A DNA stretch of 64,000 bases from Methanosarcina vacuolata Z-761 (GTDB lineage: Archaea > Halobacteriota > Methanosarcinia > Methanosarcinales > Methanosarcinaceae). Made by a program: the position numbers and the translations under genes. Under the pieces are notes generated by a model. That model had not been told where the DNA came from. It searched no databases and saw only the letters and a program-made list of their open reading frames with translations. The stretch lies in contig NZ_CP009520.1 in NCBI RefSeq assembly GCF_000969905.1, forward strand, positions 3,224,001-3,288,000. Reading direction: 5' to 3'. Within the stretch, counting starts at the first letter, position 1, and each line of letters starts with the position of its first letter. Positions 1 through 64,000 of this stretch are shown here, in pieces.

Positions 1-713
1 ATCCAGCTTACTGCGTTAAGCTCGGTTTCCCTTTCAATTGAGCCCGCTATGATGTCGGCCTGGTATGGGTCTGCGACCCTGATCCCTATTGTACTTACAA
101 CACCGGGTTCATTGAAAAAATCCTGCACCGAGTCCAGCCTTGAATAGGCCGTTACTTCATCTGCCTCAGTTCCTGTATGTATCAGACCTATAACCTTGAA
201 AGAAGTTGTTTTTGAGCCCGGAAACACTGCATCTACCCGGTCCCCAGGCTGAACTCCAAGATTTTCCGCAAGCTTATCACCAAGTATTATTCCGTGCCTT
301 GTATGAGTCAGCGATAGAAAGCTCCCTTCTACTATGTCCCTGCTTACTCGCATAACCTTATCTTCAGCCTCAGGTTCAACCCCCTGAAGTGAAATACCTT
401 CTGCATTATCCTTATATTCCAGAGCTGCCTGACCCAGATATTTTGGAGAAACCGCTATAACTCCTTCTTTTTCAAAAATCAGGGCCGAATTGTATTTGTA
501 AAGATGAATGAACCCGTCTTTTTCATCCTGAGGATTGATAACAATATGGGGACTGTTCTCAGTGCTGGACTTTATAAGCTCTCCTTGAAAGCCTGAAAGC
601 ATTGCCATCATCACAGTAATTACGGCTACGGCAAGGGCAACTGCAAGTATGGCAAAAAAAGTTTGCCTTCTTCTGGAAAAAACTTGCCTTAATGCGATTT
701 TCAATTCATACAT
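1..713 (-). CDS. FtsX/MacB-family ABC transporter permease (copy A, second permease), 3' end outside window
   Basis: The frame is open from ATG at 713 to the left edge, about 237 residues. The product starts MYELKIALRQVFSRRRQTFF, followed by a hydrophobic segment (FAILAVALAVAVITVMMAML) and then a large extracytoplasmic MacB-like periplasmic core domain. It closely parallels the complete paralogue at 8385-9554, which shares NPHIVINPQDEK-type and FHTGTSADEVTAY-type blocks. A CCAGGAG ribosome site lies 8 bases before ATG, as in the paralogue. FtsX/MacB permeases act as pairs with a LolD-like ATPase to move lipoproteins, peptides or other envelope cargo. This copy's ATPase is presumably just left of the window (inference). 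The C-terminal three-helix FtsX domain is not visible here. Confidence 0.9.
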   Translation of the reverse strand, partial: MYELKIALRQVFSRRRQTFFAILAVALAVAVITVMMAMLSGFQGELIKSSTENSPHIVINPQDEKDGFIHLYKYNSALIFEKEGVIAVSPKYLGQAALEYKDNAEGISLQGVEPEAEDKVMRVSRDIVEGSFLSLTHTRHGIILGDKLAENLGVQPGDRVDAVFPGSKTTSFKVIGLIHTGTEADEVTAYSRLDSVQDFFNEPGVVSTIGIRVADPYQADIIAGSIERETELNAVSW

Positions 714-854
714 ATGAATTAGCTCCTGGAGATGATACATCTTAGGGTTCTTGGTCAGCAGGGAATCTCATAATTTCCAGAATATCCAATCTGTTAAAAT
801 AATTTATAACATAATTTAATCTGAACAAGACAGGGAATAATCTGAAATCTGTAT

Positions 855-2033
855 TTACTTTGAACTGATAGCCTTCACTGGATCGAGTTTAGCTGCCTGC
901 TGGGCAGGGTAAATCCCGGCAATAAGGTTCAGCAGAAAAACTGCAATAATAATGACCAGAATATCTCCGGTTCGGACTATGATGGGAATAGTTGCCATGC
1001 CACCGTAAAGTTCTGAAGAAGCAGATGGCATTTCGTACTGGCCTAATCCCAGAGAAATTGCAACTCCTGTAAGTGTCCCGATAAGTGCACCTAGCAGACC
1101 CAGAATGCCGCTTTGAAGTACAAAAATTGTCCTGATACTGGAAACTGTAGCTCCCATAGCCCTAAGCATGCCAATCTGGTTTGTAGCACCGATAACTGAA
1201 AGATTCAGAGCGCTAACCACCCCAAAAGAAGCGATAACTACAATCAGACCAAGGACTACATTGTTGGAAGTGCTCTCAATGGCAATCGTCCTGAGGATTT
1301 CAGGATTGGTTTCGGTCCAGCCTTTTGCCTTATAACCGGTCTTTTCTATCTTAGCAGCAATTTCCCTGTCCCTGTTAAAATCTTCAAGTCTGACAGAAAG
1401 ACCGTTAATCACATCCGGAACATCGTAGAACTTCTGGGCGGTATCCAGAGATGTATAAGTGAGTGACTCGTCCAGAGGCGAGCCAGTATTGAAGATCCCG
1501 ACTACTCTCAGAGACAGAGGGTTTGCATTGGGAAAAGATACATCAACCGAGTCTCCGAGATTAACCTCAAGCTTATCTGCCAGTTTCGAGCCGATTACCA
1601 CTGTATTTCTGGAATATTCAAGCTCCCTGAAATCCCCTTTAACCATATCAGCTTCAATAGCGCTGATATTGTTTTCCTGTAGAGGGAGAACGCCTTTCAG
1701 CTCGGCATTAAAGGAATTTGTCTTGAACCTGAAGGAAGCTTTTCCCGTAAGAAAAGGAGAAACTGCCGAAACACCCTGGATTTTGTCGATATCGTCAATA
1801 AGGTTTCTATAGAGGTAAATATAGTCTTCACCTTCTTGCGGAGATACCGAGACATGAGGAAGCTTATTTACCGTAGTACTATAGAGTTCGCCAGTGAAAC
1901 CAACCATAAGAGCCTGGGAAACGGTTAGTACCATCACGGCAAGAGCTATAGCTACAACTGAAAGAATTGTCTGGAATTTTCTTGCCCGAATCTGCCTGAG
2001 CGCGATAAAGAGTTCATAACGCATGGGACTCAC
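855..2033 (-). CDS. FtsX/MacB-family ABC transporter permease (copy A, first permease)
   Basis: This integral membrane permease has 392 residues from the GTG at 2033. It has an N-terminal TM helix (about residues 20-42), a roughly 220-residue extracytoplasmic MacB_PCD domain, then three C-terminal TM helices typical of FtsX, ending in the family tail AAKLDPVKAISSK. The GTG start gives exactly the length and N-terminus (MSPMRYEL) of paralogue 9719-10897 (MNPMSYEL). A longer upstream frame opens at 2087 but overlaps the preceding gene. ATG at 2024 is a further option. It lies 16 bases after the surface-protein gene and is followed by the second permease, so it is surely in one operon. The cargo is unknown. 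With two different permeases in the operon, a heterodimeric LolCDE-like complex is likely. Confidence 0.9.
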   Translation of the reverse strand: MSPMRYELFIALRQIRARKFQTILSVVAIALAVMVLTVSQALMVGFTGELYSTTVNKLPHVSVSPQEGEDYIYLYRNLIDDIDKIQGVSAVSPFLTGKASFRFKTNSFNAELKGVLPLQENNISAIEADMVKGDFRELEYSRNTVVIGSKLADKLEVNLGDSVDVSFPNANPLSLRVVGIFNTGSPLDESLTYTSLDTAQKFYDVPDVINGLSVRLEDFNRDREIAAKIEKTGYKAKGWTETNPEILRTIAIESTSNNVVLGLIVVIASFGVVSALNLSVIGATNQIGMLRAMGATVSSIRTIFVLQSGILGLLGALIGTLTGVAISLGLGQYEMPSASSELYGGMATIPIIVRTGDILVIIIAVFLLNLIAGIYPAQQAAKLDPVKAISSK

Positions 2034-2049
2034 AGCCTTTAATCTGGTT

Positions 2050-3198
2050 TCAAATTTTATTCCTGAAAAAGATAAAAACCGTTGCAAGCCCTGAAACTAA
2101 TGCTGCTGCAGAAAAACCTGGGAGTCCATTATCATCTGAAGTCTCGTTTTCTGAAGTAGTATTATTTACCAGACTAACACTGGAATTCTGAGATAGATCG
2201 GATTCGATGACTGTTTCCCTGTGTTCAGTAACGTCACCGTCGTTTCCCAGAAGCTCGATCTCAAGCCTGTATATCCCTTCAGGAAGCCTGTGGCTCCAGG
2301 CCACTTCAACTGTTTCGTCGTCGTTATTCAGCAACACTGGAACCCTTTGCTGGACAGATTCAACAAGACTGGAGTTCCCTTTTTCAGAATTTGCTTTCAG
2401 TTTGTATACAGAAAAAACCAGTTTTCCTTCAAAAGGCACCTGAGAACGCCCATAAACAGTTGCACTTGCTCCGGTTTCATCTTTGTAGATATCGGTAATC
2501 TCTGCATCATCTCTGGCAGTAAATCGCTCGGCTGAGCTTATAACCTCTTTATCAGGAGAATAAACCTGAATCTTTACTCTTCCAGAATACTCTTTATTGT
2601 TTTCAAGAAGTGTACCCCAGGGAGCGGAAAAAATATCCGGAACGCTGGTAAGTGATAATTTTTCAGCTTTTGTTGCATAAATGACATCCGAACCATTTAC
2701 AAGCATATATTCGATATCAAAAAGTGAGGCTTCTTTTGGAGAGAGTGCAACACTGATTCCCTGGGAGTTAGCAACCAGGTCATTGACCTGAAGCCTTGAC
2801 GCAGAATTGGTGCCGTAAGCAAAATTATATTCAGACTCTGAAAGAACCTCGTTTCCTTCAAGAAGCCTGGCCTTTATCTTATAAGCTCCGCGTTCGGAAC
2901 TTCCTGAATTCCAGAAACCAACCTTTATTACCTGTTTATTTACAGGAATGCTATCTATTGAAAATACCTGTCTGTCAAGTGTTTTCTCATTTGTTCCCAT
3001 GGGTCTGACAAGAAGCACCTCAAGATTCAAGTTGTCTTCTGGCTTGTCCGAGTAGAGGGTTACATCAAAGGACTCAAGATCGCTATAAAGGTCGGCTATG
3101 TGGGCTGTACTCGTTTCTTCAGTGTGAGAATTCTCGGATGCAGAGGCCGGAAAAACGGATATAAGGTAAAAAGTAAGTAAGAAAAGTGCAGCTTTCAT
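2050..3198 (-). CDS. Secreted protein with PGF-CTERM anchor, exporter-associated (copy A)
   Basis: The product has 382 residues. It has an N-terminal signal peptide (MKAALFLLTFYLISVFPASA, cleavage near residue 20), an extracellular region rich in beta-type motifs, and a C-terminal LPGF motif followed by a hydrophobic helix and a basic end (FFRNKI). That tripartite tail is the PGF-CTERM signal processed by archaeosortase A. The start has a GGGGT ribosome site. It is the first gene of the copy A exporter operon and resembles the protein at 10894-12063 along its whole length (shared SRLQVNDL, VQQRVPVLLNNDDETVEVAW). The body is not recognised as an enzyme. Repeated segments such as EITDIYKDETGASATV suggest beta-sandwich domains. 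It may be the partner or cargo of the FtsX permeases (inference from gene order). Confidence 0.85.
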   Translation of the reverse strand: MKAALFLLTFYLISVFPASASENSHTEETSTAHIADLYSDLESFDVTLYSDKPEDNLNLEVLLVRPMGTNEKTLDRQVFSIDSIPVNKQVIKVGFWNSGSSERGAYKIKARLLEGNEVLSESEYNFAYGTNSASRLQVNDLVANSQGISVALSPKEASLFDIEYMLVNGSDVIYATKAEKLSLTSVPDIFSAPWGTLLENNKEYSGRVKIQVYSPDKEVISSAERFTARDDAEITDIYKDETGASATVYGRSQVPFEGKLVFSVYKLKANSEKGNSSLVESVQQRVPVLLNNDDETVEVAWSHRLPEGIYRLEIELLGNDGDVTEHRETVIESDLSQNSSVSLVNNTTSENETSDDNGLPGFSAAALVSGLATVFIFFRNKI

Positions 3199-3324
3199 TG
3201 TCTTTTACCCCGGTTCTGTGATAACAATTATTAAAATATATTTTTATAAAAATCGTTTAACTGCGTTTCAATTAGAGACATTGAATTATTTCTGGACTTT
3301 GTATAAAATTCTATTAATCTTTTA

Positions 3325-3474
3325 TGCATACAACTTATTAATAAAGATTTTTGAACATTGTTCACTTATGGCATTACTGCATACAACTTATTAATACCAA
3401 TTTATGAACGTTGTTCACTTATGAATTAATGCATACAATTTATTTATAGAAGTTTTGAATATTGTTCACTTAGG
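3325..3474. promoter_or_regulatory. Three tandem promoter/operator repeats between copy A operon and TetR gene
   Basis: Three units start at 3325, 3378 and 3430 (53, 52 and about 45 bp). Each has TGCATACAA, an AT-rich TATA-like stretch (CTTATTAATA or TTTATTTATA) and then an operator-like inverted repeat, TGAAC-N3-GTTCA. These lie at 3352-3364 (ATT centre), 3405-3417 (GTT centre) and 3456-3468 (TGAATATTGTTCA, one arm degenerate). All three are followed by CTTA. Their place in the divergent gap, and the same 13-mer at 12430-12442 before a TetR relic, make them likely binding sites for the TetR protein at 3484. The assignment to that TetR is inference. Confidence 0.7.
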
Positions 3475-3483
3475 AGATATCCG

Positions 3484-4122
3484 ATGCAGGACAAAAAAAC
3501 TGTTCAAGAAGATCGAAATAGCACAAAACGGGATAAAAAAGCAAAAATCATCTCCATCCAGGATGCCATGTGCATGCTGATTGAAACAAAAGGTTATGAA
3601 AACGTGACTATCCGGGACATAACTGAGGCTGCCGGTGTGAGTATAGGACTGATCTATAAGTATTTCCCGGAAGGCAAGTATGACATCCTTAAGGAGATCA
3701 GTTATAGATACATGGATAAGTTATTAAGGATAAAACAGCCAGAAACTATTGATTTTAATGATTTCCCGGGTTACATGAGGGATGTTATAAAAAATATGCA
3801 GCAATTCTACAAAGATAACAGTCCTTTGATAAAAGCGTTGACCATGGCCACACTGAGCGATAGTGAAATAGTGGACGAAATCAAAAAGATGGATGTCAAA
3901 GACTACAAAGCCGCATCCGAATTTTTTTGCAGTTTCAGTGGCGTTGATATAAATGATAAAGATCCTCTGGAAGTTTTTGTGTACTGGGGGATCACGGTAA
4001 AAAGCATTCTCCTCTTCAGTATGATCTACCTCTACAGCACACCTCTCATAAACGAGGAAAACCTGACTGATCTGATGGTTGACCTATCTTTGAAGATCTG
4101 GGGTTATCAAAAAGGAGCGTGA
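3484..4122 (+). CDS. TetR/AcrR-family transcriptional regulator
   Basis: The product has 212 residues with ATG at 3484 after TTAGGAG. The N-terminal 25 residues are charged and lysine-rich. The TetR helix-turn-helix follows at about residues 30-75 (YENVTIRDITEAAGVSIGLI then YKYFPEGKYDILKEI). The rest is an all-helical ligand-binding domain whose ligand cannot be read from sequence. It is divergent from the copy A exporter operon, with three tandem inverted repeats in between. The usual model is autoregulation plus repression of the exporter, relieved by a small molecule (inference from family and layout). A truncated relic of the same gene lies at 12472, so this protein may control both operon copies. 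Confidence 0.9.
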   Translation: MQDKKTVQEDRNSTKRDKKAKIISIQDAMCMLIETKGYENVTIRDITEAAGVSIGLIYKYFPEGKYDILKEISYRYMDKLLRIKQPETIDFNDFPGYMRDVIKNMQQFYKDNSPLIKALTMATLSDSEIVDEIKKMDVKDYKAASEFFCSFSGVDINDKDPLEVFVYWGITVKSILLFSMIYLYSTPLINEENLTDLMVDLSLKIWGYQKGA

Positions 4123-4152
4123 GTTTATCCCAGGTACACACCAACCAGAGTC

Positions 4153-4264
4153 GACAGTGGAAATGCGTGACAGTGGAAATGTGTGACAGTGGAAATGTGT
4201 GACAGTGGAAATGTGTGACAGTCCAAGTGTGTGACAGTCTAAATGAGCGACAGTGCAAACATCA
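4153..4264. repeat. 16-bp tandem repeat, 7 copies
   Basis: The unit GACAGTGGAAATGTGT occurs seven times head to tail. The first five copies are nearly perfect and the last two diverge. It sits just after the TetR gene. Open frames across it are repeat artefacts. Confidence 0.9.
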
Positions 4265-4348
4265 CAGAAAGTATCAGACAACTTCATGGATCAGTTTTTT
4301 GTTAACATCCTATATTTTTGATGATAAATATCTTTTTATGATATAAAA

Positions 4349-4362
4349 ATAACATATGTTAT
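4349..4362. promoter_or_regulatory. Perfect 14-bp palindrome upstream of second TetR gene
   Basis: ATAACATATGTTAT is its own reverse complement, ends 30 bases before the ATG at 4393 and overlaps the AT-rich promoter region. It is a likely autoregulatory operator for the TetR at 4393. A close relative with the same arms, ATAACATGCGTTAT, lies at 12371-12384 upstream of the copy B TetR relic. Confidence 0.55.
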
Positions 4363-4392
4363 ATAACAAAGGATATTCTGAGAAAGATCTGT

Positions 4393-4971
4393 ATGCCACC
4401 CAAAACAAAATTTGACAGAGAAGCTATTGTAGAGGCCGGTTTTGCCATCGCAAAAGAAGAAGGCTTTGCCGGCATCACCGCTCGCAGCGTAGCAAAACGT
4501 CTTCATAGCTCTGTTGCGCCGATCTATATCAATTTTGAAACAATTGAGGATTTGATTAAAGCTGTGATCGAGCGTGTTTTTGCCCTTTCGGATGAATTGC
4601 TGAAAAAACAAGAAGGATCGGACCTTTTCGAAAATATAGGGAAAGCCAGTTTGGTGTTTGCGCGAGAGTACCCAGTCTTGTTTCGTGAAATGGTAATGCA
4701 GAAAAATCCATACGTGGCTTCGTACGAAACCTTTCAGGATACTATGGTTGAAGCACTGGCTGAAGACGAAAACCTGCGTGGTTTGACATATGATGAACGC
4801 AAGCGCCTGCTTTTAAAAATGCGGATATTTCAAACGGGGATCTCAGTCATGACCGCAACCGGTAATCTGCCTTCCTGGCTTGATGACCAGGCTGCTGAGG
4901 CGCTGCTTCTGGAAATGGGTGAGGATCTCCTGCGTATACAACAAATAAAACAAAAGGAGAAGGGAGAATGA
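4393..4971 (+). CDS. TetR/AcrR-family transcriptional regulator (second)
   Basis: The product has 192 residues. The N-terminal TetR HTH covers about residues 7-55 (DREAIVEAGFAIAKEEGFAG, ITARSVAKRLHSSVAPIYIN), with the recognition helix ending in the family PIYINF (usual YxYF). The C-terminal effector domain is not recognised. It is unrelated in detail to the TetR at 3484. Its stop overlaps the next start as ATGA at 4968-4971, so it once formed an operon with the FAD-oxidoreductase whose ruined start follows. A perfect palindrome 30 bases before its ATG suggests autoregulation. It probably controlled the lost oxidoreductase and may now be an orphan regulator (inference). Confidence 0.88.
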   Translation: MPPKTKFDREAIVEAGFAIAKEEGFAGITARSVAKRLHSSVAPIYINFETIEDLIKAVIERVFALSDELLKKQEGSDLFENIGKASLVFAREYPVLFREMVMQKNPYVASYETFQDTMVEALAEDENLRGLTYDERKRLLLKMRIFQTGISVMTATGNLPSWLDDQAAEALLLEMGEDLLRIQQIKQKEKGE

Positions 4972-5123
4972 AAAAATAATTATTATAGGGTGGGGGTATC
5001 GCCGGATTGAGTGCGGGCATCTTTTCCCTGAAAAATGGTTTTGAAAGTATTTTTCTTTCAACATCTAAACTACGCGATCTTCCTCTGAAAGTAATGAATG
5101 CGATACAACTCGCTAGAAATTAA
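4968..5123 (+). pseudogene. Relic of FAD/NAD-dependent oxidoreductase (N-terminal dinucleotide-binding motif only)
   Basis: Reading from the ATG at 4968, the frame hits TAA at once and TAG shortly after. It then encodes GGGIAGLSAGIFSLKNGFES in the same frame, the N-terminal Rossmann GxGxxG motif of phytoene-desaturase or amine-oxidase type flavoproteins. Restoring one A in the AAAAAA run and removing one G before the glycine codons would give MKKIIIIGGGIAGLSAG, so one deletion and one insertion explain the damage. After about 50 codons the frame ends at TAA 5121-5123. The rest of the usual roughly 500-residue protein is missing. The ATGA overlap with the TetR stop is preserved. Confidence 0.8.
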
Positions 5124-5285
5124 ATAAGGATAATGAGATTAGAAACTGGAAAGTCCGTAATTTTAGTGGAGATAGTTGAAAATCTTCAAAAAACAGGGTT
5201 CCAGAGTAAGAGAAATAGAAGTTGAAGAATAAGAAACTGAATAAAAATAGTTTTAAGATTCGGATGGGATGGATAAAACGGAAAC

Positions 5286-5540
5286 ATAAGCCCCACTTTC
5301 CGCAGTAAATTTTCGCATATTCACATTTTTTCCTGTTATCGATTTTCAATAAAACGTAGATTTATCGGACTTTTATGCAGGAAGTAAAGCAGCTATATGG
5401 TGTATCAAAGAGACCAAAAAACGATATCAGTCAATTTTCACCAAGTTACATTAAAAGTCCAAATTAATTTGATTTGTTTCAAAAACGCTATCAGAAAAAA
5501 TATTGATTTTTTAAAAAATACTGCGGAATGTGGGATAAGC
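5286..5540. repeat. Inverted-repeat-flanked 255-bp segment, possible MITE
   Basis: The imperfect inverted repeats are 5286-5308 (core TTTCCGCAGTA) and 5519-5540 (core TACTGCGGAA). About 22 bp pair with a few mismatches and they enclose 210 bp of AT-rich sequence. No transposase or clear target duplication is visible. It lies in the 580-bp gap between the oxidoreductase relic and the MDR gene, where I see no convincing gene. Confidence 0.4.
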
Positions 5541-5706
5541 AGAAAAACGAAGTTAATATGACAATGTACTATTAATTAAAGGCGCTAAATTACCTGAAAC
5601 AAAATCCTGAAGTCGATTCATTATAAACAAAAGACCAAAAATAGCCCTCTAAGACTTTACTAGATAAAGCCATTATTTATCAGTAGCATTTTGTTATGCT
5701 TTAATG

Positions 5707-6681
5707 TCATTGGTCTAAAGTTATTATTACATTTCCCTTTTTATGTCCCTTTTCGACATAGCTGTGCGCCTCGGCAATGTATTCTAGAGGATAGTGCTTA
5801 TCTATTACTGATTTTATCTTTCCTGACTCAGCAAGCTCTTTGAGGAAGATAAGGTCTATAGCTTTTTTGCTTGATGGTCTCAAACCTGTGGCTTCAAATA
5901 TTGCCTTTTTCCAACTAAACTTCGATGTCCATAACATCTGAAGCATAACTCCCGGTGAAGGAAAAGTGGTAAGATAGATTCCATTTTGATTTAGCGAATT
6001 TTTACAACGTGAAAATGAGCTCTTTGCTACAACGTCAAAAATGATATCATAAGTTTGACCGGTTTTAGTAAAATCCTCTCTGGTGTAGTCGATTACCTTC
6101 TCGGCACCAAGAGATTTGACCAGTTCCACATTTTGAGTACTGCATACCCCGGTTACTTCCGCCCCATAGTACTTAGCAAGCTGTACCGCAAAAGTACCTA
6201 TCGCCCCGGAAGCGCCATTGATAAGGATTTTTTGTCCTTTCTGAATGTTTGCCTTGTCTCTAAGGAAAGGCAATGCTGTTAATCCTGCATAACAAACAGC
6301 TGCGGCTTCCCCATAGCTCAAATTGGCTGGTTTTAATGCCAGTACCTCTCCTTCGGGCAGACATTTGTACTCGGCATGAGCGCCAAAAGTTACACCGCAT
6401 GATCCAAAAACCTGGTCGCCCTTTTTGAATAATTTAACGTCTTTGCCTACTGCCTCAATTTCTCCGGCTATCTCATCCCCTGGTACAAATTTGGGTTTTT
6501 GAAGACCGGAGAAAAATCTCGAAATAAATGGCTCACCTTTTCGAAAGGCGCAGTCCGCAGGTGTTACCAATGCCGCATATACTCGTATCAGTACTTCATT
6601 GTCCCTGGGAGTAGGTTTTTCTATCTCTTTGAGTTGAAGAACATCCGGTGATCCGTATTTCGTGCATACGATTGCTTTCAT
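5707..6681 (-). CDS. NAD(P)-dependent zinc-independent alcohol dehydrogenase / quinone oxidoreductase (MDR family)
   Basis: The product has 324 residues, the usual length for QOR-like medium-chain reductases. The N-terminal GroES-like domain has [20 protein letters not shown] and [16 protein letters not shown]. The Rossmann domain follows at about residues 125-260 with [20 protein letters not shown], an NADPH-type AXXGXXG motif. The structural and catalytic zinc cysteines of classical alcohol dehydrogenases are absent, so an NADPH quinone or enone reductase is more likely. The substrate is unknown. A GGAG ribosome site lies inside a perfect 12-bp palindrome, GAGTATATACTC, at 6682-6693 directly before ATG, which could be an operator or could affect translation. 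A 48-bp gap follows the small membrane protein gene, so the two may be cotranscribed. Confidence 0.88.
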
Positions 6682-6729
6682 GAGTATATACTCCTTTTTT
6701 AATATGACAATGTAATTTACATGCTTCCG

Positions 6730-6981
6730 TTATTTATTCCTTAACTTATCTAATACCTCAGAGCCCGGGGAATCACCAGTCAGGTAAATAATAATCTGAA
6801 AGATTATCAGGATTACAGCAAGAATGACATAACGAGTTGTCGTATTCTCAATATTATCTATACTGGCAAAAACCGCAGCTAAAACTACTATAGTTACCAG
6901 CCAACCCTCTAAGCTGATGGGACGATACCCCCATCCAAGAATTCTCTTGGTAAACCATGCTTTTTTAGTAATTCTTGTCAT
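6730..6981 (-). CDS. Small membrane protein of unknown function
   Basis: The product has 83 residues with a basic N-terminus, then two predicted TM helices (about residues 27-43 and 51-69) joined by a short loop, and a polar end. A GGAGATG ribosome site precedes ATG at 6981. I do not recognise a family. It sits 74 bp after the copy B ATPase on the same strand, so it may belong to that transcript, either as an accessory of the exporter or simply a neighbour. Confidence 0.7.
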   Translation of the reverse strand: MTRITKKAWFTKRILGWGYRPISLEGWLVTIVVLAAVFASIDNIENTTTRYVILAVILIIFQIIIYLTGDSPGSEVLDKLRNK

Positions 6982-7055
6982 ATTTCACATCTCCGTTTGT
7001 GATTTACTTCTTTAAGTTTTTTGTGTTCAGTTGCTATTTTATAACATTTTTCTCC

Positions 7056-7739
7056 TTACTGAACGGTGATTTTTCCATCTACAAGCCTGATAATTTTATC
7101 AGCTTTTGAAGCCAGGCTTTCGCTATGAGTAACTACGATAAATGTCTGATTATACTCCCTGTTCAGCTGCCTGAGAAGTTCATAGATCATGTCGCCCGTT
7201 TTTGTATCAAGGTTACCTGTAGGTTCATCCCCGAGCACGATTGCAGGAAAACAGCTCAACGCTCTTGCTATTGCAACCCTCTGGTTCTGTCCTCCTGAAA
7301 GTTCATTAGGTTTGTGATCCATTCTCTCTTCAAGCCCGACTTCTTTCAGAAGTTTTTCGGCAATTTCCTTTGCTTCTTTCCTCTTTTTCCCAGAAATCAA
7401 AAGTGGCATCATTACGTTTTCCAGGGCTGTGAAATCAGGGAGCAGGTGATGATACTGGAAAACAAAACCAAGTGTCCTGTTCCTTATCTCAGAACGTTCT
7501 TTATCCGACATTTTTGTTACATCGTTTCTGTCTATCAGGAGAGTACCTGAACTAGGGGTGTCCAGCAGGCCTATCAGGTGCATGAGTGTACTTTTGCCTG
7601 AACCCGATGGTCCGACAATTGCAACGAATTCTCCTCTCTCAATTTTCAGGTTCACATTATCAAGGGCATTAAACTCCACTCCGTTTTTATAGGTCTTTGT
7701 CAGGTCTTTAAGCTCGATAATTGGGCTTTCTTCTGTCAT
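7056..7739 (-). CDS. ABC transporter ATP-binding protein, LolD/MacB type (copy B)
   Basis: The product has 227 residues, the standard LolD length. It shows Walker A GPSGSGKST (about residues 42-50), Q-loop FVFQYHHLLPDF, signature LSGGQNQRVAIARAL, Walker B AIVLGDEPTGNLD and an H-loop VVTHS. The signature has LSGGQNQ where LSGGQQQ is usual. It energises the two FtsX-type permeases encoded upstream (8385-10897). It is separated from them by an unusual 645-bp spacer filled with repeats, so it may be transcribed from its own promoter. GAGGAG lies 10 bases before ATG. Confidence 0.95.
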   Translation of the reverse strand: MTEESPIIELKDLTKTYKNGVEFNALDNVNLKIERGEFVAIVGPSGSGKSTLMHLIGLLDTPSSGTLLIDRNDVTKMSDKERSEIRNRTLGFVFQYHHLLPDFTALENVMMPLLISGKKRKEAKEIAEKLLKEVGLEERMDHKPNELSGGQNQRVAIARALSCFPAIVLGDEPTGNLDTKTGDMIYELLRQLNREYNQTFIVVTHSESLASKADKIIRLVDGKITVQ

Positions 7740-7833
7740 ACTTATTCATCTCCTCACTTAAACTATAATGATTTAGGCAGTAAGTGTTTAATCTGCTGTG
7801 TATGCTATTTTCCAGTTCAACTGAGTGAGTTTT

Positions 7834-8241
7834 ACAAAATTTAAGTCAATATACAAAATTTAAGTCAATATACAAAATTTAAGTCAATATACAAAATTTA
7901 AGTCAATATACAAAATTTAAGTCAATATACAAAATTTAAGTCAATATACAAAATTTAAGTCAATATACAAAATTTAAGTCAATATACAAAATTTAAGTCA
8001 ATATACAAAATTTAAGTCAATATACAAAATTTAAGTCAATATACAAAATTTAAGTCAATATACAAAATTTAAGTCAATATACAAAATTTAAGTCAATATA
8101 CAAAATTTAAGTCAATATACAAAATTTAAGTCAATATACAAAATTTAAGTCAATATACAAAATTTAAGTCAATATACAAAATTTAAGTCAATATACAAAA
8201 TTTAAGTCAATATACAAAATTTAAGTCAATATACAAAATTT
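7834..8241. repeat. 19-bp tandem repeat, 21 perfect copies plus a partial
   Basis: The unit ACAAAATTTAAGTCAATAT runs without interruption or visible variation from 7834, closing with a 9-base partial at 8233-8241. There are no spacers, so it is not a CRISPR. It lies inside the copy B exporter operon between the permease and ATPase genes. The lack of any mismatch implies recent expansion or homogenisation. Confidence 0.97.
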
Positions 8242-8280
8242 CGGGATAAAACACAACGAAATTACAAGCGAAAGTCAAAT

Positions 8281-8360
8281 ATTACAGTTTATTTCACTCC
8301 TATTACGGTTTATTTCACTCTTATTACAGTTTATTACCCCTTTTACAGTTTATTTCACCC
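8281..8360. repeat. About 21-bp degenerate tandem repeat, 4 copies
   Basis: The unit is approximately ATTACAGTTTATTTCACTCCT with small changes per copy. It lies between the 19-bp array and the permease stop codon. Confidence 0.75.
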
Positions 8361-8384
8361 ATGTGAAATGCGAGTAATTTATAT

Positions 8385-9554
8385 TCAGGCACTTTCAATG
8401 GCTTTTACAGGGTCAAGTTTTGCAGCCTTCCGCGCAGGATAGATTCCTGAGAAAATGTTGACAATAAAAGCAAAGAGAGCCGCATACACGAAATTGAACG
8501 GTTCAATTTCAATAGGAAGGGTCTGAAGCCCGAAATACGTCTCCGGAGGGACTTCTATTTCATAGTTCTGGAGTGCAATTATCGAAATATAACCAAGAAT
8601 TGTACCGAACATCAGGCCTATTACTCCAATGATCGTGGATTGGAAAAGAAAGATAGCCATAATACTCTTTCTTGAAGTTCCCATAGCTTTCAGGATACCT
8701 ATTTCCCTTGTTCTCTGAGCAACGACGGTGATCAGAGTGTTTGCAATTCCAAAGCCTGCAATTGCGTAAATCAGGAAATAGAAAATATTTACAGATACCT
8801 TCTGGATACCTAAGAAGCTGAGGATTTCAGAGTTTGCTTCACTCCAGCTTACAGCGTCAAGCCCGGTTTCTCCTTCAATCGAAGATGCAATGGCGTCTGC
8901 CTGGAAAGGGTCTGCTACTCTGACTCCTATGTTGCTTACAACTCCCGGTTCATTGAAAAAATCCTGCGCCGAATCGAGCCTTGCATAGGCTGTTACCTCG
9001 TCTGCAGAAGTTCCAGTATGAAAAAGGCCTATGACCTTGAAAGAAGTTGTTTTTGAGCCCGGAAAAATAGCATCAACCCGGTCTCCCACATTGACTTTAA
9101 GGTTTTTTGCAAGTTGATCCCCGAGTAGAATCCCGTATCTTGTATGAATAAGGGCCGTGAAGTCACCTTCCACAACATCCTCACTTACCCTCATAACACC
9201 CTCTTCAGCCACTGGGTCAACTCCCTGAAGAGAAACTCCTTCGGCATTATCTCTGTATTTAAGCGCCACCTGGCCAATATATTTGGGAGATGCAGCTATA
9301 ACTCCCTCTTTTTCGGAGATCAGGGCCGAGTTGTATTTGTAGAGGTGAATAAACTCCTCTTTTTCATCCTGAGGGTTGATAACAATATGTGGATTGTCCT
9401 CAATACTGGACTTTATAAGCTCTCCTTGAAAGCCAGAAAGCAACGCCATCATTAATGTGATTACGGCAACTGCAAGGGCAACGGCAAGTATAGAAAAAAG
9501 GGCCTGCTTTTTTCTGGATAATACCTGCCTCAAAGCGATTTTCAATTCATACAT
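8385..9554 (-). CDS. FtsX/MacB-family ABC transporter permease (copy B, second permease)
   Basis: This permease has 389 residues from ATG 9554, chosen because CCAGGAG lies 8 bases upstream and the N-terminus (MYELKIALRQVL) matches the copy A paralogue. An in-frame extension to 9650 has no support. It has an N-terminal TM helix (about 20-42), a MacB-like extracytoplasmic domain, and three TM helices at the C-terminus (about 265-290, 315-345, 355-375). It ends AAKLDPVKAIESA, the same tail as its partner permease. It is proposed to form a heterodimer with the 9719 product and use the ATPase at 7056. Confidence 0.93.
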   Translation of the reverse strand: MYELKIALRQVLSRKKQALFSILAVALAVAVITLMMALLSGFQGELIKSSIEDNPHIVINPQDEKEEFIHLYKYNSALISEKEGVIAASPKYIGQVALKYRDNAEGVSLQGVDPVAEEGVMRVSEDVVEGDFTALIHTRYGILLGDQLAKNLKVNVGDRVDAIFPGSKTTSFKVIGLFHTGTSADEVTAYARLDSAQDFFNEPGVVSNIGVRVADPFQADAIASSIEGETGLDAVSWSEANSEILSFLGIQKVSVNIFYFLIYAIAGFGIANTLITVVAQRTREIGILKAMGTSRKSIMAIFLFQSTIIGVIGLMFGTILGYISIIALQNYEIEVPPETYFGLQTLPIEIEPFNFVYAALFAFIVNIFSGIYPARKAAKLDPVKAIESA

Positions 9555-9718
9555 CTGAATAAACTCCTGGATATGAATATGTATCAGAGTTTTTAGGAAC
9601 TGTAATTGTATAACTTTTAAAATAGTATATTGAATGAGATTTTTAGCCAACTGGATACTTGCATTTTCACCTTTACAATTAATTATGAAACGGGCTGTGA
9701 AATTGCATTATGCTGCAC

Positions 9719-10897
9719 TCACCTTGAAGTGATAGCTTTTATAGGGTCCACTTTTGCCGCATGCCGTGCAGGATAAACTCCTGTAATCAGGTTAAGTAGA
9801 AATACGGCAAAAATGATGAATAAAGTATCCAGAAGGTGCACGGCAACAGGGATAAAGGAAATATTTCCGTAAACATCGGATGGATCTGGCTGGATCTCAT
9901 ACTGCCCTATTGCCAGAGCTATAAGGACTCCTGCAAAAGTGCCGAAAAGAGCGCCTAGAAGACCTAGAATTCCGCTCTGGAAGACGAAAATTCTCTGGAT
10001 GCTTGAGACCGATGCGCCCATAGCTCGAAGCATACCTATCTGACTCGTTGCACTGATAACCGAAAGATTAAGTGTACTGACCACGCCAAAGGAGGCTATG
10101 ACAACAACAAGCCCGTATATGATGTTGTCTGTTGTGCTTTCGATAGCAAGGGTGCGGAGGATTGCAGAATATGTCTCTGTCCAGCCCTCTGCATTATAAC
10201 CAAACTTTTTGATCTCGTTTGCGACTTCCCTATCCCGGTTAAAATCACTGAGACGGAGAGAAACCCCATTAACCACATTCGAGGCATCATAGAATTGCTG
10301 GGCAGTATTCAGGGAAGTATATGTCAGGGACTCGTCAAGAGAAGACCCGGTATGAAAGATCCCCACAACTCTGAGAGAGAGAGGATTCGCATTTGGAAAA
10401 GACACATCTATAGAGTCCCCCAGATTAACCTCAAGTTTTTCCGCCAGTTTTGAACCTATAACCACTGTATTTCTCGAGAATTCCAGTTTCTGGAAACTTC
10501 CCTCAACCATATCTTCTTCGATAGATCCAATTTCATTCTCCTGTGAAGGGATTACACCTCTAAGCTCAGAATTAAGGGAATTGTCCTTGAATTTCAAAGA
10601 AGCCTGCCCTGTAAGGAAAGGAGAAACTGCAGTAATTCCCTCAATTGAGCCAATCCTTTCTATCAAAGTATCGTAGAGGTAGATGTAATCCTCACCTTCT
10701 TCTGGAGAGACCAGGACATGAGGAATTTTGTCCACCGATGTGTTATGAAAATCCTCTGTAACACCTACCATAATGGAATGAGAAATTGTAAGTATCATTA
10801 CGGCTAGAGCTATTGCTCCTACCGAAAGTAGGGTCTGGAATTTTCTTGCCCTGATCTGTCTAAGAGCAATTAAAAGTTCATAACTCATGGGGTTCAC
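9719..10897 (-). CDS. FtsX/MacB-family ABC transporter permease (copy B, first permease)
   Basis: This permease has 392 residues. The GTG start at 10897 overlaps the upstream stop in the four bases GTGA (10894-10897), which points to translational coupling with the surface-protein gene. The architecture is TM helix, MacB_PCD domain and three C-terminal TM helices, ending ARHAAKVDPIKAITSR. It is closely similar to 855-2033 over its whole length (for example NTVVIGSKLAEKLEVNLGDS), so the operons are true duplicates rather than chance neighbours. Its cargo is unknown. Confidence 0.93.
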   Translation of the reverse strand: MNPMSYELLIALRQIRARKFQTLLSVGAIALAVMILTISHSIMVGVTEDFHNTSVDKIPHVLVSPEEGEDYIYLYDTLIERIGSIEGITAVSPFLTGQASLKFKDNSLNSELRGVIPSQENEIGSIEEDMVEGSFQKLEFSRNTVVIGSKLAEKLEVNLGDSIDVSFPNANPLSLRVVGIFHTGSSLDESLTYTSLNTAQQFYDASNVVNGVSLRLSDFNRDREVANEIKKFGYNAEGWTETYSAILRTLAIESTTDNIIYGLVVVIASFGVVSTLNLSVISATSQIGMLRAMGASVSSIQRIFVFQSGILGLLGALFGTFAGVLIALAIGQYEIQPDPSDVYGNISFIPVAVHLLDTLFIIFAVFLLNLITGVYPARHAAKVDPIKAITSR

Positions 10898-12063
10898 GGC
10901 CTTTTTGATTTTTTATTATGTATTTTAAAAAAGGCAAAAACCATAGCAAGCCCTGTAGTTCCTGCAATAACAGAAGAGCCAGTGATACCATTCCCATCAT
11001 TTTTGTCTGAGGTTTCATTTCCTGTATCAGGAACTGTCTTACTTTCATTTATAAGCGAAAGATCAGACTCAATAATGGTTTCCTTGCGTTCTATAACATC
11101 TCCGTCGTTACCGATAAGTTCAATCTTAAGCCTGTAAACTCCTTCAGTGAGCCTTTCTTTCCAGGCGACCTCAACGGTTTCGTCATCATTATTCAGCAAC
11201 ACTGGAACTCTTTGCTGGACAGACTCAATAAGATCGTCATTTCCTTTTTCAGAATTTGCGTTCAGTTTGTATGCTGAAAAAACCAGATTTCCTTCAAAAG
11301 GTACCTGGGAACGCCCTAAAACCGTTGCACTTGCCCCGGTCTCGTCTTCGTAGATGTCAGTAATCTCAGCATTGTCTCTGGCAGTGAAACGCTCTGTTGA
11401 AACTATAAACCCCTGGTCTGGGGAGTAAACGTGGACCTTTACTCTTCCGGCATATTCATTATTATTCTCAAGAAGAGTACCCCAGGATGCAGAAAAGGCT
11501 TCAGGAACACTTGTCAAGGATACCTTTTCGGTTTTTGTTTCATAGATTACGTCGTGCCCGTTTACAAGCATATATTCGATATCAAAAAGTGAAGCCTGAT
11601 TTGGAGAGAGCACAACAGAGATTCCTTCGGAGTTAGGGACAAGATCATCTACCTGAAGTCTGGAAGCTGAGTTGCTGCCGTAAACAAATTCATACTTAGA
11701 TTCTGAGAGTACCTGTCCCTGTTCCATAAGCCTTGCTCTCAGAGTATAAGCTCCACGTTCGGGATTCCTGACATCCCAGAAGCCAACTTTCGTGACTCTT
11801 GTATTCGCAGGAAAACTGCCAGTTAAAAATTCCTGTGTAGAAATAGCTTCTTCACTCCCTCTTCCCGGCCTGATAAGGGATGTCTCAAGGGTCAGGTTCT
11901 TTTCCGGCTGGGCTGAGTAGAGTGTTACATCAAAGGACTCGAGATCGCTGTAGAGTTCGACTATGCGGGCTGGACCTGTTCCATTGGTCTGTGTGGCATT
12001 TGCTGCAGAGACCTGGAAGGCCGATAAAAGAAGCAAAGCAAGTACGAAAAGTATTGATTTCAT
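10894..12063 (-). CDS. Secreted, C-terminally anchored protein, exporter-associated (copy B)
   Basis: The product has 389 residues with a signal peptide (MKSILFVLALLLLSAFQVSA), an extracellular body colinear with the protein at 2050-3198, and a C-terminal hydrophobic helix followed by a strongly basic tail (KIHNKKSKRP). Unlike copy A it has no PGF tripeptide before the helix (GNGITGSS instead of NGLPGFS). It probably stays as a conventional C-terminal membrane anchor rather than an archaeosortase substrate. A GGGGT ribosome site precedes ATG. It is the first gene of the copy B operon and overlaps the permease start by four bases. Function unknown. Co-duplication with the permeases suggests a dedicated partner. 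Confidence 0.85.
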   Translation of the reverse strand: MKSILFVLALLLLSAFQVSAANATQTNGTGPARIVELYSDLESFDVTLYSAQPEKNLTLETSLIRPGRGSEEAISTQEFLTGSFPANTRVTKVGFWDVRNPERGAYTLRARLMEQGQVLSESKYEFVYGSNSASRLQVDDLVPNSEGISVVLSPNQASLFDIEYMLVNGHDVIYETKTEKVSLTSVPEAFSASWGTLLENNNEYAGRVKVHVYSPDQGFIVSTERFTARDNAEITDIYEDETGASATVLGRSQVPFEGNLVFSAYKLNANSEKGNDDLIESVQQRVPVLLNNDDETVEVAWKERLTEGVYRLKIELIGNDGDVIERKETIIESDLSLINESKTVPDTGNETSDKNDGNGITGSSVIAGTTGLAMVFAFFKIHNKKSKRP

Positions 12064-12370
12064 GATTTTACCCCGATTCGATAACAGAACATTGTTTTAA
12101 TCTGAAAGACTTTTTACTATTTTTTGAGCTACGCACAAGTTTACTAAGATTCCATGAATACAGCATATTATTCTTCAGTCAGTGATTCAATCACAGCATC
12201 CTGAATGGTTTCATGCTAAGTCACGTATGGATTTTCTGCATTGCCAGTTCACGAAACAAGACCGGACACTCCCGTGCAAACACTGAACTGTTTTTCCTAT
12301 ATTTTCGAAAAGGCCCGATACGTCTTGTTTTTTCATCATTTGTTTTAGATGACAGATAGAATCTCATTAA

Positions 12371-12442
12371 ATAACATGCGTTATCTAACAATTGTTAGTT
12401 ATCGTATATATAAATTTGCTTACAATTAATGAACAATGTTCA
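12371..12442 (+). promoter_or_regulatory. Operator cluster in front of the copy B TetR relic
   Basis: Three dyads lie close together. ATAACATGCGTTAT (12371-12384) is related to the palindrome before the TetR at 4393. CTAACAATTGTTAG (12385-12398) is a perfect 14-bp palindrome. TGAACAATGTTCA (12430-12442) has the same arms as the three operators at 3352-3468 and is also followed by CTTAGGA. A TATA-like TATATATAAA lies between them at about 12404-12413. The original promoter of the lost TetR gene appears intact although the gene is gone, so it may still bind the regulators encoded at 3484 and 4393. Confidence 0.6.
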
Positions 12443-12471
12443 CTTAGGATATTTCATATACCTGCTAAAAA

Positions 12472-12540
12472 ATGTGTTCAGAACAAAAAGACAAGCGTCA
12501 AACGGACAATAAGGCGAAATTCATGACTTCTCAGTTCTGA
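12472..12540 (+). pseudogene. 22-codon relic of a TetR regulator gene
   Basis: ATG at 12472 opens a frame with KDKRQTDNKAKFMTSQF ending at TGA 12538-12540. This resembles the N-terminus of the TetR at 3484 (lysine-rich KRDKKAKIIS region) and has the same upstream operator and TTAGGA context. Everything after the N-terminal tail, including the HTH, is missing, and the next gene starts 7 bases later. It is best read as the deletion remnant of the copy B regulator. Confidence 0.6.
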
Positions 12541-12546
12541 AAACAC

Positions 12547-13680
12547 ATGGAAACTGTTATAAATCCCCAAACAGATAGCAGTCATATGGATCATGATGAA
12601 GACCGCAAAATTGGTGAAGATGGATTATCCCTGTCCGAGTTTCTCGTGCCGGATACTCCGGAGATAAAGGAACTGAAAAGCATTTACACGAATGAATACG
12701 AGTACAGCGAATATCTGAGTGAAATCGAGTTTTCAATTGCTGAATATTACCACAACGAAAACCGGAAAGTAACGGACAAAGATGTCATAAAGGCATTGAA
12801 GAATATCAAGCTAAACCGCAACAAGCCAATTAGTTTTTTTGAAAGGCCTCTTGAAAAGAAAATTGTAGATAGCCTGGTTGAACCTCTTGAGGAAAGCCCA
12901 CTTACCGATCATGAATTTACCCTTGTCCTTGACTACGTTTTGTGGGTCATTGACAACAGGTCCTGGCTAAAGGACAAACAGGCCTACATAAAGTGGATTA
13001 CGTATGTGCTTGGTTTTTTTTCAGAGGATGAAGAGAAAAAATACGAAAGTCAATTCAAAAAATTTGCAAGTAAAATGGGCGTATCCGGAGCTCAGGTTGA
13101 TATGCTCCTCATGAAAAGAGAAATGACCGATGATTTCTTTGATGAGGAAGATCTTTTTGAAGATGAAAACTTATTGGAAGTACTGGGGCCAGACGAAATT
13201 TTTGAAAATGACAGGACGGCAGAAGATCTTGAAACCGGTTTCTTTTTAATGGAGGACGATGAGAAATTTGATTTCTTACTGGAAAATGGCCCGGATTATG
13301 TTAACCTTGTTCAATCCTATGTCCTGGAACTTATGGAAAAGGATGGTTTTGAAAAAATTCAGGAATTTTACCAAAAATTCAATGAAAAATACGAAAACTT
13401 TTTCCCTCTGCATTTTATTATGGGGACCGTCTACATTGAAAATGATCCGACCCTTGCAAAGTTCTATTTTGAGGAAACTTTGAAAGCTGTTGAAAATTAC
13501 GGCGACCTTCCAAAAAGTTATAAATATGAAATAAAACAGAACCTCGACTCTCTTATAAAATACATTGAAGAACCCGCTGAGAAACCAGAGGAAAAAGCCC
13601 GTTCAAGCAAAAAAGGTAAAAGGAAAGGGGTATCAAGAAAAAAAGCTTCAAATGAGGACGATGAAATCAAATGGCTCTAA
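12547..13680 (+). CDS. Hypothetical acidic protein with basic C-terminal tail
   Basis: The product has 377 residues and is very rich in Glu and Asp, with no signal peptide or membrane segment, so it is probably cytosolic. Residues about 200-230 form an acidic stretch (FFDEEDLFEDENLLEVLGPD). Residues 280-345 look helical, like a TPR unit (KFYFEETLKAVENYGDLPKS). The last 30 residues are Lys/Arg-rich (SSKKGKRKGVSRKK), as in nucleic-acid-contacting tails. I do not recognise a family. It begins 7 bases after the TetR relic and so may use the old regulator promoter and operators at 12371-12442, which would place it under exporter-type control (inference). Confidence 0.75.
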   Translation: METVINPQTDSSHMDHDEDRKIGEDGLSLSEFLVPDTPEIKELKSIYTNEYEYSEYLSEIEFSIAEYYHNENRKVTDKDVIKALKNIKLNRNKPISFFERPLEKKIVDSLVEPLEESPLTDHEFTLVLDYVLWVIDNRSWLKDKQAYIKWITYVLGFFSEDEEKKYESQFKKFASKMGVSGAQVDMLLMKREMTDDFFDEEDLFEDENLLEVLGPDEIFENDRTAEDLETGFFLMEDDEKFDFLLENGPDYVNLVQSYVLELMEKDGFEKIQEFYQKFNEKYENFFPLHFIMGTVYIENDPTLAKFYFEETLKAVENYGDLPKSYKYEIKQNLDSLIKYIEEPAEKPEEKARSSKKGKRKGVSRKKASNEDDEIKWL

Positions 13681-14089
13681 TGTCTTCAGTTTGAATCCTG
13701 TCCTGTATTGTCACGCTCGACCCAGGAATATTAACATCCTTTTCTTTTCCCCATTTCTCATTTTAATTCTCTTTCCTTGGCTTTCTTTTTTTAAGAAGGA
13801 CGCTCAGCAGGCTGGTTTCGAATGCAACATCAATGCTTTCTGGCAAGAAAATTCCTTAACCGATGACCGATGTGAAGAAAAGGAATACACCTCCTATAAA
13901 CAATATGATGAAAATAAAATCGCCATTACTACGTTCAACAAGGTCTGGAAAAGCTGGAAAAATCTTGCTTGTATTAAATATAAATCTGGCACTTGAAGAT
14001 GTTTTTCTTAGATACAAAAAAGAGATACAGTCAAAAAATATTATGACGCATATAAATTAAAAAAGAAAGAGAAAAACAGAGATTTCATT
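13681..14089. other. Intergenic, no gene seen; carries a dispersed 26-bp repeat
   Basis: This 409-bp gap has no supported gene. At 13843-13868 it holds GCAAGAAAATTCCTTAACCG followed by ATGACC, the exact reverse complement of 42141-42166. Related sequence forms the ends of the element at 58412-58919. Confidence 0.6.
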
Positions 14090-14773
14090 TTAAAGGAGGT
14101 ACCAATCAGCATCATCAACTGATAGATCTTCTTTAAGTCCTACTTTTCTCTTTGGGAGCTTAAGAGCATCTGTAATTGCGTCTGAAAAGTCCTGAAGATA
14201 CTCTTTTGAGGAGAGGCTGTTATAAATAAAAGGCTTATCTGGCTGGATCATTTTCTGGATAGTTGATTCTCTTGGCACGATGTCAACTTCTATGTCAACC
14301 ATTTCTACGGCTTTTTCCATTGCAGTCCGAAAGTCTCCGATACAGTAAGCTATTCTGTGTTTGTAATTTTCCCTTGTCTTTTCAAGATAAGCGGCAAGTC
14401 TTTCGCTTTCCATTTTTATAAAATCTCGTTTGATTTTCGTCACGTTACATTTGCCCATCATAAATGTGTAATGCATGAAAGGGTACTGCGTATCAAGTTC
14501 CCTGGGGGTAATTCCACAGGTTCCGAAGGTTACTATATGTACATCCTCAGGTTTTGCAATCCCAAAGATTATTCGATCGAATTTTTTGTGAGAGGGACTT
14601 TCGTGATAGGGTTTCCTTTTGGCACAGGGAACAAAAATACATAGTTCCCTATACGGAGCCTCATATTCGTTCAGGACCCATTCGTTAGCCCTTATCATAT
14701 CCGGGTGATAAATTACCCTATCAGTGTCAAGAGGTTCTTTAGAACGCTCATCTTCAGGAATAATGGGTTTCAT
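14090..14773 (-). CDS. DUF5591 domain protein, archaeosine-synthase-like
   Basis: The product has 227 residues from the ATG at 14773. A TTG three codons upstream at 14782 is an alternative, and neither has a strong ribosome site. The motif FVPCAKRKPYHESPSHKKF and the later GTCGITPRELDTQYPFMHY are typical of DUF5591, the domain found in archaeosine synthase ArcS (TgtA2). ArcS acts on preQ0-modified tRNA in archaea. Here the domain stands alone, without the TGT-like catalytic and PUA domains of full-length ArcS. It could be one chain of a split enzyme or a related protein of unknown role. The family link is fairly sure, the reaction is not. Confidence 0.75.
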   Translation of the reverse strand: MKPIIPEDERSKEPLDTDRVIYHPDMIRANEWVLNEYEAPYRELCIFVPCAKRKPYHESPSHKKFDRIIFGIAKPEDVHIVTFGTCGITPRELDTQYPFMHYTFMMGKCNVTKIKRDFIKMESERLAAYLEKTRENYKHRIAYCIGDFRTAMEKAVEMVDIEVDIVPRESTIQKMIQPDKPFIYNSLSSKEYLQDFSDAITDALKLPKRKVGLKEDLSVDDADWYLL

Positions 14774-15129
14774 AAACGTCAAGCTAATTGAGCCTGGAAA
14801 TTATATATATAGTTAACTAACTTCGGCAGTTTCAGGGTTTTATGAGCTTTGGAAATGTCCTCAAAAATTGAATTGGACGTTAGTATAGTAATCAAAAGTA
14901 ATGAATAATAAACAGAAGTTGTCATCGATACTTGAAAATGAGCAAATATTGTTAAAAATACACAAACGTTATTAAAAATAAGCAAATGTGAACAAATAAG
15001 CAAAAAAAACAAAGTTCTATCGAACTTTAAGCAATAAAGCAAATAATGAAGAACAGGTTAATAAAGAGACCCGAATAAAAAAAGATTTGATGAAAATTTT
15101 GAAAAGTGACTGGAGATCACTTTCTGAGT

Positions 15130-16320
15130 TTACTGCTTTAACCCGTCCACAAAGTCTTCCATTCTATCTAACGCTTTTCTAATGTCATTTATGGATGCGG
15201 CATAGGAGCAGCGCAGGAAGCCTTCACCAGCCCCACCAAAAACATCTCCCGGAATTGTCACAACTTTCTTTTCGTCCAGAAGGCGCTCTGCGAATGTTGA
15301 AGAAGAGAGCCCGGTGTTTCCTATATAAGGGAAGGCGTAAAATGCCCCTTTAGGGTTGCAGCATTCAAGCCCTATCCTGTTAAATCCTCTGACAATAAAA
15401 TGCCTGCGTCGGTCATATTCTCGGATCATCCGCCCCATTTCATCTTTACCGTGACGGAGTGCTTCAATTGCTCCGATTTGAGCCGTTATAGGAGCACAGA
15501 GCATGGAGTACTGATGGATCATCATCATTGAATGGATAATCTCTGGAGAACCCATTGCAAAACCAAGCCTTAGTCCTGTCATTGCATAAGCCTTGGAAAA
15601 CCCATTAAGCATCACAGTCCGCTCTTTCATGCCATCAAGGGAAGATAACGGAACATGCTTGCCTTCATAGGTAAGGCACTCGTAAACTTCGTCCGAGATA
15701 ACAAACAGATCATTCTCCACAACAAGGTCGGCAATATCCTCGAGGCCTTCCTGTGTCATGATCGCTCCTGTAGGGTTGCTAGGGAAGTTGAGAATTATTG
15801 CTTTTGTCTTGTCCGTGATTGCAGGTTTGAGGGCTTCTGCAGTCAGGCTAAACTCATCATCCCTGTGGGTGGAAACGATAACCGGCTTACCTCCTGCAAG
15901 AACAACAGAAGGTACATATGCCACATAGGAGGGCTGGACGATAATAACTTCATCGCCAGGATTGACCACTGTCCTTACTGCTATATCCAGAGCTTCACTC
16001 ACACCTGTGGTGATGAGTATCTCGGATGAAGGGTCATAATCCAGACCATAACGCCTGTAATAAGTTCTGGCAAGTTCGTCCCTGAGCTCAGGAAGCCCGT
16101 AGTTTGAGGTATATGAAGTTTGCCCTTTTTCCAGAGAATGAATACACATCTCACGGATATGCCACGGAGTAATGAAGTCAGGCTCTCCTACACCAAGGGA
16201 GATTACATCCTCAAGTCCGGAAACCAGATCAAAAAAACGGCGTATTCCCGACGGAGGAATTTCTTTAATAACGTCGGCAACAAACTTAGAAGAATCACAT
16301 GAAGGTCTCAAGCAAAACAC
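15130..16320 (-). CDS. Pyridoxal-phosphate aminotransferase, class I/II
   Basis: The product has 396 residues from GTG 16320. The fold-type I landmarks are present: VISLGVGEPDF at the N-terminus, TTGVSEALDIAVRTV, NFPSNPTGA, ISDEVYE, and the PLP-binding lysine in LNGFSKAYAMTGLRLGF at about residue 245. It belongs to the archaeal aspartate/alanine/aromatic aminotransferase group. The precise amino-acid pair is not readable. A TTG at 16311 with GGGTG six bases upstream may be the true start (MRPSCDSSKF), since the GTG lies within that Shine-Dalgarno-like sequence. An Lrp-family regulator gene lies just upstream on the same strand, which suggests regulated amino-acid metabolism. Confidence 0.92.
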   Translation of the reverse strand: MFCLRPSCDSSKFVADVIKEIPPSGIRRFFDLVSGLEDVISLGVGEPDFITPWHIREMCIHSLEKGQTSYTSNYGLPELRDELARTYYRRYGLDYDPSSEILITTGVSEALDIAVRTVVNPGDEVIIVQPSYVAYVPSVVLAGGKPVIVSTHRDDEFSLTAEALKPAITDKTKAIILNFPSNPTGAIMTQEGLEDIADLVVENDLFVISDEVYECLTYEGKHVPLSSLDGMKERTVMLNGFSKAYAMTGLRLGFAMGSPEIIHSMMMIHQYSMLCAPITAQIGAIEALRHGKDEMGRMIREYDRRRHFIVRGFNRIGLECCNPKGAFYAFPYIGNTGLSSSTFAERLLDEKKVVTIPGDVFGGAGEGFLRCSYAASINDIRKALDRMEDFVDGLKQ

Positions 16321-16391
16321 CCTTTAAAAAGTATATATGTATTATGAAACATAAAATCGGATAGGGATATCAGGTTCTGAACCGGCTCGTA

Positions 16392-16883
16392 TCAGGATGA
16401 TACTGGTAGCCTTTGAATCGTTTCAGGTTCATGAAGAATGACCCCATCTTCTTTATACGTTTTCAGTACGAAGTGGGTTGAAGTGCTCTGTACCTGATCA
16501 AGGGTTGCAATTTTCTCTGCTACGAAAAAGGCCACGTCCTTCATCGATTTTCCCCGGACAGTAAGGGATATGTCGTAGTTTCCAGATAGGAGCCTGACTG
16601 ACCTGACTTCCGGAAACTTGTAGATTCTTTCTGCAATTGCCTGATAGCCCTGATTGCGCTCGAGAGTAACCTTCAGCTCAATAACGGCATAAACGTAGTT
16701 CTCCCCGACCAGATCCCAATCAACTATGGTTTTGTAGTGCCGGATAACTCCCGTGTCTTCAAGTTTTGCAATTGCCTGGGAAACCTCCTCTGCAGACATA
16801 TCTGTAAGGGATGCTATTTCCTCTGGACTCGTTCGTGCATCATTCTCAAGAATTTCCAGTATATGTCGAATCTTTTCATTCAT
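16392..16883 (-). CDS. Lrp/AsnC-family transcriptional regulator
   Basis: The product has 163 residues from ATG 16883, chosen for GGTGA six bases upstream. A longer frame to 16946 lacks such a site. The N-terminal winged HTH (IRHILEILENDARTSPEEIA, IAKLEDTGVIRHYKTIVDW) is followed by a C-terminal RAM/ferredoxin-like domain (VYAVIELKVTL, SVRLLSGNYDISLTVRGKSM) that normally binds amino acids and forms octamers. It lies 71 bp upstream of the aminotransferase on the same strand and probably controls it. Confidence 0.93.
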   Translation of the reverse strand: MNEKIRHILEILENDARTSPEEIASLTDMSAEEVSQAIAKLEDTGVIRHYKTIVDWDLVGENYVYAVIELKVTLERNQGYQAIAERIYKFPEVRSVRLLSGNYDISLTVRGKSMKDVAFFVAEKIATLDQVQSTSTHFVLKTYKEDGVILHEPETIQRLPVSS

Positions 16884-16953
16884 GTTGGTCACCGGCACAA
16901 AATTATGGGAATTTGACAAATAATCCTTGTCTCGGGGATAAATCATATTTTAT

Positions 16954-17331
16954 TTATTCAATTAATACAGCATTTACAACTCCGTCTTGCCCTGGTCTGC
17001 TTGTAACTTTAGCAGTTCCAAGAGGAGTCCTTATTACTGAACCTTTTGTCAGAATGTTACGCCTGATATAGTGTTTGTTTGCAACGTTATCGATAACTGT
17101 CTCAATGGGAGCAGAAGTGGTTTTTCCGTCTTTGGGATTGGTTATGTTTGCAATATTGCACTGAAGAAGTCTTACCTTCCTGTTGCCTCCCATAGTGTGA
17201 ACGTTTTTCCTCTTTATTTCACTTATACGAGTTTCTGCAGACTCACGGCCCATTTCAAACTTGCGCTTTCCGCGGGCAGCAATAACTTTCCCACCGGTCA
17301 CTTTTCTTCTGGAGCTACCTTGCCATCTCAT
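16954..17331 (-). CDS. rps8e: Small ribosomal subunit protein eS8 (S8e)
   Basis: The product has 125 residues, the archaeal S8e length. Its N-terminus [14 protein letters not shown], basic central part and C-terminal [20 protein letters not shown] are diagnostic. It is a structural component of the 30S subunit. It is 70 bp upstream of the Lrp gene and on the same strand, so readthrough into the Lrp-transaminase genes is possible. Confidence 0.97.
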
Positions 17332-17740
17332 ATTAAAACCTCATTGTGTATTGAAATTATGATCAATGCTTATCTTTAATGATTATTTATGTATTTTGCT
17401 ATTGTAATTCTGTACTTTCCGATTGTAAATATACTGTAATCCTGATTATCCTGGTCTGGTGATCGTGTCAGGTATAAGTATAATTATCGCTTATGCTCTG
17501 ATTATATATTAATTTATTAGCAGGAGTACCTAACTAGCATATTTGCTATGGACTAATCAATACAAATAGAATCGTATAAGAACTTTGCGATCAGCCAGCC
17601 AGAATCAAACTCAATTTTACACCCTGCCTGTATCTGTAAAAGGAGATTAGATTTAGAGAGTTGTAAATAAAAATATGATAGTAAGTTCACAAGTGCAGGC
17701 GAAGAAAAAAGGCATATGCTAAAAATTATATAAAAATAAG

Positions 17741-17811
17741 GTGAATGAATCTGGTAAATAAATCTAAAGTGAATGAATCCAAGGTGAATGAATCCAAGGT
17801 GAATGAATCTG
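17741..17811. repeat. 15-bp tandem repeat, about 4 copies
   Basis: The unit GTGAATGAATCCAAG occurs at 17769 and 17784 exactly, with variants at 17741 and 17799. It lies in the 573-bp gap between S8e and the next gene (17332-17904), where I see no other feature besides AT-rich promoter-like sequence. Confidence 0.7.
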
Positions 17812-17904
17812 TTTGCAGGTTAAAGTTAAAATATTAATTTTCTATTTAAAGTTTAATGCTGAAAAAGGACCCGACGTTCCAGGAAATAACGAGGAGAGAT
17901 AACA

Positions 17905-18231
17905 ATGGTTACAGAGATTTCATTGAATACAATATGCGGACATACGACAAAGATAATTGCCACTAAAGAGGGAAAGAGCACTCACATACATATTAAATCT
18001 ACATGTAAAAAACTTCGAAAATGGGGCACGCATTTTGATATGGAAATGAAAGACCTTATGGGAGGTCCCGAAAATATTCTTAGCCAGAAATCAGCTAAAG
18101 CGCCCCTTACACCTACCTGTCTTGTCCCGGCAGCAGTAATGAACGCTTGCTGGCTCGAAAATGGCATGATTTCAAAGAATCTCGCCCGAGAAATGGGAAA
18201 AATGGAGATTATTTTTGATAAATTGGAGTGA
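17905..18231 (+). CDS. Small cysteine-containing protein, probably DUF6951 family
   Basis: The product has 108 residues with a GGAGAG ribosome site before ATG. Four cysteines lie at about positions 11, 33, 71 and 80 (NTICGHTT, KSTCKKLRKWG, TPTCLVPAAVMNACW), a spacing that could hold a metal or redox centre. The pattern fits small conserved proteins of methanogens grouped as DUF6951. The family name is from memory and tentative, and the function is unknown. Confidence 0.72.
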   Translation: MVTEISLNTICGHTTKIIATKEGKSTHIHIKSTCKKLRKWGTHFDMEMKDLMGGPENILSQKSAKAPLTPTCLVPAAVMNACWLENGMISKNLAREMGKMEIIFDKLE

Positions 18232-18315
18232 ATTTTCCGTACTCCAAAAACCCCTAAATTTCCTTTGGTCAGTCTTGGATCGCATTATTAGTACCCTGCT
18301 GATTTGTTGAGATTG

Positions 18316-18428
18316 GGACTTACGCGGCTGAACTGAGAAATCAATAGCATCAAACCCTCAACTGTCTAAACCACTAAACAAGTCACAACGCCTAAAGTGC
18401 TTGATTCTGTACTTCAGTGCGTAAGTCC
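18316..18428. mobile_element. MITE-like 113-bp element with terminal inverted repeats
   Basis: The perfect outer inverted repeat is GGACTTACGC (18316-18325) and GCGTAAGTCC (18419-18428). The similarity extends inward to about 28 bp (CTGAACTGAGAAATCAA against CTGAAGTACAGAATCAA, read inward from each end). There is no coding capacity. GAGAT occurs close outside both ends (18309 and 18431) but is not flush, so a target duplication is only suggested. The repeat is probably the terminal repeat of an autonomous insertion sequence elsewhere in the genome. Confidence 0.65.
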
Positions 18429-18449
18429 TGGAGATAAACTCATCTGGAT

Positions 18450-18860
18450 TCAAATGCTGGAAAGCTCATCAAGTGAAATCTTTTTCCTGTAGCCCATACC
18501 ATGGAATATTGCTACAAGATCTCCTTTATCATCAGTTATATTTACAGTATATGTTGAAATTTTGGGGTTTATTGAGGTTTCTTTTGCTTCCGCTGTGAGA
18601 GTCTTGCCTGTTGCGGCTTTTACAAAAGAAATATTTGCATTGATAGCAACAGCAACATTGCCGTAAGCATTTGACGCTGCAGCAAAAGTGAGATCTGCAA
18701 GGGTAAATATTGCACCTCCCTGAACGGTTTTCAAGGCATTAAGGTGCTTTTCCTCTATATTCATGCGAGCTTTCGCATATCCTGGAGAGGCTTCTAAAAT
18801 TTCGATTCCTGAAATTGCAGCAAAATTGTCATTCTTAAGAAAGTCTTTAATATTTTTCAT
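18450..18860 (-). CDS. PaaI-type hotdog-fold thioesterase
   Basis: The product has 136 residues. It is a single hotdog domain with the PaaI signature HLNALKTVQGGAIFTLADLT (catalytic Asn/Gly/Asp region) and INANISFVKAATG. It hydrolyses acyl-CoA or aryl-CoA thioesters in related proteins. The substrate here is unknown. It is transcribed toward the MITE-like element, whose edge lies 22 bp after the stop codon. Confidence 0.9.
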   Translation of the reverse strand: MKNIKDFLKNDNFAAISGIEILEASPGYAKARMNIEEKHLNALKTVQGGAIFTLADLTFAAASNAYGNVAVAINANISFVKAATGKTLTAEAKETSINPKISTYTVNITDDKGDLVAIFHGMGYRKKISLDELSSI

Positions 18861-18956
18861 GTAATAACTCCAGTTATTGTCAGTAAAGTCGTGCTCTATT
18901 CTGCTTATTTTTAATTAAAGTTATTCTTCTGAATGTAAACTTACTTCTGAATCTAC

Positions 18957-19000
18957 CATTTTTAGAAGTTAATTTTTAGAAGTTCATTTTTAGAAGTTAT
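18957..19000. repeat. 14-15-bp tandem repeat, 3 copies
   Basis: The unit ATTTTTAGAAGTTA occurs three times with single-base variation in the divergent promoter gap between the thioesterase and methyltransferase genes. Confidence 0.65.
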
Positions 19001-19073
19001 TATTCCTGCCGAGCCCCTAATGCAACCATCAAAATCTTTTTGAACACTAAAACTAATTTCACCTGGGATTGAA

Positions 19074-19778
19074 GTGGTGGAAAAAAATGCATTATTCTGG
19101 AAGGCAGTTGTCAAAAGGGCTGTACAGGTTATTGCAGGCCTATTCTTGTTTATGGTAGCGTTTTTTCTTTCTGCCGGTATGATTGATCTGCCCAGAGCAT
19201 GGTTTTTCTTTAGCCTTTATTTCATCTCGGTGCTCTTTAACATGGTTATTTTCCTCAAATTCAATCCTGAGATCATAAGAGCACGGAGTGAAATGAGATG
19301 GGGAGAAATGAAGTGGTGGGATAAGCTATTTGCAGTGCTTTATATCATATTTCTTTTCATAATGTTTATTGTGTGCGGACTTGATGTGGGAAGGTTCCAG
19401 CTTTCAAGCCTTGGGATGGAGTTTCTATCTGTCGGCGTGGTAATTTTCATAGTGGGCTGGGGTTTTGTAACGTGGGCAATGGTCGAAAACAAATTTTTTG
19501 AAACTACAGTCCGCATCCAAAAGGAAAGAAAACATAGGGCTGTTATCACAGGGCCTTATGCTATCATCCGGCACCCGGGCTATGCCGGCATGATACTGTA
19601 TTACGGCTGTGCTCCGTTAGTCATTGGTTCTCTTTACGGTCTGATCCCTGCACTGTTACTTGCTGTTGCTTTTGTTTTCCGCACATACTTCGAAGACAGG
19701 ATGCTCTACGAAGAGCTTCCAGAATATAGAGAATACACAAAGAAGGTAAGGTATCGGCTTGTGCCGTTTATCTGGTGA
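19074..19778 (+). CDS. Isoprenylcysteine carboxyl methyltransferase-like integral membrane protein
   Basis: The product has 234 residues from GTG 19074 (the next codon is also GTG). About five TM helices are followed by the ICMT/PEMT signature ITGPYAIIRHPGYAGMILYY and a C-terminal EELPEYREYTKKVRYRLVPF, which form the S-adenosylmethionine pocket. Related enzymes methylate membrane-embedded carboxyl or amine groups. Archaea lack classical CAAX prenylation, so the true substrate is open. It stands alone. Confidence 0.88.
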   Translation: MVEKNALFWKAVVKRAVQVIAGLFLFMVAFFLSAGMIDLPRAWFFFSLYFISVLFNMVIFLKFNPEIIRARSEMRWGEMKWWDKLFAVLYIIFLFIMFIVCGLDVGRFQLSSLGMEFLSVGVVIFIVGWGFVTWAMVENKFFETTVRIQKERKHRAVITGPYAIIRHPGYAGMILYYGCAPLVIGSLYGLIPALLLAVAFVFRTYFEDRMLYEELPEYREYTKKVRYRLVPFIW

Positions 19779-20040
19779 GGAATAAAAGAATCACTTTTAT
19801 TCTCGACTTTATTTTCAACTAGAATAGTTTCATAACTATTTTCATGACCATGTGCCCGATAATTATTCAGAAAATAAGATTCAGAACTACAGCTTTGATT
19901 TTTGGGATGAGCTCTATGGATATGTGACAGAGAACTACTTTTAAAACGCCATCTGACCCTTAAAACCAGACTAATCTGTATAGTTGATAGAGATTAATTA
20001 TTTATAAGCGGGCCGTTTATTATTTACTGGATTTATATTA

Positions 20041-20115
20041 AATTATGTTTTATTTAATTTGACATATATAATAACATATATAATCGACCTGCTGGTCGAG
20101 CTCGTATACGGGGGT
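20041..20115 (+). promoter_or_regulatory. Promoter region of the sequon-repeat protein gene
   Basis: Two TATA-like runs, ACATATATAATAACATATAT, at about 20063-20082 precede a GGGGGT ribosome site (20109-20114) six bases before ATG 20121. This supports the start and shows a real gene rather than a repeat artefact. The rest of the 342-bp gap (19779-20120) shows nothing else. Confidence 0.5.
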
Positions 20116-20120
20116 TAAGA

Positions 20121-21212
20121 ATGAAAATGAAATTAATCGTTTCTCTGTTAGCTTTATGCCTGACATTGTCCATTGTGTCTGTGCAAGCGCAGACTGACAC
20201 AGACATGGCCGGAAATATGAACAATATGAGTGCGATCCTGGCCGGAAATATAGATGAAACCATTACCTGCAACATGACCGGAAACGCGGCTATAGTCGGT
20301 ATGGATAATATAAGCGGAGAAATGGGGAACATGACCAAAATTGGGAACATGACCAAAATTGGGAACATGACCAAAATTGGGAACATGACCAGACCCATGA
20401 CATCTAATATAGTCGGAAAGGTAGTCATAGTCAAAGATGTTGGAAATATGACCGAAAAAGCGCTTATAATCGGCAAAATGGAGAATCTGCCCGGAAAAGT
20501 GGTTATTTTCGGAAAAATGGATAAAGGTGTAATGGCCGCAAGAATGGAGAACATGTCCGGAATATCAGAAACTCTGCAAAACATGACCATAGTCAAGGTC
20601 GGAACCATGACTGGGACTGTAACATGCAATATGACCACAGATATGGAAAACATGACCGGAATGGCCACAAGAATGGAGAACATGACCGGAAGAATGGAAA
20701 ACATGAATGTGCTCGCGGCTGGAGATATGACTGGAACCATAACATGTGATCTAACTGGAAAAATGATTATAATCAGAAACATGGGCAGTATGGAAGAAGT
20801 GGCCGGAAAAATATTTAGTATTCCCGGAATGGCCGAAAAAATGGATAACATAACCGGAAAAATGGAAAACATAACCAGACCCATGACGTGTAACATGACC
20901 GGAGGCATGATTATATTTAAAGATATGAATAACATGACCTCAATGGTCGAAAAAATGGATACTATGCCAGGAATGGCCGAAAAAATGGATTATCTGAGAG
21001 GAATGGACGCAAGCACAGTTGTACTCGAGGATATGGACATGACTGGAATGGCCGGAGAAATGGGAAACATGACCAGAATGCACGGAAAAATGGGTGTAAC
21101 CGGAAAAAAGATTATGATCCGAAATATGGATGACATGACTCAAATAATAACCAGAACCGTTACATGCAACATTACTGGAAACACGACTACGATTAAGAAC
21201 ATGGGGGCATGA
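20121..21212 (+). CDS. Secreted low-complexity protein of Asn-Met-Thr sequon repeats
   Basis: The product has 363 residues with a clear signal peptide (MKMKLIVSLLALCLTLSIVS, cleavage after VQAQ). The mature part is composed mostly of Met, Asn, Thr, Gly, Ile and Lys. GNMT/ENMT/CNMT recur throughout, giving well over a dozen N-X-S/T glycosylation sequons. A longer repeat recurs five or more times: a T(C/S)N(M/I)xG block followed by a short I/V-rich strand and then (K/R)(D/N)MGNM. Three identical MTKIGN units form a perfect DNA repeat near 20335-20390. No known domain is recognised. It is probably a heavily N-glycosylated surface protein. Methionine richness could also mean copper binding or an oxidant sink (speculative). 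The long opposite-strand frame is a shadow. Confidence 0.75.
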   Translation: MKMKLIVSLLALCLTLSIVSVQAQTDTDMAGNMNNMSAILAGNIDETITCNMTGNAAIVGMDNISGEMGNMTKIGNMTKIGNMTKIGNMTRPMTSNIVGKVVIVKDVGNMTEKALIIGKMENLPGKVVIFGKMDKGVMAARMENMSGISETLQNMTIVKVGTMTGTVTCNMTTDMENMTGMATRMENMTGRMENMNVLAAGDMTGTITCDLTGKMIIIRNMGSMEEVAGKIFSIPGMAEKMDNITGKMENITRPMTCNMTGGMIIFKDMNNMTSMVEKMDTMPGMAEKMDYLRGMDASTVVLEDMDMTGMAGEMGNMTRMHGKMGVTGKKIMIRNMDDMTQIITRTVTCNITGNTTTIKNMGA

Positions 21213-21599
21213 CCGAAAAATTGGGTTGAATAGCTATTGATCAGTAAAATGTTCGTGTAATGAAGCATGAATAAGGAAAGGATTACCTGTCAGCTTGATT
21301 AGAAAATCCTACTCAGGAAGTACTGCAAACATATAGTACTTACAGTTCTTTCCTCCTTTATTTTTCTAGTTTTTATCGTTCATTATCTACTTGACATGTT
21401 TGCCTGATCTCCAAAATCATCCTTCCAATCTATTTCTGCTCTTACTGGAGATTCGGGCGTCAAACAAACTTCCAGGCTAAAATAGATTTATCAATAAGTC
21501 TATGAATGCCCTAAGAATACTTATTATAATTATAGTTCTTTTTTACAATGGAAGTACACTAATCTGCATGTGATCATATACATTGATGAGAGTAAACAC
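21213..21599. other. Intergenic gap, nothing recognised
   Basis: This is 387 bp of mixed sequence between the sequon-repeat protein and the channel gene. No gene, repeat or clear hairpin is seen apart from AT-rich promoter-like sequence near 21515-21550. Confidence 0.5.
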
Positions 21600-22472
21600 A
21601 TGGATAAAGAGCAATTAAAAGAAGAACGAATGGAATTACTTTCCCAGATTGATTCTCTTTTTGATTTTCCTCTCACGTCACTGTCAATTTTATGGCTGAT
21701 TCTTATTATTATCGACTTAGTGTCTGGTCTTTCATCTACATTGCAAACATTAAGTTTTTTTATCTGGGGAATATTTATAATTGATTTTTTTGTCGAACTG
21801 GTAGTTTCCCCGAAAATGAAGGATTATTTAAAGGAAAACTGGCTTGTCGCTCTTTCCCTGTTTTTGCCTGCATTGAGAATTCTTAGGCTATTTAGCGGAC
21901 TCAAAATGGTCAGGTTTGCAAGCCATGTCAGATCTCTTCATCTGGCCAGTGTTCTCTCTTCTTTTTATCGGAGTTTAAGAACAGCCCGGCAGATAATAGA
22001 GCAGCGGGGTTTGGGATATATCCTGCTGCTTACGACTTTGATAACTCTACTTGGAGCCGCGGGGATGTATGATTTTGAGCGGCAAGGTTTTACTTCTTAT
22101 CCGGATGCTCTCTGGTGGACGGCAATGATTATGATTACAGCAGGAAGCAATTACTGGCCAAAAACCATTGAAGGAAAGATACTGGCCTTTCTATTATCTG
22201 CTTATGCTTTTTACATTTTCGTCTATGTAACTGCGGCCCTTGCAAGCCTTCTTGTCGGAAGTGAAAAGTCGTTCTCAAAAGAGATTGAAGAACTGCGCAG
22301 CAAAGTACAGCGCCTTTCCAGTAAAATTAACAGGTTTTCAGAAAGGGAAAAAAGTAGATTTGCAAAAGTTCTCAATCTTTTTTGCTACTGGTTCTTATCT
22401 ATTTTCCGAATTCCTGAGCTATTATTTATCAGGCAAAAACCTATAAAATTTGCAGATTATTGCATAGCCTAA
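21600..22472 (+). CDS. Voltage-gated potassium-channel-like ion transporter with atypical pore
   Basis: The product has 290 residues from ATG 21600. A GTG 30 bases upstream is less likely. It shows a six-TM layout: S1-S3 within about residues 30-115, an S4-like basic helix (LRILRLFSGLKMVRFASHVR), S5 (YILLLTTLITLLGAAGMYDF), a pore helix ALWWTAMIMIT, then S6. The expected selectivity filter TVGYGD is replaced by TAGSNYWPKT, a form I associate with a minority Ion_trans group. Ion selectivity is therefore uncertain. A coiled coil (KEIEELRSKVQRLSSKINRF) follows S6 and may aid tetramer assembly. Confidence 0.85.
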   Translation: MDKEQLKEERMELLSQIDSLFDFPLTSLSILWLILIIIDLVSGLSSTLQTLSFFIWGIFIIDFFVELVVSPKMKDYLKENWLVALSLFLPALRILRLFSGLKMVRFASHVRSLHLASVLSSFYRSLRTARQIIEQRGLGYILLLTTLITLLGAAGMYDFERQGFTSYPDALWWTAMIMITAGSNYWPKTIEGKILAFLLSAYAFYIFVYVTAALASLLVGSEKSFSKEIEELRSKVQRLSSKINRFSEREKSRFAKVLNLFCYWFLSIFRIPELLFIRQKPIKFADYCIA

Positions 22473-22950
22473 AATTCGTTTTTTAATTTAATTCCTTAAA
22501 TTGACAGGGCAATTTCAAATTGCGGAGCCAGCATAAACGCTCTTTGAACTAAGTATATATTAGGTTTTGAAATAAGTCTTTTAACAAAAAAGATTGCAAC
22601 TCAAAAGAATAAGCTATACAAAATAAAATTGTATAAAACAAGCTGTAAATAGTATATTATTAAATATATTCTATTAATTAACAATGGTTTCTTATTTATA
22701 TTTCTATATCTATTATATTCTTTGAGTATAATCTCCTGTTGGTACGTACTATTTGTTGGGGCAACTTGGGATAATTTTAATCGGCAAATTTTTTCGGCAC
22801 ATCAAATGAGATCAAAATCTGTCAGTAATATGTCTTTCAGAATAACGTCAATAACTAAGTGATAAAATTATACTTAAGTGCTGTATCTACCGATAAAACT
22901 GGTTGAAACACCGACAGCTTAGTCGTATCAAATTGAAGGAGTGTGTACAA
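22473..22950. other. Intergenic gap, AT-rich
   Basis: This 478-bp gap has no supported gene. It has several AT-rich TATA-like runs (22630-22700). It presumably holds the promoter of the cysteine-rich protein. Confidence 0.45.
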
Positions 22951-23265
22951 ATGAGAATACTTAGGAAGACAATAAGTGTGTTAGTGCTGGTCTTTTTTGT
23001 AGCATCTCTTACAGCTGGGTCAGCCAGTGCAGGCTACTGGAAAAATGATTGCAACTGCGACAAGGATAAATGCAGTGACTGGGGATGCAAAGATAAATGC
23101 GGTCACAAAGATAAATGCGGTCACAAAGATAAATGCTGTAAAAAGGATAAATGTGACTGTGACTTTGACTTCGAAGCCTTCTTTGGAGGTAGCTTCTTCG
23201 AATCCAATTACTTCTTCGGAAATGATTGCTTCTATGGATTAAGCGACGATTGGTTTGATTGCTAG
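22951..23265 (+). CDS. Secreted cysteine-rich KDKC-repeat protein
   Basis: The product has 104 residues from ATG 22951, chosen for AAGGAG eight bases upstream. An in-frame ATG at 22903 lacks a site and would bury the signal peptide. The signal peptide (MRILRKTISVLVLVFFVASL, cleavage after SASA) is followed by a 45-residue region with ten cysteines in repeats such as KDKCGHKDKCGHKDKC. An acidic-aromatic tail (DCDFDFEAFFGG onward) with two more cysteines completes the protein. The lysine-aspartate-cysteine pattern with two histidines suggests metal binding or a disulfide-linked wall protein. No family is recognised. Its composition is real coding, with signal and ribosome site in register. Confidence 0.75.
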   Translation: MRILRKTISVLVLVFFVASLTAGSASAGYWKNDCNCDKDKCSDWGCKDKCGHKDKCGHKDKCCKKDKCDCDFDFEAFFGGSFFESNYFFGNDCFYGLSDDWFDC

Positions 23266-23620
23266 TGAAATTAACCAGGCTTTCATGATATAAGTATGAA
23301 ACAAATTATCACTCATTCGTAATGTCTTACATCAGGCTGCAGGGACCATTAAGTCCTCAATAGTTCAAGTTTAGAGTTTCTATGGGGAGTACTCTTAACA
23401 GAAATTATGCGTTTAAGTAGTGGTGTAAGCACGTACCTCTATCACATAATTATGGATTAGACAGTTTGAATTCTCATGCGACTGGTTCTTTAGTTAAACT
23501 GCGTAGTTTCTTTCCCTACACTGGATGGCAGTCGTCGAAATGCATTTACGAATGAGTCTCGTTTTATATTTCATAAATTTCATAATCGTACGAATCTGTT
23601 GTATTTTTTTGAAACTTATC

Positions 23621-23736
23621 GGATTTCTAATTTTTCGGATTTCTAACTTTTAGGGATAATTTCTAACTTCTGGGGACAATTTCTAACTTTTAGGGATAAT
23701 TTCTAACTTCTAGGGACAATTTCTAACTTTTAGGTA
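23621..23736. repeat. 20-bp tandem repeat, about 6 copies
   Basis: The unit AATTTCTAACTTTTAGGGAT alternates with a CTTCTAGGGAC or CTTCTGGGGAC variant. It lies in the 883-bp gap 23266-24148, where no gene is seen. Confidence 0.8.
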
Positions 23737-24148
23737 TAGCTTGATTAAGGATAAATTCCTGAGACTCAAACTGCTAACTTCTACTTTGTAACTGATGGTT
23801 AGTGTTACATTTTTCCTGTTACTGATTTAATTTATACAGGATTTATCTCTTAACTCTCAATTAATTTTTTTGACCAAATTTAGCTCATCCTTTAGTGCTA
23901 TATTTTTTGATTCGGGGTTTACTCGATAAACTGCTAGACTGGAGATCACCAATAAAAATAAAAAAAAATATAAAGTGAAAATTGGATTAGTTTATAATTG
24001 GCTTAGTTTATTTAAGAAATAGAGTTGTATCTGGAAAGTAATTTTTATAGAAACAAGTAGTTCATAGAAACTGTGTGCATATGACAAAGAAATAAATGTA
24101 TCCATTAACTTTTCAAAGTCTCAAATATACAGCGCTGGAGGAGTTTGA

Positions 24149-24619
24149 TTGAATAAAGGAAATTTGATGCATTTTGGTGCTCTTATTTTTCTGCTTCTGG
24201 TAGCACTTTTAATCTTTTCGGAACAGAGAAAGGAAAACACCTCAGGGCTTGAGAACGTAAGTGTACAGGAAGCAAAAGAGATGATTGAGAAAGGCGACGT
24301 ATTCGTACTTGACGTTCGAACGCCTGATGAGTTTAACTCATCTCATATCAAAGGAGCGACCTTGATTCCGGTAAGCAATGCCTTTGGATCAAATTTGAGT
24401 TCGGATAGGCTGCTCAAGGCTCGTATAGATGAAGTTCCTCAGAAGAAAATACTGGTTTACTGCAGAACAGGACGCAGAAGTGATACCGCAGGTATAATGC
24501 TTGTAAACGCAGGATATTCACAGGTTTATAGTATGGTAGGAGGTATTAATGCCTGGATTAATGCAGGGTATCCGGTTGTCAGTTCGGAAGATAAGGAGGC
24601 TGAAGACTCCCATAATTGA
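24149..24619 (+). CDS. Membrane-anchored rhodanese-domain protein
   Basis: The product has 156 residues from TTG 24149, supported by GGAGGAG six bases before. An N-terminal TM anchor (about residues 8-24) is followed by a single rhodanese domain with VFVLDVRTPDEFNSSHIKGA and the active-site loop VYCRTGRRSDTAG. The active Cys is at about residue 108. It transfers sulfane sulfur on the outer face of the membrane. The partner is unknown. Confidence 0.9.
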   Translation: MNKGNLMHFGALIFLLLVALLIFSEQRKENTSGLENVSVQEAKEMIEKGDVFVLDVRTPDEFNSSHIKGATLIPVSNAFGSNLSSDRLLKARIDEVPQKKILVYCRTGRRSDTAGIMLVNAGYSQVYSMVGGINAWINAGYPVVSSEDKEAEDSHN

Positions 24620-24795
24620 GATCACATAGTCTATTAATCTGTATCACCTACTACCTCAGAGAAGGAAACGGTTTTACCGTCCACAACCCTCCGATTTTTA
24701 CTTTTTCGCTTCTCAGTGCAATCAACAATTCTAATTATCGTCCTGCTTTTCCAATATATTTCAATTGAAACCTGTTTTCTTTCAATTGCAGTGAC

Positions 24796-24960
24796 TTCAA
24801 ACGAAATAACCTGAAACGAAATAGCCTCAAACGAAATAGCCTCAAACGAAATAACCTAAAACAAAATAACTTGAAACGAAATAACCTGAAACGAAATAAC
24901 CTGAAACGAAATAACCTGAAACGAAATAACCTGAAACGAAATAACCTGAAACGAAATAAC
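24796..24960. repeat. 15-bp tandem repeat, 11 copies
   Basis: The unit CTGAAACGAAATAAC runs continuously. The last six copies (with a TTG variant leading) are essentially perfect and the first five diverge. It fills much of the 534-bp gap (24620-25153) between the rhodanese and DUF2769 genes. Confidence 0.93.
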
Positions 24961-25153
24961 CTTAAATGCAGTAGTCTCTTAAGATCACTACTACATACTC
25001 GCTCTGTGATTACTCTATACTCGTTCTGTAACTGAAAAGGCTTTTATTCTCCAGACCTCTAAATTTATAATGAACTAAAAATTCTAAAACTGGTTCTATA
25101 ATTACTTGGGGAATAAAAACCAATTTGAGTATTAAGTTTGGGGGTAATAGAAT

Positions 25154-25540
25154 ATGGGAAGAGATGCACCAACCGAAGAGAAGAACATAACACCGCGAGA
25201 CAGGAATGTAACTTTTGAAAGAGGAACGGAGTTTGTGGTTCCTTATGTAAAAGAAAATATTAACAGGTGTAGATGCTCGCAGTGTCCGGTTCAGGCTAAT
25301 AGTCGATGTGCGCAGAGTGAAGGTCAGAGTGTAAAACAGGCATTGAAGAATGCGCCTGCAGGTGAGGTTCCGGATCCCGAGAAAGTTCCGGGAGTTTATT
25401 GCTCGGAAGGTCCTGCCACATGTCAGGATCTTGATTTTGATAGACAATGCATCTGCAGTTCATGTGAAGTCTGGAAGGAATATGATCTCAAAAATGCAAA
25501 TCCAAATAATCATTTCTGTCAACATGGAAGAGCAACCTGA
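25154..25540 (+). CDS. DUF2769-family cysteine-rich protein
   Basis: The product has 128 residues with ATG at 25154. Eight or more cysteines fall in two groups: CRCSQCPVQANSRC at about residues 39-52, and CSEGPATCQ with CICSSCEVW and the last Cys near the end. The pattern CxCxxCP...C is that of DUF2769, a methanogen-enriched family presumed to bind metal. There is no signal peptide. Function unknown. Confidence 0.82.
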   Translation: MGRDAPTEEKNITPRDRNVTFERGTEFVVPYVKENINRCRCSQCPVQANSRCAQSEGQSVKQALKNAPAGEVPDPEKVPGVYCSEGPATCQDLDFDRQCICSSCEVWKEYDLKNANPNNHFCQHGRAT

Positions 25541-25621
25541 TCATTCATTTATTCCATATGCTCAACATAATTAATTTTTACTTTTCAATCTCGTATTGAC
25601 TCTTTAATTTAATATTTAGTC

Positions 25622-25770
25622 AGTGTATTTAAATTTCACTTTAAATTTCATTTTTTGTTCACTCTAAATTTCACTTTAAATCTCACTTTTTGTTCATTCT
25701 AAATTTCACTTTTTGTTCATTCTAAATTCCACTTTTTGTTCACTCTAAATTTCACTTTAAATCTCACTTT
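25622..25770. repeat. Degenerate tandem repeat (TTTTTGTTCACTCTAAATTTCAC type)
   Basis: Four to six mixed copies of a unit of roughly 12-23 bp built from TCACTTTAAATT and TTTTTGTTCA/TTCTAAATT. It lies in the 465-bp gap before the antiporter gene. Nothing else is seen in that gap. Confidence 0.65.
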
Positions 25771-26005
25771 ATTTCATTAGTTTTTCTTAGTTTTAGATGC
25801 CATGAAAGCAGTTTCCTGGATTTATGAGAATTTGGCCTAGAACCGAAAATACTATATCTTTTAATAAATATTGTTATTGAACAGTTGCAAAATTTTGGAG
25901 CTGACGAGTATAATCTTAATACTTAGTTCTCGGGTCTATCTTAGGTTTTTCAAGAATTCTAAAGGCTCAAATAGCCCTATTTCAACATATGGAGGAGCAA
26001 AATAA

Positions 26006-28021
26006 ATGGTATCCTCTTTACTGGCAAACGTTGACGTACTTCTTGGCTTTGCTATTTTGATTCTCACGATTTTCTACAGATTTCAAGTCCCTCCTGTACT
26101 CGGTTTTCTTGTAACCGGAATGCTGATTGGTCCATATGGGCTTGGTATTCTCAATGGAGGACAGAATGAACTGAATGCCGATCTCGGTGTAATCTTTTTG
26201 CTCTTTACAATTGGAGTTGACCTCTCCTTAAAAGAACTATGGAAGATGAAAAAGGCTTTATTTTTGGGTGGAACTCTCCAGATCCTTTTAACTACGTTTC
26301 TGGTCCTCATATTATGTTCTTCTCTAGGCTTCAGCTCAGCTACATCTGCCTTTATAGGATTCTTAATTTCGCTTAGCAGTACTGCAATAGTACTCAAAGT
26401 CCTCCAGGACAGAAACGAAGTTTATACACAACATGGGAAAACCTCACTTGCAATTTTGATATTTCAGGACCTCGCTATCGTTCCCCTAATTCTGATTACC
26501 CCGTTATTGGCTGGAGATTCTCTAAATTTTGAAGGTTCGCTTTCAACCGTTTTTCTCAAAGGTTCACTGGTCATTCTGGTTTTTATCCTGAGTGCCAAAT
26601 TTTTGATTCCCTATATATTCTACCATGTGGGCAGGACAGGCAATAAAGAGTTATTCCTTGTCAGTGTTGTCTTTATCTGCCTTTCTACCGCTCTCTTTAC
26701 CTCAAGTATCGGACTGTCTCTTGCTCTTGGCGCGTTTTTAGCTGGGATTGTCATATCAGGTTCCCAATACAGCCAGCAAGCAATGGGCAATATTGTACCT
26801 TTGAGAGATATGTTCATGAGTTTCTTTTTTGTGTCTGTAGGGATGCTCTTGAACATCGGATATTTGCTTGATCATCTCTCTATCCTGATTTTTGCTTCAA
26901 TTGTCTTAATTTTTATCAAATCAATAGCAGGAGTGACTATAACATTTCTTCTCGGCTACCCGCTCCGTACAGCTATATTGACAGGGTTTGCGTTGTCTCA
27001 GGTAGGAGAATTTTCTTTTGTTCTATCCCGATTGGGGGTGGAATATTCTCTCATGACTGAAGATACTTACCAGGCGTTTCTTGCAGTTTCTATAATTACC
27101 ATGGGAGTTACGCCTTTTTTGATTAATTCTTCCTACAAGCCTATCGATTTCCTTGTCACAAAAGTTTCAGAAACAACCAATGGCATGAAGCTAATACATG
27201 GATTATATTCAAAACCTATTAAAGAGGAAGAACAGGCCGAGCCTGAAATGAAAGATCAGTTAATCATCGTAGGTTTTGGTTTTTCCGGAAGAACAGTATC
27301 GAAGGCTGCAAAAGCAGCAGGCATCCCTTATATTATCGTAGAAGCAAACCCTGAAACTGTTGTCCAGGAAAAGCAGAAAGGGGAGAACATCCACTATGGA
27401 GATGCAACCTTTGAGGTTGTACTGGAACATGCAGGCGTTAAGAATGCAAGAGTTCTTATTATAGGGATATCGGATTCAAATGCCACAGGTAAGATAGTAG
27501 AAATTGCAAAAAAATTGAATCCGAACATCTGCATCATCGCAAAGGTGAGAGATCTACAGGAAATGAAACGCCTTAATTCCCTGGGAGCTGATGAAATCAT
27601 CCCCGAGGAGTATGAAACTTCAGTAGAAATCTTTGTCCGCGTGCTGGAAAAGTATCTGGTTCCAAGAGAAGACATTGAAAAACTCGTAAATGATGTGCGA
27701 GCTAATGGCTACCGGATGCTGCGGAAATTGTCCGGGAATACATGTGGTGATAGCGAGTTCAATATAAAAGACGGGCTTCCGGGAGTTGATATTCAGGTTC
27801 TCAAAGTAGAGGATGGTTCAAGTTTCGATGGAAAAGCCCTTGCAGACCTGAATTTCAGGACAAAGCACGGAGTTACAGTACTTTCGGTTCGCAGAGGCTC
27901 GGATCTGATTTACACTCCAGAAGGCAATTTCATCCTTCATGCAAAAGATGCCTGCATCCTTCTGGGAAAACCTGAGGATCTCTGCAATATAAGGAGGTTC
28001 TTTGAAAGTATTCGCGGATAA
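26006..28021 (+). CDS. KefB-type cation:proton antiporter (CPA2) with TrkA-N and TrkA-C domains
   Basis: The product has 671 residues, with GGAGGAG before ATG. About 12 TM helices (residues 1-390) form the Na/H-exchanger domain. The CPA2 features LLFTIGVDLSLKEL and IFQDLAIVPL are present, the latter with the transport-linked Gln-Asp. A RCK/TrkA-N domain starts at about residue 415 (QLIIVGFGFSGRTVSKAAKA, GxGxxG plus a downstream acidic Glu typical of NAD binding). A TrkA-C domain lies at about 590-671. It probably exports potassium or sodium in exchange for protons under NAD(H) or nucleotide control. Confidence 0.94.
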   Translation: MVSSLLANVDVLLGFAILILTIFYRFQVPPVLGFLVTGMLIGPYGLGILNGGQNELNADLGVIFLLFTIGVDLSLKELWKMKKALFLGGTLQILLTTFLVLILCSSLGFSSATSAFIGFLISLSSTAIVLKVLQDRNEVYTQHGKTSLAILIFQDLAIVPLILITPLLAGDSLNFEGSLSTVFLKGSLVILVFILSAKFLIPYIFYHVGRTGNKELFLVSVVFICLSTALFTSSIGLSLALGAFLAGIVISGSQYSQQAMGNIVPLRDMFMSFFFVSVGMLLNIGYLLDHLSILIFASIVLIFIKSIAGVTITFLLGYPLRTAILTGFALSQVGEFSFVLSRLGVEYSLMTEDTYQAFLAVSIITMGVTPFLINSSYKPIDFLVTKVSETTNGMKLIHGLYSKPIKEEEQAEPEMKDQLIIVGFGFSGRTVSKAAKAAGIPYIIVEANPETVVQEKQKGENIHYGDATFEVVLEHAGVKNARVLIIGISDSNATGKIVEIAKKLNPNICIIAKVRDLQEMKRLNSLGADEIIPEEYETSVEIFVRVLEKYLVPREDIEKLVNDVRANGYRMLRKLSGNTCGDSEFNIKDGLPGVDIQVLKVEDGSSFDGKALADLNFRTKHGVTVLSVRRGSDLIYTPEGNFILHAKDACILLGKPEDLCNIRRFFESIRG

Positions 28022-28026
28022 TCAAC

Positions 28027-28114
28027 AATTTCACTAATTAAAATTTCACTAATTAAAATTTCACTAATTAAAATTTCACTAATTAAAATTTCACTAATTA
28101 AAATTTCACTAATT
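28027..28114. repeat. 15-bp tandem repeat, 6 copies
   Basis: The unit AAAATTTCACTAATT is perfect in five copies, with a truncated first copy, starting six bases after the antiporter stop. Confidence 0.95.
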
Positions 28115-28174
28115 AATTTCAATGTCTCCTCTATCTGCAACACAAATATATTCCATGCATCCTGAGTTCTTCCA

Positions 28175-28768
28175 ATGCGTCAGATTATTCTCGCGTCTGC
28201 ATCTCCGAGGCGACAAGAACTGCTTAAACAGCTTATAGGCGATAATTTCCGGGTCTATTCCAGTTCCTATATGGAATCTACCTACCCTGGTCTGCTCCCT
28301 GAAGAACTTGTCTTAAGGCACTCCACCGGAAAAGCCAGAGACGTGGCTAAACACTTCAATTCCGGGCTTGTAATTTCTGCTGATACATCGGTGCTTTTTA
28401 ATGGAGAACTTATGGGAAAACCAAAATCTTCCGAAGAAGCAGAGAAAATGCTGAAACTCTTAAGTGGACAGCGATTCCTGGTTATAACCGGGCTTACAGT
28501 CCTTGACCTTGACAGCGGGACAGAAATCAACGAACTGGAATCCACGACAGTCTGGATGGATGAAATAAGCAATGAACAGATTTCAGCCTATGTCAGAACA
28601 GGAGAACCCCTTGATAAAGCAGGGGCTTTTGCTGTTCAGGGAAAAGGGGCAGCCTTTGTGAAAAGGATCGAAGGAGACTTTTTTAATGTTGTCGGCCTTC
28701 CTCTTTTCCGGCTGGGAAAGATCTTGCAGAAAGCTGGAGTATCTATATTTGAGGGAAATTTGCCCTGA
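28175..28768 (+). CDS. maf: Maf-like nucleoside-triphosphate pyrophosphatase
   Basis: The product has 197 residues, the usual Maf length. The N-terminal [16 protein letters not shown] and the catalytic-region SADTSV and GKPKSSEEA motifs are canonical, as are [13 protein letters not shown] and [11 protein letters not shown]. It hydrolyses non-canonical or damaged dTTP/UTP/CTP to monophosphates in characterised relatives. Its ribosome site is weak. It is a stand-alone gene. Confidence 0.95.
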
Positions 28769-28769
28769 A

Positions 28770-28957
28770 ACCGTTGAGCTGCAACCGTTGACCCGCAACC
28801 GTTGCGCCGGTTGATCACGCCGGATAGGGTTTGGGGATAAGGTTATCAGACTCAAACGGTTCTTGGGGTTTTCGGTCAAGCCTTTTTTGAAAAGGGTTGC
28901 GGTCAAGCCTTTTCTCAAAAGGGTTGCGGGCAAACAATTTTTTTAAAAGGCTTGCGG
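28770..28957. repeat. Two short repeat families: CCGTTG trio and 34-bp AAGCCTTTT repeats
   Basis: Three copies of (G)CAACCGTTGA-type sequence (28775-28806) are followed by two or three copies of a unit of about 34 bp with TCAAGCCTTTTCTCAAAAGGG (28876-28957). Each second-family unit can fold into an AAGCCTTTT/AAAAGGGTT hairpin, which might act as a terminator for maf. Confidence 0.6.
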
Positions 28958-29111
28958 CAAAAGTAATAAAGCATTTCTTAACAATTAGGTAACAATACAG
29001 GAATTAGAATAACTCTTAAATTGAATTCCCATAGATTAAAGAGATTTAGTCTCACTTTAGCAAGTGTTCTAACAAAATATTCAGGTACTTAAATTTCCAG
29101 AGGCGTTCCGG

Positions 29112-30536
29112 ATGCTCCAGGTTTACAATACCCTTACACGAAAGAAAGAGATTTTCAAACCGTTAAAGGAAGGTGAAGTTTCGATTTACGCCTGCGGGCC
29201 TACAGTTTACAACATGCCGCATATAGGCAACTATCGTACTTTTCTGATGGCAGATAATATTGTGAGAAGTCTTGAGTACCTTGGATATAAAGTAAAACTT
29301 GTAATGAACATTACTGATATAGATGACAAAACCATCAGGGATTCGAAAGCATCCGGAATGTCACTTAAGGATTTTACGGATAAATATACGGCAGAGTTTT
29401 TTAAGGGCCTTGATATGCTGAACATAAAAAGGGCCTCAGCTTACCCTAGAGCTACGGAAAATGTTGACAGCATGATTGGACTTACGCAAAAGCTGATAGA
29501 TAAAGGGATGGCTTATGAAAAAAGCGGGTCGGTCTATTACAGAATTTCAGCATTTCCGGATTATGGCAAACTCTCAAAGCTTGATTTTGATAACATTATA
29601 ATTGGCGCGTCGGTGGATGTGGATGAATATGACAAAGACAATCCCCGTGATTTCGCTCTCCTGAAAGCTTCAATCCCTGAGGAAATCGAAAGGGGAATTT
29701 ATTATGAGAGTCCATGGGGAAAAATCCGCCCTGGATGGCATATCGAATGCTCGGCGATGGCCATGAACTGCTTCGGGCCCACTCTGGATATGCATTTAGG
29801 AGGAGTGGACCTTATTTTTCCTCACCACGAAAATGAGATTGCGCAATCGGAAGGGGCAACCGGAAAACCGTTTTCATGCAACTGGATTCATGGAGAACAC
29901 CTCATAGTTGAAGGAGAAAAGATGAGCAAGTCCAAAGGAAACGTCTTCACCCTGCCCGAGATTGTCGAGAAGTACGGTGGGGAAGTTGTACGCTTTATGT
30001 TTCTCTCAGTCCACTACCGTAAAAAGCTTGACTATTCCGATGCCTTTGCAGAAAATGCTAAAAATAATTACTTAAAGCTTAAAGAAACGCTCGATAACCT
30101 TGAATTTAGCCTGGAAAGCGCAGAGGATGCAGCTTATCCTGGAGACGAGGAGGTTCTTAATACCCTTCCTGAACTTGATATCCAGTTCAGGGAAGCTCTT
30201 GAAGACGATTTCAATACCCCGAAAGCCCTAACGGTTTTTAAAGAACTTTCACGTACAGCTAACAGGTATCTTGAATCCGAAAAAAATCGACAGGTCCTTG
30301 AAAAGCTCTATTCTCTATACAGACAGTTTTCGGATGCTCTGGGTCTCTTTTACGAGTCAGAAAAAAAGAAAATCCCCACAGAAGTGATGGAACTGGTTGA
30401 AGAGCGTGAAGCTGCCAGAAAAAAGAAAGACTGGGCAGTTTCAGACGCTATCAGAGAAAAAATAAAATCTATGGGATATATTGTACAGGATACAAAAGAA
30501 GGGCCCAATGTAAAAGAAGCCGAAGAAAGTTTATAA
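29112..30536 (+). CDS. cysS: Cysteinyl-tRNA synthetase
   Basis: The product has 474 residues, a class I synthetase. The HIGH-type motif is MPHIGNYR at about residues 35-42. A zinc-binding Cys lies in ACGPTVYN, with further ligands in WHIECSAM and [13 protein letters not shown] is at about residue 270. The C-terminal half is the helical anticodon domain. It charges tRNA-Cys. Some methanogens use the SepRS/SepCysS route and some carry both, so the presence of CysRS here is notable but known in Methanosarcina. Confidence 0.98.
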
Positions 30537-30646
30537 AATTACTAAGGTCTGAACTTCTTTAACTCGAATTCTCAAAAAGTCAATATTGGCTCTTCGTCAT
30601 TCCCTATGGATAAAATGATTTTCAATTCAAGACCTGATTGGTTTTT

Positions 30647-30745
30647 ATGAGAACATTATGAGAATATCATGAGAATATTATGAGAATATCATGAGAATAT
30701 CATGAGAACATTATGAGAACATTATGAGAACATTATGAGAATATC
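30647..30745. repeat. 11-bp tandem repeat, 9 copies
   Basis: The unit ATGAGAATATC or ATGAGAACATT is repeated nine times with two alternating variants, downstream of cysS. Confidence 0.92.
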
Positions 30746-30864
30746 CACACAAAACAACGAAGAACCATAATTATTTATTCATTTATATACTATTTTATTT
30801 ACGTTAATCTATTCTTACTCAGGGTTGTACTCTCTTTTTCTGTGAGATGCACCCATATCGTCTA

Positions 30865-31288
30865 ATGGGGGGAACAGTTTCTGGATAAAGTAACTGTTGA
30901 TGAAAAAGTCACTGTTAATGAAAAAGTTGTTGAGAATTCCGGCAGGGAGGCTTTAAAAGCAGGGTATATTCTAGCCGAACTGGGGCATGCTCCAGGTACA
31001 ATAAAAAAATTTGCGCTCGTATCTCCTAAAGCCCTGGAAGAGAAATCCACAGAATCGGTTGATAACGCGATGCTTATGATTAAGGAGATTTCTAAAAAAG
31101 TTGTAGGCAATCTGGAGGACACTCCCCCTGAGTTCAGACCATCTCAGATGGAACTGACTTTTAACTTACTGCTGACAATGAATGGAAAGGCAGTTATCAC
31201 CAAATCGGAAAATGAGAAAAACCTGAAAGTAATGTTAATGTGGAAGGATAAAGGAGAGGAGACTGAGAAGGAAATCCCTGAAAAGTAA
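30865..31288 (+). CDS. Trypsin-co-occurring domain 1 (Trypco1)-like protein, probable frameshift near start
   Basis: From CTG 30881 the frame is open to TAA at 31288 and encodes about 135 residues. They end in MELTFNLLLTMNGKAVITKS and NLKVMLMWKD, the conserved C-terminal strand pattern of the Trypco1 (CU044_2847) family. No ATG is in frame until 31064. The plausible start, ATG 30865, is out of frame because of a run of six G (30867-30872). With five G it would read MGEQFLDKVTVDEKV. It is either a real or sequencing frameshift, or starts at a non-standard codon. The first residues carry a short repeat, DKVTVDEKVTVNEKVV. Family members occur beside proteases and in conflict-type gene sets. A secreted Lon-like protease is encoded next. 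Confidence 0.65.
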
Positions 31289-31554
31289 GGTTGAACTCGG
31301 CATATACACTTATATAAATTCTTAGTTTAAACTTATGGATTCGAATAGAGGGCTTCCTGAATCCATGTATTCATCTATTGGAAAACAGAGTATTCACTTC
31401 TTTGTAATCAACATATTCATTTATCTGTAACTAACATATTTACCATTGGGTCTTTAAGTTAAATCTGTGATTATATGTTCTAAATGTCTCTTGCAGTTTT
31501 CAGGCATGGTTTCCATACGGAAGAATAAGTATGATCTAAAGAAGCAAATCGAAA

Positions 31555-32490
31555 GTGATAGGTGGTATGAAGTCCAAACTTCTTGTTTTTTTACTGGTTA
31601 TTTCGCTTTTTGCAAACGCTTACTTTGTCCTGTTTGAAGAACAGCCTTCCTTTGAGGGAAAACAGGTCCAAGAAATGCAGACTCAAATAAATTCCCTTGA
31701 AACGGAAAATAAAAACCTTAAGACACAGATAAATCAGAGTAATGAATCGCTTCAGTCTTATGCTTCTCAGTTAAAGTCCTATCGCGAAAGAGTCTTTGAG
31801 CTTGAAAATGGCTCTCAAATATGTCCTGTAGGAGTTGAAGGCTTTGCTACTCTCCAGGGACCTGCGGTTTTCCAGAAAGTAAAACTTGAGAGATCAGGTT
31901 CCTTTATATGGAAAAATGTTTCTGAGGAAGGAGCTTTGCTCAATATCTCAACTGAGATCCAGCCTGGAAAAGGCCGTGTGCTTGTCCAGACAACTCCGCT
32001 GATGGGTGTGGTCTTCCAGGATGCTGCAAACACTGCAGTTTTCGTCGCTGAAAACAAAACCGGTAGACAAATGTCAAGCAGTGATATTATTTTCAGCATT
32101 ACCGCTTCGAATGAAACTCCGGGAGTCGATGGTCCCAGCGCAGGAGCTCTCATGACCCTGCTTACGATTTCAGCCATTGATAACAATACCAAACTGAACA
32201 ATAGTATAACCCTTACAGGCACGATTGACGATGAAGGCAATATCGGTCAGATAGGTGGAGTTCTGGAAAAAGCTAAGGCAGCAAAAGCCGGGGGTAAAAC
32301 CCTTTTCCTCATTCCGAGGGAAAACAACCAGCTTGTTACATATAAATATGTAGAAAGGAAGCTTGGCGGTTTTAATGTCATTGAGAAGCAGTCTGAAGTC
32401 GTAGATGCTAAAGAGTACATAGAGAAAGAGGTGGGAATCAACATCGAGTATGTGGATACTATTGATGATGTACTTAAATATGAGAAATAA
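31555..32490 (+). CDS. Secreted or membrane-anchored Lon-like (S16) serine protease
   Basis: The product has 311 residues from GTG 31555. ATG 31567 is an alternative. An N-terminal signal anchor (LLVFLLVISLFANAYFVLF) leads to a coiled coil (about residues 38-80, IQEMQTQINSLETENKN-like heptads) and then an S16 protease domain. The catalytic Ser lies in VDGPSAGALMTL and the likely catalytic Lys in IGGVLEKAKAAKAGG. There is no AAA+ ATPase domain, unlike LonB, so cleavage is ATP-independent. The domain should face the outside. Substrates are unknown. The neighbour upstream is the Trypco1-like gene. Confidence 0.92.
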   Translation: MIGGMKSKLLVFLLVISLFANAYFVLFEEQPSFEGKQVQEMQTQINSLETENKNLKTQINQSNESLQSYASQLKSYRERVFELENGSQICPVGVEGFATLQGPAVFQKVKLERSGSFIWKNVSEEGALLNISTEIQPGKGRVLVQTTPLMGVVFQDAANTAVFVAENKTGRQMSSSDIIFSITASNETPGVDGPSAGALMTLLTISAIDNNTKLNNSITLTGTIDDEGNIGQIGGVLEKAKAAKAGGKTLFLIPRENNQLVTYKYVERKLGGFNVIEKQSEVVDAKEYIEKEVGINIEYVDTIDDVLKYEK

Positions 32491-32493
32491 AAT

Positions 32494-32742
32494 ATGGATT
32501 CGAATATTTACTGTAACTCAGATTGTTTTTCCGGGGATTCTTTTTATCCCCGGAATGATCACGTTCTCCTGTTTGACGGTATAGTTCCCAGGAATAGAAC
32601 AGTCCTTGGTGATTCCCCAGACGATACAGAAAGCTAGGGCGACGAAGATGTTAGTGGAAATTATCTTCTCGAAGACAAACGAAGATACATGTATGGCAGG
32701 ATTTTTGAAGTACAGGGCGAGTTATAGAGATGCGGAAAATGA
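32494..32742 (+). pseudogene. Small open frame with two in-frame UAG codons, decayed gene or readthrough candidate
   Basis: ATG 32494, three bases after the protease stop, begins MDSNIYCNSDCFSG. The frame reaches TAG at 32635-32637 after 47 codons, continues open for 29 codons to TAG 32725-32727, then ends at TGA 32740-32742. Methanosarcina decodes some UAG as pyrrolysine, so readthrough is formally possible, but the segment is not recognised as a known family and may simply be decayed. A hairpin (32531-32553) falls inside it. Confidence 0.3.
32531..32553. terminator. Inverted repeat CCGGGGAT/ATCCCCGG after protease gene
   Basis: A perfect 8-bp GC-rich stem with a 7-base T-rich loop starts 40 bases after the protease stop. 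No T-tract follows, so terminator function is uncertain. Confidence 0.35.
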
Positions 32743-32915
32743 TAAAAAGCTCTAGGAAAGGGTCGAAAAGTTTTCGGAAAAAGAGTTAAGATGAGCACTG
32801 AGCGTTATTAAAAAAAGGTTATTCCTGAGCAAAAGTATTCACTTCTTCAAACAGACCGGCCAAGGCAATTCTGATTTTCCCTTCCTTGTCAACACTTCTC
32901 ATTTTGACCCTCCTC

Positions 32916-34232
32916 TCATTTATTGTTCTGGGTTCTTTCATGGAGAATGTTCTTGTAGATCTTCCCGTCCTTCATGATCACCACGAAGTTCTTGTCCGGG
33001 TCCGCGACAAGGTCTATGTTTTGCAGCGGATTCCCGTCCACAAGCAGCAGGTCGGCAAGCGCGCCTTCCTTCACCACGCCTAATTCTCCGGGATAGGGAT
33101 CGCGCGGGCCGCAAAGTTTGATCAGCTGGGCATTATCGTGAGTGGCCATTTTCAGAGCTTCATAGGGTGTGTACCACTTCTTCATCTTGGCCAGGAATTT
33201 GCCCTGTTTCGCGGCGAGCGCGGGGTCGAACAGCATGTCGGTGCCGAAGGCGGTTTTGACCTTGTACTTTTTGGTGAGCGCGATGACTTTCTCCAGGCCG
33301 GCAACACATTGCGCATACTTGGCCGTGCTAATAGGATTCTCGAATTTGAAAGCGTCTTCGTCACCAACCGACATCGGTTGCATACTCCACCAAACGCCCT
33401 TTTCTGCCATCAGTTTCGCTGTTTCCTCCTCAATGAAGAAACCGTGTTCGACGGATAGGGCACCGGCTTCTATCCACTGCCGGATGGCCTCGTCGGTATT
33501 GGCGTGGATCATGACATAGGTGTTCCAGGTCTTGGCAACTTCGCAGATCGCCTTCATCTCCTCAAAGGTGTATTCCGTGACATCGAGCGGATCATAAAGT
33601 GAAGTCACGCCGCCGCCTGCCATGGCCTTGATATGGCTGGCACCCATGCGAAGCACCTCCCGGGTGCGCTTAATCACCTCTGGCACCCCATCTGCGATCA
33701 ACACGTGCCCGACTCGCTGCATGTAGTCGAGCGGAGTGCCTGGATTCTCAGGTACATCATTAGGGTCACGGAAATCGCCGTGACCGGAGGTCTGGCTGAT
33801 ATATGCGCCGGCAGGATAAACTCGAGGGCCGTCGATCAAACCCTCATCAGTGGCCTTCTTTATTGAGAAAACATTGGCACCGGCATCCCTCACCGTTGTG
33901 AAGCCGCGCAGGAGGGTTTCTCCAGCCGATTTGGCGGCCGCTATGCTGAGAAAGCCGAAATCGGAACTAAGTATTTTGCTGATAGGCCAAAAACAGAACA
34001 TGGTATGCCAGTGGGCATCGATGAGCCCGGGCATCAGCGTGCGCTCCCCGCCGTCGATCACCATCGCGCCGTCAGCGGTGATCTTCTGGGCCGAGATCTG
34101 CTTGATCAGATTACCTTCAACAAGAACGTAGGCGTTTTCGATGCGCTTCTCATGAACGCCGTCGAAGATGTGAACATTGGTAAAAAGAGTCTTTGGTTTG
34201 GCTGCCTGATCAGCCGGTGTTGTTACTCCCAT
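32916..34232 (-). CDS. Metal-dependent amidohydrolase (imidazolonepropionase / Xaa-Pro dipeptidase-like)
   Basis: The product has 438 residues. The N-terminal composite beta domain is LFTNVHIFDGVHEKRIENAY. The TIM-barrel metal ligands are LIDAHWH (HxH), the candidate bridging Lys in ASHIKAMAGGG, MIHANT, LSVEHG and FGTDM. The C-terminal region is EGALADLLLVDGNPLQNIDL. There is no signal peptide. GC content and codon choice (many GGC, GCC, CTG) are clearly higher than in neighbours, which suggests transfer from a bacterium. Substrate unknown. Related enzymes cleave cyclic amides or prolyl dipeptides. Confidence 0.92.
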   Translation of the reverse strand: MGVTTPADQAAKPKTLFTNVHIFDGVHEKRIENAYVLVEGNLIKQISAQKITADGAMVIDGGERTLMPGLIDAHWHTMFCFWPISKILSSDFGFLSIAAAKSAGETLLRGFTTVRDAGANVFSIKKATDEGLIDGPRVYPAGAYISQTSGHGDFRDPNDVPENPGTPLDYMQRVGHVLIADGVPEVIKRTREVLRMGASHIKAMAGGGVTSLYDPLDVTEYTFEEMKAICEVAKTWNTYVMIHANTDEAIRQWIEAGALSVEHGFFIEEETAKLMAEKGVWWSMQPMSVGDEDAFKFENPISTAKYAQCVAGLEKVIALTKKYKVKTAFGTDMLFDPALAAKQGKFLAKMKKWYTPYEALKMATHDNAQLIKLCGPRDPYPGELGVVKEGALADLLLVDGNPLQNIDLVADPDKNFVVIMKDGKIYKNILHERTQNNK

Positions 34233-34735
34233 TTTTCTTTACCCCCATCTGAAATTTCCCCCTGTTTCAATGGATAATAACTATTTTATTCAATTCTATG
34301 TATATAAATGGCAGCATATATAGGTTTTTGGAATACAAAATTGCGTTCTAACGGACAGCAAACAATGTGGTATCTTGTGCAGCTTGTCTGGTTCAGAGAG
34401 TTGTAATACTTATACTTCTCTTATTTGGAGTAATAGTAGGCCTTAGGTTGCAGGAAAACACGGGACAACGGCGATAAGGCGGTTGGTTGATCGTACTTTT
34501 TGTTCTTCTCTCTACTATCTTCTGGTTCTTCTTGGTTTTCGGATTTTTTACAAGAATCGCGTTTTGTATCATGATATTTTCCTCTACCTATTATATACAG
34601 TTCAGTCCCGACCATTTAAATATCGTAAACTACATATTACTACAGGTTTGGAAAGTCATACTTTATTTCCAAGAATAGTTTTCTTTTCAGAAAGAATAAT
34701 TTTTTCAAATCCTGAAAAACGATATTTCACCGATT
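34233..34735. other. Intergenic gap, nothing recognised
   Basis: This is a 503-bp divergent gap between the amidohydrolase and metallophosphoesterase genes. It is AT-rich with TATA-like runs but no supported gene. Short open frames on both strands lack ribosome sites and family features. Confidence 0.45.
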
Positions 34736-35593
34736 ATGCTCCCTGAAATCACCCCAATCCTTGAAGAACCTGCCCTCATCGTCAGGAACACAGAAACCTC
34801 ACTGGTAGTTGCAGACATCCACCTCGGAATCGAGTGGGACCTTTACAGGAGCGGGATCAATTTGCCCAGCCAGATGAAAGGGAGACTGGACAGGCTTCTT
34901 GGCTATATCCAGGCAAATTCCCCTGATAAAGTAATACTTCTTGGGGACGTGAAACATAATGTTCCTAAGGTCTCCTGGCAGGAGAAAGACGAAATTCCTC
35001 GCTTCCTCGAAACACTTGCAGAACATACACACGTTGATATTATCCCCGGAAACCATGATGGAGGAATCGAACTTCTTTTCAACAGGCACAAGGATATAAG
35101 GGTTCATTCCGCACGCGGTGCAGTTATTGACGGAACAGGATATTTTCATGGGCATACCTGGCCTGCATCTGAAATACTGGCTGTATCTCATGCAGTCACC
35201 GCCCATAATCATCCCACTGTTCGTTTTACAGATTCCTTTGGTTACTCCGTAGTTGAACCTGCCTGGATCAGAACAAAGTTTAATATGGAAGTCCTGAAAA
35301 TCCATTTCGGAAACCTTGATTTTGAGAACCCTGCACAGTGGGCAGATCCTGAACTCTTCGTAATGCCGGCTTTTAACGAGCTATGCGGAGGTGTGCCTTT
35401 TAACGAGTCCACTCAGGAAGAGTTGCTAGGGCCGGCTTTTTCTTCAGGTGGAATTAAACTTGAGGCTTCGGAAGTGTATTTACTTGATGGAACAAGGCTC
35501 GGACTGCTCAGGAATATTCGGAAGCTGAAGCATACCAGAGTTAGAAACAAGAATCAGAATAGAAGATGCAGGAATTCAAAAGGCTCTACATAA
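34736..35593 (+). CDS. Metallophosphoesterase (calcineurin-like)
   Basis: The product has 285 residues. The binuclear metal motifs are in order: VVADIHLG (D-x-H), VILLGDVKHN (GD), IIPGNHDGG (GNH) and YFHGHTWP (GHT). The C-terminal end is very basic (KLKHTRVRNKNQNRRCRN), perhaps contacting nucleic acid. It resembles the archaeal MJ0037-like phosphoesterases often found near helicases or recombination genes. Here it stands alone. Substrate unknown. Confidence 0.9.
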   Translation: MLPEITPILEEPALIVRNTETSLVVADIHLGIEWDLYRSGINLPSQMKGRLDRLLGYIQANSPDKVILLGDVKHNVPKVSWQEKDEIPRFLETLAEHTHVDIIPGNHDGGIELLFNRHKDIRVHSARGAVIDGTGYFHGHTWPASEILAVSHAVTAHNHPTVRFTDSFGYSVVEPAWIRTKFNMEVLKIHFGNLDFENPAQWADPELFVMPAFNELCGGVPFNESTQEELLGPAFSSGGIKLEASEVYLLDGTRLGLLRNIRKLKHTRVRNKNQNRRCRNSKGST

Positions 35594-35613
35594 GATGATC
35601 TGGCATGTAGACA

Positions 35614-35781
35614 AAGAATTTAGCTTTAAGAATTTAGCTTCAAGAATTTAGCTTTAAGAATTTAGCTTTAAGAATTTAGCTTTAAGAATTTAGCTTTAAG
35701 AATTTAGCTTCAAGAATTTAGCTTTAAGAAGTTAGCTTTAAGAAGTTAGCTTTAAGAAGTTAGTTTTAAGAAGTTAGTTTT
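35614..35781. repeat. 14-bp tandem repeat, 12 copies
   Basis: The unit AAGAATTTAGCTTT occurs 12 times in register, with a drift to AAGAAGTTAGTTTT at the right end. The rest of the gap to 36353 is AT-rich with no gene seen. Confidence 0.93.
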
Positions 35782-36353
35782 AATTAGACAGAAGATTAGG
35801 CTCCAGTCATATAATGGACTCTTGTCATTAAATATAGTTTTTTAGCTTGAGTTACAACTAACCGCAGCCTGTATATAAAAATAGTTGTCTCTAACTCTGA
35901 CTTTAAGTTTCCAACCACAATGAAATGCTTTTCAATTTTTGTCCTGGTTTTATTTAGGAATCAATTCAGTATTAACATTCCCGTAATATCCAAATCTTTT
36001 TAAAATTTAGCGCATATTACTAATCTAAACAAACATGATATTCTTTGAATAACATGCACAACCAATGAAAGTGCTTGCAGATGGCAGCATTTTCATGCCA
36101 AATATTTAAATGACTTAAAAACAAGTGAAAACTTGAAGAATCAAAGGGTTTTGGAATATTACATTAACTTATTTATCTACTGACATATCACTAAAATCGT
36201 CCGCGAATTACCTCTCTATTTTTACAAAGAAATAATTAATCTACTCAGTACTATAATAACGATTTAGAATAGTCTCCAGGTCTCTAAATGATAATTGCTC
36301 ACAAACATTAACTGCAGGATTTAAAATTATTTTTTGTGGTCAGGGAGTGCGGA

Positions 36354-39300
36354 ATGAGAGAAACACTGAGAAACTCTGGTATTGATATTATTGGAGACGT
36401 GCCCTGGGGAACACATTTCTGCCAGTTTTATCAGACAAAAAAAGAGTTAATGGACATAGTTGTCCCTTATTTTAAAGCAGGGTTGGAAGATAATGAATTT
36501 TGTCTCTGGGTTACGTCACAACCCCTGGAAGTAGAAGAGGCAAAAGAAGCCTTGAGAAGAGCCGTTCCTGATATTGATATTTATCTGGAGAAAAAGCAAA
36601 TTGAAATTATCCCTTATAACTCCTGGTATTTGAGAGGAGAAAGTTTCGATTTTGAGAGAGTTTTAAATGGATGGGATGAAAAATTAGGTGAAGCTCTAGC
36701 CAGTGGTTATGGAGGACTCAGGGTAGCAGGAAATGCTTCTTGGTTGAAAAAAGGATATTGGGATGATTTTGGTGATTATGAGAAAAAACTGGACATTAAT
36801 ATCGGCGAACGACAGATAATCTCTCTGTGCTCATATCTTCTTAGCATGTGCAGTGCAGCAGATACTATTGATTTAGCTTTTAACCATCAATTTTCTCTGA
36901 TTAAAAGGAAAGGAAAGTGGGAAAGGATCGAAAACCCCGGGCAGAAAAATAAGACTGATTGCAAGCAGACTGAGAAAGCGTTGATCCAGAGTGAGAAAGC
37001 GTTGATCCAGAGTGATCAGTACATCAAGCAGAAGTTAGAAGATATTCCTTCACCTTCTCGGGAAGTGGGTAAACTGGAAATCAATGATATCATTGACGCC
37101 CAGTCGATCCAGTTTATGATGGACTGCTTCTATAAGATTGCTCACATTCCCATGAGCCTGGATGATCTCAAAGGTAATGTTCTGGTAGGCGTAGGATGGC
37201 AGGAGATCTGCACGCAATTCCACAGGGTTCACCCCGAAGCCTGTAAAAACTGCGTAGAGAGTGACACAAAGTTATCTGTGGGCGTTTCCCCTGGAGAATT
37301 CAAGCTATATAAGTGCAAAAACAATATGTGGGACATAGCGACTCCCATCATAGTTGGTGGTCAACACCTTGCCAATATCTTCTCAGGCCAGTTCTTTTTT
37401 GAAGATGAACCTCTGGACTATGAGCTTTTCCGATTCCAGGCCAGAAAATATGGTTTCAATGAGGAGGAATACATAGCAGCACTTGAGAAAGTCCCACGGT
37501 TGAGCAGGGAAGCTGTGAATACAGGCATGGCCTTCTTTATAACTTTTGCCAACGTGATCTCGCAGTTAGGCTACAGCAATCTTAAGCTGGCTCAGTCGCT
37601 AGCTGAACGTGAAACACTTCTGGGTGCACTGCAGGAGAGTGAGGAGCGTTTCCGTTCAGTCCTTGAGAACTCACTCGACGTTGCTTACAGGCGAAACCTT
37701 CAGACTGACAGATACGACTACATGAGCCCGGTGGTAGAGAAGATTACTGGCTTCTCTGCCAAGGAAATGAGTGCAGTGAATGCCAGTGAGATTCTTGATC
37801 GCATTCATCCCGACGACCGTCCCAGAGTTCTTTTGAAGCGGGACCAGGCATACGATACTGGCTCTGGAACTTTGGAGTACCGGTTTAAACATAAGGATGG
37901 CAAATATCGCTGGTTCTTAGATCATTATACGGTTACCAAAGATAGAAACGGCAAGATGCTCTTTATTGGAGGTATCGTCCACGATATTACAAAGCGCAAA
38001 AAAGCAGAAGAAGCTCTAAAAAAAGCACATGAAAATCTAGAAGAAAAAGTTAAAGAACGAACAATCGAGCTTGAGAAAGCTTACAATTCATTGAAAGAAA
38101 GTGAGAAAGGCCTTGCCGAAGCTCAAAAAATGGCTCATATTGGAAACTGGGAATGGGATATTGAAACTGATAAAGCCTACTGGTCTGAGGAAATGTATCG
38201 TATTTTTGGACGTGATCCTCAAGAGCTAGCACCTTCTTACAATGAATATTTAAGTTACATACATCCCGATGATCTAGACTACTACCGCAACGCCCTTAAA
38301 AAAGCTACAAAGGAAGATCTTTTTGTTATCGATTACAGGATTGTCTTAGCAAATGGGGAAGAACGCATAGTCCATCTAAAATCAGAATTCGTGTCTAATG
38401 GTGAGAATACCCCCACAAAAATAAAAGGAATAGTTCAGGACATTACTGAAAGCAAAAAAGCTGAAGAGAAAATACAGAAACTGTTGAATGCAATGGAATC
38501 ATCGGATGATGCTATTATAACTGAGTCTCTTGAATGTGTTATTACAAGCTGGAATAAGGGTGCAGAGCAGATTTATGGTTATTCATCTGAAGAAATTCTG
38601 GGGAAAAATGTCTCAATCCTTGAACCGGATGATCTCAAAGGGGAAATAAGACAGTTAATTGAAAAGATTAAACAAAAAGAAAAGATCCGGCATTACAAAA
38701 CTCTTCGGCAGAAAAAGGACGGTACCTTAATAAATGTTTCAATAACTCTTTCTCCGGTTTTTGACGCATCTGGAAAGCTCGTGGCTATCTCAAGTATTGT
38801 AAGAGATGTTACTGAGCGTATCAAGGCGGAAGAAGCACTGCGTGAGAGCGAAACGCGTCTACGTCGATTTTACGAATCAGATATGATCGGTGTGTGTTTC
38901 TACAATCTGAAAGGTTCGATAACAGAAGCTAACGACAAGTTCCTGGAGATAGTTGGTTACACTCGCGAAGACTTGCTGACTGGGCAGATTAAATGGGATA
39001 AGATGACTCCACCGGAGTACAGTCAATTGGATGAGCATGCCATGGCGGAACTCAAATCAAAAGGTGCAAGTACGCCTTATGAGAAGGAATACATCCGCAA
39101 AGATGGCTCGCACGTACCTGTTATCATAGGGGTAGCTACTTTCAATAAGGTGCTTTATGAAGGATTAGCCTTTGTTCTCGATATCACCGAGAAAAAAAAG
39201 GCAGAGGAAGCTCTGTCAAATCTCGAGACTGCCCGTAAGAAAGAAATCCACCACAGGATAAAAAATAACCTGCAAGTTATCTCTTCTCTTCTTGATCTTC

Positions 39301-39869
39301 AGGCTGATAAATTCGATAATCCGAAAGTTATTGAGGCTTTCAGGGAAAGCCAGAATCGAGTTATATCTATGGCTCTCATCCACGAAGAACTATATAAAGG
39401 AGAAGGAACTGACACTCTGAATTTTTCTGAATACCTTAAAAAATTGGCTGAAAATCTTTTCCAAACTTACAGACTTTATAGTAAAAATCTTAACCTATTC
39501 ACAGATCTGGAAGAAAATGCATTCTTTAATATGGATACTGCTGTCCCATTAGGAATAATTGTTAATGAACTAGTTTCCAATTCCCTCAAACATGCATTTA
39601 CTGAAGACCAGGAAGGTGAAGTCCGAATTAAGCTTTGCAGGGAAGGGACCAATGATGAAATAAGTAAATCTCTTTTCAGCCTGACAGTTTCAGATAATGG
39701 GATAGGAATTCCTGAAAATTTAGAATTAGAGAGTCTAGAATCACTCGGACTTCAGCTAGTAGATATTCTTGTTGACCAGCTGGACGGGAAAATCGAGCTT
39801 AAAAGAAAACAGGGAGTTGAGTTTAAAATTACGTTTAGTGTAGTGGAAAATCCGAAGTCTATGAATTAA
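36354..39869 (+). CDS. Multidomain sensor histidine kinase: MEDS-PocR-PAS(4)-HisKA_2-HATPase
   Basis: The product has about 1171 residues from ATG 36354, chosen for AGGGAG eight bases before. The domains are: a MEDS/DcmR-like sensor at 1-170 (VPWGTHFCQFYQTKKELMDI); PocR at about 200-395 with CKNCVESD and LYKCKNNMWDIATPI, where cysteines may bind a metal or redox cofactor; four PAS domains between about 405 and 950; a HisKA_2 dimerisation segment with the phospho-His in EIHHRIKNNLQVISSLLDLQ; then HATPase_c (NELVSNSLKHAF, DNGIGIP). It has no TM helix, so it senses cytosolic signals. No response regulator is adjacent, so its partner must be elsewhere. MEDS and PocR suggest a link to one-carbon or organic compound sensing (inference). 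Confidence 0.93.
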   Translation: MRETLRNSGIDIIGDVPWGTHFCQFYQTKKELMDIVVPYFKAGLEDNEFCLWVTSQPLEVEEAKEALRRAVPDIDIYLEKKQIEIIPYNSWYLRGESFDFERVLNGWDEKLGEALASGYGGLRVAGNASWLKKGYWDDFGDYEKKLDINIGERQIISLCSYLLSMCSAADTIDLAFNHQFSLIKRKGKWERIENPGQKNKTDCKQTEKALIQSEKALIQSDQYIKQKLEDIPSPSREVGKLEINDIIDAQSIQFMMDCFYKIAHIPMSLDDLKGNVLVGVGWQEICTQFHRVHPEACKNCVESDTKLSVGVSPGEFKLYKCKNNMWDIATPIIVGGQHLANIFSGQFFFEDEPLDYELFRFQARKYGFNEEEYIAALEKVPRLSREAVNTGMAFFITFANVISQLGYSNLKLAQSLAERETLLGALQESEERFRSVLENSLDVAYRRNLQTDRYDYMSPVVEKITGFSAKEMSAVNASEILDRIHPDDRPRVLLKRDQAYDTGSGTLEYRFKHKDGKYRWFLDHYTVTKDRNGKMLFIGGIVHDITKRKKAEEALKKAHENLEEKVKERTIELEKAYNSLKESEKGLAEAQKMAHIGNWEWDIETDKAYWSEEMYRIFGRDPQELAPSYNEYLSYIHPDDLDYYRNALKKATKEDLFVIDYRIVLANGEERIVHLKSEFVSNGENTPTKIKGIVQDITESKKAEEKIQKLLNAMESSDDAIITESLECVITSWNKGAEQIYGYSSEEILGKNVSILEPDDLKGEIRQLIEKIKQKEKIRHYKTLRQKKDGTLINVSITLSPVFDASGKLVAISSIVRDVTERIKAEEALRESETRLRRFYESDMIGVCFYNLKGSITEANDKFLEIVGYTREDLLTGQIKWDKMTPPEYSQLDEHAMAELKSKGASTPYEKEYIRKDGSHVPVIIGVATFNKVLYEGLAFVLDITEKKKAEEALSNLETARKKEIHHRIKNNLQVISSLLDLQADKFDNPKVIEAFRESQNRVISMALIHEELYKGEGTDTLNFSEYLKKLAENLFQTYRLYSKNLNLFTDLEENAFFNMDTAVPLGIIVNELVSNSLKHAFTEDQEGEVRIKLCREGTNDEISKSLFSLTVSDNGIGIPENLELESLESLGLQLVDILVDQLDGKIELKRKQGVEFKITFSVVENPKSMN

Positions 39870-40391
39870 TAAACACAGGATACATTTTCAATAGTAATAT
39901 GAAAGTTTTGCAATGAATTTAAAATTAATTTTTCTCATAAAGTAATGATGATTTCACTAATAATTTATTAATATATGGACTCGTTTTCTCAATGTTTATA
40001 TAATATGCGTGGATGTATGGAAAAATTAAATGTCAGGACTCAGGCTAATAGACAGTCGTTATTCTTGATATTCGCACTTGTAGCTTTCAGCCATGGAAGT
40101 GTGAATAAAAAATTCACTATCCAGCAACTTACATATCTAAGAATTCATAAATCTCCGTGAGACCTTCCAAGATTCTTTTCTGTTGTGGGCACCCAGGTTG
40201 ATTTATTAATGGCTGATTAGCTGATATTGATTTATTATTGATTTATTATTGATTTGTTCATGGCTAATTTACTTACTGACTTATATATGATTACTGATCA
40301 AGTTAATAATTTATTATCGGTTTACTGATTGATCACTAATCGATTACTAAGCGGTTTATTCGCATTCACCTGAATAGGATGTACTGATTCG
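39870..40391. other. Intergenic gap with degenerate ATTGATTTATT repeats
   Basis: This 522-bp gap upstream of lysS has no supported gene. At 40213-40260 a short TTGATTTATTA unit is repeated three times, followed by looser GATTACTGAT-type repetition to about 40350. Confidence 0.5.
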
Positions 40392-41939
40392 ATGAGCATG
40401 GAAATTAACAATGAAAAAATGTCAGATAGCCTTGTACCGTCTGACAATGAATCTGACAGTAATGATATTTCAGATAGCAGGGTCTTTGATGATTCTAAAC
40501 TTACAAAACTAAACGGTATCAGAAACCAGGGACTTAACCCATACCCCTATAAGTTTGAAAAGAATGGGGATATCTGTGAAATCCAGAAAAAGTTCGAGGA
40601 CTTTGAAAAGAATGAAGGCTTAACGGTCAGAACCGCAGGAAGGCTCTACAATATTCGCAGGCTTGGAAAAATGATATTTGCCGATCTTGGAGACCAGGGG
40701 AGCAGAATTCAGGTTACTTTAAGAAAAGGAAATCTTCCTGATGAGGATTTCAATACTTTTAAAACCCTGGTCGATTCGGGAGATATCGTAGGTGTTCAGG
40801 GCACACTTTTCAGGACAAAAAGGGGTGAAAATTCCATCAGCGTGTCCGAATTTTCCCTTCTCTCAAAATCCCTCTGTGCCCTCCCCGAAAAATTCCACGG
40901 CTTAAAAGACGTTGAAACCAGGTACAGAAAAAGGTATCTTGACCTTATAGTCAATGCTGATAAGCGAGAGATTTTCGTCATGAGGAGCAAACTCATCTCC
41001 GAGATCAGACGATTCCTTTCTGACAGGGAATTCCTGGAATTTGAGACTCCGATACTCCAGAATGTCTACGGAGGCGCAAACGCAAGGCCTTTCACGACTT
41101 TCCATAACTGTCTCGGGCAGAAACTCTTCCTTAGAATTGCCCCTGAACTTTATCTTAAGAGGCTTATTGTTGGCGGTTACGAGAAGATCTTTGAGATCTC
41201 CAAGAATTTCAGGAACGAAGATATTGACACAACCCATAACCCTGAGTTCACCATGATCGAAGTCTATGAAGCTTACAGGGACTACAATGACATGATGGAC
41301 TTAACCGAAGGCCTGATCTCGGAACTTGTGGTCAAGCTGACTGGTAGCTATGAAGTTAAAATTGGAGAAAACACGCTCAATCTCCGTACCCCCTGGAAAA
41401 GAATTTCCATGGAAGATGCCTTAAAAGAGTATGCTGGACTTGATGTTTTTGCACACTCGCTTGAAGAATTGAAACAAATCGCAATCGATAACAAGATCGA
41501 GGATTACGAAAAGGCAAAAACTTACGGAGAGTTCCTTGCCCTGCTATTTGAGGGCCTGGTAGAAGACAAGCTGATAAACCCTACTTTCATTTATGATTTC
41601 CCTGTGGAAAATTCCCCACTTGCCAAAAACCACAGGTCAAAAGAGGGCTTTGTCGAGAGATTCGAACTCTTCTTAAACGGCTGGGAACTGGCAAACGGTT
41701 ATTCCGAACTGAACGATCCTATTGAACAGCAAAAAAGGTTCGAAGAACAGGACAAGAAAAGAAAGTTAGGAGACCTTGAAGCTCAGACCATCGATTACGA
41801 TTTCGTAAATGCTCTCGGATACGGAATGCCCCCTACAGGCGGCATGGGGCTTGGAATCGACAGGCTTACCATGATCCTTGCGGGCCTGGACTCTATCAAA
41901 GAAGTAATCCTTTTCCCGCAGATGAAAAGGGAAGACTGA
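40392..41939 (+). CDS. lysS: Lysyl-tRNA synthetase, class II
   Basis: The product has 515 residues. An unusual N-terminal extension of about 35 residues rich in Asp and Ser precedes the OB-fold anticodon domain (LTVRTAGRLYNIRRLGKMIF). The class II core follows: motif 1 near FLEFETPILQNVYGGANARP, motif 2 KNFRNEDIDTTHNPEFTMIE, motif 3 GMGLGIDRLTMIL. Most archaea use class I LysRS. Methanosarcina is known to carry both. It charges tRNA-Lys. A hairpin plus T-tract follows at 42041. Confidence 0.97.
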   Translation: MSMEINNEKMSDSLVPSDNESDSNDISDSRVFDDSKLTKLNGIRNQGLNPYPYKFEKNGDICEIQKKFEDFEKNEGLTVRTAGRLYNIRRLGKMIFADLGDQGSRIQVTLRKGNLPDEDFNTFKTLVDSGDIVGVQGTLFRTKRGENSISVSEFSLLSKSLCALPEKFHGLKDVETRYRKRYLDLIVNADKREIFVMRSKLISEIRRFLSDREFLEFETPILQNVYGGANARPFTTFHNCLGQKLFLRIAPELYLKRLIVGGYEKIFEISKNFRNEDIDTTHNPEFTMIEVYEAYRDYNDMMDLTEGLISELVVKLTGSYEVKIGENTLNLRTPWKRISMEDALKEYAGLDVFAHSLEELKQIAIDNKIEDYEKAKTYGEFLALLFEGLVEDKLINPTFIYDFPVENSPLAKNHRSKEGFVERFELFLNGWELANGYSELNDPIEQQKRFEEQDKKRKLGDLEAQTIDYDFVNALGYGMPPTGGMGLGIDRLTMILAGLDSIKEVILFPQMKRED

Positions 41940-41960
41940 GTGATTTCAGACTTAATTTTA

Positions 41961-42017
41961 TTCTATAGGTCCGAGTTCGTTCTATAGGTCCAAGTTCGTT
42001 CTGCAGGTCTGAGTTTG
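41961..42017. repeat. 19-bp tandem repeat, 3 copies
   Basis: The unit TTCTATAGGTCCGAGTTCG occurs in three adjacent copies, the third divergent, between the lysS stop and its putative terminator. Confidence 0.85.
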
Positions 42018-42040
42018 TCCTGCTAAGCGGACGGCCAGTT

Positions 42041-42065
42041 GGGGAGAAAATCCCCTTCTTTTTTA
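42041..42065 (+). terminator. Hairpin plus T-tract downstream of lysS
   Basis: A GGGGA/TCCCC stem with a small GAAAA-type loop is followed directly by TTCTTTTTTA. This is a plausible transcription end for lysS. Confidence 0.6.
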
Positions 42066-42140
42066 TTCCGGAGAAGCTTACTCCTGAAAAGCCTGAATGG
42101 CACCTTCCCTGGGCAGCATATTATTTGATTTGGCTGAATT

Positions 42141-42166
42141 GGTCATCGGTTAAGGAATTTTCTTGC
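42141..42166. repeat. Dispersed 26-bp repeat copy
   Basis: GGTCATCGGTTAAGGAATTT plus TCTTGC is identical to the complement of 13843-13868. A diverged version forms both ends of 58412-58919. It is probably a genus-wide intergenic or transposon-end repeat. Confidence 0.65.
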
Positions 42167-42193
42167 TTGAAAGCTATCTATTTTGCATTAGGA

Positions 42194-42223
42194 GCCGGCC
42201 TTAGAAGCCGGCCTTAAATTTTT
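42194..42223. terminator. GCCGGC hairpin with T-rich tail
   Basis: Two copies of GCCGGC (42194-42199 and 42207-42212) can form a 6-bp stem, followed by TTAAATTTTT. It may be a second terminator. No gene ends close by except lysS. Confidence 0.4.
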
Positions 42224-42539
42224 GCCTCTTTACATGAAATCTGTACCCTGTTCCAGCTTACAACTCATTGAAATAGATAATAAACGTTGAGACATTGCTG
42301 CAATTTGTCATGCTTCCTTACTTAACCAAAGACGTATGTGATAGGTTTTCACCAGTTGAGATACTGTTGAAGTTTAAGGGAAGTAAAAACATAAATTATA
42401 GTGAAAATAACATAATTATTAAAGTTACTAAGAAAATAAGAGAATTAGATAAAATTCTACAATTCAATATATTCCCTACAAAAACTGGGAGTTGAGGTAA
42501 AGAATTCAGGTAATTGGATATACTAAAGGAAGGACCGCT

Positions 42540-43241
42540 ATGAACCAGTATCCACAATGGTATTATGATGAATTCAAACAAGTCGGGGTAGACTATACAG
42601 ATCTTGAAGAAGTCAGGGCTTATGATCTATGTATGCAGAAATTGAGAGATATTGAAAGTGAATTCAATAGTATTCAAGGACTTATTAATATTAAGGACAC
42701 AGATTTACTTCTTGAAATCGGAACTGGGACAGGGGAACTGGCACTCAAATTTTCAGCGCACTGCAGAAAAGTTGTGGCTATCGATGTTTCGAAAAAAATG
42801 ATAAATTTTGCGAAAATGAAGGCTGAAGGCCAGAAAAAAACAAATATAGAATTTTATAATGCTGGCTTTTTAACATATGAAAACTACGATGAACCTTATG
42901 ATGTCATTGTCACTCAACTAGCTTTACACCACCTTCCAGACTACTGGAAAATGATTGCTCTGAGACGGATCTACGGAATGTTGAAGGAAGGCGGAAAGTT
43001 CTACTTACGTGATGTTGTTTTCCCTTCACTGATTTTGGATTATGACAGTTATTTTAATAAAATTGTAAATGACCTTAGAAAATCTGCAGGGGACAAACTT
43101 GCTGAAGAGACCGAAATCCACATAAGGGAAGAATTTTCAACGCTGGATTGGATTATGGAAGGTCTCCTGAAAAACGCTGGGTTTTGTATTGAATCTGTTA
43201 AATGTGATGGGTTTATTGCAGGTTATCTTTGCAAAAAATGA
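42540..43241 (+). CDS. Class I SAM-dependent methyltransferase
   Basis: The product has 233 residues with AAGGAAGG before ATG. Motif I is LLEIGTGTGELALKF at about residues 60-74, the acidic residue after strand 2 is VVAIDVSKKMI, and motif IV is DVIVTQLALHHLPDY. Post-motif GGKFYLRDVVFP is typical of methyltransferase-11/25 types. Substrate unknown. The 300 bases upstream hold no supported gene. Confidence 0.92.
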   Translation: MNQYPQWYYDEFKQVGVDYTDLEEVRAYDLCMQKLRDIESEFNSIQGLINIKDTDLLLEIGTGTGELALKFSAHCRKVVAIDVSKKMINFAKMKAEGQKKTNIEFYNAGFLTYENYDEPYDVIVTQLALHHLPDYWKMIALRRIYGMLKEGGKFYLRDVVFPSLILDYDSYFNKIVNDLRKSAGDKLAEETEIHIREEFSTLDWIMEGLLKNAGFCIESVKCDGFIAGYLCKK

Positions 43242-43318
43242 TATGTTTGAAATGTAAGAGACTTGAAAAGCAACTGATTTTATAAAAAGTATCAAAAAGG
43301 TTCAAAGAAAAATATTAG

Positions 43319-43546
43319 GTGGCAGACGGCGTTTTCGGAGTTGATATCAAAAACGGAAAATGCGTCTTTGAAACCTGAAGCAAGTACCCGACGGCAAAAG
43401 GGCTTCTCGAAGACCGGCTCGTGAGATGTTCACTTGGAAAACAGGTGTATACGAGCGTGAATAAAGAGATTGGGATTATAGAGGATGTCAAGATTTGCAG
43501 GTTAGAGGATTCTGATTTTAGAGTTTTTTTAAGGGAATGGATGTAA
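43319..43546 (+). pseudogene. Decayed small gene with one in-frame TGA
   Basis: From GTG 43319 the frame reads VADGVFGVDIKNGKCVFET, then TGA, then SKYPTAKGLLEDRLVRCSLG and further well-formed protein-like sequence to TAA 43544-43546. In all there are 76 codons with a single stop. The amino-acid make-up is natural on both sides of the stop. The family is not recognised. Confidence 0.45.
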
Positions 43547-43702
43547 TATCTGTTGGGAAATTAAATTGTGCTCAATTAGCTAATTTTACTCAGAGCGGAA
43601 TTTTTCCGTAGAAATATTTTTTAACGAATCTTTTCAATCCCAAAAATCAAAAAGAAACCGTTTTAAGCTTGAAGTTTTATTGAAACTTATGGTGTTGGGC
43701 AG

Positions 43703-46051
43703 TTGTTAGATCAAGACAAAATTCATGATCAGTGTCTTAGAGAAGATCCAAAAAAACGCATCAAGGCACTAGAACAATTAGAATTTAAATTTTTCTCATT
43801 ATCAGATAAACAAAAGGCGTGGAAAGACTTACATGTATTAACCAATGATGAATATTGGGGAGTGAGGTATAAGGTAGCTTATGTTCTTGGTTCTGTTTTT
43901 CCCTATCTACCAGATAAACAAAAGGCATGGAACGACTTACATGCATTGACCAGTGATGAAGACAGGGATGTAAGGGTTAAAGCTGTCTATGCTCTTGGCT
44001 CTGCGTTTTCTCAAATGCCAGATAAACAAAAGGCATGGAAACACCTAATTAGACTGACCAGCGACGAAGACTGGAGGGTGCGAGATAAAGCTGCCTCTGC
44101 TCTTGGTTCTGCGTTTTCTCATATGCCAGATAAACAAAAGGTTTGGGTCGACTTACATGTATTAACCAATGATGAATATTATGATGTAAGGTCTAGTGCA
44201 GCTTTTGCTCTTGGTTCTCTGTTTTCTCAACTACCAGATAAACAAAAAGCTTGCGAAGATTTAACCAGACTGACAAAAGATAATGATGAAGATGTGAGGC
44301 TTAAAGCTGTTTATGCTCTTAATTCTGCGTTTTCTCAATTGCCAGATAAACAAAATGCATGGGAACATTTGATTAGACTGACAAAGGACAAAGATAGCCG
44401 TGTGAGGTACGATGCGACGACTTCTGTTCTTGTTGCATTTTCTCAAGTACCAGATAAACAAAAGGCATGGAAATACCTAATTAGACTGACAAAAGAGAAA
44501 GTAGTAAATACAAGGCATAAAGTGGCTGCTGCTCTTGGTTCTTTGTTTTTATATGTACCAGATAAACAACAAGTATGGAACGACTTAATAAAACTAATCA
44601 AAGATGAAGACATTTTGGTGAGGTATAGTGCTGTCGACGCACTTAGTTCTGTTTTTTTTAACGTGCCAGACAAGAAACAGGCATGGAATGACTTAATTAG
44701 ACTGACTAATAATGAGAACAAGTCTGTGAGGACAGGTGCTGCCTCTGTTCTTGGTTCTGCATTTTCTCAAGTGCCAGATAAACAACAGGCATGGAATGAC
44801 CTACATAGACTGACAAATGATGAAGACAGTTCTGTGAGGCTTAGTGCTGCCTCTGCTCTTGGTTCTGCGTTTTCTCAAGTGCCAGATGAACAACAGGCAT
44901 GGAACGACTTAATTAAACTGGCCACTGATAAAGATAGCACTGTGAGAAGCTATGCAAATCATTCTCTTGGAAAAGTTTCCATATTCAAGGCTTCCCAATC
45001 AGAAAAAGAAGAAGATTACAAAAATGAATTGGAAAAAGCGATTGATTTTTTTGAAAAGTCAGCAAGAGAATCATCTTACTGGATAAATCCGTCTCGATTT
45101 TGCCTCCCCTTCTATCGTTCTTTTCATACAATAATATTCAAAAGACTGGAATCAAAAGAAGAAGTGGACAAATATTTGGTAGAAGCAAAAAATGCCGTTG
45201 AAGGTTCAAAGAGTAAAGAATTACTTTTTGAAGCTGTTGAAAACCTTGCAAACGCATTAAAAAAAGTTGAGAATCTCAGAAATTTGAACTTAGAGACAAT
45301 GAAAGGCGAGATCGGTTTTTATAGACAATACTGTGATCGTGCAGCAGAACTCATGAGAGATACTGAAGAAACAGCACCTTTTGCAACAGTAGCTATGAGA
45401 AAGGGGTTGCCTATACTGGACAGAAACCTAAAAGAGCTTCTCGAAGATATTCAAAAGAAAGCAAAAAACGCGTGCAAAGAATCGAAAGGGACCGATGCAG
45501 AAGAAATTGCATGTGCTATTAATAGAGAAATCCAAACGTGGGAAATCGGCAGTCAGGAGGAAATGGCTTTTAATGTGGAAAACCTGATTTTTACCTTAGA
45601 ATCAAATATCCCAAGAATACAAGAGAATCAGTATATTTTCAACAGGATTCAACAAATAAGAGAACAAAAAGATGTTCCCAAACAGTATGGGATCATATCT
45701 ACTATCATCCCATTGATTCCAAAAATATACATGGAACAAAAAGTGGACGAGCTTGAAAACGATATTAAGGGAATAAAGGAAAAAATAGACTATGTAATCA
45801 TCTCTCTGAAACCTGGAATAAAAGAAGAAATTGAAATCTCTGTAGGAACTGAAATTTTAGGTACTGGTGTAACACACAAAATTACGATACCCTTGCAGGA
45901 AATTTCTTACTCAGAACTGAAAGAAGACCTTGAAAAAATAACGGGAAGAAAAATTGATAAATTATCCAAAGTGCCAAAAAAGTTGGCTAATAAAATCAAG
46001 GGTTATTTACTCCTGCATGACAAAGAAGATGTTCTTGAAAAGTTAATTTGA
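43703..46051 (+). CDS. HEAT-repeat protein with 11 regular 36-residue repeats
   Basis: The product has 782 residues from TTG 43703 (GGTGTTGGG just upstream). After 33 residues come 11 head-to-tail 36-residue HEAT-like repeats (to about residue 430) of the form DKQKAWNDLxxLTxDExxxV, RxxAxxALGSAFSQxP. The 108-bp units are also similar at DNA level. A helical middle region (430-680) is followed by a coiled coil (VDELENDIKGIKEKIDYVII) and a C-terminal domain with EIEISVGTEILGTGVTHKIT. HEAT solenoids bind partner proteins, and the end may be an effector or oligomerisation module. Function unknown. A DUF1016 nuclease gene converges from the right. Confidence 0.88.
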   Translation: MLDQDKIHDQCLREDPKKRIKALEQLEFKFFSLSDKQKAWKDLHVLTNDEYWGVRYKVAYVLGSVFPYLPDKQKAWNDLHALTSDEDRDVRVKAVYALGSAFSQMPDKQKAWKHLIRLTSDEDWRVRDKAASALGSAFSHMPDKQKVWVDLHVLTNDEYYDVRSSAAFALGSLFSQLPDKQKACEDLTRLTKDNDEDVRLKAVYALNSAFSQLPDKQNAWEHLIRLTKDKDSRVRYDATTSVLVAFSQVPDKQKAWKYLIRLTKEKVVNTRHKVAAALGSLFLYVPDKQQVWNDLIKLIKDEDILVRYSAVDALSSVFFNVPDKKQAWNDLIRLTNNENKSVRTGAASVLGSAFSQVPDKQQAWNDLHRLTNDEDSSVRLSAASALGSAFSQVPDEQQAWNDLIKLATDKDSTVRSYANHSLGKVSIFKASQSEKEEDYKNELEKAIDFFEKSARESSYWINPSRFCLPFYRSFHTIIFKRLESKEEVDKYLVEAKNAVEGSKSKELLFEAVENLANALKKVENLRNLNLETMKGEIGFYRQYCDRAAELMRDTEETAPFATVAMRKGLPILDRNLKELLEDIQKKAKNACKESKGTDAEEIACAINREIQTWEIGSQEEMAFNVENLIFTLESNIPRIQENQYIFNRIQQIREQKDVPKQYGIISTIIPLIPKIYMEQKVDELENDIKGIKEKIDYVIISLKPGIKEEIEISVGTEILGTGVTHKITIPLQEISYSELKEDLEKITGRKIDKLSKVPKKLANKIKGYLLLHDKEDVLEKLI

Positions 46052-46124
46052 ACCCTCTTTTCGCGATATTATTTCTAAGCAGTTGAAAACTGAGACTTTA
46101 CTTCATTTTAGTTTTCTTATCTAA

Positions 46125-47177
46125 TCATTGTGCTTCCAGCCTGGCCCGTGCGGTCTTGATGGCGCGGTGAAGCCTTTCAGCCAGCAGTTCACGGGACGGT
46201 AGTTCTGTTAGATACTCAGCCACATGGATACCAGAACGATTCAACTCCAGCAGCTCGATTTGTTCCTGTTTTTTTCCGGCGCAGAGAATAATCCCAAGAG
46301 GTGCCTCTTCTCCCTGTTGACGCTCATATTTATCCAGCCAGCGCAGGTAAAGCTCCATCTGGCCCTTGTACTCGGCTTTGAAATTTCCAAGCTTCAGATC
46401 AATAGCGATCAGCCTGTGCAGGGATCGGTGGTAGAAAAGAAGGTCAATGTAAAAATCGTCATTGTCTATCTGGATATGCTGCTGTCTGGCAACGAAGGCG
46501 AACCCGGCTCCTAATTCAAGCAAAAAAGATTCCAGTTCACGCAGGATGGCATCCTCAAGGTCTTTTTCAAGATAACGGTCTTTTAGCCCCAGAAAATCGA
46601 GGACATATGGATCGCGGAAAACAAGCTCAGGTGTCAGTTGATCCTGTCCTCTCAGAGCAGAGAGTTCGTGACGAATCACTTCTTCCGGCTTACGTGAAAT
46701 AGCGGTGCGCTCATAAAGCATAGAATCGATACGTTCTTGAAGTGTACGCGTGCTCCATCTTTCGATTCTGCAAATCTCAGCATAGAACTCGCGTTTGAGA
46801 GAATCTTCAATAGGTATGAGTATCTTGAAATGTGTCCAGCTTAATTGTCGCCTCAGCGCAGCGACAATTTCCTCATCCGGAAAAGCTTCTGCGAACTGGA
46901 TCATCCGGCGCAGATTTTTCTCTTCAAATCCCCGGCCAAACTCAGCAGTCAATTCTCTTCCAAGTGAGATGACGATCTCCTGTCCGTATTCCGCCCTCTC
47001 CCCTCTGAGGATTTCTTCCAGGATGCGTTTGCCAATATGCCAGTAGAGCGCTGTCAACCCGGCATTAACAGCAGTCGCCACCGCCGAACGGGTTTCTTCT
47101 ATCATCTGGCGGATATCGTTCACCAGCAGGGACTTATTTAAAGACTGGCCGACCTCCTTCCTGTCTTTACGGTTCAT
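46125..47177 (-). CDS. DUF1016/YhcG-family PD-(D/E)XK nuclease-like protein
   Basis: The product has 350 residues. The N-terminal DUF1016_N helical region (IRQMIEETRSAVATAVNAGL, LYWHIGKRIL) is followed by the C-terminal nuclease domain with DDFYIDLLFYHRSLHRLIAI and DLKLGNFKAEYKGQMELYL, where Asp and D-x-K form the active site. The family is often carried with restriction-modification genes and mobile islands. Its sequence is more GC-rich than its neighbours, suggesting transfer. No methylase or restriction gene is beside it here. Confidence 0.93.
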   Translation of the reverse strand: MNRKDRKEVGQSLNKSLLVNDIRQMIEETRSAVATAVNAGLTALYWHIGKRILEEILRGERAEYGQEIVISLGRELTAEFGRGFEEKNLRRMIQFAEAFPDEEIVAALRRQLSWTHFKILIPIEDSLKREFYAEICRIERWSTRTLQERIDSMLYERTAISRKPEEVIRHELSALRGQDQLTPELVFRDPYVLDFLGLKDRYLEKDLEDAILRELESFLLELGAGFAFVARQQHIQIDNDDFYIDLLFYHRSLHRLIAIDLKLGNFKAEYKGQMELYLRWLDKYERQQGEEAPLGIILCAGKKQEQIELLELNRSGIHVAEYLTELPSRELLAERLHRAIKTARARLEAQ

Positions 47178-47255
47178 AGCTTTTTTCCCTGTCCCCTATA
47201 TCTAATTCAGCAGTTATTCTAAAAAGAACTAGTAAAAATAACTAGTGAAGAGAGT

Positions 47256-48107
47256 TTAATAAAGGCTCACAAACCCTTCCATCCTTTTCTGATAATACAA
47301 ATACTCCTGGGCATACCCGCAGTAGTGTCCGAAATAGTCCCTTCCCCATTCCCCCATACAGCTCATGTTTGTGCAGGTTTCAAAGTAACTGTCATCTATA
47401 TGGTAATGCTGGATAATCTGCTTGATGTGAGTATCAACTGGAAAGGCTTCCATTTTATCAAAAGCGAAAAGAAGCACGCAGTCAGCAACCTTTTCCCCAA
47501 TGCCCCTGAGCCTCATAAGGCGTTCCCGCGCATACCTGTACTCCAGGCGGAAAAGGACGTCAAGGTCCAGCTCGCCCGACGCAACTTCTTCAGCTGCGGC
47601 TATTATGTTCTGGGTCCTGAAGCCCAGTTTGCACTTGTCAAGCTCGGCGGGATCGACATTTGCAAGAGTTTCGGGGTCAGGAAAGCTGAAATAGCCTGGC
47701 TCGAGTTCCTGCCCGAAAAACCGGCTGAGCAGGCAGATTCGTTTCTGAATTGTGGGGATGTTTGAGGCTGTTGAGAGCATATAGGAGATAAGGCATTCCC
47801 AGGGGTCCTGCCGGATCAGCCGCAGACCCCGATATTTGCGGATCGCCCTGTCGATTAGCAGGTCCCGGTTTATGCTTTCGTAGATAGAAGGCATGTTGTC
47901 GTCCAGGCGGAAATAGCGAGTAAGAAACTCAGGCTGAAGCTTTGAATCGACAATCAGTTGCCCGTGGTCCTGCGAAAGCCGGATAACCTGATCTCCGACA
48001 ACGCCTGTCCACCAGTCTCCGTCTCGTACCCATCGGAAGACCTGTCCGCAGTCGAGAGTATGATTAAGGTCAAAAAGTTCGGGTTTAAGCCTGTACGTCC
48101 AGCTCAA
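47256..48107 (-). CDS. ogg: 8-oxoguanine DNA glycosylase/AP lyase, OGG1 type (HhH-GPD)
   Basis: The product has 283 residues from TTG 48107, overlapping the upstream kinase gene by 23 bp with GGGGG just before. The N-terminal OGG_N domain (LNHTLDCGQVFRWVRDGDWW) is followed by the HhH-GPD domain with LRGIGEKVADCVLLFAFDKM (catalytic Lys after GE) and FPVDTHIKQI (catalytic Asp). It removes 8-oxoguanine from DNA and nicks the site. Its overlap with the sugar kinase gene implies co-translation. Confidence 0.93.
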   Translation of the reverse strand: MSWTYRLKPELFDLNHTLDCGQVFRWVRDGDWWTGVVGDQVIRLSQDHGQLIVDSKLQPEFLTRYFRLDDNMPSIYESINRDLLIDRAIRKYRGLRLIRQDPWECLISYMLSTASNIPTIQKRICLLSRFFGQELEPGYFSFPDPETLANVDPAELDKCKLGFRTQNIIAAAEEVASGELDLDVLFRLEYRYARERLMRLRGIGEKVADCVLLFAFDKMEAFPVDTHIKQIIQHYHIDDSYFETCTNMSCMGEWGRDYFGHYCGYAQEYLYYQKRMEGFVSLY

Positions 48108-49521
48108 GCCCCCTGAGAAAAGTACCTGCCGTTAACGTATCTCCCAGCCCGACCGTGGTTACTGGAGACCTGGAAAGCATTGTAGGCAACATGCAAATAA
48201 TATAATTCTCCCTTAAAGTATAAGCCCCCTGCCCAAGAGTTTTTCCATTAAAAGCCTTAACAAAAGCTGCAATCTGTTCTCTTCCAAACGGGCTCTCCTG
48301 AAGTTTCGAAGCTTCCTCTTCCACAAATTTCCGCCCTTCAAGCCTGCCTGAAGCTGCATACACACCTGCACACCTGACTCCGAATTCCAGGGATTCAAGC
48401 TTTTCTCGGGCTGCCCTCTGCAAAATTGAACTTTCGGATTCGTCAATTTCAAATTCAGAAACTGCTCTGGAATTAAACTCAAAACCGGTTTTAAACATAG
48501 CCAGCACAAATTCCCTGGTATGGATTATAAGCTTCTTAAGCCCGTGCCCTGATGCCAGCCTGAAAGCCGCACTGGATATAGCATCTGCATCCATATGCTG
48601 AAGTCTCTCTCCGGAAACGCCGTGTAAATTAGAAAACACTGCAAGCTCGTCTTCATTCATTCCAAGGCTATCGGAAAGTTTTGCAAACTTCAGAAAGACC
48701 GAATTTGCAATTTCTTTACTTGCAAAATGTCCGAGTTCCAGGTGAATCTGAAGTTTATTGTTCCTGGTTTTCCAGCTTTTTAGCTGAGAGAAAGTATCAT
48801 CAAGAATTGTCTTATAAGTGCAGCCATTGGGATAGTTCTCAAGCAGGAGATGAAAACCCGATATGAGTACTCCGTCGAGCTCGCAGGCGTGTTGGAGAGC
48901 ATACTGCTCAAACGCAGGGTTGACAAAAAGCCTGAGATTCAAATGATCGAAGGTAGCTATGAAGCGGTTTTCCCTCGGAACCCGAACCTCTTTCCCATAA
49001 AGGGAAAATGTCTCCCCCTCAGAGAAATCAAATACGAAATGTATGGGCTCCTGGCTGCTGGAAAAGGCACCTTTATTTTCTTCAGGTTCTGTGCTTGCGT
49101 TTTCCGTTATCTGCATGAGGGGTTCCGGAAAATAGATCGCCTTTTTTGAAAAGAGAGAAAGCTGGGTTTTAGAGGGAACTGCAACATTCGGTATTACTCT
49201 GGAAGCTCCTAGCTGGGAAAGAACATTTGCCATTATTCCTGCATTTCCGCCCATTCTTACGAGGGATTTTCCAAAATAGCGTCTTTTAAGAAACTCGAAA
49301 ACGGACTGATCAAAAACAAGCCACTCGGCTCCACATCCATTTTTCATACAGTATGTAAGCCCTGCTACAAAATCCGATTCCGAAAAGATTTTTCCGGGAG
49401 GGTTCTCGATTTTGTCAAGAATTTCAGCCTCTTCGAAGGTTTCCAGCAGTTCCGACATCTCGGCCCCGCTGATCCTATACACCGAATCTATGTTGACATT
49501 ATATCCGCAAAGTATATTCAT
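48085..49521 (-). CDS. ADP-dependent sugar kinase (ADP-PFK/ADP-glucokinase family), paralogue 1
   Basis: The product has 478 residues of the ribokinase-like ADP-dependent family. It has YNVNIDSVYRI and RMGGNAGIMANVLSQLG near the sugar site, and a catalytic GXGD in VTTVGLGDTLTAGTFLRGLE near the C-terminus. It is clearly homologous to the product of 49674-51143 but divergent. It could be the glucokinase, the phosphofructokinase or have another sugar specificity. It overlaps the ogg gene downstream. Confidence 0.85.
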   Translation of the reverse strand: MNILCGYNVNIDSVYRISGAEMSELLETFEEAEILDKIENPPGKIFSESDFVAGLTYCMKNGCGAEWLVFDQSVFEFLKRRYFGKSLVRMGGNAGIMANVLSQLGASRVIPNVAVPSKTQLSLFSKKAIYFPEPLMQITENASTEPEENKGAFSSSQEPIHFVFDFSEGETFSLYGKEVRVPRENRFIATFDHLNLRLFVNPAFEQYALQHACELDGVLISGFHLLLENYPNGCTYKTILDDTFSQLKSWKTRNNKLQIHLELGHFASKEIANSVFLKFAKLSDSLGMNEDELAVFSNLHGVSGERLQHMDADAISSAAFRLASGHGLKKLIIHTREFVLAMFKTGFEFNSRAVSEFEIDESESSILQRAAREKLESLEFGVRCAGVYAASGRLEGRKFVEEEASKLQESPFGREQIAAFVKAFNGKTLGQGAYTLRENYIICMLPTMLSRSPVTTVGLGDTLTAGTFLRGLELDVQA

Positions 49522-49548
49522 CTAACCAGTTCCTGTATCCCTTAAATA

Positions 49549-49641
49549 GGAGGCGAGTGGAGGCAAATAAGTGGAGGGCAAATGGATGGAGGGCAAATAA
49601 ATGGAAGGCAAGTGGAAGGCAAATGAGTGGAAGGCAAATGT
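49549..49641. repeat. Imperfect tandem GTGGAGGGCAAAT repeats
   Basis: About six imperfect copies with spacing of 9-17 bases lie between the two kinase genes. Spurious frames read as WKANEWKAN. Confidence 0.75.
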
Positions 49642-49673
49642 ACAACTTTGGATACGTCAAAGAGAATTTATTT

Positions 49674-51143
49674 TCATGCCTGATCCTGTTTCATTCTTGC
49701 AAGCATGGCTGCAAAAGCTCCTGCCGAGATTGCATCACCTATCCCGACTGTTGCTTTGGGCTTATCTACCACCTTGGAAGGAATTAAAACCGCATCATGG
49801 TCAGACCCATAAAGATATCCGTATTCGAACTCCTCATGAGTACAGAGTTTCTTCCCTACACAGTAAACCCTGAAGTTCTCCAGGTCTTCTATGCCTTTAC
49901 TTGAAACCGGAACCTCCAATCCTGCTTCTACGTCCTCAAGGTTCTCAATTTTTCCTTTAAGGGCTTTGGCACCGGCCAGAGTTGAGGAAAAGAGCAGAGC
50001 ATCCCTGTGTTCTTTAAGTGTAAGAGGATGGCCTTTTGCAAGGACACAAATGTAAAAGCCAAGAGAATGAACATGGACCCTTTCAAGCGACAGGTCCTTT
50101 AAAAGCTGAACAGCTCCATGGTAAAGAGAGGTTATCCCGGTCTCTTCTTTTCTTATCACGGAATAAGAGAGTTCTTCATGCCCCAGGACGTTCAGGGCAT
50201 TTGCCACTTCTACGGTATCAAGGCCCAGGGAATGAACATGTTTGGCGACAATTTCGGTCAGGATAGCCTTTCTTATTACCCTGTTCTGAATGGATGTAAG
50301 TTCTACATGAATGCGGAGTTCAGGATTTAGAGCCTTGAGTTTCTCAATAGCTTTCACGGAATGAGAAACATAGTCCTTATACGTAGACCCATCCTCGTAC
50401 TGCTCTTTTATCATCTGATAACCTGAAAGCATTGCCCCGTCAATCGGAAAGAGTGAATCGAGGTGCTCATAGATTTCCCTGTCCATGTCAAGGCGTATCC
50501 ATTTCGGGCGGGAAGAAATTATAAGGCGGTTATCTCTCGGGATCTGGAATTTGCTTCCACCGCAGGTTACGTCCATGCCTTTGGAATACTCAAAAATCCA
50601 GTTGACTTTTGACTCGGTTCCGGGTTTGAAGGCTTCTCGCGGGGGTTTAAGTACAACCTTTCCATCTTCTACCTTAGGGTGCAGAAGATTGTCAGAAGCC
50701 ACAAAATATTCTGCCTGTTCTTCGGAAAGCCAGGGAATATACGCCACCACTTTTTTTATTTCAAGGCGGGCAAGAAGATTGGAAATTATTCCTGCCTGGC
50801 CGCCCATGCGTGCATAGTCAAAACCCAGGTGCTCTTTCAGCCATTCATGAGTATCCGAGGTATGGGTCGGAATTTCAGCGGCTTTACCCTCTCGCATGGA
50901 AATCAGCAGGCGAGCCATGAAATCAAGAGGCTCTTTTATTTCTCTTGGGTATGTTTCAACTCTTGCCTGAATCTCAGCCTCATTAAAAAGCCCCATAAGC
51001 ATAGACAGTTCTTTGTCTGTAAGGTGCTTGATAGCATCAATATTACTGTTGTAAGCTACAAACATGCCTTCCAGATAAGGAAGGGCTTTTTTGACATCGT
51101 AAAAAGCATCATTGTAACGCTGTTCCCATTCTTGTATATCCAC
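49674..51143 (-). CDS. pfkC: ADP-specific phosphofructokinase (ADP-dependent sugar kinase), paralogue 2
   Basis: The product has 489 residues, matching archaeal ADP-PFK/glucokinase length. The N-terminus has FVAYNSNIDAIKHL, then RMGGQAGIISNLLARLEIKK, the ADP-site region and the catalytic KATVGIGDAISAGAFAAML. It uses ADP rather than ATP to phosphorylate fructose 6-phosphate, or glucose in bifunctional forms, in the modified Embden-Meyerhof route linked to glycogen use. It is upstream of its paralogue with a 152-bp repeat-containing gap. Confidence 0.9.
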   Translation of the reverse strand: MDIQEWEQRYNDAFYDVKKALPYLEGMFVAYNSNIDAIKHLTDKELSMLMGLFNEAEIQARVETYPREIKEPLDFMARLLISMREGKAAEIPTHTSDTHEWLKEHLGFDYARMGGQAGIISNLLARLEIKKVVAYIPWLSEEQAEYFVASDNLLHPKVEDGKVVLKPPREAFKPGTESKVNWIFEYSKGMDVTCGGSKFQIPRDNRLIISSRPKWIRLDMDREIYEHLDSLFPIDGAMLSGYQMIKEQYEDGSTYKDYVSHSVKAIEKLKALNPELRIHVELTSIQNRVIRKAILTEIVAKHVHSLGLDTVEVANALNVLGHEELSYSVIRKEETGITSLYHGAVQLLKDLSLERVHVHSLGFYICVLAKGHPLTLKEHRDALLFSSTLAGAKALKGKIENLEDVEAGLEVPVSSKGIEDLENFRVYCVGKKLCTHEEFEYGYLYGSDHDAVLIPSKVVDKPKATVGIGDAISAGAFAAMLARMKQDQA

Positions 51144-51302
51144 TTGAGAAACCCCCTGGAAATATAGATATGAACCTGAAATAATTTTCAGGGACTAGGG
51201 GAAAACCCGGATTTTTCCCGAAGTAACTTCATTTATATTTCGAATTAATCTTGTTTACATTTTTTATTTCCTTTCACCTGTTTTTCAGCCTGTATATCAT
51301 TC

Positions 51303-51420
51303 CTGTAGTCAGTCCTGTTTTTCGGTCCTGCTTTTTTAGTCCTGTATCAGTCCTGCTTTTTTAGTCCTGTATCAGTCCTGTATTTTCAGTCCTGTGCCAG
51401 TCCTGTTTTTCCAGTCCTGT
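51303..51420. repeat. Imperfect CAGTCCTGTATTTT tandem repeats
   Basis: The units GTCCTGTATCAGTCCTGCTT and related sequence recur about 8 times. Beyond them TATTCAACACTGTATTCAAC-type repetition continues to about 51505. The gap of 367 bp holds no gene. Confidence 0.7.
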
Positions 51421-51510
51421 ACTGCAGTAAGTTATATACTGGCTTTAAGCCTGTATTCAATATTGTATTAAGTATTCAACACTGTATTCAACACTGAACT
51501 AAACACTGCA

Positions 51511-52698
51511 TTAAGTCGTATATTCTGCGTTAATCCTGACATAGTCATAGGTCAGGTCGCAACCCCAGGCTGTTGCCTGTTCCTCTCCCAGATTGAGGTT
51601 AAGGGTAATGACAATTTCTTCATTTGCCATTATTTTTTTCAAAAGCTCGAGATCCGAAGAACTGGAAATCTCGCCGGAATTTACAAGTTCAACCTCTTCT
51701 CCTCCTCCTGAGAAAGAGAGAGAAAGCATTTCCTGTTCAAGTTCGGCACCTGAGTAGCCTGCGGCGGCTACAACCCTTCCCCAGTTTGGGTCCTTTCCGA
51801 AAATTGCGGACTTAACCAGAGGAGAACGTACAATTGCCTTTGCAACAAGTTTAGCGTCCTCGTGTGTTTTTGCGCCAACTACCCTGGCTTCAATAAGTTT
51901 TGTAGCTCCTTCTCCGTCTTTTGCCATTTTCTTCGCAAGCTCGGTGAAGACGTAAATCAGCCCCTCCTCAAAGTCATCCAGACAATCCATACAGGGCTTG
52001 ACTCCAGACTTGCAGGTGGAAGTAAGGAGGACCATGTCGTTTGTGCTTGTATCCCCGTCAACCACGACCATATTGAAAGTTTTATCCACTGCTATTCTGA
52101 GAGCAGCATCCAGTACGTCGGCAGGCACTTTCGCATCGGTATATGCAAAACAGAGCATAGTTCCCATATTGGGTTCAATCATCCCCGAACCTTTGGCAAT
52201 TGCTCCTATCCTGATCCCGCAGTCCATCTCAATAGCTGCTTCTTTTACAACCCTATCCGTGGTCATCATTGCTTTTGCAGCTTCACGGCTGCACTCAGGA
52301 GAACTGCCCAGCCCTTTGAGGACTTCAGGGAGATGTTCCGCGATTAAGGAGACATCAAGCCTTCTGCCAATTACTCCTGTCGAGGCAACTGCAACCGTGT
52401 CAGCTTCAAGACCAAGCTTCTGGGCAAGTACGGATGCCATTTCCATCGCATCCAGAAAGCCGTCATCGCCTGTAAAGGCGTTTGCGTTTCCACTATTTAC
52501 AATTACTCCCGAAAGACGGTGATGAGTATCGATTACTCCCTTACTAAGGGTAACCGGAGCTGCTGTGACCTTATTTTTTGTAAAAACGCCTGCTGCAGGC
52601 CCCTGTGCAAGAATGACAGTCAATCCCATTTTTCCGGTTTTAATTCCGTTTGCAGATACACCCTTTACTGCACAGATTCCACCTTCTATTTCCTTCAT
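51511..52698 (-). CDS. argJ: Bifunctional glutamate N-acetyltransferase/ornithine acetyltransferase
   Basis: The product has 395 residues from ATG 52698, supported by GGAGAG. A start at 52731 would overlap the CBS gene. It has typical ArgJ blocks FTKNKVTAAPVTLS, VNSGNANAFTG, STGVIGRRLD and the autoprocessing region KGSGMIEPNMGTMLCF, where the precursor normally cleaves before the Thr. Cleavage yields alpha and beta chains. It catalyses the acetyl-recycling step and possibly first step of arginine synthesis. It is the last gene of the argC-CBS-argJ cluster. Confidence 0.97.
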   Translation of the reverse strand: MKEIEGGICAVKGVSANGIKTGKMGLTVILAQGPAAGVFTKNKVTAAPVTLSKGVIDTHHRLSGVIVNSGNANAFTGDDGFLDAMEMASVLAQKLGLEADTVAVASTGVIGRRLDVSLIAEHLPEVLKGLGSSPECSREAAKAMMTTDRVVKEAAIEMDCGIRIGAIAKGSGMIEPNMGTMLCFAYTDAKVPADVLDAALRIAVDKTFNMVVVDGDTSTNDMVLLTSTCKSGVKPCMDCLDDFEEGLIYVFTELAKKMAKDGEGATKLIEARVVGAKTHEDAKLVAKAIVRSPLVKSAIFGKDPNWGRVVAAAGYSGAELEQEMLSLSFSGGGEEVELVNSGEISSSSDLELLKKIMANEEIVITLNLNLGEEQATAWGCDLTYDYVRINAEYTT

Positions 52699-52717
52699 GA
52701 AAGACTCTCCTTTTTCC

Positions 52718-53182
52718 TCAGAGCTTTGCAAGACCTTCGATAATATCGCCGCGAGTAATTATCCCCACCACGCGGTTGTCCTCAGTTACAGGAAGCCTGT
52801 TGATCCTGTGCCTTATCATATGCTCGGATGCCTCTTCAACAGATGCCTCGGAAGAGATTGTGTGCACATCCCTTATCATAATCTCTTCTATCTTTGTGGA
52901 ACCCACATCAGAGAGCATCTTCTTTGTTTCCTCCCAGCCAAGGAGTTCCCTGATAGGAACCTCAATAACCTCAAAGGGGCTTGGAAGCCAGAGTTCCCCC
53001 TTTTCGGGGAGTATCAGCAGTTTTAGCAGGTCCGCTTCACTTATGATTCCCACAAGCTCTTCACCGTCAAGGACAGGTGCTCCACTGATATTGTTTTCCT
53101 TCAGGACTCTTGCCGCTTCCCGGACTGTATCATCAGGCTTGCAGAAAACAACGTTCGGGTTCATGACATCTTTTACATTCAT
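52718..53182 (-). CDS. Two-CBS-domain protein in the arginine cluster
   Basis: The product has 154 residues. Two CBS modules lie at about 1-60 (MNVKDVMNPNVVFCKPDDTV) and 95-154 (IMIRDVHTISSEASVEEASE), with a linker containing LGWEETKKML. CBS pairs bind adenine nucleotides or SAM and act as regulatory sensors. It is placed between argC and argJ on the same strand, with 77- and 19-bp gaps, so it may tune arginine synthesis to energy state (inference). Confidence 0.93.
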   Translation of the reverse strand: MNVKDVMNPNVVFCKPDDTVREAARVLKENNISGAPVLDGEELVGIISEADLLKLLILPEKGELWLPSPFEVIEVPIRELLGWEETKKMLSDVGSTKIEEIMIRDVHTISSEASVEEASEHMIRHRINRLPVTEDNRVVGIITRGDIIEGLAKL

Positions 53183-53259
53183 CTGACTATACCCCTTGAG
53201 ACAAATTCTATTCTTTAATTTAATCCGTCACCAGTTATATTTTCTTGCTTTGGTTAAGT

Positions 53260-54273
53260 TTACGGAGCTGCAGCAGGCAGCCAGAGCCCAGATTTCTCGT
53301 CCAGTCCGAACATAAGGTTCATATTCTGGATAGCCTGTCCGGAAGCACCTTTGACCAGGTTATCGATTGCAGAGAGCACGACAACCCTGTTATTTTCCTT
53401 ATCTGCTTCAAAGCTTATATCACAGAAGTTAGAACCTCTGACTGCGGTTAAGGAAGGAACTCCTGAGGGGAACCTTATAAACGGCCTGTCCCTGTAAAAT
53501 TCCTCGTAAATTGTCTTTAAGTCGTCCGCGGAGAGAGGTTCTTTTGTAAAGAGGTGAGCAGTTGTAAAGATCCCCCTGATAGATGGAATTACATGGGGAG
53601 TGAAATTAATGTTCCTGAGCTTTCCATCAAGCCCGGTCAGTTCCTGGACAATTTCAGCCCTATGCCTGTGAGCTGTAAGTTTGTATGGGATGATATTTTC
53701 CGCCAGGTTTGGATAATGTGAGTTTTGAGTGGGTGAGATCCCAGCTCCTGAGATTCCTGTTTTGGAATCAAAAACCGCAATATCGATAAGTCCAGCTGCT
53801 GCAAGCGGGGCTGCTGAAAGGGTTGCCCCTGTAGGAAAACACCCCGGGTTTGCCACGAAATTCTCTTCTGCGACTTCAGGGTGGAGCTCTACAAGCCCGT
53901 AAACGGCATTTCTCGGGTCGCTATGCTTTATCCCGTAGATTTTCTCAAATTCTGAGGTTTCAAGCCTGTAGTCCGCGCTAAGGTCAACAACCTTAGTGTT
54001 GCCGTCAAGCAGTTCAGGTACATAGTTCATACCAGTTCCGTGAGGTACTGCAAGAAAAACTACGTCACAGCGCTCCCTTATATCTTCAGAGTCAGGATTT
54101 TCATATTTCAGGTTGAGAAAACCTTCAAGATGCCTGTGAGTGCTCGTTACAGGCTTCCCTGCAAGGCTTCGGGAAGTTGCCAGCTCTACCTTGACATTCG
54201 AGTGGTTAATGAGCAAGCGCAGGAGTTCTCCTCCCGTATATCCCGAAGCTCCTATTATTCCAGCCTTAATCAT
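53260..54273 (-). CDS. argC: N-acetyl-gamma-glutamyl-phosphate reductase
   Basis: The product has 337 residues from ATG 54273. A GTG nine bases upstream is the alternative. The NADP-binding IKAGIIGASGYTGGELLRLL is at the N-terminus and the catalytic Cys is in VANPGCFPTGATLSAAPL. Third step of arginine biosynthesis. First gene of the argC-CBS-argJ cluster. argB is not in this window. Confidence 0.97.
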   Translation of the reverse strand: MIKAGIIGASGYTGGELLRLLINHSNVKVELATSRSLAGKPVTSTHRHLEGFLNLKYENPDSEDIRERCDVVFLAVPHGTGMNYVPELLDGNTKVVDLSADYRLETSEFEKIYGIKHSDPRNAVYGLVELHPEVAEENFVANPGCFPTGATLSAAPLAAAGLIDIAVFDSKTGISGAGISPTQNSHYPNLAENIIPYKLTAHRHRAEIVQELTGLDGKLRNINFTPHVIPSIRGIFTTAHLFTKEPLSADDLKTIYEEFYRDRPFIRFPSGVPSLTAVRGSNFCDISFEADKENNRVVVLSAIDNLVKGASGQAIQNMNLMFGLDEKSGLWLPAAAP

Positions 54274-54815
54274 AAGTGTCACTGCCTGTGTAATACTAAT
54301 ACAAGATAATTAAATTTGTTATTGAAAAAAACAAATATAAAATCTGTTTCTGTTATTAATTGATGTAATGAGGTCTGCTAGAAAAGCTGGTTCCGGCTAC
54401 AGCACCATACCTTTTTTCGTAAGCACAGTTTTTTAAAGGAGAGCTCAACTTGTAATCAATATCATTAGATATTCTTTACATAACCGATCTATAAAGGAAA
54501 TTAAATTGAACTTCTGCAATAAAATTACAAATTGAGTTAGATATGCGCTTTTATAATTAAATTACAAAGTAAATTGGATATGTTGAGTTAGATATGAATA
54601 TGTTGAGTTAAAGATACTTCTTCAACTTCTCAATAAACAGATCTCAAGTGAAATCTGCTTTGATAATCGAAATTTTTCCTGAAAGCTTCTGCCTGGATTC
54701 CAAACTTACTGCTGATTGTCTACTTTCGTAAAGGATAAGAAGTTTACTTTTCCCGGTTCAGGGCATCTAGCTAGAAGACGCTAATCATAAGGAAGCCTTA
54801 TAGTGGAAACTCCCC

Positions 54816-54929
54816 AAATTTATCAGTAAATTTAATTATGAAGGTTTTTTCACAAATTTGTCAGTAAATTTAATTATGGAAGTTTTTTCACAAATTTATT
54901 AGTAAATTAAATTGTGCAGGTTTTCTTTC
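54816..54929. repeat. 38-bp tandem repeat, 3 copies
   Basis: Units at 54816, 54854 and 54892 carry AAATTTGTCAGTAAATTTAA and then a TTTTTTCAC-like end. The surrounding gap (54274-55131) has no supported gene. GATATGTTGAGTTA-type repetition is also seen at 54570-54615. Confidence 0.8.
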
Positions 54930-55131
54930 CGAATTCTAGAGAGAACGACTCATATAATTTTAAATCAGTAAGATTTAAATTTTTTAATATATAAGTATAT
55001 TCCAGATGAAAATTGCTAAGGCACTTAGCGCCGGAAATTGGAAGTTTACAGGTAAATGATTTTATCTTTGGAGACTATCTTACTATAGGAAAATTTGCGA
55101 CATACCCTTTAAGTGTCAGGAAGAAAAAATC

Positions 55132-55554
55132 ATGAACAGAAAGAAGACAGTCTATCTTGCAGGTCCCCTCTTCAGCCATGCAGAACTCGATTATAACGGT
55201 AGATTGAGGGATTTGCTGCTCAGTAAAGGATTTTTGGTTTTTTTACCACAGGAAGATGCAGAGGATACGGTAGATGAACGCGAAAAACAAAATCAGGAGT
55301 GTATTTTCAATAAATGTGTGGAAGGTCTGGACGGTTCTGACATTGTAGTTGCAGTTCTGGATGGTGTGGATGTAGACTCAGGAACTGCCTGGGAGATAGG
55401 CTACGCTTATGCAAAAGAAAAGCCTGTCATCGGTATTCGAACCGATTTTAGGTCTCTCTCCGATGGGATTGTTAACCTTATGGTAGAGATGGCTATAGTC
55501 TCCCTTGCAAAGGATGAAGACGAACTGCTGAAAATGATAGAAAAATTCCGGTAA
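55132..55554 (+). CDS. Nucleoside 2-deoxyribosyltransferase-like protein
   Basis: The product has 140 residues. KTVYLAGPLFSHAELDYN is the family's N-terminal phosphate-loop-like motif. DGSDIVVAVLDGVDVDSGTA and WEIGYAYAKEKPVIGIRTDF carry the catalytic-type Glu. Related proteins swap bases on deoxynucleosides or hydrolyse nucleotides, acting in salvage or pool cleaning. It is a single gene followed by an array of 16-bp repeats. Confidence 0.9.
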   Translation: MNRKKTVYLAGPLFSHAELDYNGRLRDLLLSKGFLVFLPQEDAEDTVDEREKQNQECIFNKCVEGLDGSDIVVAVLDGVDVDSGTAWEIGYAYAKEKPVIGIRTDFRSLSDGIVNLMVEMAIVSLAKDEDELLKMIEKFR

Positions 55555-55603
55555 CTTTAGTGGCTGACTTCTAACTGTCTCTGTTCCCGAACTTTTAGGT
55601 CCC

Positions 55604-55795
55604 AACTTTTCTTTGATCCCATTTTTCTTTGGTCTCATTTTTCTTTGATCCCATTTTTCTTTGATCCCATTTTTCTTTGGTCTCATTTTTCTTTGGTCTC
55701 ATTTTTCTTTGGTCTCATTTTTCTTTGATCCCAACTTTCCTTTGGTCCCACTTTTCTTTGATCCCAATTTTTCTTTAGTCCCAATTTTTCTTTGC
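55604..55795. repeat. 16-bp tandem repeat, 12 copies
   Basis: The unit ATTTTTCTTTGATCCC alternates with an ATTTTTCTTTGGTCTC variant. It starts about 50 bp after the deoxyribosyltransferase-like gene. Confidence 0.92.
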
Positions 55796-56063
55796 TCGGA
55801 GCTACTTGTGACCCGAACTACTTTTTCCGTTTATCAGAATTTACTCTTGAAGACAAAATCACAGATAACATATCAGGAAATCAAAGTTATGCTGGTGCAC
55901 CCTGTTGCTTGCATGGGCATGTTTGTGCTACCGCTCTAAATATGGAGTTTAAAGGAACTACTAACCTTTAGAGTTCTGACTGAATAACCTTGACTCCAGA
56001 GTGAAACCGGCTTAATAAAAGATGAAGCAAAATGTTCAGGCTTTGAAAGCCTAATGCATAGGC

Positions 56064-56801
56064 TTATTTTTTCTCGACCTCAAACTTTGATATCTCCAGG
56101 AACCAGTAGCTTCCCCTTAAGACCATTTCACTCTCTATGACCTTTATTTTGTTTTTGAACAACGGGCTGTCAGTAACAAAGGTATGGAATTCCCCGTTTT
56201 CACCACATGGATCGATTGAAGGATTGTGATTTTTCAGGTCGCGTATGAAATTTTCATCTATTTTTCGGCCCAGCCACTCTTTCCCTAGCAAATCGGCTTT
56301 GACGCTGAGCAGGATCACCTCAAACCCAGAATTTATGAGGTCATTTATGATCTGTTCGGAATTACTCTGCCAGAGAGGCATTATTAACTCAAGGCCCAGG
56401 TCCCCGCATATCCTGTCTACGAGTTTTTCGTGTGTGCCGATATGCCCGAAAACAGCCCCGTCTATTTTCTCCCCACTATCCATTAAATTACGGACCACTG
56501 TTTTGAATTCCTGTTCATATGAAACAAAGTCTTTATGGATAAGAGGAATTCCAAGCGCCTCAGACTGTACATAAACCAGGTCAGGACTGATGTCATGGGA
56601 GCCGCGCCTCTGAATTTCCCTGAAGTTCAGGAGATGGGAAACCTCAAAACCTTCCGAGATTGCCCTGTAACATGCAAGACAACCGTCTTTTCCTCCTGTC
56701 CATGAAACAACCACCCTGCCTTTGTCACTTTTGCTTTCATCAATCTTGCTTTCATCGATATTGCTTTCATCGATCCTGGCTGAAGTTGGATTGGTTCTCA
56801 T
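56064..56801 (-). CDS. Dph6-like ATP pyrophosphatase (diphthine-ammonia ligase family)
   Basis: The product has 245 residues. The PP-loop is VVSWTGGKDGCLACYRA at about 33-49. The later GAVFGHIGTHEKLVDRICGD, LGKEWLGRKIDENF and SIDPCGENGEFHTFV match the Dph6/MJ0570 group. These enzymes adenylate a carboxyl group. Dph6 amidates diphthine in elongation factor 2, but paralogues with other jobs are common. The N-terminus carries a tiny repeat, DESNIDESKIDESK. Confidence 0.88.
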   Translation of the reverse strand: MRTNPTSARIDESNIDESKIDESKSDKGRVVVSWTGGKDGCLACYRAISEGFEVSHLLNFREIQRRGSHDISPDLVYVQSEALGIPLIHKDFVSYEQEFKTVVRNLMDSGEKIDGAVFGHIGTHEKLVDRICGDLGLELIMPLWQSNSEQIINDLINSGFEVILLSVKADLLGKEWLGRKIDENFIRDLKNHNPSIDPCGENGEFHTFVTDSPLFKNKIKVIESEMVLRGSYWFLEISKFEVEKK

Positions 56802-56843
56802 CTTCCATATACATGCACAATTTGAAAAAAAGTCTTTTGTTTT

Positions 56844-56975
56844 TCACCGGCTGTCTCTCCGAAATTCCTCAAAACCTGTTAGGCCAAGTTTCTTCCCTAC
56901 ATCAGCAAATATGCCCTTAAGGATTAGTTTGAAAGCACACTTACCCGTAGGCGGAAAAAAGAGAATGAAAAGGAG
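56844..56975 (-). pseudogene. Short C-terminal protein fragment without a start
   Basis: The frame from 56975 down to TGA 56844-56846 reads FFPPTGKCAFKLILKGIFAD followed by VGKKLGLTGFEEFRRDSR. A stop lies just upstream and no start codon is present. It looks like the tail of a lost gene. Confidence 0.35.
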
Positions 56976-57160
56976 TTATAAAGATGCCCTTTATATCAAT
57001 GAAGTGTTAAAACCCTCTTTTTAAATTAAATATGTAATTACATCTGAATTGGAATTAGTTGAGAAAAGATCAGTTGCAGAAGCTAGAATCTATAACGATT
57101 ATTAGGTAAAAAAATTTTAATATAGAATGCCCAACATAATAACTACTGGAGGTTAAAATA

Positions 57161-57331
57161 GTGACCTTTGTGAACGGATATAATTTCACAAAAGTGAAAA
57201 CTTCACATGGGCCTGATATGTACGTCTCCAGATATGGGAAGCTGGTAAAGATCGTTCCATTCAGTCCACAAGTGGAGTTCTCCGACAAATACACCAATGA
57301 CTTGATCCACCAAATCGAGTCAGTGGAGTGA
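57161..57331 (+). CDS. 56-residue protein of unknown function
   Basis: GTG 57161 has a strong GGAGG site seven bases upstream and TATA-like sequence (TTTAATATAG) about 45 bases upstream. The product starts MTFVNGYNFTKVKTSHGPDM and ends in HQIESVE. It is soluble and mixed-charge, with no cysteine cluster or membrane segment. A hairpin plus T-tract follows at 57398. The intact site, start, frame and terminator make it a likely real small gene. Confidence 0.62.
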   Translation: MTFVNGYNFTKVKTSHGPDMYVSRYGKLVKIVPFSPQVEFSDKYTNDLIHQIESVE

Positions 57332-57397
57332 AATAATAGCAAATTTTTCCGACTTTTTCTTTTTGATTCGGACCTATTTTTATGAAAGCCTTTTTTT

Positions 57398-57429
57398 CAG
57401 GCCGAAGCTCGCTCGGTCTGGCATTTTTT
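57398..57429 (+). terminator. Hairpin plus T-tract after the small gene
   Basis: CAGGCCGA and TCGGTCTG form an 8-bp stem (one G-T pair) with a 7-base loop, then GCATTTTTTA. Confidence 0.55.
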
Positions 57430-57654
57430 AGACTATTTTCACTATATATATAACTTGTGTTTACCTACATTTTTTATATACAGTTCTTGCTTTCAGGCAT
57501 TTTCAGGAGCTTTCAGCTTAGAGCACCTTGTTTATGAAAGCATTTGTTAACTTTACATAGGTAAAAGAAGTCTTAACAAATAGAAATCCGGTAAACTAAT
57601 CTTCAATTATAGGGAAAAGAATAAATGTTAGAAACTAAGGAAAACCATCAAGTT

Positions 57655-57842
57655 GCTCCGGAAATAAGAAAAATCAATAAATTGATCCAAAAGAGAAAAT
57701 AAAGTCGATATATTAATTAAAAATGAAAATTAAAGTTGATAAATTGGTTAAAAATAGAAATAAAAGTCAATAACTTGATACAAAAAAGAAATGAAAGTCG
57801 ATAATTTGATCCAAAAGAGAAAGGAAAGTTGATAAATTGATC
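57655..57842. repeat. About 30-bp tandem repeat, 6 copies, running into the GNAT start
   Basis: The unit is roughly AAAAGAGAAAGGAAAGTTGA then TAAATTGATCC. Copies diverge, and the last one supplies the AAAGGAAAG ribosome site and TTGATC start of the acetyltransferase. Confidence 0.8.
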
Positions 57843-58259
57843 CGAAGCTACAGGAAAACCGACCTTGAAGAAATGGTAAGAATCTGGTATGAAGCCTCCG
57901 TTATTGCCCATTTCTTTATCCCGGCCTCATTCTGGGCTTCGCAAAAGAACGCAATGAAAGAGAAGTACCTTCCACTCGCTGAAAACTTTATTTTTGAGGA
58001 CGAAGGGCAGATTGCAGGATTCATCTCCCTTGTTGGAGAACACGTCTGCGCCCTCTTCGTAGTGCCGGAAATGCAGGGTCAAGGAATCGGCACGGCTCTT
58101 CTCGAACATGCAAAGACCCTGAAAGGAAGGTTATCCCTAAAAGTTTACAGAGAAAACAAGAGTGCACTTCACTTTTATGAAAAGTGCGGGTTTGTGGCAA
58201 CGGGAGAAGAGGTTGATGAGTATACAAGTTGCGTGCAGATTTTGATGAAATGGGAATGA
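57837..58259 (+). CDS. GNAT-family N-acetyltransferase
   Basis: The product has 140 residues from TTG 57837. The GNAT acetyl-CoA motif A is ALFVVPEMQGQGIGTALLEH at about residues 72-91. SLKVYRENKSALHFYEKCGF follows as motif B. Substrate unknown. The start codon lies inside the last unit of the upstream tandem repeat, so repeat slippage could alter its 5' region. Confidence 0.9.
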   Translation: MIRSYRKTDLEEMVRIWYEASVIAHFFIPASFWASQKNAMKEKYLPLAENFIFEDEGQIAGFISLVGEHVCALFVVPEMQGQGIGTALLEHAKTLKGRLSLKVYRENKSALHFYEKCGFVATGEEVDEYTSCVQILMKWE

Positions 58260-58411
58260 AATAGTTTTTTTGAAGAATTAAGGGTTTCAAACGCTTTATG
58301 GCAGGGCAAATCAAAGATAAAAGACAAAAATAAAAAAACTATGGAACTTAATACTTAACTCTAATTCTTAGCAAACCCTTGCGATTGACAAAAAATAGCG
58401 ATCAACACTCA

Positions 58412-58919
58412 TTAGTCAGCGGTTAAGGAATTTTTACTCTTATGAAATCGATTTCGGAACACTATAACTATTCATTAATATATCGATCTCTAAACCTTTT
58501 TCGATTAACATGTAGACCCAAAGCCTGACTTTTATATATAGACCCCAGAGCCTCAAAAGTTAGATTCACTCCGCAGTTTTTCAGTACAATTTTCAACAAA
58601 TTTAGAAAGAATATCCTGGAAATTCTTGAATTTCTGATTAAGTTTTCTGCCTGGTTTTTTTTGCAAGCTTTTCGATGCCGTGAATTACATACTGATGAAG
58701 AAATTAGACAAGTTTGAGAGTAAAGCAATCGTGCCAGTTGCTATCACTTATCGAGATATTTGCTTCGATTTCGTATTTCCGGATCGTATTTTCAAGAGTA
58801 AGGGGAGATTGGAACATCATTGAATAAATTGAACATACATCATTGAATAAATTGAATATATTTGAGTAATATAAAATCCGTAGCAAGAATGGCATTTTTA
58901 ACCCTTAACTGCTGACCAA
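58412..58919. mobile_element. 508-bp segment with inverted terminal repeats, possible decayed insertion element
   Basis: The left end TTAGTCAGCGGTTAAGG (58412-58428) and the right end, whose complement is TTGGTCAGCAGTTAAGG (58903-58919), match at 15 of 17 positions. Both resemble the dispersed 26-bp repeat at 13843 and 42141. The interior has only short frames, none a recognisable transposase. No clear target duplication is seen. The gap 58260-59492 has no other supported gene. Confidence 0.45.
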
Positions 58920-59110
58920 TGCAAAAACATTAAGTCAAAAATATTCAAAATAGGGAAATAAATTGGAAGAAAATGTAGTAACAGCTCCAAACAAGAGATA
59001 ATTTGACAATCTCTAAAACAATTAAGAAAAACTACGAAGAGCCAGAAAAGTAGTTAAATTCCTATTTGCATTATTTAGTGGGAGTAGGTAAAAATGGGTT
59101 ACAGTTATGT

Positions 59111-59270
59111 CCCATATCTCGATAGTTTGAGCACCGAAAGTTTGGACTGCTTTGCAGTTGAACACTTAGTTATATTATTTAGAATATATAGATAAGAATG
59201 GATTAAAGTAGTAGTATATTTCTCGGTAGCTTGAGTATCGATGGTTTTGGATTATTTTGACATCTGGTTA
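59111..59270. repeat. Imperfect direct duplication (about 45 bp, two copies about 105 bp apart)
   Basis: ATATCTCGATAGTTTGAGCA (59117 on) and ATTTCTCGGTAGCTTGAGTA (59218 on) continue in parallel for about 40 bases. It lies in the promoter region of the glycosyltransferase. Function unknown. Confidence 0.4.
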
Positions 59271-59492
59271 GAAAGACTGGACCGTACCTCCAGGCAAATT
59301 ATGTACAGTAGTATATATAGTTGTATTTTTATGAGTATTGGATATTTAAATGGACATTTATATATATTTTAGATATATGCATCTCAAAAAAAATCAGTTC
59401 CAGAATCAAGAAATTATACAGCAGAAGCAATTTATACAGCACATACTCCAGCGTAGTTTTCAGAGTGCGCTGCCCCATTCCAGAGGATATGC

Positions 59493-60443
59493 ATGTCTAG
59501 TAAACCCAATCTATCAATTATAATCCCGGTCTATAACGAAGAGGAAAATATACTGGAATTATATGAGAAACTATGCAATACCCTTTCACTGCCTCACCTA
59601 ATTGAAAAAACATATGAAATAATTTTTATTGACGATGGGTCCACAGATAGTACTTTTGAAGAAATAAAAAAAATAAAAAACTCTAAAGTCAAGATTGTAA
59701 GGTTTCAGAGAAATTATGGAAAGGCTGCAGCTCTGTCCTGTGGATTCAAAAGGTCAAAAGGGGATATTGTCATTACTCTGGACGGGGACCTACAGGACGA
59801 TCCAAAAGAAATCCCCAGGTTTATAGAAAAACTAAAAAAGTATGACATGGTTTCCGGCTGGAAAAACAAAAGACAAGACCCTATTTCGAAAACGCTGCCT
59901 TCAAAATACTTCAACCGGTTAACTCGATTCATAACCGGAGTCAACATTCACGACTTCAACTGCGGGTACAAAGCATACAATAGCTATGTTGTAAAAAATA
60001 TAAATGTGTATGGAGAGCTCCATCGTTACATCCCGGCTCTTGTTTACTGGAAAGGTTACACCGTAGGAGAGATTGAAGTTGAACATCACCCGAGAATACA
60101 TGGAAACTCAAAGTATGGAGTCGAAAGGCTATTGAAAGGATTTCTGGATCTTATAACAGTTACATTTCTTATGATATACAAAAAGAGGCCTCTACACATT
60201 TTCGGAGGCATAGGAATCCTTCTTGGGTTATCCGGAATAATTATATCCGTATACTTAATGGTTTCGTGGGCAACAGGATTAAAAATAGGAGATCGGCCTC
60301 TTCTCATGCTTGGAATCTTACTTACAGTCACTGGGGCTCAGTTTATCTCCCTTGGCCTGATAGGAGAACTGATCACAAACTTGAGAAATAACGATGATTA
60401 TATAATAAAATACGATAGCTATGAACTGGAAAATGGCAGGTAA
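59493..60443 (+). CDS. Family 2 glycosyltransferase with C-terminal TM helices (GtrB/DPM1-like)
   Basis: The product has 316 residues. The GT-A domain starts LSIIIPVYNEEENILELYEK. The nucleotide and metal motifs are IIFIDDGSTDST and VITLDGDLQDDPKEI (DxD), then FNCGYKAY. Two TM helices lie at about 230-255 and 268-292. Relatives make dolichyl- or undecaprenyl-phosphate sugars for N-glycans or surface polymers. The next gene is a GT-C-like membrane protein that could use such a lipid-linked sugar. Confidence 0.93.
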   Translation: MSSKPNLSIIIPVYNEEENILELYEKLCNTLSLPHLIEKTYEIIFIDDGSTDSTFEEIKKIKNSKVKIVRFQRNYGKAAALSCGFKRSKGDIVITLDGDLQDDPKEIPRFIEKLKKYDMVSGWKNKRQDPISKTLPSKYFNRLTRFITGVNIHDFNCGYKAYNSYVVKNINVYGELHRYIPALVYWKGYTVGEIEVEHHPRIHGNSKYGVERLLKGFLDLITVTFLMIYKKRPLHIFGGIGILLGLSGIIISVYLMVSWATGLKIGDRPLLMLGILLTVTGAQFISLGLIGELITNLRNNDDYIIKYDSYELENGR

Positions 60444-60457
60444 AATTGCGTTATTTC

Positions 60458-60514
60458 GGGTTTAATGTTTTACCAGCTCCATAATTTTGGGTTTAATGTT
60501 TTACCAGCTCCATA
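60458..60514. repeat. 26-bp direct repeat, 2 copies
   Basis: GGGTTTAATGTTTTACCAGC then TCCATA occurs twice at a 31-bp period. The rest of the 443-bp gap to 60886 has only a weak 34-codon frame at 60553-60657 (MNKDMPENAGCSF), which I do not call. Confidence 0.8.
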
Positions 60515-60886
60515 GAGACCTTATCCAGATAACTCCAAAAGATAGAAATTAATGAATAAAGATATGCCCGAAAATGCCGGTTGTTCATTTATAACTAATG
60601 GAGATGGTGTTTCAGAAAGTTTTCGAAACAGCCAGAGAAATGACCGGCAAAAATCGTAAATTTTCTACAAAAGATATAGAGTTACTTATGACTCTTATCA
60701 GAGTCTGAACCACTAACTTAATAATACCCTCGAAATTCTATACAAACAAGAGTAATAAGGAATGACGAAGAGACAGAATTAATAATATATAAAATTATAT
60801 GAAATTAATTAGTTAGGTGACGGGTTAGAGGATGATCCCAAATAAACTTGAAAATAACCGAGTAAAATGATTATCGAATTTTACCC

Positions 60887-63100
60887 ATGAGAGGTACAAT
60901 GATATCGGGCACACAAAAATGGCTAAAAAAACACTTAATTGATAGCCAGATATTGAATGATTATAAAAAAAGTTTGAAAGAATATACCAGTGTCTTAATA
61001 CTTTACACTTTACTAACTTTTATACTTACTTATCCTGTAGTTTTCAAGATATGCAATTATATTCCGGGAGGTGGAGACGCATTTCAGTGGATAAGAATAC
61101 TCTGGTATACTCCAGTAGCCATATTCAACCCTGGCCTAACAAACTTAACACACGACTATTTAATATTTTATCCGGATGGAATCCCAGCTTCACCCTTTCA
61201 GTCGGCATTTAATCAAATCCTTTCATACGTGTTATCCAGTATAATAGAAATTCATGTAGTGTATACCATACTATGGTTATTCTCATTTATTTTTGGAGCA
61301 TACGGTACATATCTGCTTGTAAGATATCTGACAGGTGACAGGACTTCTTCCTTCATAGCTGGAATTGTGTTTGCTTTTTCACCGTATCATTTTGTACATT
61401 CACTTGGCCATTTTGGAGCAAATAGTATTGAGTGGATACCTTTCTGCGCCCTATACTTGATGAAAATGTTTAAAGAAGGTGGAGTTCGAAACAGTTTTTT
61501 TGCAGGAATATTCTTTATTCTCGTAGCCATGAGCGACCTTCAATATATGATGTTTATGGGAATTTTCGTGATGTTGCTGTTTGTATATGAAATATACGTT
61601 TTTTTAATAACAGAAAAAAGAGGTTATATAGAAACACTGAAAAGAATATTCTACAAGTACGCCTTATTCGGATTTGTTTCATTTATAGGTATAATACCTC
61701 TCGCCCTGGAAAACATTTTAACAGCTACATCCAGTGATAACTTTTTAAAATTAAATCCCTCTGAAACAGTCACGTATTCAGCTGATTTACTGAGCTTTTT
61801 TCTTCCTTCGGTTTTGCATCCCGTTTTTGGGAATATCATGACAGATATTTATAACAATTTTTCAGGAAACACCAGTGAAAATACGATGTTTATCGGATAC
61901 ACTGTGATTTTACTCTCTTTATTTGCAGCTTATAGACTGAAAGGAAACAAATATGTAAAATTCTGGCTGATAGCTGCCTTATCTTTTTCGATAATCAGCC
62001 TTGGCCCACTTCTTCATGTAAACGGTAAGACCTCGTTTACAGAATTCAATACTACTGTTCCTCTTCCGTATTTAGCTTTGTATTATTTGATCCCATTTCT
62101 GGACAACTGCCGGACATCTGGTAGATTTTTTGTAATTGCTTCGCTTTCATTCGCAGTTTTGCTGGGTTATGGAGCTTCAGAACTGCTAAAATCCAACAGG
62201 ATAAATAAAAAGGCAACTGTAATTGTAATAACTGGTTTGATAATTTTTGAATATTTAGCAGTTCCTGTATCTTTATCGCCTGTCGATGAACCCTCGTTTT
62301 ACAAAGAGATTTCACAGGATAAAGGTAATTACGCATTGCTTGAAATCCCTGCAACTAAAGATTATGTAGCAGGTTCAACCATCATTTATTACCAGACAAT
62401 ACATGGAAAATCCGTCATAGGTAACTGGGCTGCCAGATATCCATCTACTGCAAGAAATTTTGAATTAAATACACCTGTGGTAAGGGAATTAACTTATTTG
62501 CAATCTACTGATGATATTCTGGATCAGGATATAGATCAAGTCGGAACATCAATTTTAAATTATTATAACATCTCGTATATTGTTTTGCATACAAATTATA
62601 TGAATGACACAGAAATTGACTTTGCCGAGAAACTAATCCAAATGAATCTCAATGCGGAACGAAAAACCTATGAAAAGGACTCCCTAATTGTGTACCACGT
62701 CAAAAAAGAGCCTCTAAAATCATTTATGGTCTTAAAAGACGGATGGAACTCACTGGAAACATTAAATTTAGAACCAGCTCGATGGATATCAAATAATGCT
62801 ACAATATTAGTTTATTCGAATAGCTCCAGAAATGCCACACTAAATTTTAATGCACTCAGTTTCCAACGTCCGAGAACTCTGGAGGTTTACAATGGCAAAA
62901 CTCTTCAAGATAGACAAACTATCAGTACAGAACTTTCCAGGTTATCTGTTCCAATTAGCTTAAAGGAAGGCGAAAATCTCATTCTTCTGCATGTGCCAGA
63001 AGGAGCTGATATCCCAAGTAATATTCCAGAGTTAAAAAATGAAGATAGCAGAGAATTGAGCATAGAAGTTCAAAATGTTCGATTAACCGACTCTTCGTAA
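60887..63100 (+). CDS. Multi-spanning membrane protein, GT-C glycosyltransferase-like
   Basis: The product has 737 residues from ATG 60887. ATG 60899, with AGAGGT close upstream, is also possible. About 11-12 TM helices cover residues 30-465. The first outer loop has GGGDAFQWIRILWYTPVAIF with an Asp where GT-C enzymes have their catalytic acidic residue. This is followed by an extracytoplasmic beta-rich domain (about 470-737) with several N-glycosylation sequons. It likely transfers sugar from a lipid carrier, perhaps made by the GT2 enzyme at 59493. The family is not certain. Confidence 0.75.
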   Translation: MRGTMISGTQKWLKKHLIDSQILNDYKKSLKEYTSVLILYTLLTFILTYPVVFKICNYIPGGGDAFQWIRILWYTPVAIFNPGLTNLTHDYLIFYPDGIPASPFQSAFNQILSYVLSSIIEIHVVYTILWLFSFIFGAYGTYLLVRYLTGDRTSSFIAGIVFAFSPYHFVHSLGHFGANSIEWIPFCALYLMKMFKEGGVRNSFFAGIFFILVAMSDLQYMMFMGIFVMLLFVYEIYVFLITEKRGYIETLKRIFYKYALFGFVSFIGIIPLALENILTATSSDNFLKLNPSETVTYSADLLSFFLPSVLHPVFGNIMTDIYNNFSGNTSENTMFIGYTVILLSLFAAYRLKGNKYVKFWLIAALSFSIISLGPLLHVNGKTSFTEFNTTVPLPYLALYYLIPFLDNCRTSGRFFVIASLSFAVLLGYGASELLKSNRINKKATVIVITGLIIFEYLAVPVSLSPVDEPSFYKEISQDKGNYALLEIPATKDYVAGSTIIYYQTIHGKSVIGNWAARYPSTARNFELNTPVVRELTYLQSTDDILDQDIDQVGTSILNYYNISYIVLHTNYMNDTEIDFAEKLIQMNLNAERKTYEKDSLIVYHVKKEPLKSFMVLKDGWNSLETLNLEPARWISNNATILVYSNSSRNATLNFNALSFQRPRTLEVYNGKTLQDRQTISTELSRLSVPISLKEGENLILLHVPEGADIPSNIPELKNEDSRELSIEVQNVRLTDSS

Positions 63101-63375
63101 TTTCAGGGGGTAGTTTGAAATTCAACTTTTTTAATTTTTGATAGGCCATAGGTATCCCCTTCAAATTGAGTGGTCTTCAAATTGAATGGAAATCCTCACT
63201 TTTAATTTTCATTCACTGAGCTTTTTTATCTGATGAGTTGAGCCAGATATGGCATCTCAAATGTACTTACCACAGAAAAAATATAATTAGCCATTTTGTC
63301 ATATTTTAAAAATAATTCCCCCAAACCCTTCAGCCTTGACATTTTATTGTCTTTTCAATTTAAAGTCTTCATTTT

Positions 63376-63612
63376 TTGAAAACTGTAACATATCCAGCCA
63401 TAGTTTTAGTGTTACTGCCCTTAACAGACTCTACCGTTAAGCTTACAGTATATATTCTGCTTTAATGTCTGTGTGTGCAAGATTCTTGACTGTCGAATAA
63501 GTACGTCTCCAAAACTCCATTTCCATGAAGTTGGAGAGCCTGTATTTTTGTCAGTAAGTTGCACTTTCAAGAAGATTTTTATAAGGTTGAAGCAGCTGAA
63601 AAAGCAGTAACA
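63376..63612 (-). pseudogene. Decayed PKD-domain module downstream of the live PKD gene
   Basis: Read on the minus strand in shifting frames it gives KVQLTDKNTGSPTSWKWSFG, then a frameshifted stretch with a TAA, then IYTVSLTVESVKGSNTKTMA. This parallels every block of the intact PKD repeat in 63624-64000. Frame changes and stops show decay. It lies just past the present stop, so the protein was formerly longer by one repeat. Confidence 0.75.
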
Positions 63613-63623
63613 TGTGCCTTTAA

Positions 63624-64000
63624 TTATTTTACGACAATATAGTTCTTTATTGTTTTCGTGTTTGTTCCTGCAGCATTCTTCACTGTTAAGCTGACCGTAT
63701 ATTTCCCTGCCTCATCGTATGTGTATGAAGGATTTTTCTTAATTGAATATGTTCCGTCTCCGAAACTCCATTTCCATGAAGTTGGAGAGCCTGTACTTTT
63801 ATCCGTAAACTGTACCTTCAGTGGAGCTTTTCCTGAGGTTGGAGTTGCAGAAAATGAAGCAACAGGTTTTATTGGAGCTGTTTTTACAGTTATATAGTTC
63901 TTTATTGTTTTCGTGTTTGTTCCAGCTGCATTCTTTACTGTTAAACTGACAGTGTATTTTCCTTCTTTACTATATGTGTGTACAGGAGTTTTAACTGTGG
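63624..64000 (-). CDS. PKD-repeat surface protein, C-terminal part (5' end outside window)
   Basis: The last 125 codons run from the right edge to TAA 63624-63626. They show one full PKD domain (VASFSATPTSGKAPLKVQFT, WKWSFGDGTYS, GKYTVSLTVKNAAGTNTKTI) and the end of another, with an 85-residue (255-bp) period and near-identical YTVSLTVKNAAGTNTKTIKN blocks. PKD domains are Ig-like modules of archaeal surface proteins. No C-terminal anchor is present, so anchoring must lie upstream or the protein is shed. Confidence 0.9.
   Translation of the reverse strand, partial: TVKTPVHTYSKEGKYTVSLTVKNAAGTNTKTIKNYITVKTAPIKPVASFSATPTSGKAPLKVQFTDKSTGSPTSWKWSFGDGTYSIKKNPSYTYDEAGKYTVSLTVKNAAGTNTKTIKNYIVVK

Follow-up and report, generated by a model that had tools for sequence, protein, structure and literature searches.

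Within the window, a 64,000-nucleotide stretch of the Methanosarcina vacuolata Z-761 genome, the gene at positions 20121–21212 probably encodes a secreted, N-glycosylated repeat protein of the Methanosarcina envelope or matrix. We assign this reading a probability of roughly 0.6, whereby export, glycosylation, location and role are all predictions. On sequence grounds, the protein belongs to a real, undescribed, genus-restricted orphan family, as far as Pfam, NCBIfam and the PDB go, and its locus has the look of a maintained, expressed gene.

The gene and its family

The initial annotation of this frame as a secreted protein rich in methionine and N-X-S/T sequons was correct in its coordinates, strand, start, ribosome site and frame, as judged from the sequence and translation (Table 1). 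The GGGGGT ribosome-binding site is separated from the ATG by five bases, and the signal-like N-terminus shows a clear n-, h- and c-region pattern, with VQA followed by Q common to the homologues. The mature part consists of 17% Met and otherwise mainly of Asn, Thr and Gly. Among the 34 ORFs of the window with 200 aa or more, the protein stands far above the rest in Met content (16.0% vs a median of 2.3%) and sequon density (5.5 vs 0.3 per 100 aa), which confirms the composition first described. The mature part carries 20 sequons, as against 5.0 ± 1.9 when its residues are shuffled. Neither a membrane anchor nor an S-layer domain was detected in the 363-aa protein, which counts against the envelope reading.

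Table 1. Coordinates of the gene, its upstream elements, the repeat architecture of its product, and related downstream genes in other loci.
Feature	Position	Strand	Evidence or remark
Promoter core: TATTTATAA box (19999–20007) and AT-rich leader	19992..20026	+	Near-unchanged in relatives; transcription start predicted
Conserved 5′ leader (GATTTATATTAAAT ... TTTTATTTAATT ... GGTCGAGCTCGTATAC)	20027..20109	+	Alignment of ten upstream regions
Ribosome-binding site GGGGGT	20110..20115	+	Sequence; GGGGG invariant in ten upstream regions
Gene for Met-/Asn-/Thr-rich, predicted secreted protein, 363 aa	20121..21212	+	Sequence, translation, homologue alignment
Predicted signal peptide, residues 1–23 (MKMKLIVSLLALCLTLSIVSVQA), putative cleavage before Q24	20121..20189	+	Sequence pattern, kept in all homologues
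Module copy 1, residues 36–55 (MSAILAGNIDETITCNMTGN)	20226..20285	+	10.6 bits, above best shuffle (6.9)
Spacer, IGNMTK repeats, 18-bp unit × 4.0 (98% match)	20320..20391	+	Tandem repeat and alignment
Module copy 2 and extension, residues 92–132 (PMTSNIVGKVVIVKDVGNMTEKALIIGKMENLPGKVVIFGK)	20394..20516	+	Invariant columns; NMTE sequon 109 in 22/22
Module copy 3, residues 155–175	20583..20645	+	9.5 bits
Module copy 4, residues 195–222 (MNVLAAGDMTGTITCDLTGKMIIIRNMG)	20703..20786	+	Source of module profile
Module copy 5, residues 250–269	20868..20927	+	7.3 bits, barely over best shuffle
Half module, residues 326–337 (VTGKKIMIRNMD)	21096..21131	+	By alignment
Module copy 6, residues 344–362	21150..21206	+	4.1 bits in window protein
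Downstream NMTGM-repeat secreted proteins	L052:4263-5270, L049:7992-9272, L053:7800-9890

Searches of Pfam, NCBIfam and PDB sequences gave no convincing family match for the window protein or its homologues, in agreement with the initial statement that no described family resembles it, and a profile search against the PDB returned nothing below E 0.2. Weak Pfam and NCBIfam matches (Snapin, PA, COG and others), each seen in only one to three members, were discarded as low-complexity noise. A contig search with the single protein yielded no matches; the search with an alignment recovered 11 named Methanosarcina loci, including one of Methanosarcina spelaei. A 22-row profile detected homologues in 22 of the 31 Methanosarcina genomes; the 155 genomes searched from 26 further genera of the order yielded no match. 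The nine Methanosarcina genomes without a match, a point against the envelope reading, include complete-looking ones, so that the gene is widespread in the genus without being universal. The literature on Met-rich Methanosarcina proteins contained no mention of the 363-aa protein that we could find, the M. barkeri and M. mazei proteome papers offered no sequence link to its gene, and no glycopeptide, transcript or peptide of it is reported in the Methanosarcina literature searched. One homologue (L051:5595-7568) is 657 aa long and carries a fused C-terminal DUF4430 domain.

The initial annotation had named a frame broken in the relatives as grounds for dismissing the protein; the frame is intact in 22/22 homologues compared. 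The dN/dS of the conserved framework lies between 0.25 and 0.48 in the pairs measured, while that of the alignable spacer codons, which are few, spreads widely from 0.12 to 0.88. Across ten upstream regions, the box, leader and ribosome site have hardly changed, even between relatives with proteins of only ~45% identity. With up to 3 mismatches allowed, the combined pattern of box and leader has a single match in the genome, and Rfam gave no family match for the leader, nor for any element within 17000–24000. The unusual conservation of the promoter and leader at 19990–20115 may point to a regulatory leader.

It could be argued that the locus is a non-functional, slippage-driven DNA repeat that is open by chance, given its repeat-rich sequence, its 18-bp tandem array and its open antisense stretches. 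We give this reading hardly any credence, and it is refuted by the intact frames in all 22 homologues, the dN/dS below 0.5, and the conserved promoter, leader, ribosome site and gene order. By comparison with the relatives, the longest antisense ORF (20054–20935, strand −) is a by-product of the sense repeats, since the antisense frames contain stops in nearly all of them and the sense frame is stop-free in 22/22.

Module and spacer architecture

The description of the protein as made almost wholly of repeats proved too strong. About 300 residues form a framework that aligns column by column across the genus, and the spacers alone vary in length. The building block of this framework is a module of ~25 residues (VLMAGNMTGTITCDLTGKMIIIRNMG), present in six or seven degenerate copies. 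A module profile was built from copy 4 (residues 195–222) and compared with a null of 440 shuffled sequences, the best of which scored 6.9 bits. Outside the training block, the profile matches corresponding places in nearly all homologues with up to 35 bits, the matched places lying at about residues 36–57, 88–110, 155–175, 195–222, 250–270 and 344–362. These matches at corresponding places indicate that the TCNMTG blocks, initially called irregular, are the recognisable cores of successive copies of one degenerate module.

The copies are not equally clear in the window protein. Most homologues match the profile at the copy-2 place, whereas the window protein does not, even though the region of residues 92–132 is the best conserved stretch of the protein. 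Homologues score up to 29 bits at the copy-5 place, and up to 15 bits at the half-module place, where the window protein stays below 3 bits. The copy-6 score of the window protein alone is not above the shuffles, but homologues match at the corresponding place.

The spacers vary by whole repeat units between homologues, and the copy number of the IGNMTK spacer differs between species in the alignment. For example, the homologue in L034 contains six KMGNMT units compared with four IGNMTK units in the window protein, while NATEAD units are found in L048 and Gln-rich units in L035 and L039. The module is probably β-strand-rich, as judged only from its alternating hydrophobic pattern. Two AlphaFold models based on 11-sequence alignments (pLDDT of 29 and 26, pTM of 0.23 and 0.17) gave no usable fold, and the strand pattern in these low-pLDDT models was not counted as evidence.

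Sequon retention and methionine exchange

Sequons are enriched in every homologue, with 13–38 in each mature chain compared with 4–10 in shuffles. Counted over related sequences, in which the same lineages enter repeatedly rather than as independent events, and in a low-complexity alignment that tends to place NMT on NMT and thereby favours apparent sequon retention, Asn was kept in 0.67 of comparisons inside sequons vs 0.47 elsewhere and Thr/Ser in 0.73 vs 0.47 across all homologue pairs; in strictly ungapped framework columns the values were 0.70 vs 0.50 for N and 0.79 vs 0.50 for T/S, and in the strict framework of the closest four species the contrast was nearly gone (N 0.79 vs 0.75). The sequon at residue 109 is conserved in 22/22 homologues, that at 51 in 21/22 and that at 63 in 20/22. 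The middle position is Met in 302/557 sequons; V, I, T, A, Q and further residues fill it in the rest, and the homologue in L048 retains the sequon while swapping Met throughout its NATEAD spacer. Part of the sequon excess comes free with the expansion of an NMT-containing repeat.

Methionine itself makes up 10–19% of all homologues, falling to 10% in some. Outside sequons it is kept in about 0.6 of comparisons, with V, I, L, T or A as replacements. The motifs MxM and MM fall far below the shuffles (1 vs 9.0; 0 vs 9.0), MxxM exceeds the shuffles in the Met-rich clade (16 vs 9.2; 28 vs 11.8), and His is nearly absent (0–1). Taken together, the retention of N and T/S, the exchange of Met, the depletion of MxM and MM and the scarcity of His favour the sequon rather than the thioether as the selected feature, subject to the caveats of alignment and relatedness given above.

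The genome of the window contains three STT3/AglB oligosaccharyltransferase genes (PF02516 matches over the cut-off). In M. mazei, an AglB has been detected and surface proteins bear glycans of hexose and N-acetylhexosamine (PMC4350412). Of the two roles initially proposed, a heavily glycosylated coat protein is thus the better supported, through sequon enrichment and retention and the STT3/AglB genes, with the glycans and a coat lattice being putative.

If the N-glycosylated envelope or matrix reading holds, the chain would be exported through Sec and then lose its signal peptide, and the mature chain would consist of six or seven module copies. Flexible spacers rich in Met, Asn and Thr would link these copies, and slippage of short DNA repeats would alter the spacer length. 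Of the roughly 20 sequons, many would receive N-glycans from AglB, and the protein would act as a sugar-covered brush at the S-layer or extracellular matrix of these aggregating cells, either within it or on its surface. Methionine would then be for the most part a hydrophobic residue that is tolerated and has multiplied with the repeats, not a functional group.

Methanosarcina cells aggregate, and an adhesin or aggregation factor would also be a secreted repeat protein with variable spacers and a presence that varies within the genus. Here, the modules would bind partner cells or minerals, and the sugars would be a mere by-product. We consider this unlikely: no adhesion domain was recognised in the window protein, nor in its homologues among the Pfam matches listed.

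As an N-glycosylated envelope protein, the sequon protein would resemble the DUF1608 S-layer proteins of the same genus (MA0829, MM1976 and Mbar_A1758), which are secreted, located at the surface and N-glycosylated (PMC3361143, PMC4350412). In contrast to this predicted likeness, its composition, length and repeat module are unrelated to theirs, and no DUF1608 or other S-layer domain was seen for the 22 homologues among the Pfam matches listed (best 25 of 30 families, E up to 1). The DUF1608 proteins are candidate physical partners of the sequon protein. The family is a well-conserved and probably surface-located one in a model methanogen genus, yet missing from Pfam and NCBIfam, and its very dense sequon pattern would make it a useful object for work on archaeal N-glycosylation. 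Should the sugars be confirmed, it would provide a genetically tractable AglB substrate and a marker of the Methanosarcina matrix.

Gene neighbourhood and the metal and redox readings

In many genomes the order of genes is kept: a thioesterase gene (reverse), a methyltransferase- or hydrolase-like gene, the sequon gene, and genes for an ion channel, a Cys-rich secreted protein and a rhodanese-like protein. The small secreted Cys-rich protein (22903–23265, strand +) carries (KDKCGHKDKCG) repeats with an 18-bp tandem unit and is a possible metal binder; it is a conserved neighbour in about 15 loci and has no Pfam match. A PF01794 ferric-reductase-like membrane protein is encoded near the gene in about ten loci (for example L041:3976-4641) and is absent beside the window gene.

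In six related genomes, a further secreted protein with the same type of signal peptide is encoded directly downstream of the sequon gene. The downstream proteins of L049 and L052 have a plastocyanin-type cupredoxin at their C-terminal end (PF00127, E 6e-10 and 9e-10, respectively), and in L053 a cupredoxin reading frame comes after a stop behind the repeat protein. Those of L052 and L053 contain long DNMTGM runs with CYLxGxMKCYxPE motifs. PF00127 matches are present at the sequon-gene locus in genomes G007, G012, G015 and G021. The cupredoxin fusions of L049 and L052, and the related protein of L053, resemble the sequon protein in their signal peptide and NMTGM-type spacers, but they lack the TCNMTG module framework and, except in L052, have an N-terminal domain of their own. 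No PF00127 plastocyanin-type cupredoxin was found in the genome of the window, nor a copy of the downstream fusion gene, an empty search that alone shows little. A cupredoxin domain (PF00127/PF13473) is absent from the window protein, and none was seen for the homologues among the Pfam matches listed.

This neighbourhood bears on the other role initially proposed, a methionine-rich metal or oxidant buffer. As an extracellular binder of copper, silver or other soft metals, the protein would hold Cu(I) at the surface through its spacer thioethers, beside a secreted cupredoxin. The high Met content of all homologues and the MxxM excess of the Met-rich clade would fit such a role, as would the downstream secreted gene of six relatives with its cupredoxin ending in L049 and L052, a short paralogue in L057 that adjoins a cupredoxin lipoprotein, and the conserved Cys-rich neighbour. 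Several observations stand against it. V, I, T, A or L take the place of Met, the motifs MxM and MM are rarer than in shuffles, and there is hardly any His. The genome of the window yielded no PF00127 cupredoxin, and the cupredoxin neighbour, which may reflect one ancestral event, is linked by position, similar signal peptide and spacer and shares no modules. The bacterial proteins SilE, PcoE, CusF and CopC are exported, Met-rich copper or silver proteins that use His together with MxM or HxxM/MxxH motifs. The sequon protein is likewise rich in Met and predicted to be exported, but differs in its near absence of His and depletion of MxM, so the His plus Met motifs of SilE/PcoE type (MxM, HxxM) are not its pattern, and no sequence relation was found. 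The copper reading is therefore doubtful, with the cupredoxin-fusion neighbour of other genomes as the one observation that speaks for copper in particular. Metal binding by Met, if real, would suggest that a strict anaerobe handles copper outside the cell.

A sacrificial oxidant scavenger, in which surface Met is oxidised and so shields a strict anaerobe's envelope against oxygen, is very unlikely. The Met content is very high and the PF01794 neighbour of about ten loci represents a domain type also present in MsrQ, but spacer Met is not preferentially kept and gives way to non-oxidisable residues, no methionine sulfoxide reductase was identified beside the gene, and the PF01794 neighbour is missing in the window.

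M. barkeri cells that take up electrons from Geobacter show increased cupredoxins (PMC6315138), but in the present analysis their genes were not linked to the sequon locus. Quite speculatively, and with low probability, the genus-specific β-repeat module, dense N-glycans and Met-rich linkers could represent a new architecture. With the Met-rich cupredoxin and Cys-rich secreted neighbours of some species, it would give a strictly anaerobic methanogen an extracellular layer for soft metals or redox chemistry, which may be connected with the uptake of external electrons.

Paralogues of the sequon protein were also observed. The one at G000:C2:766118 (L054:6619-7542) has 307 aa of near-pure GNMTG/TCNMTG repeats and is followed by a P-type ATPase-like gene. 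Together with its relatives L055–L057, it shares the kind of signal peptide and the NMTG/TCNMTG repeats of the sequon protein, and L055 and L057 also have a TATA box and leader similar to those of the sequon gene; unlike the sequon protein, these relatives and the paralogue are almost pure GNMTG repeats with no conserved framework. Within the window, a further intergenic tandem array is located at 23613–23738, with a 20-bp unit repeated five times (ATTTCTAACTTTTAGGGATA).
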